A stretch of 36,896 bases of DNA, taken from contig JAKOVY010000057.1 in NCBI GenBank assembly GCA_029781825.1, positions 1 to 36,896 of the forward strand, read 5' to 3'. A model generated the notes under the pieces. The model was not told the DNA's origin. It searched no databases and was given only the letters and a program-made list of their open reading frames with translations. The translations under genes and the position numbers were made by a program. This DNA is from Bacillota bacterium (lineage in GTDB: Bacteria > Bacillota > Syntrophomonadia > Syntrophomonadales > DTU052). This document shows, in pieces, positions 1 through 36,896 of this stretch. Position 1 is the stretch's first letter. Every line of letters starts with the position of its first letter.

Positions 1-159
1 GCCATCCGCCATGCCGTTTATCTGGCGCACCCCGGTGACATGGTGATTATTGCCGGAAAGGGACATGAAGACTACCAGATCATCAAAGGAAAGGTGTATC
101 CTTTTGATGACAGGCTGGTGGCGAGGGAATATATAAGGGAAAGGATTAAACATGAATAG
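1..159 (+). CDS. murE: UDP-MurNAc-tripeptide synthetase MurE, C-terminal fragment
   Basis: The first bases encode, in frame 1, the last 52 residues of a Mur ligase, ending at a TAG at 157-159. The motif GKGHEDYQ, seen here at fragment residues 19-26, is characteristic of the C-terminal domain of MurE. MurE adds the third amino acid (diaminopimelate or lysine) to UDP-MurNAc-L-Ala-D-Glu in the cytoplasm. The residue that selects the amino acid lies in the missing part, so the substrate cannot be read here. The stop overlaps the murF start by 8 bases, which suggests translational coupling. The gene is cut by the window edge, not broken. Confidence 0.93.
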
Positions 160-1525
160 AACGCTGTCAGAAATCGCTTCGGCTCTGGGCAGCCGAGTCT
201 CAGGCGGGGACGGTCAGCTTTTGATTAAACAAGTAGTGACCGATTCCCGGTTGGCAAAAGCGGGGAGTCTTTTTTTCGCCTTAAAGGGAGAGAAACATGA
301 TGGACATGATTTTGTAGGGGATGTTTTTTCCAGGGGCGGGGCCGCGGTTGTATCCCGTCCGGTGAGCGGAGGACCAACCATAGAGGTAAAGGATTGCCTG
401 GAGGCTCTGCAGGCTTTGGCGGCTTATCATCGGAGCCGGTACGAGATCCCGGTTATAGCTGTAACCGGGAGTGTAGGCAAGACTACCACCAAGGATCTGC
501 TGGCGGCCTGTTTGGATGGCCGCTGCACCTTGAAGACTCCCGGTAATTACAATAACGAAATCGGTCTGCCATTGACGCTGCTGGGGCTTAATGATGAACA
601 CCAAGCCTGTGTTGTGGAACTGGCAATGCGCGGCCCGGGAGAGATCGCTCTGCTTTCCAGGATAGCGCAGCCCACTGCCTGCATAATCGTGAACGTGGCC
701 CCGGTTCATTTGGAGACCATGGGGTCCCTCGACAATATTGTGAAGGCCAAGTGTGAGGTGCTGGATTATACCCGTGATTTTGCGGTCATTAACGGTGACT
801 TGCCCGAATTGAGGGATGTAGGCTTCCCCCGGGGAGAACTATACCGTTTCGGCCGGGGGTATGATTGTGATTGGCGGGTTTTGTCCTGCCGTTATCAGCC
901 GCCCTTTACCCGTTTTCAACTGGACATTATGGATAAGAGATTTGCTGTAAACCTGCCTTTTCCGGCGACCCATCTTTACGGCAGTGTAGCCGCGGCTGCC
1001 GGAACCGCCATGCTCCTCGGGGTTAAACCCCAAGAAATCGCCGATCGGCTGGCCAATTTCGAACCGTCCGCCGGCCGCCTTAATCTCAAGACAGGTCGGA
1101 AGGGCGCCACTTTTATTGACGACACCTACAATGCCAATCCCCAGTCCATGATGGCGGCTCTGCAGGTTCTTTCCGACCTGGCAGGCAGCCGACGAAAAAT
1201 TGCGGTACTGGGGGACATGTTTGAATTGGGCTCCTACGAAGCGGAGGGACACCGCCTGGTGGGAGAAAAAGCCGCCGCACTGGGAGTTGATATCCTGATC
1301 GCCATTGGGGAAAGAGCAAAACTCCTGGCGGAAGGAGCCCGGGAATCAGGATTTGAAGGGATACTGCTCCACTTTGACAGCAAAGATGCGGTAATTGATT
1401 ATCTTCGGAGTGAGATCCGTTCCGATGACGTGGTATTGTTTAAGGCCTCACGGGGTATGCACCTGGAGGAAATTGTCAATAAACTAATGCTGGGGAATGG
1501 GCCCCCAACGTTTGAGGAGGACTGA
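152..1525 (+). CDS. murF: UDP-MurNAc-tripeptide--D-Ala-D-Ala ligase MurF
   Basis: MurF attaches D-Ala-D-Ala to UDP-MurNAc-tripeptide with ATP, the last cytoplasmic step of pentapeptide synthesis. The 457-residue product has normal family length. An N-terminal substrate-binding domain (about 1-95) is followed by the Mur ligase ATPase domain with P-loop [12 protein letters not shown] (104-115), the central motif [12 protein letters not shown], and a C-terminal domain with [11 protein letters not shown], a MurF signature. The ATG lies inside the murE stop region and the end is 2 bases from the proposed mraY start, so the gene sits within a tightly packed wall-synthesis operon. Confidence 0.97.
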
Positions 1526-1526
1526 C

Positions 1527-2504
1527 TTGAGCCATTACGTCATGAATTCACTTATTGCAATGGGAATAGCCTTTTTGACCACCGCCGTGCTGGGGCCGAT
1601 TCTGATTCCCATCCTAACCAGGATGAAGGCCGGTCAAGTGATTCGCGATGACGGCCCCGCCCGCCACCTGGGAAAGGCGGGCACGCCGACCATGGGGGGA
1701 ATAATGATCATATCGGCCATAATAGTGGCCTCCCTGATCATGGCCGGTCACAGCCGGGAGGTAATCCTGTGCCTGGCCGCGACGGTTGCCTTTGGCATCA
1801 TCGGCTTTATTGACGATTACACCAAAGTGGTCATGCGCCGGTCGTTGGGGCTGAGAGCGCGGGAGAAACTGGTCATGCAGGTGTTCTTCGCGCTGGTATT
1901 TGCCATCTACGTGGTGTTTGGTCTGTTCCGGGGTACGGATATCGTAATACCCTTTACGGGCGCTGATATCTTCCTCGGTTACTGGTATTTCCCGTTTATT
2001 GTAGTTGTCTTCCTGGCGACTGCGAATGCCGTAAACCTCACTGACGGATTGGACGGCCTGGCGGCTGGAACCACCTTTTTTGTAGCCCTGGGGCTGGTCA
2101 TCATCTGTCACATGACATCCCATAACATGCTGGCCGTTTTTGCTGCCAGTACAGCCGGCGCCTGTCTGGGATTTCTTCTGTTTAATCGTCACCCGGCTCG
2201 CGTATTCATGGGAGACACCGGGTCCATGGCCCTGGGCGGGGCGGTTGCCGGCATTGCCGCCATAACCAGAGCGGAAGTGGCACTGCTCCTTCTGGGCGGT
2301 ATATACGTTATTGAAACCTTGAGCGTGATACTTCAGGTTATGTCCTTTCAGCTGACGGGAAGGCGCATATTCCTCATGAGCCCCCTGCACCACCATTTCG
2401 AGTTGAAAGGATGGGGAGAGAAGCGGGTAGTGAGGGTATTCTGGTTGGTGTCACTGCTGTTTGTACTTCTGGGACTGTGGGGATTCAGGGGCATTGGAGC
2501 CTGA
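1527..2504 (+). CDS. mraY: Phospho-MurNAc-pentapeptide transferase MraY
   Basis: MraY is the integral membrane enzyme that moves phospho-MurNAc-pentapeptide from UDP onto undecaprenyl phosphate, making lipid I. About ten hydrophobic helices are visible, together with the family signatures GFIDDYTKV, NLTDGLDGLAAG, FMGDTGSMALGG and the histidine cluster HHHFELKGWGE near the C terminus. The frame is open further upstream into murF, but a GAGGAGG Shine-Dalgarno at 1514-1520 sits 6 bases before the TTG at 1527, giving 325 residues, the usual family length. An in-frame ATG at 1542 is the alternative. Followed by murD after 21 bases. Confidence 0.96.
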   Translation: MSHYVMNSLIAMGIAFLTTAVLGPILIPILTRMKAGQVIRDDGPARHLGKAGTPTMGGIMIISAIIVASLIMAGHSREVILCLAATVAFGIIGFIDDYTKVVMRRSLGLRAREKLVMQVFFALVFAIYVVFGLFRGTDIVIPFTGADIFLGYWYFPFIVVVFLATANAVNLTDGLDGLAAGTTFFVALGLVIICHMTSHNMLAVFAASTAGACLGFLLFNRHPARVFMGDTGSMALGGAVAGIAAITRAEVALLLLGGIYVIETLSVILQVMSFQLTGRRIFLMSPLHHHFELKGWGEKRVVRVFWLVSLLFVLLGLWGFRGIGA

Positions 2505-2525
2505 CATCCGGTAGGGGTGGTATGA

Positions 2526-3893
2526 TTGAGATTATCCGGTAAAAGGGTGTTGGTTGCCGGCATGGCCAGAAGCGGGTTGGCAGCCACCCGCCTGCTCTCG
2601 AGACACGGAGCCGCCGTCACCGTTTATGATCGTAAAGAACCGGTGGAATTGGACGCAGAAATAAAGTCCCTGCCGCCGGATGTTAATACGATACTGGGCG
2701 TACAAGGAAAGGTTAACCCCGGGGATTTTGATCTGGTGGTAACCAGCCCCGGCATTCCCCTGGACAGCCCGCTCCTGGCGGAAAGCATTAAGGCCGGGGT
2801 TCCGGTGATAAGCGAGATCGAACTGGCCTACCGCCTTAAACCTCCCGGACTTGATTTCATGGCGGTTACCGGTACCAACGGCAAAACGACTACAACTGCG
2901 CTTATCGCCGACATCCTGAGGAAGGGAGGTATCCCTTCGGCAGCGGCCGGGAATATCGGCCTGCCTCTGACTCAAGCGATTGAAGAGCTGGCAGAGGGGG
3001 TGATCGCCGTGGAGTGCTCCAGTTTTCAATTGGAAACCATCGAAGGCTTTCACCCTCGATGCAGCGGTGTTATAAACATCACCCCCGATCACTTGGACCG
3101 GCACCGCACCATGGAAAACTATGCGGAGATCAAGTCCCGGATTTTCATGAACCAGACTCCGGAGGAGTATACGGTTTTAAACCGTACAGACCCCTGGATT
3201 GCAGAGTTCAAACCGCCCTGCCGCACTCTGTTTTTCTCAACCGAAAGCGTTTTGGAAAGGGGCGTATGGGTTGAGGACGGTAAGATCACAGTATCCCTGG
3301 AAGGCAAGCGGGAAGTGATCTGCGGCGTATCGGAGGTCAAGCTGCGGGGACGCCACAACCTGGAGAATATCCTGTGCGCTGTGGGCATGACCCGGGCTGT
3401 GGGCATCGCCCCGGAGGCCATCCGGCAGGCCCTGATTACCTTTGAAGGGGTTCGCCACCGCCTGCAGGAGGTCAGGACTTTAAACGGTGTTCTTTATGTC
3501 AATGATTCCAAGGGGACCAATCCGGAATCAACCATTAAAGCCCTGGAATCGTTTTCCGAACCGATTATTCTCATTGCCGGCGGGAGAAGCAAAGGCGGCG
3601 ATTTCGACAAGCTGGCAGAGGTCATCACCCAAAAGGTAAAAGCCCTGGTATTACTGGGTGAGGCCCGGAGTATAATTAGACAAACCGTTGAGAACGCGGG
3701 ATTTAAGGAAATCATGGAGGTCGACTCGATAGAAGAAGCAGTTCTCACAGCCCACAAGATCGCACAGCCCGGGGAGGTGGTTCTGCTATCGCCGGCCTGT
3801 GCCAGTTGGGATATGTTTAGAGACTACGAAGAGAGAGGAGACCTTTTCTGCCGCGCCGTTATGGCCTTGGGGGAGGATGAGGTATGCGTCTGA
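2526..3893 (+). CDS. murD: UDP-MurNAc-L-alanine--D-glutamate ligase MurD
   Basis: MurD adds D-glutamate to UDP-MurNAc-L-Ala using ATP. The 455-residue product starts with a Rossmann-like UDP-binding segment (KRVLVAGMARSG, 6-17), then the ATPase P-loop VTGTNGKTTTT at 114-124, the SSFQLE motif, NITPDHLDRH and the C-terminal motif YVNDSKGTNPEST. The start is a TTG at 2526 behind GGGGTGG at 2514-2520; the ATG at 2522 is out of frame and opens only a six-codon frame. The last 10 bases overlap ftsW, implying coupled translation. Confidence 0.96.
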   Translation: MRLSGKRVLVAGMARSGLAATRLLSRHGAAVTVYDRKEPVELDAEIKSLPPDVNTILGVQGKVNPGDFDLVVTSPGIPLDSPLLAESIKAGVPVISEIELAYRLKPPGLDFMAVTGTNGKTTTTALIADILRKGGIPSAAAGNIGLPLTQAIEELAEGVIAVECSSFQLETIEGFHPRCSGVINITPDHLDRHRTMENYAEIKSRIFMNQTPEEYTVLNRTDPWIAEFKPPCRTLFFSTESVLERGVWVEDGKITVSLEGKREVICGVSEVKLRGRHNLENILCAVGMTRAVGIAPEAIRQALITFEGVRHRLQEVRTLNGVLYVNDSKGTNPESTIKALESFSEPIILIAGGRSKGGDFDKLAEVITQKVKALVLLGEARSIIRQTVENAGFKEIMEVDSIEEAVLTAHKIAQPGEVVLLSPACASWDMFRDYEERGDLFCRAVMALGEDEVCV

Positions 3894-4987
3894 AGCAAGG
3901 TCCTCCGGACCTGATGCTTTTCCTGGTAGTTGTACTGCTGGTGTGCATAGGGTTGATTATGATTTTAAGCGCCAGCGCGGTAACCTCCGATGTCAAGTAC
4001 CATGATGCCTTTTTCTTTGTCAAAAGGCAGCTGCTCTGGGCAGTCCTCGGTTTGAGCATCATGCTGGTCTTAATGAAGGTAAACTACATGAAACTTAGGG
4101 AATGGGGGGTAGGCGGCCTCATATTGGCCCTGCTCTGTCTGGTGGCGGTTTTGCTGCCGGGTATTGGTATGGATATCAAGGGGGCGGTGCGCCAGATCGA
4201 TTTGGGGTTTACCAGTTTTACCCCTTCGGAGTTGACCAAACTGTGTCTGGCCCTCTTTTTTGCGTCCAGCCTGAGTTTAAATTACGAGAAGATAAAGCAT
4301 TTTGTTCAGGGTCTCTTGCCGTATTTGGTGCTAATCGGTGTGGTCTGCGGTCTGATCATGCTCCAGCCGGATCTGGGAACCGCACTGATTATTGCCGTTA
4401 CCGGCTACCTGATGCTGATGATGGCCGGGGCTCGGATGAGTCATCTGGCGTTTCTGGCCCTGATAGGTGTGGCCCTGGTCGGCCTTGCCATATATCTGGA
4501 GCCCTACCGCATGGTCAGGTTCATTGCCTTCCTTGATCCCTGGAAATATGCGAGTGATGAGGGATTTCAGACCATACAATCTCTCTATGCCATCGGCTCC
4601 GGCGGTCTTTTCGGCATGGGTCTGGGACAGAGCCGACAGAAATTTTTTTACCTGCCGGAACAGCATACCGATTTTATCTTTGCCATTTTGGGGGAAGAAT
4701 TAGGATATCTTGGGGTTTTTGTTGTGTTAACCCTGTTCTTTATATTTGCCTGGCGGGGTTTCCAAATTGCATTGAAGGCGCCGGATATATTCGGCAGCCT
4801 GCTTGCTGCCGGTATTACCACTATGATTACCGCCCAGGCAGCCATCAATTTGGGAGTTGTTTCCGGATCGCTGCCGGTAACCGGGATTCCGCTTCCGTTT
4901 ATCAGTTATGGCGGATCCTCATTGATGTTTACCATGATCGGAGTAGGATTAATATTAAGCGTTTCCCGTTACACTTATGATCGATGA
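3884..4987 (+). CDS. ftsW: Lipid II polymerase FtsW/SpoVE (SEDS family)
   Basis: This is a SEDS-family multi-pass membrane protein (367 residues, about ten hydrophobic helices), the septal peptidoglycan glycosyltransferase that works with a class B penicillin-binding protein. Family motifs seen include LQPDLGTALI, QSLYAIGSGGLFGMGLGQSRQKFFYLPEQHTDFIF (given here only as the GLGQS and PEQHTDFIF cores), GEELGYLG and the C-terminal GIPLPFISYGGSS. Position between murD and murG matches spoVE of Bacillus subtilis as well as ftsW of other bacteria. Sequence alone does not say whether it serves vegetative division, spore cortex formation or both. Confidence 0.94.
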   Translation: MRLKQGPPDLMLFLVVVLLVCIGLIMILSASAVTSDVKYHDAFFFVKRQLLWAVLGLSIMLVLMKVNYMKLREWGVGGLILALLCLVAVLLPGIGMDIKGAVRQIDLGFTSFTPSELTKLCLALFFASSLSLNYEKIKHFVQGLLPYLVLIGVVCGLIMLQPDLGTALIIAVTGYLMLMMAGARMSHLAFLALIGVALVGLAIYLEPYRMVRFIAFLDPWKYASDEGFQTIQSLYAIGSGGLFGMGLGQSRQKFFYLPEQHTDFIFAILGEELGYLGVFVVLTLFFIFAWRGFQIALKAPDIFGSLLAAGITTMITAQAAINLGVVSGSLPVTGIPLPFISYGGSSLMFTMIGVGLILSVSRYTYDR

Positions 4988-4998
4988 GGGAGGGTAAA

Positions 4999-6114
4999 AT
5001 GAGGGTAATCATGACTGGCGGGGGCACCGGCGGGCACATATATCCCGCCCTGGCTATCGCCCGAGGGATCATGCAGAGATGGCCGCGAGCAAAAGTAATC
5101 TTTATCGGTACCAGGGAAGGTATGGAAAAGGATATCATTCCCGGGAGCGGATTTGAATTCAGAACCATTTCGGCCAAAGGCCTCAACCGGTCTTCCCTGA
5201 TTAAAGCGGCTTCCTCCGCCTTGAAGGTCCCTATCGGATTCTGGCAGGCCCGCAGCATCATCAAGGAGTTCAATCCCGATATAGTCGTAGGTACCGGGGG
5301 CTATGTATCATACCCGGTGGTTCTGGCGGCCAGCATAATGCAGTTCAAGACGGTTATCCACGAGCAGAATGCCTTGCCGGGGCTGGCGAACCGGGCCCTG
5401 GGGAAAAGAGCCGACCGGATCATGTTAACCTTTCCCGAAGCCGCCGATTATTTTCCGGCGGAAAAAACCACGGTGACCGGCCTGCCGGTAAGACCTGAGA
5501 TTTTAACCGCCACTCGCCGGGAAGCTGCATCTTTTTTTGCGCTGAGGGAGGACAGGTTTACCATTGTAGTTTTCGGCGGCAGCCGGGGTGCCCAAAGGAT
5601 AAACCGGGCCGTGGAGGGCCTGGCGGAATCGTTGTCCGCCGAGGGTGTTCAACTGATATGGATAACCGGAGAACAGCACTTTGCCGCCCTCCAGGAGTCA
5701 ATGTCTTCATGGGATAACATCGACAATATACGGATGTACCCGTACCTGTATAATATGGAGCTCGCTCTGGCCATTGCCGATCTGGTGATATGCCGCGCCG
5801 GAGCCGCGACGCTTTCCGAACTGGCGGTGCGCGGTATTCCCGCAATTCTGATTCCATACCCTTATGCGGCCGAAAACCACCAGGAAAAAAACGCCCGTTA
5901 CCTGGAAAAGAAGGGAGCAGCCTTGTTGGTCATCGACGAGTTCCTGGATCAACAAACCCTGGCCGCCAGAATCAACGAACTTCGAAACAACAAATTCAGG
6001 TTGCTCCGCATGGCTCAGATGATGAAAAATGAAGGCCGTCCCCGAGCCCTGGAGGATATCCTTGATATAATAGAAGAGGTAGTAGAATCAAGAAAGGAGA
6101 TAGACTCGCCGTAA
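4999..6114 (+). CDS. murG: UDP-GlcNAc:lipid I GlcNAc transferase MurG
   Basis: MurG transfers GlcNAc to lipid I to make lipid II at the inner face of the membrane. It is a GT-B fold enzyme of 371 residues. The N-terminal motif TGGGTGGHIYPALA (6-19) and the second-domain nucleotide-binding stretch CRAGAATLSELAVRGIPAI with PYAAENHQ are both present, as is VGTGGYVSYPV. The frame extends five codons upstream to 4984, but the ATG at 4999 has GAGGGAGGG directly upstream at 4986-4994 and gives the normal N terminus MRVIMTGGG. The start lies 11 bases behind the ftsW stop. Confidence 0.95.
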   Translation: MRVIMTGGGTGGHIYPALAIARGIMQRWPRAKVIFIGTREGMEKDIIPGSGFEFRTISAKGLNRSSLIKAASSALKVPIGFWQARSIIKEFNPDIVVGTGGYVSYPVVLAASIMQFKTVIHEQNALPGLANRALGKRADRIMLTFPEAADYFPAEKTTVTGLPVRPEILTATRREAASFFALREDRFTIVVFGGSRGAQRINRAVEGLAESLSAEGVQLIWITGEQHFAALQESMSSWDNIDNIRMYPYLYNMELALAIADLVICRAGAATLSELAVRGIPAILIPYPYAAENHQEKNARYLEKKGAALLVIDEFLDQQTLAARINELRNNKFRLLRMAQMMKNEGRPRALEDILDIIEEVVESRKEIDSP

Positions 6115-6210
6115 ACGGTGGAGTAATGATAGTAACCACTTTTATTAGATTTGCATAAGATACGGTGTAGCGTTTAATCCGCAGGCACCTAAAAAAAGGA
6201 GATGGAGCAA

Positions 6211-7596
6211 TTGGCTGTTGACTCGGAAAAGAGGATACACCTCGTAGGTATAGGCGGGGCCGGAATGAGTGGCATTGCCCGAATTCTGAAGCAAATGGGA
6301 AAGGACATAACCGGTTCTGACTTGAACAGCAGTGAAGTCACCAGCCGTTTGGAGAGCATCGGAATAACCGTTTTTAATGGTCATTCCTCGGCCAACCTGA
6401 ACAAGGATACCGATCTGGTGGTTTTCTCATCCGCGATACCGAGAAACAACCCGGAAGTGAGAAAGGCCTTCCGGTTGGGTATACCGGTAATCAGGCGCGG
6501 AGAGATGCTGGCCCATTTGGTAAACTCCTGTCAGGGTATTGCGGTGGCCGGCGCTCATGGAAAGACTACCACTACTTCAATGATTGCCAAGGTACTTGAG
6601 GAGGGTGGTCTGGATCCCAGCTTCATAATCGGGGCGGAACTGCAGGATTCCAATTTCGGAGCCAAACTTGGTAGCGGCGAGTATTTTGTAGCCGAAGCCG
6701 ATGAGAGCGATGCATCTTTTCTGCAGTTGAATCCCTATGTGGCGGTAGTGACCAATGTTGAGGATGATCATCTGGACTTTTATCGTTCCATTGATCGGCT
6801 GAAGGATGCCTTCCGCCAGTTCATCTGCCAGGTCAAAGCGGAAGGGTTCGCCGTTCTCTACCATGATGATCCCTTTTTGCGCAGTTTAAAAGATGAGTTT
6901 CCCCGTTTGATCTATTATGGAGCCACACCTGATGCCGATTACCACTATGCTGACCTGAAAAACAACGGCTGGGGCTCATCCTTTGCCGTCCACCATCGCG
7001 GCGAATATCTGGGAACCATGGCGCTTTCCATTCCTGGATATCACAATGTGCTGAACGCCCTGGCAGCGACTGCAGTGGCCACTGAACTGGGGGTTCCTTT
7101 TGTGGTGGTAAAAGAGGCTCTTCGATGCTTCAAGGGTGCCAAGAGACGCCTGCAGCTGCTGGGCAAGGTTGGCGGGATTACCCTGATCGATGACTATGCC
7201 CACCACCCAACAGAAATTGCGGCGACCATAGGAGCAGCCCGCCAGTTCCATGAAGGCAGGCTGACGGTGGTTTTCCAACCCCATCGCTATACACGGACCA
7301 AAATTCTGCAGGAACAGTTTGGTGGGGCCTTCAAGGGTGTGGATCAATTAATAGTTACTGATATTTACAGTGCCGGTGAAAAGCCGATCCCCGGCATCAG
7401 CGGGGATACAATCTGCCAATCGGCTCGAAAACAGGGCTGTAACGCCGTATTTATAGCAGAACCGGATGGGATTATTGATTACCTGTTAAAGGAATCCCGG
7501 CCCGGAGATTTAATCCTGTTTATGGGGGCCGGTGATATATGGAAAGTCGGAGAAAGATTTAAACTGCTCCTGGAAGGCTCACACCCGTCAGCATAG
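6211..7596 (+). CDS. murC: UDP-MurNAc--L-alanine ligase MurC
   Basis: MurC adds L-alanine to UDP-MurNAc, the first amino acid of the stem peptide. From TTG 6211 the protein has 461 residues: UDP-binding motif HLVGIGGAGMSGIARIL (10-26), P-loop VAGAHGKTTTTS (112-123), EADESDASF, NVEDDHLDFY and a C-terminal domain with DDYAHHPTEI and QPHRYTRT, all MurC hallmarks. An ATG at 6202 is in frame, but it abuts the AAAGGAG at 6195-6201 with no spacer, whereas TTG 6211 sits 9 bases away. The 96-base gap after murG is the first real spacer in the operon; I see no clear promoter there. Confidence 0.95.
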   Translation: MAVDSEKRIHLVGIGGAGMSGIARILKQMGKDITGSDLNSSEVTSRLESIGITVFNGHSSANLNKDTDLVVFSSAIPRNNPEVRKAFRLGIPVIRRGEMLAHLVNSCQGIAVAGAHGKTTTTSMIAKVLEEGGLDPSFIIGAELQDSNFGAKLGSGEYFVAEADESDASFLQLNPYVAVVTNVEDDHLDFYRSIDRLKDAFRQFICQVKAEGFAVLYHDDPFLRSLKDEFPRLIYYGATPDADYHYADLKNNGWGSSFAVHHRGEYLGTMALSIPGYHNVLNALAATAVATELGVPFVVVKEALRCFKGAKRRLQLLGKVGGITLIDDYAHHPTEIAATIGAARQFHEGRLTVVFQPHRYTRTKILQEQFGGAFKGVDQLIVTDIYSAGEKPIPGISGDTICQSARKQGCNAVFIAEPDGIIDYLLKESRPGDLILFMGAGDIWKVGERFKLLLEGSHPSA

Positions 7597-7614
7597 CTTG
7601 GCGGAGGTGGAGTT

Positions 7615-8871
7615 TTGAATAAGCTTCTGATTGGTGGAGGAACGAGAGTCAGTGGCCGGGTTAGGGTCAGTGGCTCCAAGAATGCGACCCTGCCAATTAT
7701 GGCTGCCTGCCTCTTGGCTCGCAAAGAGTGCATCTTGCACCAGGTTCCGGATCTGGACGATGTGAAGGTGATGGAAGAGGTCCTGGTCAGCCTGGGCGCC
7801 AAAGTAAAAAGGGAAAACGGTACCCTGGTTATTAACCCCGAAAACATAAATTCCTATGAACTCCCCGAATATTTGAGCCGGAGAATGAGGGCTTCCAATC
7901 TGGTTATGGGTGCACTGCTGGGCCGGTTCGGCAAGGCCCGGGTAGCATATCCCGGCGGTTGCGCCATTGGTCAGCGTCCCATGGACATCCATCTTAAGGG
8001 TTTTCGCGAGATGGGTTACAGGATTGACGAGTGCTACGGATATATCGAAGGCCAGGCCGAGAACCTGGTAGACTGCGAAATAATGCTGGATTTTCCCAGT
8101 GTCGGAGCTACTGAAAACCTCATGATGGCGGCTGCCGTATCCAAAGGCAATACAGTGATCCGCAATGCGGCGCGGGAACCCGAAATCGTGGATATGCAAA
8201 ACTTTCTCAACCGGATGGGAGCAAGGATCAGGGGGGCAGGCCTTGATGTAATCAGGATTGAAGGGGTAAGCGAGCTAAACGGCGTGGAGCATGAGGTGAT
8301 ACCCGATCGTATAGAGGCGGGAACATTCATGGTCCTTGCTGCGGCTTCCAAAGGGGATGTAGTGATCGAGAATGTTGTGGCTGAACACCTGGTGCCGGTA
8401 ACGGCCAAGATGCGAGAAACCGGTGCCGAGGTAATTCATTATAACGGCGGTACCCTGCGGGTGCTGGGGAAGAGAAAACTGGGACCGGTTGATATAAAGA
8501 CCATGCCCTATCCCGGTTTCCCCACTGACATGCAGCCCCAGATGATGGCCCTGCTCAGCGCGGTTGAAGGAACCAGTGTAATAGTTGAAACCATCTTTGA
8601 GAACCGATTCATGCATGTCAACGAGCTGCGCCGCATGGGAGCAGACATTAAGGTAGAGGGGCGAGTGGCGATAATCAAGGGAAAGAATCGCCTGCGGGGA
8701 GCCACAGTTGAAGCAACCGACCTCAGGGCCGGAGCGGCCCTGGTAATTGCAGCCGTCGGCTGTGAAGAAGAAACGATTATCAACAACGCCTTTCACATTG
8801 ACCGGGGATATGAAAAGATTGAGGAGAAGTTGGGAGCCCTGGGAGTAAAAGCGGTGCGCATAGCATCTTGA
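7615..8871 (+). CDS. murA: UDP-GlcNAc 1-carboxyvinyltransferase MurA
   Basis: MurA joins phosphoenolpyruvate to UDP-GlcNAc, the committed step of peptidoglycan synthesis. The 418-residue protein has the PEP-site residues in [13 protein letters not shown] (Lys22-Asn23) and the active-site loop [12 protein letters not shown] with the nucleophilic cysteine at 116. That Cys is the residue modified by fosfomycin, so intrinsic resistance through a Cys-to-Asp change is not expected. The TTG start at 7615 is preceded by GGAGGTGG. It directly follows murC; the usual murB is not between them. Confidence 0.96.
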
Positions 8872-8921
8872 GAACTGATGCGAATACTTGCCATTTAATG
8901 TAAAAATCTTCTCCATGGTTT

Positions 8922-8950
8922 GGTTGGAGGATGGTATGTTTCTTCCAACC
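8922..8950 (+). promoter_or_regulatory. Imperfect hairpin just upstream of the ftsQ promoter
   Basis: Bases 8922-8931 pair with 8941-8950 (GGTTGGAGGA against TCTTCCAACC, one G-U pair), with a 9-base loop. No T-run follows, so it is a poor intrinsic terminator. It overlaps the place where a -35 element for the downstream extended -10 would lie, so it could be an operator or a partial read-through barrier between murA and ftsQ. This is inference from symmetry only. Confidence 0.35.
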
Positions 8951-8963
8951 CTCCGGGTATTTC

Positions 8964-8972
8964 TGATATAAT
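8964..8972 (+). promoter_or_regulatory. Extended -10 promoter upstream of ftsQ
   Basis: TGATATAAT (8964-8972) matches the extended -10 pattern TGnTATAAT. The -35 region (about 8943-8948, TTCCAA) is weak, which extended -10 promoters tolerate. The ftsQ start codon is 27 bases downstream of the hexamer. It may give ftsQ-ftsZ transcription independent of the upstream mur genes. Confidence 0.5.
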
Positions 8973-8999
8973 GCTGGTGACGCCATAGGAGGAGAACGA

Positions 9000-9740
9000 A
9001 TGAGAAGACGAAGAAACAGAAACAGCCGCAGTGTAATTATGTTCCTCGCCCTTTGCCTGGCTGTTGTAGTTGGCTTCTATTACTTTCTTCACAGTTCAGT
9101 CTTTTTCATCGAAGACATTGAGGTTACCGGCAATCATATCGTCCCGACCCGGGATATCATTGCTCTGTCCGGTATTCATACCGGGCAGAACATCTTTGAA
9201 TTCAAAACTGAGGCCAGCCAAAAAGCAATTGAAGTAATCCCTTATGTGAGACAAGCCGTTATAAAAAGAATTTTTCCCAACCGAGTACGAATAAGTGTAG
9301 TCGAAAGGGAAGCTTGGGCGTATGTTATACATGATGGCGGTGTTTTGGTGATTGACAATGAAGGGGTATGTCTGGAAAAGCTTGAAATGATGGGGGAACC
9401 GGACCTTTTGGTGGTTTCCATTGCCGATATGGATGAAAGGGTAGTGGAAGGGCAGAAGGTTAACCAAAACGCCGTTGAGTTGATACGGTTTATCTCCGAC
9501 AGGTTGCCCGATGACCTGATCCAGGAAGTATCCGAGTTTCACTATTCCCCGACGGGACAGGTTACCGTATTCACCCTTGACGGAACCGAGGTCAGACTGG
9601 GAGGCAAAGAACGCCTGGATGAAAAGATAAGCTACTGGCGGCGAGTGATCAAGATACAAGAGGAAGGCAATGATCACGGCGGATTTGAATACATTGACCT
9701 GCGTTTTAAAGGACAATCGGTAATTCAGGAGAAACATTAG
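9000..9740 (+). CDS. ftsQ: Cell division protein FtsQ/DivIB
   Basis: FtsQ (DivIB in Bacillus) is a bitopic membrane protein of the divisome that links FtsL and FtsB/DivIC to septal wall synthesis. The 246-residue product has a short basic cytoplasmic tail (MRRRRNRNSR), one membrane helix at about 13-35 and a POTRA domain starting with FFIEDIEVTGNHIV (about 35-105) containing GIHTGQNIFEF. The rest fits the FtsQ beta domain. GGAGGAGAACGA precedes the ATG at 9000. Located between murA and a DUF881 gene, as in many Clostridia. ftsL is not in the window. Confidence 0.92.
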   Translation: MRRRRNRNSRSVIMFLALCLAVVVGFYYFLHSSVFFIEDIEVTGNHIVPTRDIIALSGIHTGQNIFEFKTEASQKAIEVIPYVRQAVIKRIFPNRVRISVVEREAWAYVIHDGGVLVIDNEGVCLEKLEMMGEPDLLVVSIADMDERVVEGQKVNQNAVELIRFISDRLPDDLIQEVSEFHYSPTGQVTVFTLDGTEVRLGGKERLDEKISYWRRVIKIQEEGNDHGGFEYIDLRFKGQSVIQEKH

Positions 9741-9754
9741 CGGGGTGATACCTT

Positions 9755-10480
9755 TTGAAGTTTAAGGGAGCCCAGGTCTCGATGGCGGTTGTATGCCTGG
9801 TCTTGGGAATAGTGTTGGCACTTCAATTCAGATCCAATGAGAACAGTCCCCGGAGCCTGTCGAGCGACCGCTGGACGGAGATTACGGTACAAATGGAAAA
9901 CCTGAGGCGAGAGCGGGATTATCTGGCGGAGGAGGTTTTGTCGCTCCGGGAGAAGCTGGAGGAAGCGGCTTCGAGCCAGGAGGGGAATGCAGTAAACGCT
10001 CTTAGAGAGGAACTGGCCAAAGCAAATATGGCTGCGGGACTGGTTGCGGTGAGAGGAAAAGGAATTATCGTCACCCTTAACGACAGCCCTCATGTGTTGC
10101 AGCCCGGGGAAGACCCCAATTTATACCTGATTCATGATGAGGACTTATTAAAGGTGGTAAATGAACTGTGGGCGGCGGGAGCCGAGGCCATCAGCATTAA
10201 CGGGCACCGACTGATCACCAATTCCGAGATCGACTGTGCAGGTACCACCATCCTGGTCAATGTAAACAAGATTGCACCACCGTTTGTGATTCATGCCATC
10301 GGGGACCCGCAGGTGTTGGAAAGCTCGTTAAGGATTAAGGGCGGTTGGATCGAAACCCTGCAAATGTGGGGCATTCAAGTTCAGATACAGCCCTCGGATT
10401 CGGTTGAGGTACCGGCCTACAAGGGATCCATCAAGTTCCAATATGCAGAGCCGATAAAGAGCGGCACAGGCAATGACTGA
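9755..10480 (+). CDS. DUF881 family protein (YlxW/YlxX type)
   Basis: A 241-residue protein with an N-terminal membrane anchor (about 7-25), an extracellular coiled-coil segment rich in Glu, Leu and Arg (about 38-90) and a C-terminal DUF881 domain (about 95-230). The domain contains GIIVTLNDSP, the block NELWAAGAEAISINGHRL, and IGDPQVLE. Proteins of this family are encoded between divIB/ftsQ and sbp/ftsA in Firmicutes; their function is unknown. The TTG start at 9755 follows GGGGTGA. The 14-base gap after ftsQ implies cotranscription. Confidence 0.9.
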   Translation: MKFKGAQVSMAVVCLVLGIVLALQFRSNENSPRSLSSDRWTEITVQMENLRRERDYLAEEVLSLREKLEEAASSQEGNAVNALREELAKANMAAGLVAVRGKGIIVTLNDSPHVLQPGEDPNLYLIHDEDLLKVVNELWAAGAEAISINGHRLITNSEIDCAGTTILVNVNKIAPPFVIHAIGDPQVLESSLRIKGGWIETLQMWGIQVQIQPSDSVEVPAYKGSIKFQYAEPIKSGTGND

Positions 10481-10553
10481 TGAGGGCCCGGTTCGGGGAA
10501 TAAACTGTATGCGGGTGACGCTTAATTCTTAAACTTAGAGAGGCGGTATATTT

Positions 10554-10892
10554 ATGTGGTTGGTGGTTATATTCTGCATGCTCATTGGCCTCATTATTGG
10601 CTTTCAACTGCCGATCTTTATCCCTCTGGTATATGCGAAATACATGTCTGTAGCCATACTCGCGATGCTGGACTCGGTTTTTGGCGGAATCAGGGCCTAT
10701 ATGGAGAATGTGTTTGACACCACGGTGTTTGTCAGCGGGTTTGTAACCAACGCCCTTTTGGCGGGCGGCCTGGCTTATCTGGGAGACCGGTTGGGCGTTG
10801 AGCTGTATTTGGCGGCCGTGGTAGCCTTTGGCGTAAGGCTGTTCCAGAACCTTGCTATAATCAGGCGCTATTTCTTAAAGAAATCCTATTAA
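10554..10892 (+). CDS. sbp: Small basic protein Sbp (DUF1290)
   Basis: A 112-residue membrane protein with three hydrophobic stretches (about 2-22, 28-44 and 60-100), a central FGGIRAYMEN motif and a basic tail (RRYFLKKSY). It matches the Sbp/DUF1290 family, which in Bacillus lies next to ylxX and just before ftsA. Function is not established. GAGAGGCGG precedes the ATG at 10554. A 73-base gap separates it from the DUF881 gene. Confidence 0.88.
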   Translation: MWLVVIFCMLIGLIIGFQLPIFIPLVYAKYMSVAILAMLDSVFGGIRAYMENVFDTTVFVSGFVTNALLAGGLAYLGDRLGVELYLAAVVAFGVRLFQNLAIIRRYFLKKSY

Positions 10893-10917
10893 TATACGAC
10901 ATATAATATACGACATA
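10891..10917 (+). repeat. Two tandem copies of a 13-base A+T-rich repeat upstream of ftsA
   Basis: AATATACGACATA occurs at 10891-10903 and again, identical, at 10905-10917, a period of 14 bases. The pair lies at the end of sbp and before ftsA in an otherwise more G+C-rich region. A -10-like TATAAT occurs at 10902-10907 without a good -35. It may be a paired protein-binding site or chance duplication. Confidence 0.6.
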
Positions 10918-10985
10918 AAAAAGGAAATTTTGCGCTGGCGTGGTAAATAGATGATAAGGCAAGTTTGGTGCTGCGGGGGTCTTCG

Positions 10986-12215
10986 GTGAGAAGGAATATT
11001 GTGGTCGGCCTCGATTTGGGCTCCACCAAAATGGCAGTTGCGGTGGGAGAAGTTAATCCCGACAATTCTCTTACTCTGCTGGCACTCAGTCAAATAGACT
11101 CATCGGGGATGCGCCGAGGGAATGTGGTTGATATAGAATCCTCGGCCAGGGCTATTGATCAACTGCTGGATGGTGTAGAACGAATTGCCGGAACCAGTAT
11201 CACCTCCACCCGCGTAGGCTTCAACAGTACCAGTGTAGCTACGACCATTAACCGGGCAACAATTGCGGTAACACATCCCCATCACGAGATAAACAGTGAC
11301 GACATCAGCCGAGCCATTCAAGCCGCCAGGATGGTTCCCGTCTCACCCGACCGCTCAGTCGTGCACATTATACCCAGGCAGTTTATCGTTGACGGCTATG
11401 AGGGCGTAGTCGATCCCCTGGGAATGATGGGATCGCGTCTGGAAGTTGAGGTAATAATCGTTACCGCGATGACCTCTGCTTTGCAGAACATGGTTAAGAC
11501 GGTCAGCCGTACCGGAACCAAGGTCAGGGAGATTGTCTTAAGCAGCATTCTGGCTGCAGAAGCGGTTCTCCAGCCCGCGGAAAAGGAAATGGGTGTAGTT
11601 TTAGTTGACATCGGAGGGGGTACCACCGATGTTGCGGTCTTTGAACAGGGTTCGCTGGTTTATGCCTCGGTCCTTCCGGTAGGCGGGGATTACATAACTC
11701 GTGACCTGGCGGTAGGGTTGAGAACCACCATAGATGAAGCCCGCCGCATAAAAGAGAATTACGGCTATGCTCATGTGGATTTGATTTCCGAAGGAACAAT
11801 GGTTGAGATCTCCAGCATTTACGGCAAGGACAGCCGTCAGGTTTCTCAAAGGACCATTGCCTCGATTATTCAGCCCCGGGTCGAAGAACTTCTGGAGATT
11901 CTGAATGCGGAGCTGCGCCGCACCGGTTTTAATGGCGTGCTGCCGGCGGGGATAGTTTTAACAGGTGGGTGCTCTCTATTAAAAGGAATTATACCTTTTG
12001 GAGAAGAATACCTTAATATGCCCATGCGAATAGGTTATCCGGAGAACGGCGGCCTGGGGGTCAATCAGCAGTACGGGCCCGAGTACGCTGTTGTACTGGG
12101 CAATCTGCTGTACGGAGCCCGTGTTTTGGGCGACCTGGGAGGAGACAAGCAGGATAAGCTTTTAGGCGGTTTCATTTCCAGAATAGGATACTGGTTTAAA
12201 GAGTTGTTCAGTTAA
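10986..12215 (+). CDS. ftsA: Cell division protein FtsA
   Basis: FtsA is an actin-like ATPase that tethers FtsZ filaments to the membrane. Visible motifs are the phosphate-1 loop VGLDLGSTKMAV near the N terminus, the SHS2 (1C) domain at about 80-160, phosphate-2 VVLVDIGGGTTDVAVF, adenosine motif GIVLTGGCSLLKGI, and a C-terminal amphipathic tail GGFISRIGYWFKELFS that would bind the membrane. The frame is open to TTG 10965; I chose GTG 10986 (409 residues) because GGGGGT lies 7 bases upstream and the core begins almost at once. ftsZ follows after 12 bases. Confidence 0.93.
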   Translation: MRRNIVVGLDLGSTKMAVAVGEVNPDNSLTLLALSQIDSSGMRRGNVVDIESSARAIDQLLDGVERIAGTSITSTRVGFNSTSVATTINRATIAVTHPHHEINSDDISRAIQAARMVPVSPDRSVVHIIPRQFIVDGYEGVVDPLGMMGSRLEVEVIIVTAMTSALQNMVKTVSRTGTKVREIVLSSILAAEAVLQPAEKEMGVVLVDIGGGTTDVAVFEQGSLVYASVLPVGGDYITRDLAVGLRTTIDEARRIKENYGYAHVDLISEGTMVEISSIYGKDSRQVSQRTIASIIQPRVEELLEILNAELRRTGFNGVLPAGIVLTGGCSLLKGIIPFGEEYLNMPMRIGYPENGGLGVNQQYGPEYAVVLGNLLYGARVLGDLGGDKQDKLLGGFISRIGYWFKELFS

Positions 12216-12227
12216 GGGGGTTAGAAG

Positions 12228-13277
12228 GTGCTCGAGTTTGACGTTGAGGAACATCAGCAATTTGCCGACATAAAGGTAATAGGTGTTGGCGGTGGCGGCA
12301 ACAACGCAGTCAATCGCATGATTGAAGCCGATCTGCGCGGTGTAGTATTCATTGCTGCCAATACCGACAGCCAGGCATTACGGCTTTCCAAGGCAGAAAT
12401 CAAAATCCAGATGGGTGAAAAGCTTACTAAAGGATTGGGTGCAGGCGCCAACCCGGAAATTGGAAAGAAAGCCGCTGAAGAAAGCAGGGAGGAGATCAAA
12501 AAAGCGCTGCAGGGTGCGGATATGGTCTTCATTACTGCCGGAATGGGCGGAGGCACCGGAACCGGGGGAGCACCGGTTATTGCCGAAATTGCCAAGGAAT
12601 TGGGCGCCTTAACCGTAGGGGTTGTGACTCGTCCCTTTATGTTTGAAGGGAGAAAGAGAGCCAGTCAGGCGGATCAGGGTGTGGCCGAACTAAAGGCCAA
12701 GGTCGACAGCCTTATTACCATCCCCAATGACCGCTTGCTGCAGGTTGTTGACAAACACACCTCCATCAACGATGCGTTTCTTATTGCCGATGATGTGCTT
12801 CGTCAGGGGGTTCAGGGAATATCGGATCTCATTGCCGTTCCGGCATTGATCAACTGTGACTTTGCCGATGTCAGGACGGTTATGCACGAGACGGGAACCG
12901 CCTTAATGGGAATAGGGGTCGGCCGTGGTGAAAACCGGGCGGTTGAGGCGGCAAGGAACGCGGTTTCCAGCCCGCTGCTTGAAACCTCCATCGACGGCGC
13001 CCGGGGAGTCTTGTTTAACATAACCGGCGATTCCAAACTGACCCTGTTCGAGATAAATGAAGCAGCGGAGATTATATCGCAGGCGGCTGATCCGGATGCC
13101 AATATCATCTTCGGTGTGATGATCGATGACAATCTGCAGGACGAGGTTAGGGTAACCGTCATTGCTACCGGCTTTGACGGCAAGAAAAAGGAGTCCCACC
13201 CCGAAATACCCGAGTTGAAGATGAAATCCTTTGTCTCTCAGGACCTCGAGATCCCCACTTTTCTCAGGAGAAAATAG
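12228..13277 (+). CDS. ftsZ: Cell division protein FtsZ
   Basis: FtsZ is the tubulin-like GTPase forming the Z-ring. The 349-residue protein has [13 protein letters not shown] (19-31), the tubulin signature GGGTGTG (108-114), and the T7 synergy loop NCDFADV (209-215), which completes the active site of the next subunit. A short linker leads to the C-terminal peptide [11 protein letters not shown], the part that binds FtsA and SepF, both encoded in this window. The start is GTG 12228 behind AAGGGGG. A strong terminator follows 30 bases after the stop, closing the dcw operon. Confidence 0.97.
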
Positions 13278-13307
13278 CTGATTTAAGACCGATAATACAT
13301 ACTTTTT

Positions 13308-13344
13308 GAGGCCTTCTGTCAAAACAGGAGGCCTTTTGTTTTTT
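13308..13344 (+). terminator. Intrinsic terminator after ftsZ
   Basis: A 12-bp stem (13308-13319 with 13324-13335, core AGGCCT on both sides, two G-U pairs) with a 4-base loop is followed by a T-rich run TTTTGTTTTTT through 13344. It ends the dcw transcript before the sporulation genes. Confidence 0.9.
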
Positions 13345-13390
13345 CCATGAAATTACAAGATATGCAGTGCTATTCTGCTATACTTTGGAA

Positions 13391-13412
13391 GAATGTTTTA
13401 CAGACAACATTC
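13391..13412 (+). promoter_or_regulatory. Perfect 7-bp dyad over the spoIIGA promoter
   Basis: GAATGTT (13391-13397) and AACATTC (13406-13412) form a perfect inverted repeat separated by 8 bases. It overlaps the proposed -35 hexamer of the spoIIGA promoter, so it looks like a repressor or activator site. No regulator is recognised. Confidence 0.45.
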
Positions 13413-13425
13413 ATAGTGATTTAAT
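13397..13425 (+). promoter_or_regulatory. Sigma-A-type promoter of spoIIGA-sigE
   Basis: TTTACA (13397-13402), a 17-base spacer and TTTAAT (13420-13425) with the extended -10 dinucleotide TG at 13417-13418 make a good housekeeping promoter 45 bases before the spoIIGA start. TGGCGAA at 13425-13431 fits the 0A-box form TGNCGAA, though one short match is weak evidence. A second candidate, TTACAA (13353-13358) with TATACT (13379-13384), has a 20-base spacer; an over-long spacer is a known trait of the Spo0A-activated spoIIG promoter of Bacillus. Confidence 0.55.
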
Positions 13426-13469
13426 GGCGAATGGGCTTCACACTCCGGGAGACGGGAGGGTGATAGCAG

Positions 13470-14354
13470 ATGGATCAGACCCCGGTTTATTTAGATGTAA
13501 TCATTTTGGTCAACCTGGTCATGGACTTCCTGATCCTGTGGGCGGCTGGAAAGCTTGCAGGTATTGAGATACGTTACGGGCGAATTCTTACAGCCTCCAT
13601 TCTCGGTGCCATTTACTCGGCAGGATGTGTATTCAGCAATCTGTCGGTATGGTATGACTTCCCGGTAAAGATTATTATTTCCGGATTAATTGTCATCCTG
13701 GCATACTGGCCGGATAGCGGCCGCATGTTCATGAAAGCCTGGGCGTACTTCTACGGGGTAAGCTTTGCCATGGCTGGAGCGGTCGTGGGTTTCTCTTACC
13801 TTTTTCAGGGTTATCCGTTTAAATCGGTAACCGATTTCTCCTACCTGTGGCTGGGGGGCGGAATAATCTGTGCCGTTGCCCTGGGAGCCTATGGTGACCG
13901 GTTGATGAGGGAGCGGGTCCTGCCCAACCTGCTTAGATGTACGGTGGGAATGCGCTTCGGCTCCACCTGGTGCGAGGGTCAGGGGTTCATTGATACCGGC
14001 AACAATCTGACCGATCCCTTAACCAACAAACCGGTGGTGGTGGCCGAATACAAACTGGTGAGCAATTGTTTCCCATCTGATGTCCGTGAGGCTGTGGATT
14101 ACTGCCAGCAGGAGGATAAACTGTTTGAAGCCCTCGCCCAGACCAGTTGGGCCAATCGCCTTCGTGTAATTCCTTTTACCTCAATCGGAAAAAAACACGG
14201 GCTTCTGATTGGGTTACGCAGCGACGAGCTCAAGATTCAAGCTGGAAACCGGTGGCTGAGTTATCCTGGTGTGGTCATCGGTTTGTACCACGATTCGCTT
14301 AGCCCGGAGGGAAGCTTTCAGATGCTGGTTCCCGCCAGTTTCGTCCAGCAATGA
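13470..14354 (+). CDS. spoIIGA: Sporulation protease SpoIIGA (pro-sigma-E processing)
   Basis: SpoIIGA is the membrane-embedded aspartic protease that removes the pro-sequence of sigma-E in the mother cell when it senses SpoIIR. The 294-residue product has five hydrophobic segments in the first 145 residues and a C-terminal protease domain with the catalytic motif FIDTGNNLTDPL (Asp175-Thr-Gly), then PFTSIGKKHGLL. Length and layout match the family. A strong ribosome site (GGGAGGGTGAT) precedes the ATG. Its substrate sigE follows after 30 bases; spoIIR lies 1.7 kb downstream. Confidence 0.94.
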   Translation: MDQTPVYLDVIILVNLVMDFLILWAAGKLAGIEIRYGRILTASILGAIYSAGCVFSNLSVWYDFPVKIIISGLIVILAYWPDSGRMFMKAWAYFYGVSFAMAGAVVGFSYLFQGYPFKSVTDFSYLWLGGGIICAVALGAYGDRLMRERVLPNLLRCTVGMRFGSTWCEGQGFIDTGNNLTDPLTNKPVVVAEYKLVSNCFPSDVREAVDYCQQEDKLFEALAQTSWANRLRVIPFTSIGKKHGLLIGLRSDELKIQAGNRWLSYPGVVIGLYHDSLSPEGSFQMLVPASFVQQ

Positions 14355-14384
14355 TCAGCTTGTGCAAGCAGGGAGGTATACGGA

Positions 14385-15113
14385 ATGGTAGAGATGTTTA
14401 AAAGAATCCAGGCTTCGATCAAGTTTTTTCTGGTCAGGGTACTGTTAAAGGCCCGGGCTTACCGGTATGTGTATTACGTGGGGAGCACGGAAGTTTTACC
14501 TCCACCCTTGTCAGCAGATGAAGAAGGACTTCTTATAAGCAGGCTGGAAAGCGGGGACCTGTCGGTAAAGAGCAGTCTGATTGAGCACAACCTGAGGCTG
14601 GTCGTTTACATAGCCAAAAAATTTGAGAATACGGGAATCAATATTGAAGACCTGGTCTCAATTGGGACAATCGGTTTGATCAAAGCGGTCAACACCTTCG
14701 ATCCGCAGAAGAACATTAAACTCGCCACCTATGCTTCTCGCTGCATAGAAAACGAGATCCTCATGTACCTGCGCCGCAATATGAAGACCAAGATTGAGGT
14801 TTCATTGGATGAGCCCTTGAATATCGACTGGGACGGCAATGAACTGCTGCTGTCGGATATTCTGGGGACGGAAGGCGACATGATTTACAAGCAGATCGAA
14901 GAAGAAGTGGAAAAGAAGCTGCTTTCCCAGGCGATACTGAAACTGTCGCCCCGGGAAAAGAAAATAATCCAGCTGCGCTTCGGACTCGAAGACGGCAATG
15001 AAAAGACTCAGAAAGAGGTAGCCGACGTCCTGGGAATTTCGCAGTCATACATATCAAGGCTGGAAAAAAGGATTCTGCGGCGATTGCGCCGGGAGATAAG
15101 AAAATCCGAATAA
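14385..15113 (+). CDS. sigE: RNA polymerase sporulation sigma factor SigE
   Basis: Sigma-E directs early mother-cell gene expression. The 242-residue protein starts with a hydrophobic, basic pro-sequence (about 1-30) ending near [14 protein letters not shown] (30-43), the area where pro-sigma-E of Bacillus is cleaved by SpoIIGA. Region 2 follows with [34 protein letters not shown] and [20 protein letters not shown], then [17 protein letters not shown] and the region 4 helix-turn-helix [23 protein letters not shown]. Near identity of these blocks with B. subtilis SigE makes the assignment firm. GGGAGGT precedes the ATG. Confidence 0.97.
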
Positions 15114-15138
15114 TACCCGCCAAGCCATCCTATCATCG

Positions 15139-15154
15139 GGGACCGCAAGGTCCC
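15139..15154 (+). terminator. Hairpin between sigE and sigG (weak terminator or attenuator)
   Basis: GGGACC (15139-15144) and GGTCCC (15149-15154) form a perfect 6-bp stem closed by the stable GNRA-type loop GCAA. The following bases (TCATTTCTTG) are only moderately T-rich, so read-through from sigE into sigG is likely. Confidence 0.45.
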
Positions 15155-15195
15155 TCATTTCTTGCCGTTTGGTTACTCCCCGCCCAAAGACCTCA

Positions 15196-15225
15196 GAATA
15201 AATACATTCTTGAAAGTTAATACTG
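15196..15225 (+). promoter_or_regulatory. Candidate sigma-F/sigma-G promoter of sigG
   Basis: GAATA (15196-15200) fits the forespore -35 form GHATR, and AATACTG (15219-15225), 18 bases on, resembles the -10 form CATnHTA with mismatches at both ends. Spacing agrees with forespore promoters. In Bacillus sigG is transcribed by sigma-F and then by sigma-G itself, so the location makes sense; the match alone is modest. Confidence 0.45.
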
Positions 15226-15265
15226 TTGATGAAAATTCCGCAAAATGAGAGGACGGGAAAACTTG

Positions 15266-16036
15266 ATGATCAACAAGGTTGAAATCTGTGGTGTAAACAC
15301 CTCCAATCTCCCGGTTCTCAAGAATGAAGAGATGAAGACTCTATTTCTGCGGGCGCAGAAAGGGGAAAAGGAAGCACGAGAAGAGCTGATTAGAGGCAAT
15401 TTGAGGTTGGTTTTGAGCGTAATTCAGAGGTTCAGCAATCGCGGAGAATATGTCGACGATCTGTTTCAGGTGGGCTGCATTGGCCTGATAAAGGCCATCG
15501 ACAACTTTGACCTGGAACAGAACGTAAGGTTTTCCACCTATGCGGTTCCCATGATCATCGGCGAGATCAGAAGGTACCTGCGCGACAACAACCCGGTGAG
15601 GGTATCCCGATCCTTGCGCGATATTGCCTACCGAGCCTTACAGGTCAGGGAGCGGCTGGTTGCGGAAAAGTCTAGAGAGCCCAGCCTGCAGGAAATCGCG
15701 GATCAGCTGGGACTGCCCCAGGAAGAAGTGGTTTTTGCCCTCGATGCCATCCAGGAGCCGATTTCTCTGTTTGAGCCGATATACAACGATGGCGGTGATC
15801 CCATCCTGGTAATGGACCAGATCAGCGACGACAAGACCAACGATGATGTATGGCTGGAGGAAATATCAATAAAAGAAGCCCTAAAAAAACTGGGAGAGCG
15901 GGAAAAACTTATTCTCTCGCTTCGGTTTTTTGAGGGAAAAACGCAGATGGAGGTTGCCGAAGAAATCGGCATCAGCCAGGCCCAGGTTTCTAGGCTGGAA
16001 AAAGCGGCGTTAAAACACATGAAAAAGTATATGTAG
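15266..16036 (+). CDS. sigG: RNA polymerase sporulation sigma factor SigG
   Basis: Sigma-G drives late forespore transcription. From ATG 15266 the protein has 256 residues and begins MINKVEICGVNTSNLPVLKN, the N terminus expected for SigG. Region 2 has DDLFQVGCIGLIKAIDNFDL and FSTYAVPMIIGEIRRYLRDN; then comes VSRSLRDIAYRALQVRERL, the block EPIYNDGGDPI, and region 4 helix-turn-helix TQMEVAEEIGISQAQVSRLEKAA. The frame is open to ATG 15245, which has no ribosome site; GAGAGG at 15247-15252 serves 15263 (TTG) or 15266 only at long spacing, so translation may be weak. spoIIR follows after 12 bases. Confidence 0.96.
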   Translation: MINKVEICGVNTSNLPVLKNEEMKTLFLRAQKGEKEAREELIRGNLRLVLSVIQRFSNRGEYVDDLFQVGCIGLIKAIDNFDLEQNVRFSTYAVPMIIGEIRRYLRDNNPVRVSRSLRDIAYRALQVRERLVAEKSREPSLQEIADQLGLPQEEVVFALDAIQEPISLFEPIYNDGGDPILVMDQISDDKTNDDVWLEEISIKEALKKLGEREKLILSLRFFEGKTQMEVAEEIGISQAQVSRLEKAALKHMKKYM

Positions 16037-16048
16037 GAGGGATCGGAA

Positions 16049-16591
16049 GTGAAAAAGGCCTGGGGCCTTATAATCTTGATACTGGTTTTAGGCATTGCTT
16101 TTCCCGTTTTCCAGCATCTGCTGAAAAAACAGGAAGCCTTCACCCCCAACAGCCTTATTCGCATTCACATTGTCGCCCACAGCGACAGTTCGTTCGATCA
16201 GGAGATCAAGCTTAGGGTAAGAGATCGCCTGGTCAAATGGCTGTCGCCCCGGTTGGCCGCCTGCGGCTCGGCACAGGAGAGCCGCAGGGTTCTGGAGCAG
16301 AACCTCGATGCCATCCGGGAGGAGGCCTGCCGGGAGATTAAGGCCGGCCAGGGGGATTACGGAGCCTCAGTGATGCTGGGCGAATTCGATTTCCCGGTTC
16401 GGACCTACGGGGAGACCGTCCTGCCGGAAGGAAGGCACCAGGCGCTCAGGGTGGTATTGGGAGACGGCAGGGGGAGCAACTGGTGGTGCGTTTTGTACCC
16501 GCCGCTCTGCGTAGGGAAGAACACTGAAGGCGAAAAGGATGTGCGCTGGTTCGTCTCCAGGTTGGTTTCGGATTTAAAGAAAAAGAGTTAA
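16049..16591 (+). CDS. spoIIR: Stage II sporulation signal protein SpoIIR
   Basis: SpoIIR is made in the forespore, secreted into the intermembrane space, and activates SpoIIGA across the septum. The 180-residue product has an N-terminal signal/anchor (about 1-20), then the family core LIRIHIVAHSDSSFDQEIKLRVRDRLVKWL (only the SDS...DQ...LKxRVRD pattern matters) at about 36-66, and a C-terminal domain with NWWCVLYPPLC and a DVRWFVSRL segment. The start is GTG 16049 behind GGAGGGATCGGAA. It sits 12 bases after sigG and before a strong terminator, so it should be cotranscribed with sigG. Confidence 0.92.
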   Translation: MKKAWGLIILILVLGIAFPVFQHLLKKQEAFTPNSLIRIHIVAHSDSSFDQEIKLRVRDRLVKWLSPRLAACGSAQESRRVLEQNLDAIREEACREIKAGQGDYGASVMLGEFDFPVRTYGETVLPEGRHQALRVVLGDGRGSNWWCVLYPPLCVGKNTEGEKDVRWFVSRLVSDLKKKS

Positions 16592-16606
16592 ACCCGTGAA
16601 GCCGCG

Positions 16607-16634
16607 GTCCCCGTAAAACCGGGGACTTTTTTTT
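16607..16634 (+). terminator. Intrinsic terminator after spoIIR
   Basis: A 7-bp G+C-rich stem (GTCCCCG at 16607-16613 with CGGGGAC at 16620-16626) and a 6-base loop are followed by eight T residues (16627-16634). It closes the sigG-spoIIR transcript. Confidence 0.93.
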
Positions 16635-16693
16635 CGCCACCATTTTCTATCACATGTCCCACAACAGCCACATATTAATAGAAAAGGATACAT

Positions 16694-16717
16694 GGTCTTG
16701 CGGACCAACGTAAGACC
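16694..16717 (+). promoter_or_regulatory. Hairpin directly before the ribosome site of ylmC
   Basis: Bases 16694-16702 pair with 16709-16717 (GGTCTTGCG against CGTAAGACC, one G-U) around a 6-base loop. It ends 4 bases before the purine-rich GGGGGGAGGG ribosome site at 16721-16731. No T-run follows, so it is not a terminator; a 5' mRNA-stabilising or translation-control hairpin is possible. Confidence 0.4.
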
Positions 16718-16737
16718 GTCAGGGGGGAGGGAAACAA

Positions 16738-17001
16738 GTGATTAAAATATCCGACCTGAGAACCCGAGAAGTGGTTAACGTGCAGGACGGCAGAAAGCTG
16801 GGGCTTATAAAGGATCTTGATCTCGATGTGGATAAGGGGAAAATAAATGCACTGGTCCTGCCGGGACCGAACAGGCTGATAAATTTTTTTACCCGCAAAG
16901 ATGATATCATTGTTCCCTGGGACCGGATAGTGAAAATCGGCCGGGATGTGATACTGGTTGAAGTAAACCCCTATAACGAAATTCACCACCTGAACGAGTG
17001 A
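16738..17001 (+). CDS. ylmC: YlmC/YmxH family PRC-barrel sporulation protein
   Basis: A small 87-residue protein made of one PRC-barrel-like domain: ISDLRTREVVNVQDGRKLG (3-21), DLDLDVDKGKINALVLPGP, then IIVPWDRIVKIGRDVILVE. This matches the YlmC/YmxH family, widespread in endospore formers; molecular role unknown. In Bacillus, ylmC also follows sigG, which supports orthology by position. Start GTG 16738 has a very strong ribosome site. It stands alone between a terminator and the nrdR promoter. Confidence 0.85.
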   Translation: MIKISDLRTREVVNVQDGRKLGLIKDLDLDVDKGKINALVLPGPNRLINFFTRKDDIIVPWDRIVKIGRDVILVEVNPYNEIHHLNE

Positions 17002-17066
17002 GCGGTCGCAGTGGATATATATTTTAAGATATTGGCCGTATAAACCGTTCAAAATAAAATTAATTT

Positions 17067-17082
17067 ACTCGATATATTGTAT
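17067..17082 (+). promoter_or_regulatory. NrdR-box-like site 1
   Basis: ACTCGATATATTGTAT agrees with the published NrdR-box form acaCwAtATaTwGtgt at 13 of 16 positions. It lies immediately upstream of, and just touches, the extended -10 of the nrdR promoter, and pairs with a second site 32 bases downstream. Confidence 0.7.
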
Positions 17083-17090
17083 GCTATAAT
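17082..17090 (+). promoter_or_regulatory. Extended -10 promoter of nrdR-nrdD-nrdG
   Basis: TGCTATAAT (17082-17090) is a perfect TGnTATAAT. A -35 is poor (TTTACT at 17064-17069 has a 15-base spacer). The -10 lies between two NrdR-box-like sites, so NrdR binding would block polymerase. Confidence 0.65.
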
Positions 17091-17098
17091 AATCATAA

Positions 17099-17114
17099 AC
17101 ACTATATGTTGAGG
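17099..17114 (+). promoter_or_regulatory. NrdR-box-like site 2
   Basis: ACACTATATGTTGAGG matches acaCwAtATaTwGtgt at 13 of 16 positions. The 16-base gap to site 1 gives the 31-32 base repeat, about three helical turns, known for NrdR box pairs. It covers the expected transcription start and runs into the nrdR ribosome site. Confidence 0.7.
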
Positions 17115-17121
17115 GCAGATC

Positions 17122-17604
17122 ATGAAATGTCCTTTTTGTTCAGAATTGGAAAGCAGAGTCTTGGATTCACGCACTACCGATGAGGGAACGGTCATCAGGC
17201 GACGGAGAGAGTGTGCCGCATGTAAGCGGCGCTTTACAACCTATGAGCGCATCGAGGAGCGTCCTCTTATGGTGGTTAAGAAGGAGGGGAACAGAGAGGC
17301 ATTCCAAAGGGACAAGCTAATGCAGGGCATACTTAAAGCAATAGAAAAAAGGCCGATTGGCATGGATACAGTTGAGGCCGTAGTAGGAGAGATTGAACGC
17401 GAGCTTCGAGATTCGTATGACAAAGAGGTGAGCAGTCAGGTAATCGGTGAGAAAGTAATGGACAGGCTTCGCATGATCGATGGAGTTGCCTATGTTAGGT
17501 TTGCGTCGGTTTACCGCCAGTTTACCGATGTAAAGGGATTCGTGGAAACCGTGGAACAGCTGCAAAAATATCAGGATTCCGGGGAGGGGAACAGTAGTGT
17601 TTGA
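17122..17604 (+). CDS. nrdR: Transcriptional repressor NrdR
   Basis: NrdR senses ATP/dATP and represses ribonucleotide reductase genes. The 160-residue protein has the N-terminal zinc ribbon with Cys3, Cys6, Cys31 and Cys34 and the basic strand RRRREC, then an ATP-cone domain (about 49-139) starting [13 protein letters not shown] and ending in [11 protein letters not shown]. Family length is normal. GAGGG precedes the ATG at 17122. The stop overlaps nrdD by 8 bases, and two NrdR-box-like sites lie at the promoter, so the operon is very probably autoregulated. Confidence 0.97.
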
Positions 17605-19615
17605 AAAAATCAGGAAGCGGGATGGACGCGAGGTACCGTTTGATCCTTCAAAGATAACCGAAGCCATATTCAAAGCCGCACGAGCCCAGGGAGGGGAGAA
17701 TTACCAGAAAGCCCTCGAACTTACCCTTGAGGTCATGAGAGTGCTGGGGGAAAAGTATGAGGGAGACGTTTTTTCGGTTGAAGATGTTCAGGACATAGTG
17801 GAAAAAGTCTTAATCGAGAATGGTCATGCCCGCACCGCGAAGGCCTACATACTGTACCGAGCTCAGAGAACCAGATACCGGGAAGGCAAGTCCGAGCTGA
17901 TGGATGTGGTTGAGGAGATCCTGAAGGAGACCAACCGGGAAAATGCCAATGTGGGTAATTCTCCGTCGGCCAAAATGCTGCAGATTGCCAGTGCCGCTTC
18001 CAAACAGTATTACCTGGATCGCCTGATCCCTCCCGAATTTTCCAATGCTCACCGCCAGGGAGATATCCATATTCATGACCTTGATTTTTACGGCAAGACT
18101 CTGAACTGCATACAGATACCGCTTAGAAAGCTCCTGCAGGAAGGGTTTAACAACGGTCACGGCTATATAAGACCTCCAAAAAGGCCGGCGTCGGCCACCG
18201 CATTGGCGGCCATCATCCTGCAGAGTTCACAAAACGACATGTTCGGCGGGCAGTCTTTCCCCTTCTTTGACCGGGATTTAGCCCCCTTTGTTGAGAACGC
18301 CAGCGACGAGGAAACCTACCAGGCTATGGAAGCCCTGGTATACAACCTCAACAGCATGCACTCTCGGGCCGGGGCGCAGGTGCCGTTTTCCTCGCTGAAC
18401 CTGGGTGCGGATACTTCCGAAGCCGGACGGCGGGTAGCGAGAAATCTCCTGCTCGCTTATGAAGCCGGCCTGGGAAGAGGGGAGAACCCCATTTTCCCCA
18501 ATATCATTTTCCGGGTGAAGGAAGGTGTCAACCTTAATCCGGACGATCCCAACCACGACTTGCTGCTGCTGGCCATGAGGGTGGCGGCCAAGAGAATGAA
18601 CCCGACTTTCAGCTTTATGGACTCATCATTCAACAAACAGTATGGAGATGAGGTAGCCTACATGGGCTGCCGGACCCGGGTGATAGCGAATATCCATGGA
18701 CCGGCAGTTACTGAGAGGCGGGGGAATCTGTCCTTTACCACCATCAATTTGCCCCGGTTGGCTTTGAGAGCCAAGGGCAGCCTGGGAGAGTTCTATCGCC
18801 TTCTGGAGTCAACCGTCTGGCTGGCCTGTGAACAGCTTCATCACCGTTACCGGGTTCAGGCCGCTCTCAAGGTTAAGGACCTGCCGTTTGTTATGGGACA
18901 GCACCTCTACATGGGATCGGAGGGGCTTGGCCTCTGTGATCCGATTGAAGAGGCGGTAAAGCACGGAACCCTGTCGGTAGGCTTTATCGGCCTGGCGGAA
19001 ACCCTGGTCTGCCTTACCGGAAAACACCATGGGGAGTCGAACGATTCGCAGGCCATAGGCATATCCATTGTCCAGTTCATGCGTCAGCTTGTTGATCGGG
19101 CGGCTGAACAGTTTAACTTAAACTACACCCTGATCGCAACACCGGCCGAAGGCCTTTCGGGGCGTTTTATCGCTATGGACCGAGAACGCTTCGGAGTTAT
19201 TCCCGGGGTTACCGACGGCCAGTACTATACCAACAGTTTTCACATACCGGTCAATTACGATATATCGATATTTGAAAAGTTGTCCAGGGAAGGACCCTAT
19301 CACAAGTACACCAATGCCGGGCATATAAGTTACGTGGAATTCCCGGCTCCTCCGGTTCACAACGGAGAAGCCATACAGGCCATTATCAAGCATATGAATG
19401 ACTGCGACATGGGTTATGCCGGCATCAACTTCCCCATCGACTTCTGCGAGAGTTGCGGATTCTTGGGGGTTATCGACCACGATAAATGCCCCAAATGCGG
19501 AGGCGACGAGATAAAACGGGTTCGAAGAATTACCGGATATCTGTCCACAGTGGACCGGTTTAACGATGCCAAGATAGCCGAACTCAAGAATCGCAGACCC
19601 CACCGGCTGTCTTGA
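17597..19615 (+). CDS. nrdD: Anaerobic ribonucleoside-triphosphate reductase NrdD
   Basis: NrdD reduces ribonucleoside triphosphates to deoxy forms with an oxygen-sensitive glycyl radical. The 672-residue protein has an N-terminal ATP-cone (about 2-92) for allosteric control, a long catalytic barrel with conserved [13 protein letters not shown], a C-terminal zinc site of two CxxC pairs (CESC and CPKC) and the glycyl radical loop RRITGYLST with Gly647. The start is GTG 17597 behind GGGGAGGGG. It is translationally coupled to nrdR upstream; the activase nrdG follows at once. Length and motifs are complete, so it should be active. Confidence 0.97.
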
Positions 19616-19626
19616 GGAGGGATACG

Positions 19627-20130
19627 GTGAAAATGAGGGTCAGCGGGTTTACCCGTGAAAGTGTGGTAGACGGCCCGGGAATCCGGGCCGTGGTTTATGC
19701 CCAGGGATGTCCACATCACTGTCCGCACTGTCATAACCCGTCCACCTGGGATCCCGAGGGAGGATATGAGCTCGATATCGACGACATAGTAGGTCTGGTC
19801 AGGGATATTGGCCTCTTGCGGGGAATAACCCTATCCGGAGGAGAACCTTTCCTCCAGGCGGGACCGGCTGCGGAACTGGCCGCCCGCATAAAGGATCTGG
19901 GCCTGGATGTGGTGGTATATACGGGTTATACTTTTGAGGAACTGCTGGAAATGAGCCGGAACGACCCGGCAGTGGCCAGGCTACTTAATCTGACCGATAT
20001 CCTGATTGACGGGCCTTACCGGCATGAGGAGCGCGATTTGAGCCTTGCTTTTCGCGGTTCGAGAAATCAGCGGGTGATCGACGTCAGGCGAAGCCTCGAG
20101 GAGGGGCGAGTTTGTACACTGGACTATTGA
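19627..20130 (+). CDS. nrdG: Anaerobic RNR activating enzyme NrdG (radical SAM)
   Basis: NrdG uses S-adenosylmethionine and a 4Fe-4S cluster to make the glycyl radical on NrdD. The 167-residue product has GFTRESVVDGPGIRAVVYAQGC and the radical-SAM cysteines Cys28, Cys32 and Cys35 in CPHHCPHC, then HNPSTWD, LSGGEPFLQ and DILIDGPY, all usual for the family. The frame reaches TTG 19612 inside nrdD, but GAGGAGG at 19614-19620 points to GTG 19627. A second candidate is ATG 19633. It is the last gene of the nrd operon. Confidence 0.95.
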   Translation: MKMRVSGFTRESVVDGPGIRAVVYAQGCPHHCPHCHNPSTWDPEGGYELDIDDIVGLVRDIGLLRGITLSGGEPFLQAGPAAELAARIKDLGLDVVVYTGYTFEELLEMSRNDPAVARLLNLTDILIDGPYRHEERDLSLAFRGSRNQRVIDVRRSLEEGRVCTLDY

Positions 20131-20205
20131 TGTTTAATCCTTTCCCGCTCCCGGCTCATGATGTCGAGGCGAATCATATAATCCGGCAAAGCCGTCTGTT
20201 TATAA

Positions 20206-20526
20206 TCACTCCCGGGATTGGTCCTCGTCGGGAGGCTGAGCATCCATGGCGGCCAGCAGCTCTCTGGCTTCGGACAGCTTATCCCGGGGCACCATGACCC
20301 GAACTTCGGCCAGGGGGCCGATTGACAGACCCTGAACCCTTCCAATCCCTTCCCGGGAACGCAGGATAACCGGAATTCCGCAGCTTTCCAGCAAGCTCTT
20401 TATTATATCATCCTGGGGAGGATATACTGTTGCCAGAATATCCCATGAGGTCGGCGCCGGTTGTCCGCATGAGGGGCAGGACATCAGATGATCAGCATAG
20501 TGCTGACGACAGATTGTACAGAGCAT
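20206..20526 (-). CDS. Zinc-ribbon and DUF2007 domain protein
   Basis: The only minus-strand gene I accept. The 106-residue product has an N-terminal zinc ribbon (Cys3, Cys6, Cys17, Cys20) followed by a DUF2007-like domain (about 30-95): VYPPQDDIIKSLLESCGIPVIL and GPLAEVRVMVPRDKLSEARELL. DUF2007 proteins are called putative signal-transducing proteins, resembling a single ferredoxin-like fold; function is unknown. A clear ribosome site (AAGGAGGG on the minus strand, at 20532-20539) precedes the ATG at 20526, which argues against a shadow frame. It is convergent with nrdG and divergent from pgeF. Confidence 0.85.
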   Translation of the reverse strand: MLCTICRQHYADHLMSCPSCGQPAPTSWDILATVYPPQDDIIKSLLESCGIPVILRSREGIGRVQGLSIGPLAEVRVMVPRDKLSEARELLAAMDAQPPDEDQSRE

Positions 20527-20705
20527 AATATCCCTCCTTGGTGTTCATGATAACAGACAATTGTAGTGGAACAAAGCATGGCAGCTGTGACCGCACCCGA
20601 GAGGGGTTATTGACCCGGCATATAATCATGAGGTGTCAGGGAAGGGTTATGCGGTTAAGCCGGACATCAAGGCAGGAAGTCCCTAAGGTAAGGAGGCGGG
20701 TCAGT

Positions 20706-21521
20706 TTGAATTGGGAATGGAGGCAGCGCGGCTCTCTAACTTTTCTTACCCTCCCCGGCTGGGAAGAGCTGGGGGTGAAGGCGGCTTTTACCACCAGGCA
20801 TGGAGGGTTCAGCACCGGTCCTTTCACATCCCTGAACCTGGGGCTGCACGTCGGGGACGACCCCGAGCCGGTGATGGCCAACCGGGAACTGGTAGGCAGG
20901 AGCCTTGGATTTGGACTCGACCGGATGGTCTGCTGTGAACAGGTGCATGGCAGGGAGGTGGCGGTGGTTGACAGCCGGCACGCCGGACGGGGAGCCTGCA
21001 GCCTCGATGACGTGCTCATGGGCTGTGATGCCATGGTAACCGACTGCCCGAACCTGTTTTTGACCGCCTTTTTTGCCGACTGTTATCCCCTCTACTTTTT
21101 TGACCCCGCCAAAAGAGTGATTGCCCTGGCCCACAGCGGGTGGAAGGGCACAGCCCTTCGCATTGCTGAGGCTACTTTGAAGGTGATGACGAGTGAATTC
21201 GACTGCCGGATAAAAGACATCCGGGTGTTCATAGGACCGGGGATTGGACCGGAGTGTTTCGAGATTGATGCCCAAAGAAAGAGCCAGGTTGAAGGGTTGT
21301 TTACTTTTCGTGATGAGATAATTTATTCTTATAATGAGAATCGGTCCGTATGGGACCTGGAGCTCACCAACAGGCTAATTCTCAAAGAAAGCGGAATCCC
21401 GGAGGAGAATATCGGGTCCTGTCGTCTGTGTACAAGCTGCAACCAGGATCAGTTTTTTTCCTACCGGGCCTCCGGGGGGCGTACCGGAAGAATGGCTGCG
21501 GTGCTGGGCTTGCTTGAATGA
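20706..21521 (+). CDS. pgeF: Peptidoglycan editing factor PgeF (YlmD, laccase-domain family)
   Basis: PgeF/YlmD is a cytoplasmic purine-nucleoside-phosphorylase-like protein of the multicopper-polyphenol-oxidase family, reported to hydrolyse UDP-MurNAc-L-Ser and so keep L-Ala in the wall. The metal ligands are present: His81 in EQVHGREV, Cys126 in ADCYPL and His143 in LAHSGWKGT, followed by FIGPGIGPECFEI and CTSCNQDQFFSYR. From TTG 20706 it has 271 residues, the family norm, with AAGGAGG at 20690-20696. The frame is open to 20538 but that extension resembles nothing. First gene of the ylmD-ylmE-sepF series. Confidence 0.93.
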   Translation: MNWEWRQRGSLTFLTLPGWEELGVKAAFTTRHGGFSTGPFTSLNLGLHVGDDPEPVMANRELVGRSLGFGLDRMVCCEQVHGREVAVVDSRHAGRGACSLDDVLMGCDAMVTDCPNLFLTAFFADCYPLYFFDPAKRVIALAHSGWKGTALRIAEATLKVMTSEFDCRIKDIRVFIGPGIGPECFEIDAQRKSQVEGLFTFRDEIIYSYNENRSVWDLELTNRLILKESGIPEENIGSCRLCTSCNQDQFFSYRASGGRTGRMAAVLGLLE

Positions 21522-21533
21522 GGGTGGTAACCT

Positions 21534-22247
21534 GTGAATGCCAAGATTCTTGTAGTTGACGATGAAACTTATATTGTGGAACTGGTAAAGTTCAACCTGG
21601 AGAAAGAAGGGTTTGAGGTCATTGTAGCCCATGACGGAAGGACCGCTCTGGACATGGTGGAGGAGGAAAACCCGGATCTGGTCATTCTGGATATCATGCT
21701 GCCGGTAATGGACGGATTGGAGGTCTGTCGGATGCTGCGCCAGAACCCCCGCCATCGCAACCTGCCCATAATTATGCTGACTGCCAAAGGCGAGGAAGTC
21801 GATACCGTTTTGGGGCTGGAGATGGGGGCGGATGATTATATAAAGAAACCCTTCAGTCCGCGGGAAATGGTGGCCAGGGTTAAGGCCAGGTTAAGGGCGG
21901 GCAAGCTTTTGCAAACCGAGGATGCCGTAAGGGAAAAGGCCTTGGTATGGAAGGACCTGGTCATAATTCCCGAGCGTTACGAGGCCTATATCCGGGACAA
22001 GAAACTGGACCTTACGCCCAAGGAATTTGAGCTGCTCCGCATCCTGGCTTCGAGCCGGGGGCGCGTTTTGACCAGAGAGACTCTTTTGGAAAAGGTCTGG
22101 GGTTACGAGTTTATCGGTGATACAAGAACCGTTGACGTTCACATAAGGCACCTGCGGATGAAGTTGGGAGATGACAGCTCGGCACCGCAATATATAGAGA
22201 CCGTCCGCGGTGTGGGCTACAGGTTTAGGGAGAGTGGTTACCTATAG
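21534..22247 (+). CDS. OmpR/PhoB-family response regulator
   Basis: A two-component DNA-binding response regulator of 237 residues. The receiver domain (1-118) has acidic residues Asp9-Asp10, the phosphoacceptor Asp53 in LVILDIMLPVMDG, Thr83 and Lys105. The C-terminal winged helix (about 135-232) has LDLTPKEFELLRILASSRG, RTVDVHIRHLRMKLG and IETVRGVGYRF. It resembles PhoP/PhoB/WalR; which one cannot be settled without a tree. GTG start at 21534 follows AGGGTGG. The partner kinase lies directly downstream, so phosphate or envelope-stress control is only a guess. Confidence 0.92.
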   Translation: MNAKILVVDDETYIVELVKFNLEKEGFEVIVAHDGRTALDMVEEENPDLVILDIMLPVMDGLEVCRMLRQNPRHRNLPIIMLTAKGEEVDTVLGLEMGADDYIKKPFSPREMVARVKARLRAGKLLQTEDAVREKALVWKDLVIIPERYEAYIRDKKLDLTPKEFELLRILASSRGRVLTRETLLEKVWGYEFIGDTRTVDVHIRHLRMKLGDDSSAPQYIETVRGVGYRFRESGYL

Positions 22248-22294
22248 ACAAGGCAAGCAGCTTATGGGAGGGTTTATCCAGCGAAAACGGGAAG

Positions 22295-23344
22295 ATGCAG
22301 GCCATACTTGCCAGCATGGTGGACGGCCTGGTGGCGGTTGACAAAGAAGGCCGTATTTCAATGGTCAACCGGGCTGCCGAGGGCCTTTTCATGCTGCAGA
22401 AGCAACATCTGCTGGGACAGACCTTCGAATCACTGCTCGACACCCCCGATCTCCATAACACCATAATCAAGGTCCTGAGAACCGGTGTTGAGTTCCGCGT
22501 TGAATACAACCTTTTTCCAAACCAGGAGAATATATACCGCATCAATATCGTGCCCCTCAAGGGAGAAAACGATGAGATTGAAGGGGCTCTGGCGGTGTTT
22601 CATGATATTACCGATGCCCGCAAGTTCGACCGCATGAGAAGTGAGTTTGTCGCCAACGTATCTCACGAACTGCGGACTCCGCTGACCTCCATCAAAGGGT
22701 TCGTCGAGACCCTGCTGGATGGGGCGCTGGAGGATAAGATGCTCTGCCGCCGGTTTCTGAGCATTATTGACAGCGAGACCGACCGACTGACCCGTTTGAT
22801 CGATGATCTGCTCACCCTGTCGGCCATGGAAACCAAAGAGATCAGGGTTAACCTGCAGAATGTAAACCTGGTGGAATCGGTTAAGAATGTTTTCAATATC
22901 ATGGGGCCGCAGGCGGAGGACAAGAACCTGCGCATGGAATTGATTTACTCGCCGCAGGCGGGCTGGGTGAAAGCGGATCAGGACCTGATCGGGCAAGTGT
23001 TGATAAACCTCATCGACAACGCCATCAAGTATTCCAGCGATGGCGGGAAGATCGTGGTCCGGATATTCAACGAGAATGGAAAGACTGTGATCAAGGTCAG
23101 CGATACCGGGATCGGTATTGCCAAAGAGAGCCTGCATCGCGTTTTCGAGAGGTTTTATCGTGTGGATCGTGCTCGTTCCCGGGTTCATGGCGGAACCGGA
23201 CTGGGATTGGCGATTGTCAAACACATTGTTGAACTGCATGGGGGAGAGGTCTTCGTCAGCAGCCAGGTTGGTGTGGGTTCAACCTTTACCTTCTGCCTGC
23301 CGGCGGGAGACCAAGTATCCAGGTGTGCGGAGATTGACAATTGA
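22295..23344 (+). CDS. PAS-domain sensor histidine kinase
   Basis: Kinase partner of the upstream regulator. From ATG 22295 it has 349 residues: a PAS domain at about 1-105 (SMVDGLVAVDKEGRI), HisKA with phospho-His124 in SHELRTPLTSIKGF, then the HATPase N box NLIDNAIKYSS, G1 DTGIGIA, F box FERFYRVDR and G2 GTGLGLAIVKHI. No transmembrane segment is visible, unlike PhoR or WalK. The start is uncertain: the only SD-like stretch abuts the ATG, and the same frame is open back to 22229 with no ATG, GTG or TTG. Its stop overlaps the next gene by 4 bases. Confidence 0.88.
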   Translation: MQAILASMVDGLVAVDKEGRISMVNRAAEGLFMLQKQHLLGQTFESLLDTPDLHNTIIKVLRTGVEFRVEYNLFPNQENIYRINIVPLKGENDEIEGALAVFHDITDARKFDRMRSEFVANVSHELRTPLTSIKGFVETLLDGALEDKMLCRRFLSIIDSETDRLTRLIDDLLTLSAMETKEIRVNLQNVNLVESVKNVFNIMGPQAEDKNLRMELIYSPQAGWVKADQDLIGQVLINLIDNAIKYSSDGGKIVVRIFNENGKTVIKVSDTGIGIAKESLHRVFERFYRVDRARSRVHGGTGLGLAIVKHIVELHGGEVFVSSQVGVGSTFTFCLPAGDQVSRCAEIDN

Positions 23345-24294
23345 GTACTCGACAGCAGAGAATTCAAAACCGCTTGCGCAAACAGATGATGATGAGAATC
23401 TTCATGAAAGGTTGTCTGGCCGTAGCTATACTGGTGGGCACCGGCGCTTTCATGCTCCTTCTTTATCATCAGATCCTGGCCTGGCTTGTTGATGTGGAAG
23501 TCGCCCAGTACAGCGAATTACAGGACGTGATCACGGTTCCGGCCATTATTATTAAACAGGAGACGGTGGTAAATGCACCGTCCCGCGGGCGATTTGAGAA
23601 CCAGGTGATGGAAGGGGAGAGGGTTCGCAGCGGCTCGGTTGTGGGTTTGTTTTATCCTGAAGGACAGATCAAACCGGTAACCATATCGGTACCCCGGGGC
23701 GGAGTAATAAGCTTTAAACCCGACGGCTGGGAGCAGGTCCTCTCCGATTTCTCCCTTGAGGGAGGAGACCGTAATATATTCGATTATAACCCCCGTCAGT
23801 TCAATGACGGCAGTTTTCAGTATGAACGCGGGGAGCCGATCTTCAAGGTGATAGACAACCTGGTGCCGCTGCGGATGGTGGTTAAATTTGATAATGCGGC
23901 CATGAGCAAGCCCCTGGAGATCGGCGATACCATGAAGTTGATCTACCGGGATGAGGTCCTGGGTGACGCCCGGTGCGAGTCGGTATGGTCGGGTCAGGAC
24001 CACCTGACTGCCATTCTGAGCCTTGACAGCTTCAACGAGGACCTGCTGGCTCAAAGAAAAATTGATGTGGATTGTGTAACTGCCGCCTACCAGGGCGTAG
24101 TCATTCCCGAAAAGGCCCTGGTTAAAAACCGGGAGGGATATGCGGTTTACCGGCTGAACGAAAGCAAAGTTGAATTGTGCTCACTTACAGTAGTTAAAAT
24201 ACATCAGGGACAGGCGGTGGTTGAGGGAATCCAACCCGGAGATTCCATTGTAACCACGCCTCATTTGGTTTCGGAAGGCATGACCTATCGATAA
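23341..24294 (+). CDS. HlyD-like membrane fusion/adaptor protein
   Basis: A 317-residue protein with a basic cytoplasmic N terminus, one membrane helix (about 22-42) and a large extracellular part. The part after the helix has beta-rich adaptor features: VNAPSRGRFENQVMEGERVRSG (split lipoyl-like half motif) and a C-terminal membrane-proximal module GVVIPEKALVKNREGYAVYRL with VEGIQPGDSIVTTP. This fits the HlyD/RND-adaptor fold, but no long coiled coil and no pump gene is next to it. TTG start overlaps the kinase stop (TTGA), so expression is tied to the two-component genes. Biological role unknown. Confidence 0.8.
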   Translation: MSTRQQRIQNRLRKQMMMRIFMKGCLAVAILVGTGAFMLLLYHQILAWLVDVEVAQYSELQDVITVPAIIIKQETVVNAPSRGRFENQVMEGERVRSGSVVGLFYPEGQIKPVTISVPRGGVISFKPDGWEQVLSDFSLEGGDRNIFDYNPRQFNDGSFQYERGEPIFKVIDNLVPLRMVVKFDNAAMSKPLEIGDTMKLIYRDEVLGDARCESVWSGQDHLTAILSLDSFNEDLLAQRKIDVDCVTAAYQGVVIPEKALVKNREGYAVYRLNESKVELCSLTVVKIHQGQAVVEGIQPGDSIVTTPHLVSEGMTYR

Positions 24295-24312
24295 GGCCCG
24301 GGAGGGGGAAAA

Positions 24313-25020
24313 GTGACCCTGGATACTGCCACCTTTGCAGGAAACCTCAAAGCCGTCCGAGAAAAGGTTAAAAGAGCCGCGCTTAAGGCGGGCACCGACC
24401 CCAATGCTATCCACCTGATTGCCGTCAGCAAAACGGTGGGCCTGGAGGTAGTCGATATGGCTTGCCGCCACGGGTTATCCGATTTTGGTGAAAACCGGGT
24501 TCAGGATCTGGTGTTGAAGCAGAGTCAATACCCCCAGGTCCGGTGGCATATGATCGGCCGCCTTCAGACCAACAAGGTTAAGGACGTAATCGGCCGGGCT
24601 TTTCTCATTCATTCGCTGGACAGATGGTCACTGGCGGAGTATATTGAGAAAAGGGCAGAAAAGGAAAAAACTGTGGTTTCCACACTGCTTCAGGTCAATG
24701 TTTCCGGGGAGAAGTCAAAAACCGGTGTGGCACCATTGGAAGTTCCGGATTTTCTGGACGCTGTCAGCCGGTTGAACCATCTGCGGGTCCTGGGATTGAT
24801 GACCATGGCACCGGAAGTGGACGACCCTGAGGAAACCAGACCAGTATTCAAGGAACTGCGCCGGATATTCGATATATGTAAAGAGAGCGGGTATCCCCGG
24901 GTGGAAATGCGTTATCTTTCCATGGGGATGACCCAGGATTTCGAAGTGGCCATTGAAGAGGGGGCAAATATGGTCCGGATAGGCCGGGCGCTGTTTGACC
25001 CCGGATTTAAGGAGGTTTGA
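24313..25020 (+). CDS. yggS: PLP homeostasis protein YggS/YlmE
   Basis: YggS (YlmE in Bacillus, PLPBP in animals) binds pyridoxal phosphate and affects PLP and amino-acid homeostasis without known catalysis. The 235-residue TIM-barrel protein has the PLP lysine Lys40 in [29 protein letters not shown] and the C-terminal phosphate-binding region [28 protein letters not shown]-like, here ending ALFDPG. The start is GTG 24313 behind GGGAGGGGGA. It directly precedes sepF, as ylmE does in Bacillus. Confidence 0.94.
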   Translation: [235 protein letters not shown]

Positions 25021-25024
25021 AGAA

Positions 25025-25459
25025 TTGAGTTTTTTTGACAAGCTGTGGCGTTGGCTTGGAATTGCAGAGGTTGAGGAGGAAGAAGTACCAAGTCTGCCGA
25101 TTGTGGACAACCGGGAAATAAACCGCAAGGCCAATCTGGTAAGCCTGCAGGGAGCCAAAACCATAAAAGTTGTGGTCAGCGAACCCGCCACCTTCGAAGA
25201 GGCTCAGGACCTGGCCGACAGTCTGAAGAATCGGCGGCAGGTAGTACTGAACCTTAATAACACCGATATTGAGATTGCCCGTCGCATAATTGACTTCTTA
25301 AGTGGAACCACCTATGCTCTTGATGGGCAGACCCAGAAACTGGGAGAAAACATTTTTCTTTTTGCACCCAGCAATGTAGAAATCTCCAGGGAACCCAAAA
25401 TGATCATGCGGAGTTCTTTTACATACTCAAAGGGTAACGCTTTGGGGAGAGAAGATTAA
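25025..25459 (+). CDS. sepF: Cell division protein SepF
   Basis: SepF forms membrane-bound rings that anchor and bundle FtsZ and overlap in role with FtsA. The 144-residue protein has an N-terminal amphipathic membrane-binding helix (MSFFDKLWRWLGI), an acidic linker and the core domain KTIKVVVSEPATFEEAQDLADSLKNRRQVVLNL (pattern: two strands, a helix, then LNN) with RIIDFLSGTTYAL and IFLFAPSNVEI. The TTG start 25025 has GGAGG at 25011-25015; upstream codons lie within yggS. It overlaps proC by one base. Confidence 0.94.
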   Translation: MSFFDKLWRWLGIAEVEEEEVPSLPIVDNREINRKANLVSLQGAKTIKVVVSEPATFEEAQDLADSLKNRRQVVLNLNNTDIEIARRIIDFLSGTTYALDGQTQKLGENIFLFAPSNVEISREPKMIMRSSFTYSKGNALGRED

Positions 25460-26259
25460 TGAACAGTGGCTGCACGTTAGGCCTTATTGGATGCGGGCAG
25501 ATGGCCCGGGCTCTGCTCGGCGGCTTTGCCGGCCGGGGATTGCTGAGGGAAATAACCCTGTTTGATATTGACCCCGGCAAGGCCCGAGACCTGGCCGAGG
25601 ATTATGGAGCCCGCGTAGCCGATTCGGGATACACCCTGGCCAAGGGTGCCGACATCGTGATAGTGGCGGTTAAACCTCCTCAGGTCAGAACCGTTTTAAA
25701 AGAGATTGCCCCGGCTCTCAATGCCGACAAAGTCCTGATTTCCGTGGCTGCCGGGGTTACTCTGGCCTCCATACGCGAAAGTATTGATCCCAATATTCCC
25801 GTAGTCCGCGTCATGCCTAATGTGCCGTGTCTTATTGGGCAGGGGGTCAGCGGCCTCTCCTTCGGCGGTTCATTGGCCGACGATAAACGGCAGCTGATCA
25901 TTGAGCTCTTTTCCGCTGTGGGCCTGGTTGAGGTAATTCCTGAAGAATACATGGACGCGGTAACCGCAGTATCCGGCAGCGGTCCCGCCTTTGTCTTCCT
26001 GGTTGCCGAAGCCTTGACCGATGCTGCGGTGGATATCGGCCTGCCCCGGGACATCGCCCGGCGAATGGTCAATCAGACCCTGACCGGCTCCGCGCTCATG
26101 ATGCAGGAAACCGGCGAACACCCGGCAGTTTTGAGGGAGAGGGTTACTTCTCCCGGCGGAACCACCATCGCCGGTTTGAGGGCGCTTGAACGCGGGGGAG
26201 TTCGAGCGGCCTTCTTCGATGCGGTAAGGGAAGCATACAACCGGGCGGCCAAACGGTAA
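25459..26259 (+). CDS. proC: Pyrroline-5-carboxylate reductase ProC
   Basis: ProC catalyses the last step of proline synthesis, reducing pyrroline-5-carboxylate with NAD(P)H. The 266-residue protein has the dinucleotide-binding loop LGLIGCGQMARALLGG (8-23 region), VSVAAGVT, VRVMPNVPCLIGQG and the C-terminal signature with AVSGSGPAFVFL and TSPGGTTIAGL. Start ATG 25459 overlaps the sepF TAA (TAATG), giving coupled translation, and GGGGAGAG lies just upstream. proC next to sepF is common in Clostridia and says little about division. Confidence 0.96.
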   Translation: MNSGCTLGLIGCGQMARALLGGFAGRGLLREITLFDIDPGKARDLAEDYGARVADSGYTLAKGADIVIVAVKPPQVRTVLKEIAPALNADKVLISVAAGVTLASIRESIDPNIPVVRVMPNVPCLIGQGVSGLSFGGSLADDKRQLIIELFSAVGLVEVIPEEYMDAVTAVSGSGPAFVFLVAEALTDAAVDIGLPRDIARRMVNQTLTGSALMMQETGEHPAVLRERVTSPGGTTIAGLRALERGGVRAAFFDAVREAYNRAAKR

Positions 26260-26287
26260 TTGGTGGTGGGGGAGATGAGCAGAGTAT

Positions 26288-26548
26288 ATGCTGATATATG
26301 ATATTGTAAATCTGGCCTTTGAGGTCATGATGTGGCTGGTGGTCATAAGATGCATCCTGTCGTTTGTAAGGCACAATCCCTATCACCCGATTATCCGCTT
26401 TATATATGATATAACCGAGCCGATAATGGCGCCTTTTCGCCGGCTGTTGCCCCCGGCGGGGGGAATTGATTTTTCTCCCATTATAGTGTGGATGGTGCTG
26501 ATGCTCTTGCGTAACCTCGTACTGGGAATACTGAGGGCAATCTTATAA
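26288..26548 (+). CDS. yggT: YggT family membrane protein (YlmG)
   Basis: An 86-residue protein with two hydrophobic helices (about 5-22 and 58-84) around the conserved loop RCILSFVRHNPYHPIIRFIYDITEPIMAPFRRLLP (family core: P..P..R.iy..TeP.l.PfRr.lP) and DFSPIIVWMVL. It matches YggT/YlmG, encoded next to sepF in Firmicutes and linked to envelope or chloroplast-division functions in other lineages. Bacterial function is not fixed. The nearest ribosome site, GGGGGAG at 26268-26274, is 13 bases before the ATG, a long spacing. Confidence 0.88.
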   Translation: MLIYDIVNLAFEVMMWLVVIRCILSFVRHNPYHPIIRFIYDITEPIMAPFRRLLPPAGGIDFSPIIVWMVLMLLRNLVLGILRAIL

Positions 26549-26666
26549 CATCTGCAACAATCTGGGTCGGTGGAGGTTAGTAACTGCTTTAAGGATGAGC
26601 TTGGGTCTTTTCCAAATGATATTCAGGGTTGATCCCTTGAAATAACAGCTGATCAGGAGATAATCT

Positions 26667-28580
26667 ATGCGTGCCAGATGTGGAATCGAATTACTCGCGC
26701 CGGCCGGTAAATGGACAGTCCTGAAAGAGATAATCAAGGCCGGAGCCGATGCGGTTTACTTGGGAGGTAAAAGGTTCAACATGCGCCTTTTGCGTCCTGA
26801 TTTTAATTTTACCGACCTTGAATTAAGGGATGCGGTAGCCCTGTGCCACGATAATGGGGTCCGGCTTTATGTGACGGTGAACAACCTCTATCATGAAGAA
26901 GAGCTGCCCGCCATTGACGATTACCTGTGCTTCCTGAAAGCTATCGGGGTGGATGCGGTTATCATCCAGGATCTGGCCCTGATAGAAGCCTGCCGTAAGC
27001 AGGGACTTGCCATGCACGCCAGCGTTCAAATGGGGGTTAATAATGTTGAGACCGCCAGACTCCTGGAACAAAGCGGAGTAAGCCGGGCCGTGCTGTCAAA
27101 GAACCTGGCTCTTCATGAAATTCGGGAGATCCGAGACAAAAGCAGCCTGGGGCTGGAGTATTTCATCCACGGGGACCTCTGCGTGGCTCATACCGGCCAG
27201 TGCCTGATGTCCGGGTTGCTCTTCGGGAAGAGCGGAAACCGGGGGCAGTGCCGCAAGCCCTGCCGCTGGTCGTACGACCTCGAAGCGGCCAATTCAGGAA
27301 ATATTGCGGCCGACAAGTACCTCCTGGCCTTCAAGGATCTCTGCCTTTATCCCTTCATACCTGATCTGATCGAGGCCGGGGTCACCTCCTTCAAGATTGA
27401 GGGACGTATGCGCGAAGCCGAGTACCTGGGCCTCCTGGTCTCCTGCTACCGCAAGGCCATCGACAGATACCTGGAAGACTCACAGCCCCCGGCAACCGGT
27501 GATCTCGAATGGCAGAGGCTTTATGAAAACAGAATCCGCGATTTTACTTGCGGCAGCCTTTACGGGCGCCCGACCATCGACGATATCGGCCTCTCCGGAG
27601 AGCGGGAACCTGCTTTTCCCACGGCTCCCACCCGCCTTCCCCGGCTGCAAAAAGAGGATTACCGCGACTGGCGTGGTGAGGGACACCAACTGGACCTAAC
27701 CGTTAAGGTTGGCAGCCGGGAAGGACTGAGGGCAGCCCTGGATCAGGGAGTCAAGACTGTTGTCATCCCGGGAACGATTTACCGGAGCCGCGGCTTTTCC
27801 TCCCTGCAGGATATTGCAGCAGCGTTAAGGGAGGCGAAAAAGGCCGGTGCCAGAACAATCCTCGAGCTCCCCCGAATTGTAACCGTCGGTGATCGCTCAA
27901 AAGTCCAGGAGCTCTGGGACCTGGTAGCAGCCTCAGGGGTGAACGAAGTAGCCGTACATGATCCCGGCTCGCTTTTGGTCGCATCCCGGTTGGGGATTAA
28001 AGCCGGCGCCGGTTACGGTTTCAACCTGGTCAACAGCCGCGCGGTTGAGCAGGTTAAAGCTTGGGGGGCCGTTTGGGCCTCTCCGTCACTTGAGATCAGC
28101 GGGGAAAATTTACAGGATATGGCGAAGGAAACGCCGCTGCCTCTGGAGGTGGTGGTCGCCGGACCGCTGTGCGGTATTGTCAGCGATTACTGTCCGGTAG
28201 GTTCAATGGCTGCCGGCGATGCTGAGAGCTGCAGCTCTCCCTGTCAGTGGGACACCTACCGGCTGGTGGATAATCTGGGGCAGAAGTACCCCCTGGAATG
28301 TGATGAACAGTGCCGCTGTTATATTTATCATCCCTTTGAGCTGTCTCTCTTTACCGAATTACCGTGGCTGGCCCCGCGGATATCTTCGGTAAGAATAGAA
28401 GGGGACGGCTATCCGCCGGAACTCCTGGGCCAGGTTATACACATATACCAGTCCGCGCTTGAAGACATCAGCCGAGGAGAGTGGAATCAGCAGTCAAATT
28501 TTTACCGTCTGCTTGACCTGTTTCCTCATGGTCTGACCAAAGGGGCCTGGGAGGAACCGGGGGCGGATCCAGGCAAATAA
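26667..28580 (+). CDS. Peptidase U32 family protein (DUF3656-like C terminus)
   Basis: A 637-residue soluble protein of the U32 collagenase-like family. The N-terminal barrel begins IELLAPAGKWTVLKEIIKAGADAVYLGG (7-34 region) and contains NNLYHEEELP and the U32 signature EYFIHGDLCVAHTGQCLMS (164-182) followed by GNRGQCRKPCRW (190-201). Related members (TrhP, RlhA, UbiU/V) modify RNA or quinones and use cysteines for Fe-S clusters, so peptidase activity should not be assumed. The C-terminal half has more cysteines (CGIVSDYCPVG, CSSPCQW, CDEQCRCY). It sits where Bacillus has ylmH, between yggT and divIVA. Confidence 0.9.
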   Translation: MRARCGIELLAPAGKWTVLKEIIKAGADAVYLGGKRFNMRLLRPDFNFTDLELRDAVALCHDNGVRLYVTVNNLYHEEELPAIDDYLCFLKAIGVDAVIIQDLALIEACRKQGLAMHASVQMGVNNVETARLLEQSGVSRAVLSKNLALHEIREIRDKSSLGLEYFIHGDLCVAHTGQCLMSGLLFGKSGNRGQCRKPCRWSYDLEAANSGNIAADKYLLAFKDLCLYPFIPDLIEAGVTSFKIEGRMREAEYLGLLVSCYRKAIDRYLEDSQPPATGDLEWQRLYENRIRDFTCGSLYGRPTIDDIGLSGEREPAFPTAPTRLPRLQKEDYRDWRGEGHQLDLTVKVGSREGLRAALDQGVKTVVIPGTIYRSRGFSSLQDIAAALREAKKAGARTILELPRIVTVGDRSKVQELWDLVAASGVNEVAVHDPGSLLVASRLGIKAGAGYGFNLVNSRAVEQVKAWGAVWASPSLEISGENLQDMAKETPLPLEVVVAGPLCGIVSDYCPVGSMAAGDAESCSSPCQWDTYRLVDNLGQKYPLECDEQCRCYIYHPFELSLFTELPWLAPRISSVRIEGDGYPPELLGQVIHIYQSALEDISRGEWNQQSNFYRLLDLFPHGLTKGAWEEPGADPGK

Positions 28581-28632
28581 TGCTGCAGGTACAGTTTCAT
28601 GGGGCCTGGAATCATATGAGAGGAGGTAACGC

Positions 28633-29130
28633 ATGATTTCGCCGATTGAGATCAGAAGACAGGAGTTCAGCCGTAGGCTTCGGGGGTATAGTAAAGAAGA
28701 GGTGGATTCCTTCTTGGTCAATATCGCCGAGGAATTCGAAAGGCTTTACCGGGAGAATGCCGAGCTGAAAGAAGCGGTTCAGCGTGCGGAAATGGACATG
28801 GCGAAATACAAGAAACTGGAGGAAACTCTGAACCAGACCCTGTTGCTGGCACAGCAGACTGCCGAAGAAATAAAGCAGAATGCTCACAAAGAAGCCCAGA
28901 TGTTGTTGGAAGGCGTCCGCGAGAAGATCAAGGAGACCTTTGCCGTATACGAGGAGTTGCTGAAAAGGCTGAACATCTACCGTACCGAGATGAAATCATA
29001 CATAAATGCCCAGGTGGAGTTTATGGAGCGCCACGACCAGAGATTGGAGGAACTGACCTCTTTCTTTTACAGCCGGGATACGAAAGAGCTGTTGGAGGCA
29101 ATCTCCAAGGCGGAGAAGGGTGGAGATTAG
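28633..29130 (+). CDS. divIVA: DivIVA-domain cell pole/septum protein
   Basis: DivIVA binds negatively curved membrane at septa and poles and recruits partners. The 165-residue product has the N-terminal membrane-binding motif SPIEIRRQEFSRRLRGYSKEEVDSFL (3-28; pattern F.r.lrGY...eVD.FL) followed by long coiled coil (about 30-85 and 90-150). Position between the ylm genes and ileS matches Bacillus divIVA. GAGAGGAGGT precedes the ATG strongly. It is followed after 3 bases by yggU. Confidence 0.93.
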   Translation: MISPIEIRRQEFSRRLRGYSKEEVDSFLVNIAEEFERLYRENAELKEAVQRAEMDMAKYKKLEETLNQTLLLAQQTAEEIKQNAHKEAQMLLEGVREKIKETFAVYEELLKRLNIYRTEMKSYINAQVEFMERHDQRLEELTSFFYSRDTKELLEAISKAEKGGD

Positions 29131-29133
29131 GAC

Positions 29134-29424
29134 TTGTCAATTTCGCCATGGGATGACGGGGTGCGCATGGAGGTTAAGGTTCAACCGCGCTCATCCCGCA
29201 ATGAGCTGGTTGGTTTTCAAGAGGGTGTGCTCAAGGTAAAGCTGACAGCTCCTCCGGTCGAGGGAGAAGCCAATGAGGCTTTAATTTCATTTCTGGCCGA
29301 GGTTCTGGGGACCAGCAAGAAAAACGTGGTTATCCTAAGAGGAGAGACCTCCCGTTTAAAACTGGTGGGCGTTCGCGGAATATCCCCGGCTGAGGCCGAA
29401 AACAGGTTGAAAAAATCAAAGTAA
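29134..29424 (+). CDS. yggU: YggU family protein (DUF167/UPF0235)
   Basis: A 96-residue alpha/beta protein of the DUF167 family: VKVQPRSSRNELVGFQEGVLKVKLTAPPVEGEANEALISFLAEVL (core pattern V.PrSsrn...l.vrl.apPveG.AN..li..la..l) then ILRGETSRLKLVGVRGI. Structures are known but function is not. The TTG start at 29134 has GGTGGAG upstream at the end of divIVA. The gene often travels with yggS, yggT and sepF, as here. Confidence 0.9.
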   Translation: MSISPWDDGVRMEVKVQPRSSRNELVGFQEGVLKVKLTAPPVEGEANEALISFLAEVLGTSKKNVVILRGETSRLKLVGVRGISPAEAENRLKKSK

Positions 29425-29494
29425 AGCATGCTTTTATTCCAGGATGCCGCGTCTCGTCCCAGGAGAACGAGCGGTTTTTCAGGGAGATGAGTTC

Positions 29495-30154
29495 TTGCAG
29501 ACTACCGAAAAGAGAATGAAGCAGGTCCTGAAGAGGTTGCACCGGGAATACCCTCAGGCGGGAACCCGGCTGAAATGGAACAGCGTGTTTGAACTCCTGG
29601 TGGCTACCATCCTGTCGGCGCAGACTACGGACAAACAGGTTAATCAAATAACCGCAAACCTGTTCAAGCATTATAACCAGCCCCAGGATTTTGCCGCACT
29701 CACCCCGGAGGATTTGGAACCCTGGATCAAGGGATGCGGTCTTTATCGGAATAAGGCCGGTTTTATCATTGAAGCCTCCCGGGCGATCGTCGAACGGTTT
29801 GGGGGCGTGGTCCCTGATACCCTGGAGGAACTCATGGAACTGCCGGGAGTGGGACGCAAGACCGCCAATGTCGTCTTAAGCGTTGGCTTCGGCAAACCGG
29901 GTTTAGCGGTAGATACCCACGTGCAGAGGGTCGCCTCCCGATTGGGGTTTACCGAAAGCGAAAATCCCGAGCATACCGAACTGCGCCTGAAGAGCCTTAT
30001 ACCCCCCGAGGAATGGGGGAGGGCGCACCACCTTTTCATCTGGCATGGGCGAAGCGTGTGCCAAGCCCGTAAACCCAGGTGCGGGCAGTGCCCGCTGTCC
30101 GATCTGTGCCCGGCCGCCGCCGATTATCTGAATGAAGCCGCTCCTCGCAGCTAG
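29495..30154 (+). CDS. nth: Endonuclease III (DNA glycosylase/AP lyase)
   Basis: Endonuclease III removes oxidised pyrimidines and nicks abasic sites in base-excision repair. The protein has VATILSAQTTDKQVN, the helix-hairpin-helix LPGVGRKTANVVL with catalytic Lys122, Asp140 in VDTHVQRV, and the 4Fe-4S motif Cys189-x6-Cys196-x2-Cys199-x5-Cys205. TTG 29495 with GGGAG at 29482-29486 gives 219 residues, close to the 211 of E. coli; the frame is open to ATG 29444, which has a poorer ribosome site and would add 17 residues. Both starts remain possible. Confidence 0.94.
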   Translation: MQTTEKRMKQVLKRLHREYPQAGTRLKWNSVFELLVATILSAQTTDKQVNQITANLFKHYNQPQDFAALTPEDLEPWIKGCGLYRNKAGFIIEASRAIVERFGGVVPDTLEELMELPGVGRKTANVVLSVGFGKPGLAVDTHVQRVASRLGFTESENPEHTELRLKSLIPPEEWGRAHHLFIWHGRSVCQARKPRCGQCPLSDLCPAAADYLNEAAPRS

Positions 30155-30340
30155 TTTCCGACCGATGTTCAAGTATCGGCCGCAAACCGGCGGATATGCT
30201 CATTAGGCACGATAACCCGCAACAATCCCGCCAATGCTTGCCGCGGCATGTTTCCCCGGCGTGTTTTCGGGGATGACGTTTTTCCCGACGGCTCAGGCTG
30301 TAACATAATCGCCGATGGAGAATAAAATCTTAAATCAAAG
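30155..30340 (+). other. Gene-free spacer between nth and the ileS promoter
   Basis: No plausible gene on either strand. It holds short dyads: CCGAT/ATCGG at 30162-30179, GCCG/CGGC at 30179-30191, and TCCCCG (30253-30258) with CGGGGA (30268-30273) followed four bases later by five T residues (30278-30282). The last could be a weak terminator for nth, but the T-run is not directly behind the stem. Confidence 0.5.
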
Positions 30341-30369
30341 TTGTATCCTGGTTGCTGATATGTTAATAT
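30341..30369 (+). promoter_or_regulatory. Promoter of the T-box/ileS transcript
   Basis: TTGTAT (30341-30346), a 17-base spacer and TAATAT (30364-30369) with TG at 30361-30362 as extended -10. It lies just before the first T-box structures, the right place for the leader start near 30376. The -35 is only half matched. Confidence 0.5.
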
Positions 30370-30375
30370 GAAGCT

Positions 30376-30654
30376 TCAGATAGAACTTGTGACATACCAA
30401 AGGCTGTGAAGGGGACGAGTAACTTCCCGGGCGGAGCAAGCGAGTCTGGGACGGTGTGAGCCAGGCCGAAGCCAGGATGTTGAAGATCACCCCGGAGCTT
30501 TTAACCGAACTCGGGCTTGAATCCGGCCCGACAGTAGGCTTAAACGGCTTTTCCCCGTTATCGGAAAATCGAGTGAACAGAGTCAACTCTGGTTAAATAG
30601 GGTGGTACCGCGGAAGATTACCTTTCGTCCCTAAGCGGGGATGAAAGGTTTTTT
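30376..30654 (+). promoter_or_regulatory. Isoleucine T-box riboswitch leader of ileS
   Basis: The leader senses uncharged tRNA-Ile and controls read-through into ileS. It contains the stem I landmarks GACGAGTAA (30414-30422 region), GGTGTGAGCC, and a specifier-loop context TGAAGATCACCCCGGAGC, where ATC at 30486-30488 is an isoleucine codon. The T-box AGGGTGGTACCGCG begins at 30599; its TGGT bulge would pair with the ACCA end of a tRNA with discriminator A, as expected for tRNA-Ile. The competing terminator follows at 30620-30654. The left limit is estimated from the promoter. Confidence 0.93.
30620..30654 (+). terminator. Regulated terminator of the ileS T-box
   Basis: ACCTTTC (30620-30626) pairs with GAAAGGT (30643-30649); inner bases 30627-30632 pair with 30637-30642, including two G-U pairs, with a 4-base loop and six T residues at 30649-30654. 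Part of its 5' region would be drawn into the antiterminator when uncharged tRNA binds. Confidence 0.92.
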
Positions 30655-30682
30655 AGATTTTACGGTCTTAAGGAGTGTTGGT

Positions 30683-33463
30683 ATGGCAAAGGGCAAATAT
30701 GATCACACCATTAATCTCATGAAAACCGATTTTCCCATGCGAGCCAACCTCCCGGAAAGGGAACCGGAGATCCTGAAATTCTGGGAGGAAATTGGCATCT
30801 ATCAGAGAGTCCAGGAACAGAATCAAGGACTGCCCAAATTCATACTCCATGACGGCCCCCCGTATGCCAACGGGCACATCCACCTGGGGCATGCCCTGAA
30901 CAAGGTACTTAAGGATATTATCATCAAGTTTCACACCGCCACCGGTTATGACGCCCCTTATGTTCCCGGATGGGACACCCACGGCCTTCCTATTGAACAG
31001 CAGGCCATCAAGGCGCTGGGTATTGACCGGCACCATACGGATGTGGTGGAGTTCAGGCGCTACTGCAAGGAGTACGCCTTGAAGTGCATGGATATCCAAC
31101 GCCAGGAGTTTAAGCGTTTGGGGGTAAGGGGTGACTGGGAGCATCCTTATCTTACCCTGGAACCCGGCTTTGAAGCCGTTCAAATCGGTGTGTTCGGGCA
31201 GATGGCCAAAAAAGGATATATCTATCGGGGTCTGAAAACGGTTTACTGGTGCTGCGATTGTGAAACCGCCCTGGCGGAAGCCGAGATCGAGTATGCAGAC
31301 AAGCAGTCCGATTCCATATATGTAAAGTTTCCCTTTAAGGATTCCAATGACCTGTTCCCGGTAGAAGGGGCCTTCATGGTCATCTGGACCACCACACCCT
31401 GGACCCTCCCTGCCAATACCGGGATCTGCCTGCATCCGGAGTTTGATTACGTTCTGGTTCAGGTTGACGGGGAGAGGTATGTTGTAGCCCAGGAACTCCT
31501 GGCCAAAGTGGCCGAGGAGGTGGGGTGGACGGATTACCGGGTGATCAACAAGTTTAAAGGTCGGGATTTGGAGGAGGCGGTCTGCCGGCATCCCTTTATA
31601 GACCGGGATTCAATCGTGGTCTGCGGTGAGCACGTCACCCTTGATCAGGGAACCGGCTGTGTGCATACGGCTCCCGGGCATGGAGTCGAGGACTTTGAAA
31701 TCGGCAAAGCCTATGGACTGCCGGTGATTTCCCCCTTGGATGACCGGGGAGTGTTCACCAGCGAAGGCGGCAGGTACGAGGGAATGTTCTGCTATGACGC
31801 CAACCCGGTCATCATTAAGGACCTGTCCGATCTCAACATGCTGGTAAAAGCCGATCGCATCAGCCACCAGTACCCGCACTGCTGGAGGTGCAAGGAGCCC
31901 ATCGTCTTCCGGGCTACTGAACAGTGGTTTGCATCCATCGAAGCCTTCCGCCAGGATATACTGAAGAGCATAGACAACGTCAGGTGGATACCGGCCTGGG
32001 GAAGGGACCGTATCTACAACATGATCGAGGATCGCGGGGATTGGTGCATTTCCCGGCAGCGTACCTGGGGAGTGCCGATACCCATATTCTACTGTGATGA
32101 CTGCGGCAAGACGATCATCAATGATGAGACTATCAGTCACCTGCAGGAGATATTTGCCGTTGAAGGAAGCGACGCCTGGTTTGCACGACCGGCTGAGGAG
32201 CTTCTGCCGCCGGGATTTGTCTGCGGCGACTGCAAGGGGACCAGTTTTTCCAAAGAGACCGATACCATGGATGTCTGGTTTGACTCCGGTTCCAGCCACA
32301 TGGCGGTTTTGGAAACCAGGCCGGACCTGCGGTGGCCGGCTGACCTTTATCTGGAAGGCAGCGATCAGCATCGCGGGTGGTTCAATTCTTCCATCAGTAC
32401 ATCGGTGGCGGTAAGAGGGGTTGCTCCGTATCGCAGTGTCCTCACCCACGGGTTCCTGGTTGATGAACAGGGGCGCAAGATGTCCAAGAGCATGGGCAAC
32501 GTGGTGGATCCACTCGAAATGATTGAGGAGCTGGGGGCCGACATATTGCGGTTGTGGGTCTCTTCGGTTGACTACCGCACGGATGTATCGGCGTCGGACC
32601 GGATTATGAGGCAGCTGGCAGAAGCCTATCGCAAGATCCGCAACACCTGCAGGTTCATCCTCGGCAATCTCTTCGACTTTGATCCGGATAGAGACCGGGT
32701 CAGTCCGGAACAGATGAATGAGCTTGATCGGTGGGCGCTGTTAAAACTCAACAAGCTGATAGCGAGGGTTACCAGGGCCTACCGCAATTATGAGTTCCAC
32801 CTGGTTTACCATTCGATACACAATTTCTGCACGGTGGATATGAGCGCCATTTATCTGGATATAATCAAAGATCGACTGTACACCAGCCACAGCAACAGCC
32901 TGGAGAGGAGAGCGGCCCAGACCGTCATGTATGATGTGATTCATGCCCTGGTCCGGATACTCTCACCCATTTTGGCCTTTACCAGTGAAGAGATCTGGTC
33001 ATATCTGAAGCGTGAAGGCGATCCGATAAGCGTGCAGCTGGCGGGATGGCCCACCGCGGATGAGAGCACTCAGGACCCGGAACTGGAAGCCAAATGGGAG
33101 CGGATATTCAAAGCCAGAGAAGTAGTGTCCAAAGCCCTGGAAGAAGCGCGCCGCAGCAAAATTATCGGCCATTCGCTGGGAGCCAGCGTGCACATCGTGG
33201 CCAGTTCCCAGTGGCTTGAAGACTTGCGGTCGGTTCCCGATCTTGATAAGATTTTCATAGTCTCCGGGGTGTCCCTGGAACCGGGTGAGTCCCGGGAAGA
33301 CGGATATGTGAGCCTGGAAGAGGTTCCCGGAATCTGGGTTAAGGTGCAGCAGGCAAGCGGCAGCAAGTGTGAGCGGTGCTGGGTTTACAGCCCTACCGTG
33401 GGCGAGGATGAAACCCATCCCACCCTGTGCAGCAGGTGCCTTGATGTCGTTACCCGGCTGTAA
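30683..33463 (+). CDS. ileS: Isoleucyl-tRNA synthetase IleS
   Basis: IleS charges tRNA-Ile and edits mischarged valine. The 926-residue protein is complete: HIGH-type motif PYANGHIHLGHAL (His67-Leu-Gly-His70), the CP1 editing domain with TTPWTLPANTG and GTGCVHTAPGHG, WFDSGSSHMAVL, the KMSKS motif at 599-603, anticodon-binding domain, and a C-terminal zinc finger CERCW...CSRC. This is the bacterial type usual in Firmicutes, not the eukaryote-like mupirocin-resistant type. Start ATG 30683 has AAGGAG at 30670-30674; the in-frame ATG at 30641 lies inside the T-box terminator and is rejected. Confidence 0.97.
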   Translation: MAKGKYDHTINLMKTDFPMRANLPEREPEILKFWEEIGIYQRVQEQNQGLPKFILHDGPPYANGHIHLGHALNKVLKDIIIKFHTATGYDAPYVPGWDTHGLPIEQQAIKALGIDRHHTDVVEFRRYCKEYALKCMDIQRQEFKRLGVRGDWEHPYLTLEPGFEAVQIGVFGQMAKKGYIYRGLKTVYWCCDCETALAEAEIEYADKQSDSIYVKFPFKDSNDLFPVEGAFMVIWTTTPWTLPANTGICLHPEFDYVLVQVDGERYVVAQELLAKVAEEVGWTDYRVINKFKGRDLEEAVCRHPFIDRDSIVVCGEHVTLDQGTGCVHTAPGHGVEDFEIGKAYGLPVISPLDDRGVFTSEGGRYEGMFCYDANPVIIKDLSDLNMLVKADRISHQYPHCWRCKEPIVFRATEQWFASIEAFRQDILKSIDNVRWIPAWGRDRIYNMIEDRGDWCISRQRTWGVPIPIFYCDDCGKTIINDETISHLQEIFAVEGSDAWFARPAEELLPPGFVCGDCKGTSFSKETDTMDVWFDSGSSHMAVLETRPDLRWPADLYLEGSDQHRGWFNSSISTSVAVRGVAPYRSVLTHGFLVDEQGRKMSKSMGNVVDPLEMIEELGADILRLWVSSVDYRTDVSASDRIMRQLAEAYRKIRNTCRFILGNLFDFDPDRDRVSPEQMNELDRWALLKLNKLIARVTRAYRNYEFHLVYHSIHNFCTVDMSAIYLDIIKDRLYTSHSNSLERRAAQTVMYDVIHALVRILSPILAFTSEEIWSYLKREGDPISVQLAGWPTADESTQDPELEAKWERIFKAREVVSKALEEARRSKIIGHSLGASVHIVASSQWLEDLRSVPDLDKIFIVSGVSLEPGESREDGYVSLEEVPGIWVKVQQASGSKCERCWVYSPTVGEDETHPTLCSRCLDVVTRL

Positions 33464-33511
33464 GCCGTCTTTGGCCCTGGCATTTACCACTCTTTTAGGG
33501 GGTTTGGGGGA

Positions 33512-33796
33512 TTGAATGAAAACGGGCAGAGGCTGATTATCACCGTAATCGGGCGCGATCGCATCGGGATAATCGCCGCTATTTCAAAGATTCTGGCGGA
33601 TGCGCGCATCAACATCCTGGACATAAGCCAGACCATCATGCAGGGGTTCTTTACCATGATCATGGTAGTTGATGCCAAAGAGAGCACTCTTGATACCGCC
33701 GAGTTAAACCAGAAACTGACTGAAAAGGGCAGGGAACTGGGTCTGGTGATTACCGTTCAGCATGAAGATGTTTTTCACTACATGCACCGCATATAA
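33512..33796 (+). CDS. ACT-domain protein (UPF0237 family)
   Basis: A 94-residue protein consisting of one ACT domain: LIITVIGRDRIGIIAAISKILADARINILDISQTIMQGFFTMIMVVD (pattern vtV.G.DrpGIiA.vs..La....NI.Disqtim...F.M.m.vd). This is the UPF0237 family, which pairs with the UPF0210 gene next door in many bacteria and archaea. Small-molecule sensing is expected of ACT domains; the ligand is unknown. The TTG start at 33512 has only a G-rich, weak ribosome site. It lies 48 bases after ileS, so it may share its transcript. Confidence 0.88.
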   Translation: MNENGQRLIITVIGRDRIGIIAAISKILADARINILDISQTIMQGFFTMIMVVDAKESTLDTAELNQKLTEKGRELGLVITVQHEDVFHYMHRI

Positions 33797-33811
33797 ATGC
33801 ACCCGGTGCAT
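33797..33811 (+). promoter_or_regulatory. 15-base palindrome between the ACT and UPF0210 genes
   Basis: ATGCACC-C-GGTGCAT is a perfect palindrome with 7-base arms, starting at the base after the ACT gene stop. With a single central base it is better suited to a dimeric DNA-binding protein than to an RNA hairpin. No regulator is recognised. Confidence 0.4.
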
Positions 33812-33835
33812 ATCAATGCCATAATTGAGACGAGG

Positions 33836-33858
33836 GATCGCCGTAGGGCGATTCTTTG
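33836..33858 (+). terminator. Possible weak terminator after the ACT gene
   Basis: ATCGCC (33837-33842) and GGCGAT (33847-33852) form a 6-bp stem with a 4-base loop, extended by one G-U pair, followed by TTCTTTG. The tail is short, so termination would be partial. It would end the ileS-ACT transcript before the next promoter. Confidence 0.4.
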
Positions 33859-33871
33859 TGCTAAAGAGAAG

Positions 33872-33899
33872 TTGACGAGCAGCCCTTTACGGTTATACT
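33872..33899 (+). promoter_or_regulatory. Sigma-A-type promoter of the UPF0210 gene
   Basis: TTGACG (33872-33877), 16 bases, TATACT (33894-33899): each hexamer differs from consensus at one position. It lies 33 bases before the ATG at 33932, and inside the longer open frame from 33797, which supports the downstream start. Confidence 0.7.
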
Positions 33900-33931
33900 G
33901 TAGTCTAAATCCAGGAAATGAGGTGCCCATT

Positions 33932-35299
33932 ATGCCAATGACGCTGGCGCCGTCCGAGATACTGGAAACGGTTAAGATGCTTCAACTGCAAAACCTGGAC
34001 ATACGCACCATTACCATGGGGATAAGCCTTCGAGCTTGTCGCAGCGACAGTCTGGAGCAGACCAAGAAAAATATCCTTGACACCATAACCAGCAAAGCGG
34101 AAAAACTGGTTAGAACTGGAGAGGATATCGAAAAAGAATATGGAATACCCATAATTAACAAAAGAATATCGGTTACCCCTTTGGCCATCATTGCCGACGG
34201 TTTCGGGGTTGATGAAATGGTTGAACTGGGATGCTGCCTGGACGAAGCCGCCCGGCAGTGTGGTGTTAACTTCATCGGCGGTTATTCCGCTCTGGTTCAC
34301 AAGGGAATGACCGAGGGTGACCTGGCCCTGATTAAATCCATACCGAAAACCTTGAGCCGGACCGAAAGGGTATGCGCGTCGGTTAATATCGGAACCACCA
34401 AAGCGGGAATAAACATGGAGGCTGTCTCCCTGATGGGGCACATCATCAAAGAGACGGCGGAAATGACCGCAGACCGGGATGGGATCGGCTGTACCCGACT
34501 GGTGGTATTCTGCAATGCGCCTGAGGATAACCCCTTTATGGCCGGAGCTTTTCACGGGGTAGGGGAGCCTTCGGCGACTATTAATATAGGGATCAGCGGT
34601 CCGGGGGTGATTCTGGAAGTCGTCAGAGGGCTGCCGGATGCCGATCTGGGGACTCTTTCCAATGAGATCAAAAAGACGGCCTTCAAGATAACCCGCATGG
34701 GAGAGTTGGTTGGCCGGGTGGCCAGCAGCCGCCTGGGAGTACCCTTCGGCATCGTCGACCTGTCACTGGCCCCCACACCGGCGGCGGGTGACAGCGTGGC
34801 CGGCATACTGGAGGCTATGGGATTGGAAAGGTGCGGTGCTCCCGGAACCACCGCCGCGCTCGCTCTGCTCAACGATGCTGTGAAAAAGGGAGGAGCTATG
34901 GCAACTTCCTACGTGGGAGGGCTTTCGGGTGCGTTTATTCCGGTAAGCGAAGATGCGGGGATGATCGAGGCGGTTGCCGAGGGGTACCTTTCACTGGAGA
35001 AGCTGGAGGCTATGACCAGCATCTGTTCGGTAGGACTGGATATGATTGCTGTTCCCGGCGATACGCCGGTCAGCACCATATCGGGAATTATTGCCGACGA
35101 AGCGGCCATCGGCATGATAAACCGCAAGACTACTGCGGTGCGGATAATCCCGGTTCCCAATAAATCAGAGGGGGAATGGGTAGAGTTTGGGGGCCTGCTG
35201 GGCAGGGCCCCGATCATGTCCGTTAACAAGGGTGATTCTCGTCCTTTTATTGACCGCAAGGGAAGGATACCGGCTCCAATCCAGGCATTAAACAACTGA
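33932..35299 (+). CDS. UPF0210/DUF711 (PFL-like) family protein
   Basis: A 455-residue protein of the UPF0210 family, annotated in places as PFL family from fold similarity to pyruvate formate-lyase. Recognisable blocks: [69 protein letters not shown] and [23 protein letters not shown]. No glycyl-radical motif is seen, so radical chemistry is not implied. The frame is open to 33797, but GAGGTG at 33920-33925 and a promoter at 33872-33899 support ATG 33932. Linked to the ACT gene upstream, as is typical of the family; function unknown. Confidence 0.91.
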
Positions 35300-35311
35300 A
35301 GGATGTGTAAG

Positions 35312-35995
35312 ATGATATCCATAGAAGAATACGAGCAAGTGCTCGCCATTCGCATGGCCCGGAGGATACTGGGATATGAGCTTTCGCGGACTTATTTGTA
35401 CCTGGTTGACGGGCTGTTGATTGATACCGGTCCGCCCAGATGGGGCGACCGGCTGGTAAAGGTAATGACCGGTCATGAAATCAAGCTGATTGTGAATACG
35501 TATTATGCGATAGAGAATATAGGCAACAATGCTCTCCTGCAGCGGACGTTCAGTGTTCCGATCAAGGCGCATAAAGAAGCCGCTGAAAAGATAAGGCACC
35601 CGCGTCGGGAAGGAGCAGTGAAGCGCTGGATGTGGGGGCAGCCCGCGTCCAGCAAGGTATCGAAGCTGAAGAATTACATCCGTTTCAAGGATTACTATTT
35701 CCGAGTCCTGGAGACGCCGGCAATCGGGCCCGGGCACATCTGCCTCTTTGAACCCGAACGGGGGTGGCTGTTCAGCGGCCGTCTGCTGGTAAAAAGCGAA
35801 ATCAAAAAAGGCCGGGACGCAAAAGAACTGGCCCGGGATTTGAAACGACTGCTGTCCCTTGAACCCGGGACGGTTTTCTGTGCCGGTCATGGGGTCTTGA
35901 CCGACGGCTTGGCGGTTATTGAGTCCAAGCTGAGGGCCTTGGAGATGGGAATCCGTGAAGAAATATGGGATGACGCCTGGTCTTTAAGCAACTGA
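35312..35995 (+). CDS. Metallo-beta-lactamase-fold protein with degenerate metal site
   Basis: A 227-residue protein whose framework is MBL-fold: TYLYLVDGLLIDTGPP (28-42), a segment VNTYYAIENIGNNALL (61-76), GPGHICLFEPERGWLFSGRLL (139-159 region) and FCAGHGVLTDG (189-199). In active members the second segment reads THxHxDHxGN; here the ligands are Tyr64, Ala66, Glu68 and Asn69. The His of PGHS is Ile138 and the Asp of SGD is Arg158; only His193 remains. So it probably does not bind two metals. Start ATG 35312 has AAGGA 8 bases upstream; ATG 35303 overlaps that site. It lies 12 bases after the UPF0210 gene. Confidence 0.82.
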   Translation: MISIEEYEQVLAIRMARRILGYELSRTYLYLVDGLLIDTGPPRWGDRLVKVMTGHEIKLIVNTYYAIENIGNNALLQRTFSVPIKAHKEAAEKIRHPRREGAVKRWMWGQPASSKVSKLKNYIRFKDYYFRVLETPAIGPGHICLFEPERGWLFSGRLLVKSEIKKGRDAKELARDLKRLLSLEPGTVFCAGHGVLTDGLAVIESKLRALEMGIREEIWDDAWSLSN

Positions 35996-36053
35996 GGAAA
36001 ACCGACCGACTGTTTACCTCACGCGGATGACCGGTATCGACTTGGTGCGATGA

Positions 36054-36062
36054 TGGTATAAT
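36054..36062 (+). promoter_or_regulatory. Extended -10 promoter of the DUF5665 gene
   Basis: TGGTATAAT (36054-36062) is a perfect extended -10; the -35 is weak. A small dyad AGTCA-AGA-TGACT (36071-36083) lies near the expected start site. The DUF5665 start codon is 47 bases downstream of the hexamer. Confidence 0.5.
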
Positions 36063-36108
36063 ACTGGTAGAGTCAAGATGACTTAATAACCGTTCCGAGA
36101 AAGGATGC

Positions 36109-36444
36109 ATGAGAGATAATCTGGAACCGGTTACCGCCGGGCTCATTAGACGACTAAACGAAAAAATTGATGAGCTGTCAGTTAACATGGAGAAGATGAA
36201 ACTGGCGGAATACATCGAGATGATGGAAAACCCTCGGAGGCTCTTGTATATGAACTTTATGATGGGTCTGGTACGAGGGTTTGGCATGGCTATTGGATTT
36301 ACCATTCTGGCAGCCCTGGTAGTGTGGTTTATGCAGAGGTTGGTGGTGCTAAACCTGCCGTTGATCGGCGATTTCATAGCAGATATTGTCAGACTGGTTC
36401 AGTACGAGTTGCAGGTGGGAGGGACAAATCTAGGCGGAGTGTGA
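36109..36444 (+). CDS. DUF5665 membrane protein
   Basis: A 111-residue protein: an N-terminal helix with coiled-coil character (about 8-30), the motif KLAEYIEMMENPRRLLYMNFMMGLVRGFGMAIGFT (pattern lAeYv.....prr.l..Nf..Gl.rG.G.aiGft, 31-65), a membrane helix (about 62-84) and a second hydrophobic stretch LNLPLIGDFIADIVRLVQ (86-103). It matches DUF5665, common in Clostridia, function unknown. GAGAAAGGA precedes the ATG. It is 5 bases from the next start, so the two are cotranscribed. Confidence 0.85.
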   Translation: MRDNLEPVTAGLIRRLNEKIDELSVNMEKMKLAEYIEMMENPRRLLYMNFMMGLVRGFGMAIGFTILAALVVWFMQRLVVLNLPLIGDFIADIVRLVQYELQVGGTNLGGV

Positions 36445-36448
36445 TCAA

Positions 36449-36896
36449 TTGGATAGAATCGAACAGCAACTGCTGCAGAAGAAGCTGAGATTACAGAAGG
36501 CCATAAAGCGCAAAACGGAAACAGCTTCTATTCCTCTGAGTGAAATGACTGATGAGCTATCGTTGTATGATCAGCACTCAGGCGACCTGGGCACGGAGAC
36601 CTTTGAGCGCGAAAAGGATGCGGGCATTCAGGAAATGCTGGAAGCGGAACTGGCTCGGGTAGATGATGCGCTCGAGCGGCTAAGAACCGGGGAGTACGGG
36701 ATCTGCGTAATGTGCGGCCAGCCTATTGATCCCAAGAGGCTGGAAAGACTTCCGGAAGCCGACCTGTGCATCACATGTGCCCGCAAGCAAAGGGATCGTT
36801 TCATCCGGCCTCCGGAGGAAGAGATCCTTGATATGCATGAGATTGATGCCAAAGGAGACCAGTTTGAGGTCGCCGGTTATGATCTGTTCGATGAGT
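36449..36896 (+). CDS. yteA: DksA/TraR-family zinc-finger protein YteA (cut at window end)
   Basis: The visible 149 residues begin at TTG 36449 behind GGCGGAG. A coiled-coil region (about 1-80, including DQHSGDLGTETFEREKD) leads to a C4 zinc finger with Cys86, Cys89, Cys107 and Cys110 (CVMCGQPI and LCITCA), then the YteA-type tail PPEEEILD. The DLGTETFEREKD block is typical of the Firmicute YteA group rather than proteobacterial DksA. DksA binds RNA polymerase; whether YteA does is not established. The frame runs off the window. Confidence 0.9.
   Translation, partial: MDRIEQQLLQKKLRLQKAIKRKTETASIPLSEMTDELSLYDQHSGDLGTETFEREKDAGIQEMLEAELARVDDALERLRTGEYGICVMCGQPIDPKRLERLPEADLCITCARKQRDRFIRPPEEEILDMHEIDAKGDQFEVAGYDLFDE

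Follow-up and report, generated by a model that had tools for sequence, protein, structure and literature searches.

A probable metal-free metallo-beta-lactamase-fold pseudoenzyme in a T-box ileS operon of the Syntrophothermus family

Is a metallo-beta-lactamase (MBL)-fold protein that has lost its metal ligands an enzyme on its way out, or a protein kept for something other than catalysis? The question is raised by a gene in a 36,896-nt stretch of DNA from a Syntrophothermus sp. genome (hereafter the window, meaning the whole stretch analysed), whose reading frame starts with an ATG at position 35312 and ends with a stop codon at 35993-35995. A first-pass annotation of the letters had proposed a binding or regulatory pseudoenzyme, a proposal that the shared ligand loss, the signature of selection, the predicted fold, the presence of intact paralogues and the lack of a rebuilt site all support at the level of sequence. 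We put a rough probability of 0.6 on the reading that the gene encodes a metal-free, non-catalytic binding or regulatory MBL-fold pseudoenzyme descended from an active enzyme at the same locus.

Table 1. Coordinates of the pseudoenzyme gene, its former metal site and its operon neighbours in the window.
Feature	Position	Strand	Basis or remark
T-box leader 5' of ileS, probable operon leader	30397..30635	+	RF00230, 105.3 bits
ileS, isoleucyl-tRNA synthetase	30641..33463	+	
ACT-domain protein, PRK00194 type	33512..33796	+	
DUF711 / PRK05313 protein	33797..35299	+	stop overlaps the pseudoenzyme ribosome-binding site
Shine-Dalgarno AAGGA, 8 nt 5' of the pseudoenzyme ATG, overlapping the DUF711 stop codon	35299..35303	+	sequence
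MBL-fold pseudoenzyme gene, 227 aa	35312..35995	+	ORF, Pfam, predicted structure; one locus in five f1 genomes
Old HxHxDH motif at residues 64-69, now Y Y A I E N	35501..35518	+	H64, H66, D68, H69 99-100% conserved in 87 homologues
Clade-specific conserved basic stretch, residues 78-131	35543..35704	+	R78, K85, K88, R95, R98, R105, K115, K118, R131
Former PGH ligand = Ile138	35723..35725	+	
Former bridging Asp = Arg157 (Ser in sister genus)	35780..35782	+	
His193 of 'GHG', a later gain and no inherited ligand	35888..35890	+	N/Q/H in orthologues; non-His in close intact relatives
DUF5665 protein	36109..36444	+	directly 3' of DUF711 in most genomes without the MBL gene
YteA-like DksA/TraR zinc-finger protein, truncated where the window ends	36449..36895	+	

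The reading frame encodes a genuine MBL homologue, which matched PF00753 (Lactamase_B) with 38.2 bits against a cut-off of 22.7 (E 1.9e-9). It also matched solved MBL-fold proteins such as TTHA1623 (2zwr, 7e-11), and the best profile match among solved structures was LACTB2 (4ad9), which differs in being an intact MBL-type protein and shows an identity of only about 22% when matched by structure. An AlphaFold2 model built with 95 homologues (pLDDT 92.8, pTM 0.90) adopted the alpha-beta-beta-alpha MBL fold, and a Foldseek search with this model returned metallo-beta-lactamases (1.3e-12; TM about 0.62-0.68), so that the framework called intact from its motifs was recovered in the prediction; an intact homologue of the same locus (L011) gave a similar predicted model. 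The protein consists of a single MBL domain and does not contain a beta-CASP domain of the CPSF100 type. Automatic annotation would label it a metallo-hydrolase on account of its score above the Pfam cut-off, yet none of the metal-holding residues remain in it.

The motif residues first reported, Tyr64, Ala66, Glu68, Asn69 and Ile138, were correct on the protein sequence, while the arginine at the SGD position is residue 157 and had been misnumbered as 158. The count of six ligands lost out of seven also required revision, as proteins of this subfamily use six metal ligands instead of the classical seven, and here all six have gone, leaving none of the HxHxDH residues, PGH histidine or bridging aspartate of an MBL metallo-hydrolase. 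The seventh classical ligand, the histidine of GHG, does not occur in intact proteins closely related to this one (CASNGV, CASGA, CSSGxV), and the position of His193 varies among the orthologues (CTAHGV, CADQGV, CARNGV, DSSNGL), with Asn or Gln in three of them, which argues that His193 is a secondary arrival. The same two observations rule out the seventh ligand as a retained feature, and 'GHG' is not the preserved framework element for which it had been taken.

Across 87 other homologues from Bacillota, Chloroflexota, Thermodesulfobacteriota, archaea and other groups, the six ligand columns were 99-100% H, H, D, H, H and D, the sole exception being one Asp-to-Glu replacement. Given that the DNA patterns used for fetching relatives left out the ligand residues, intact ligands were not selected for in this set; in a scan of genome contigs, a query with the single protein returned nothing and a query with an alignment gave relatives. 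Against this background, the window's protein and its four orthologues kept 0 of 6 ligands versus 23 of 32 other family-conserved columns (Fisher p 0.0018), the 23 being unchanged in all five proteins, a contrast greater than chance would give.

A further reading is that the protein is still an enzyme, either metal-free or with a site rebuilt from Glu68, His87, His142, Cys144 or His193, and the first four of these residues are indeed invariant in all five pseudoenzymes. However, His87, His142 and Cys144 show much the same conservation in relatives with an intact site and are therefore not a replacement, and His193 is not conserved. A rebuilt site had been named at the outset as an observation that would speak against a pseudoenzyme; we looked for one among the family-conserved sites and found no newly fixed metal-capable residue except Glu68, so no replacement metal site is visible, and continued catalysis appears very unlikely. 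At the old site itself, the residues drift from one orthologue to another (TYYAIEN, TYYSLEN, TYYASEN, TYHRPEN, TSCLPES), so that a new site is not apparent there either.

The ligand loss is common to all five genomes of the family (f1), with open frames throughout, answering in the affirmative the question of whether the loss is shared. Besides the window's own genome, the five include three more from the genus (among them Syntrophothermus sp. DTU052 and UBA1445) and a single genome from a sister genus; the orthologues are 70-84% identical within the genus and 52% identical in the sister genus. An identical locus order (ileS-ACT-DUF711-[MBL]-DUF5665) was found in a family assigned to a different class (f63), in which two genomes carry an intact enzyme at the locus (L046 in G137 and L047 in G173). 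This intact pair shares with the pseudoenzyme its gene order, its clade, its basic stretch and the absence of the C-terminal ~50 aa, but differs in keeping all six ligands (HHHEDH, PGH, GD). Close orthologues with an intact HxHxDH motif would likewise have counted against a pseudoenzyme; the closest intact copies at the locus come from the other class, with 37-40% identity, and, judged by homology, they represent the ancestral condition and leave the pseudoenzyme reading standing. Together with the sampled family, these intact locus members indicate descent from an enzyme with intact catalytic residues.

The third f63 copy, in G206 (L078, Bacillota bacterium Ch109), resembles the pseudoenzyme in its locus, in the loss of every ligand and in retaining the fold framework and most basic sites, but differs in its family and in its replacement residues (NTSGTSGC, SAPE, SGT). 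In a gene tree built without the ligand columns, the eight locus genes formed one clade (99/99), within which the five pseudoenzymes grouped together (100/100) and G206 stood beside the intact pair (93/74); taken by itself, this tree is compatible with one common origin for the six degenerate copies (AU p 0.353). In a DUF711 tree, G206 grouped with the other class (100/99). Because of this placement and the synteny, rather than the gene tree, two independent ligand losses, one in the Syntrophothermus family and one in G206, are probably the better reading. The G206 copy (L078:5980-6645) also lacks a stretch near its C-terminus and has a long branch, and may be further towards decay.

In G096, and in two families belonging to the same order as the window's genome (f2 and f3), the MBL gene is missing and DUF711 lies next to DUF5665. 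The corresponding gap in G006 (L234, about 1471-2907) holds two opposite-strand frames, neither of them an MBL gene, one of which looks nitroreductase-like by eye. The locus thus offers a natural before-and-after series of intact enzymes, two apparently separate losses and gene-less families between the same two neighbours, and such a series lets one ask what an MBL-fold enzyme did besides catalysis. We raise, as a tentative and rather doubtful suggestion, that in this operon, at a single position beside DUF711 and downstream of a T-box ileS, an MBL enzyme was turned into a metal-free binding protein twice independently; if so, the locus itself would select a non-catalytic MBL partner, and the binding function would predate the loss of catalysis.

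Selection on the gene was estimated with our own NG86 implementation, using unsaturated pairs only. The three such pairs of pseudoenzymes gave dN/dS values of 0.23, 0.29 and 0.27, with z above 4.6 against neutrality, and no stop codons or frameshifts were found in the pseudoenzyme across the five genomes, where a gene free of selection should gain about 9 new stops per 0.37 neutral substitutions per site. The neighbouring genes had lower values, from 0.05 (DUF711) to 0.20, by which measure the constraint on the pseudoenzyme is moderate. Protein distance relative to DUF711 was 3.2-5.5 for the pseudoenzymes versus 3.5 (2.5-4.9) for the intact pair, with overlapping intervals, and by this rate constraint on the pseudoenzyme is not clearly weaker than on the intact copies. 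The gene has been kept by selection after the catalytic residues were lost, and the low dN/dS, the lack of stops and the preserved structural sites agree with the original description of a selected loss rather than decay.

A relic in slow decay would nevertheless account for part of this picture: the enzyme would have become dispensable and would drift under weak residual constraint, the source of which might be, for example, translational coupling or polar effects within the ileS operon; this fits a dN/dS above that of the neighbours, the drifting ligand site, the missing gene in sister families f2 and f3, and the lost segment and long branch of the G206 copy. Such a relic should not, however, have passed through so large a divergence in five genomes with zero stops or frameshifts, and the departure from neutrality, a DUF711-relative rate that does not clearly exceed the intact pair's and the sparing of structural and basic sites by substitutions make slow decay unlikely in our view.

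The pseudoenzyme could also be the non-catalytic subunit of a pair, as in eukaryotes, where CPSF100 and INTS9 are inactive MBL subunits of RNA-processing complexes and CPSF100 shows no bound metal (PMC4819959). The pairs CPSF100/CPSF73 and INTS9/INTS11 provide the precedent (PMC4819959), and intact candidate partners are at hand: the search for an active paralogue found two with intact ligands on other contigs of the window's genome (L002 on C83 and L003 on C111), and the f1 relatives carry intact paralogues too. However, these paralogues are only 25-29% identical and lie away from the locus, and similar intact genes occur also in genomes without the locus gene, so that a CPSF100-like pairing with one of them seems distinctly improbable. 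CPSF100/Ydh1 and INTS9 resemble the pseudoenzyme in having an MBL fold with lost catalytic residues, but differ in acting alongside a catalytically active MBL subunit, within complexes that process RNA 3' ends, and, for CPSF100, in the beta-CASP domain; no close sequence relation between them and the pseudoenzyme was found.

PqsE offers another comparison, being an MBL-fold enzyme that acts through protein binding and whose catalysis is dispensable for its regulatory role (PMC9600345). It is a distant profile match of the pseudoenzyme, but differs in that it is an active thioesterase whose metal site is functional, in its larger size with a C-terminal extension and in its binding to RhlR; the ligands of a PqsE-type metal centre are absent in the pseudoenzyme. 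A limited literature search found no bacterial MBL pseudoenzyme of comparable kind, the documented cases found being eukaryotic RNA-processing subunits. The window's protein is a new bacterial example among known MBL-fold pseudoenzymes, with an unusually clean before-and-after locus.

What the protein might bind is hinted at by a basic stretch between residues 78 and 131. All nine of its basic sites, which were chosen after the fact, are present in seven of the eight locus members and seven of them in the eighth, while any of the 87 other homologues has at most 5; the net charge of the locus clade is +3 to +11, and that of the relatives averages -2.7. When rare sites were instead picked on the two intact f63 proteins, 6 of 11 basic ones were kept in all five pseudoenzymes, as were 1 of 4 acidic and 0 of 6 hydrophobic ones. 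Given that sites picked on the intact proteins are still basic in the pseudoenzymes, the stretch appears to predate the ligand loss and to have been retained. Its composition suggests binding to something anionic and indicates no particular partner, and the conservation may reflect one ancestral event only.

Taking the pseudoenzyme as a binding or regulatory protein, we propose the following course of events. An active MBL enzyme would have entered the ileS operon between DUF711 and DUF5665, an arrangement still seen in the two genomes of the other class. The Syntrophothermus family would then have lost all six metal ligands while the fold, the structural residues round the site and the basic stretch stayed under selection, leaving a protein that would work by binding, as a scaffold with an anion-friendly surface, and no longer by hydrolysis. 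Candidate partners are a protein made from the operon, an RNA or an anionic metabolite. The first candidate would be DUF711, the stop codon of which overlaps the ribosome-binding site of the pseudoenzyme.

The neighbours had been described as a cluster of proteins of unknown function, which was partly right: the gene order is ileS - ACT - DUF711 - [MBL] - DUF5665 - yteA, so that DUF711 and DUF5665 proteins are accompanied by an isoleucyl-tRNA synthetase with a T-box, an ACT-domain protein and a DksA/TraR-like YteA. A T-box leader also stands in front of ileS in G002 and G004. If its genes are co-transcribed, the whole operon would sense uncharged tRNA through this leader; a simple promoter and terminator scan of the operon gave no more matches than shuffled sequence. 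The DUF711 frame begins with an extension of ~45 codons (33797-33935) 5' of the region that matches homologues, and its first ATG is probably not the true start. Ribonucleotide reductases and glycyl radical enzymes share a ten-stranded barrel superfamily with DUF711 (PMC4390871). The window also encodes, at 17597-20130, an anaerobic ribonucleotide reductase NrdD with an adjoining radical-SAM activase, and DUF711, of the same RNR/PFL barrel superfamily, lies further along.
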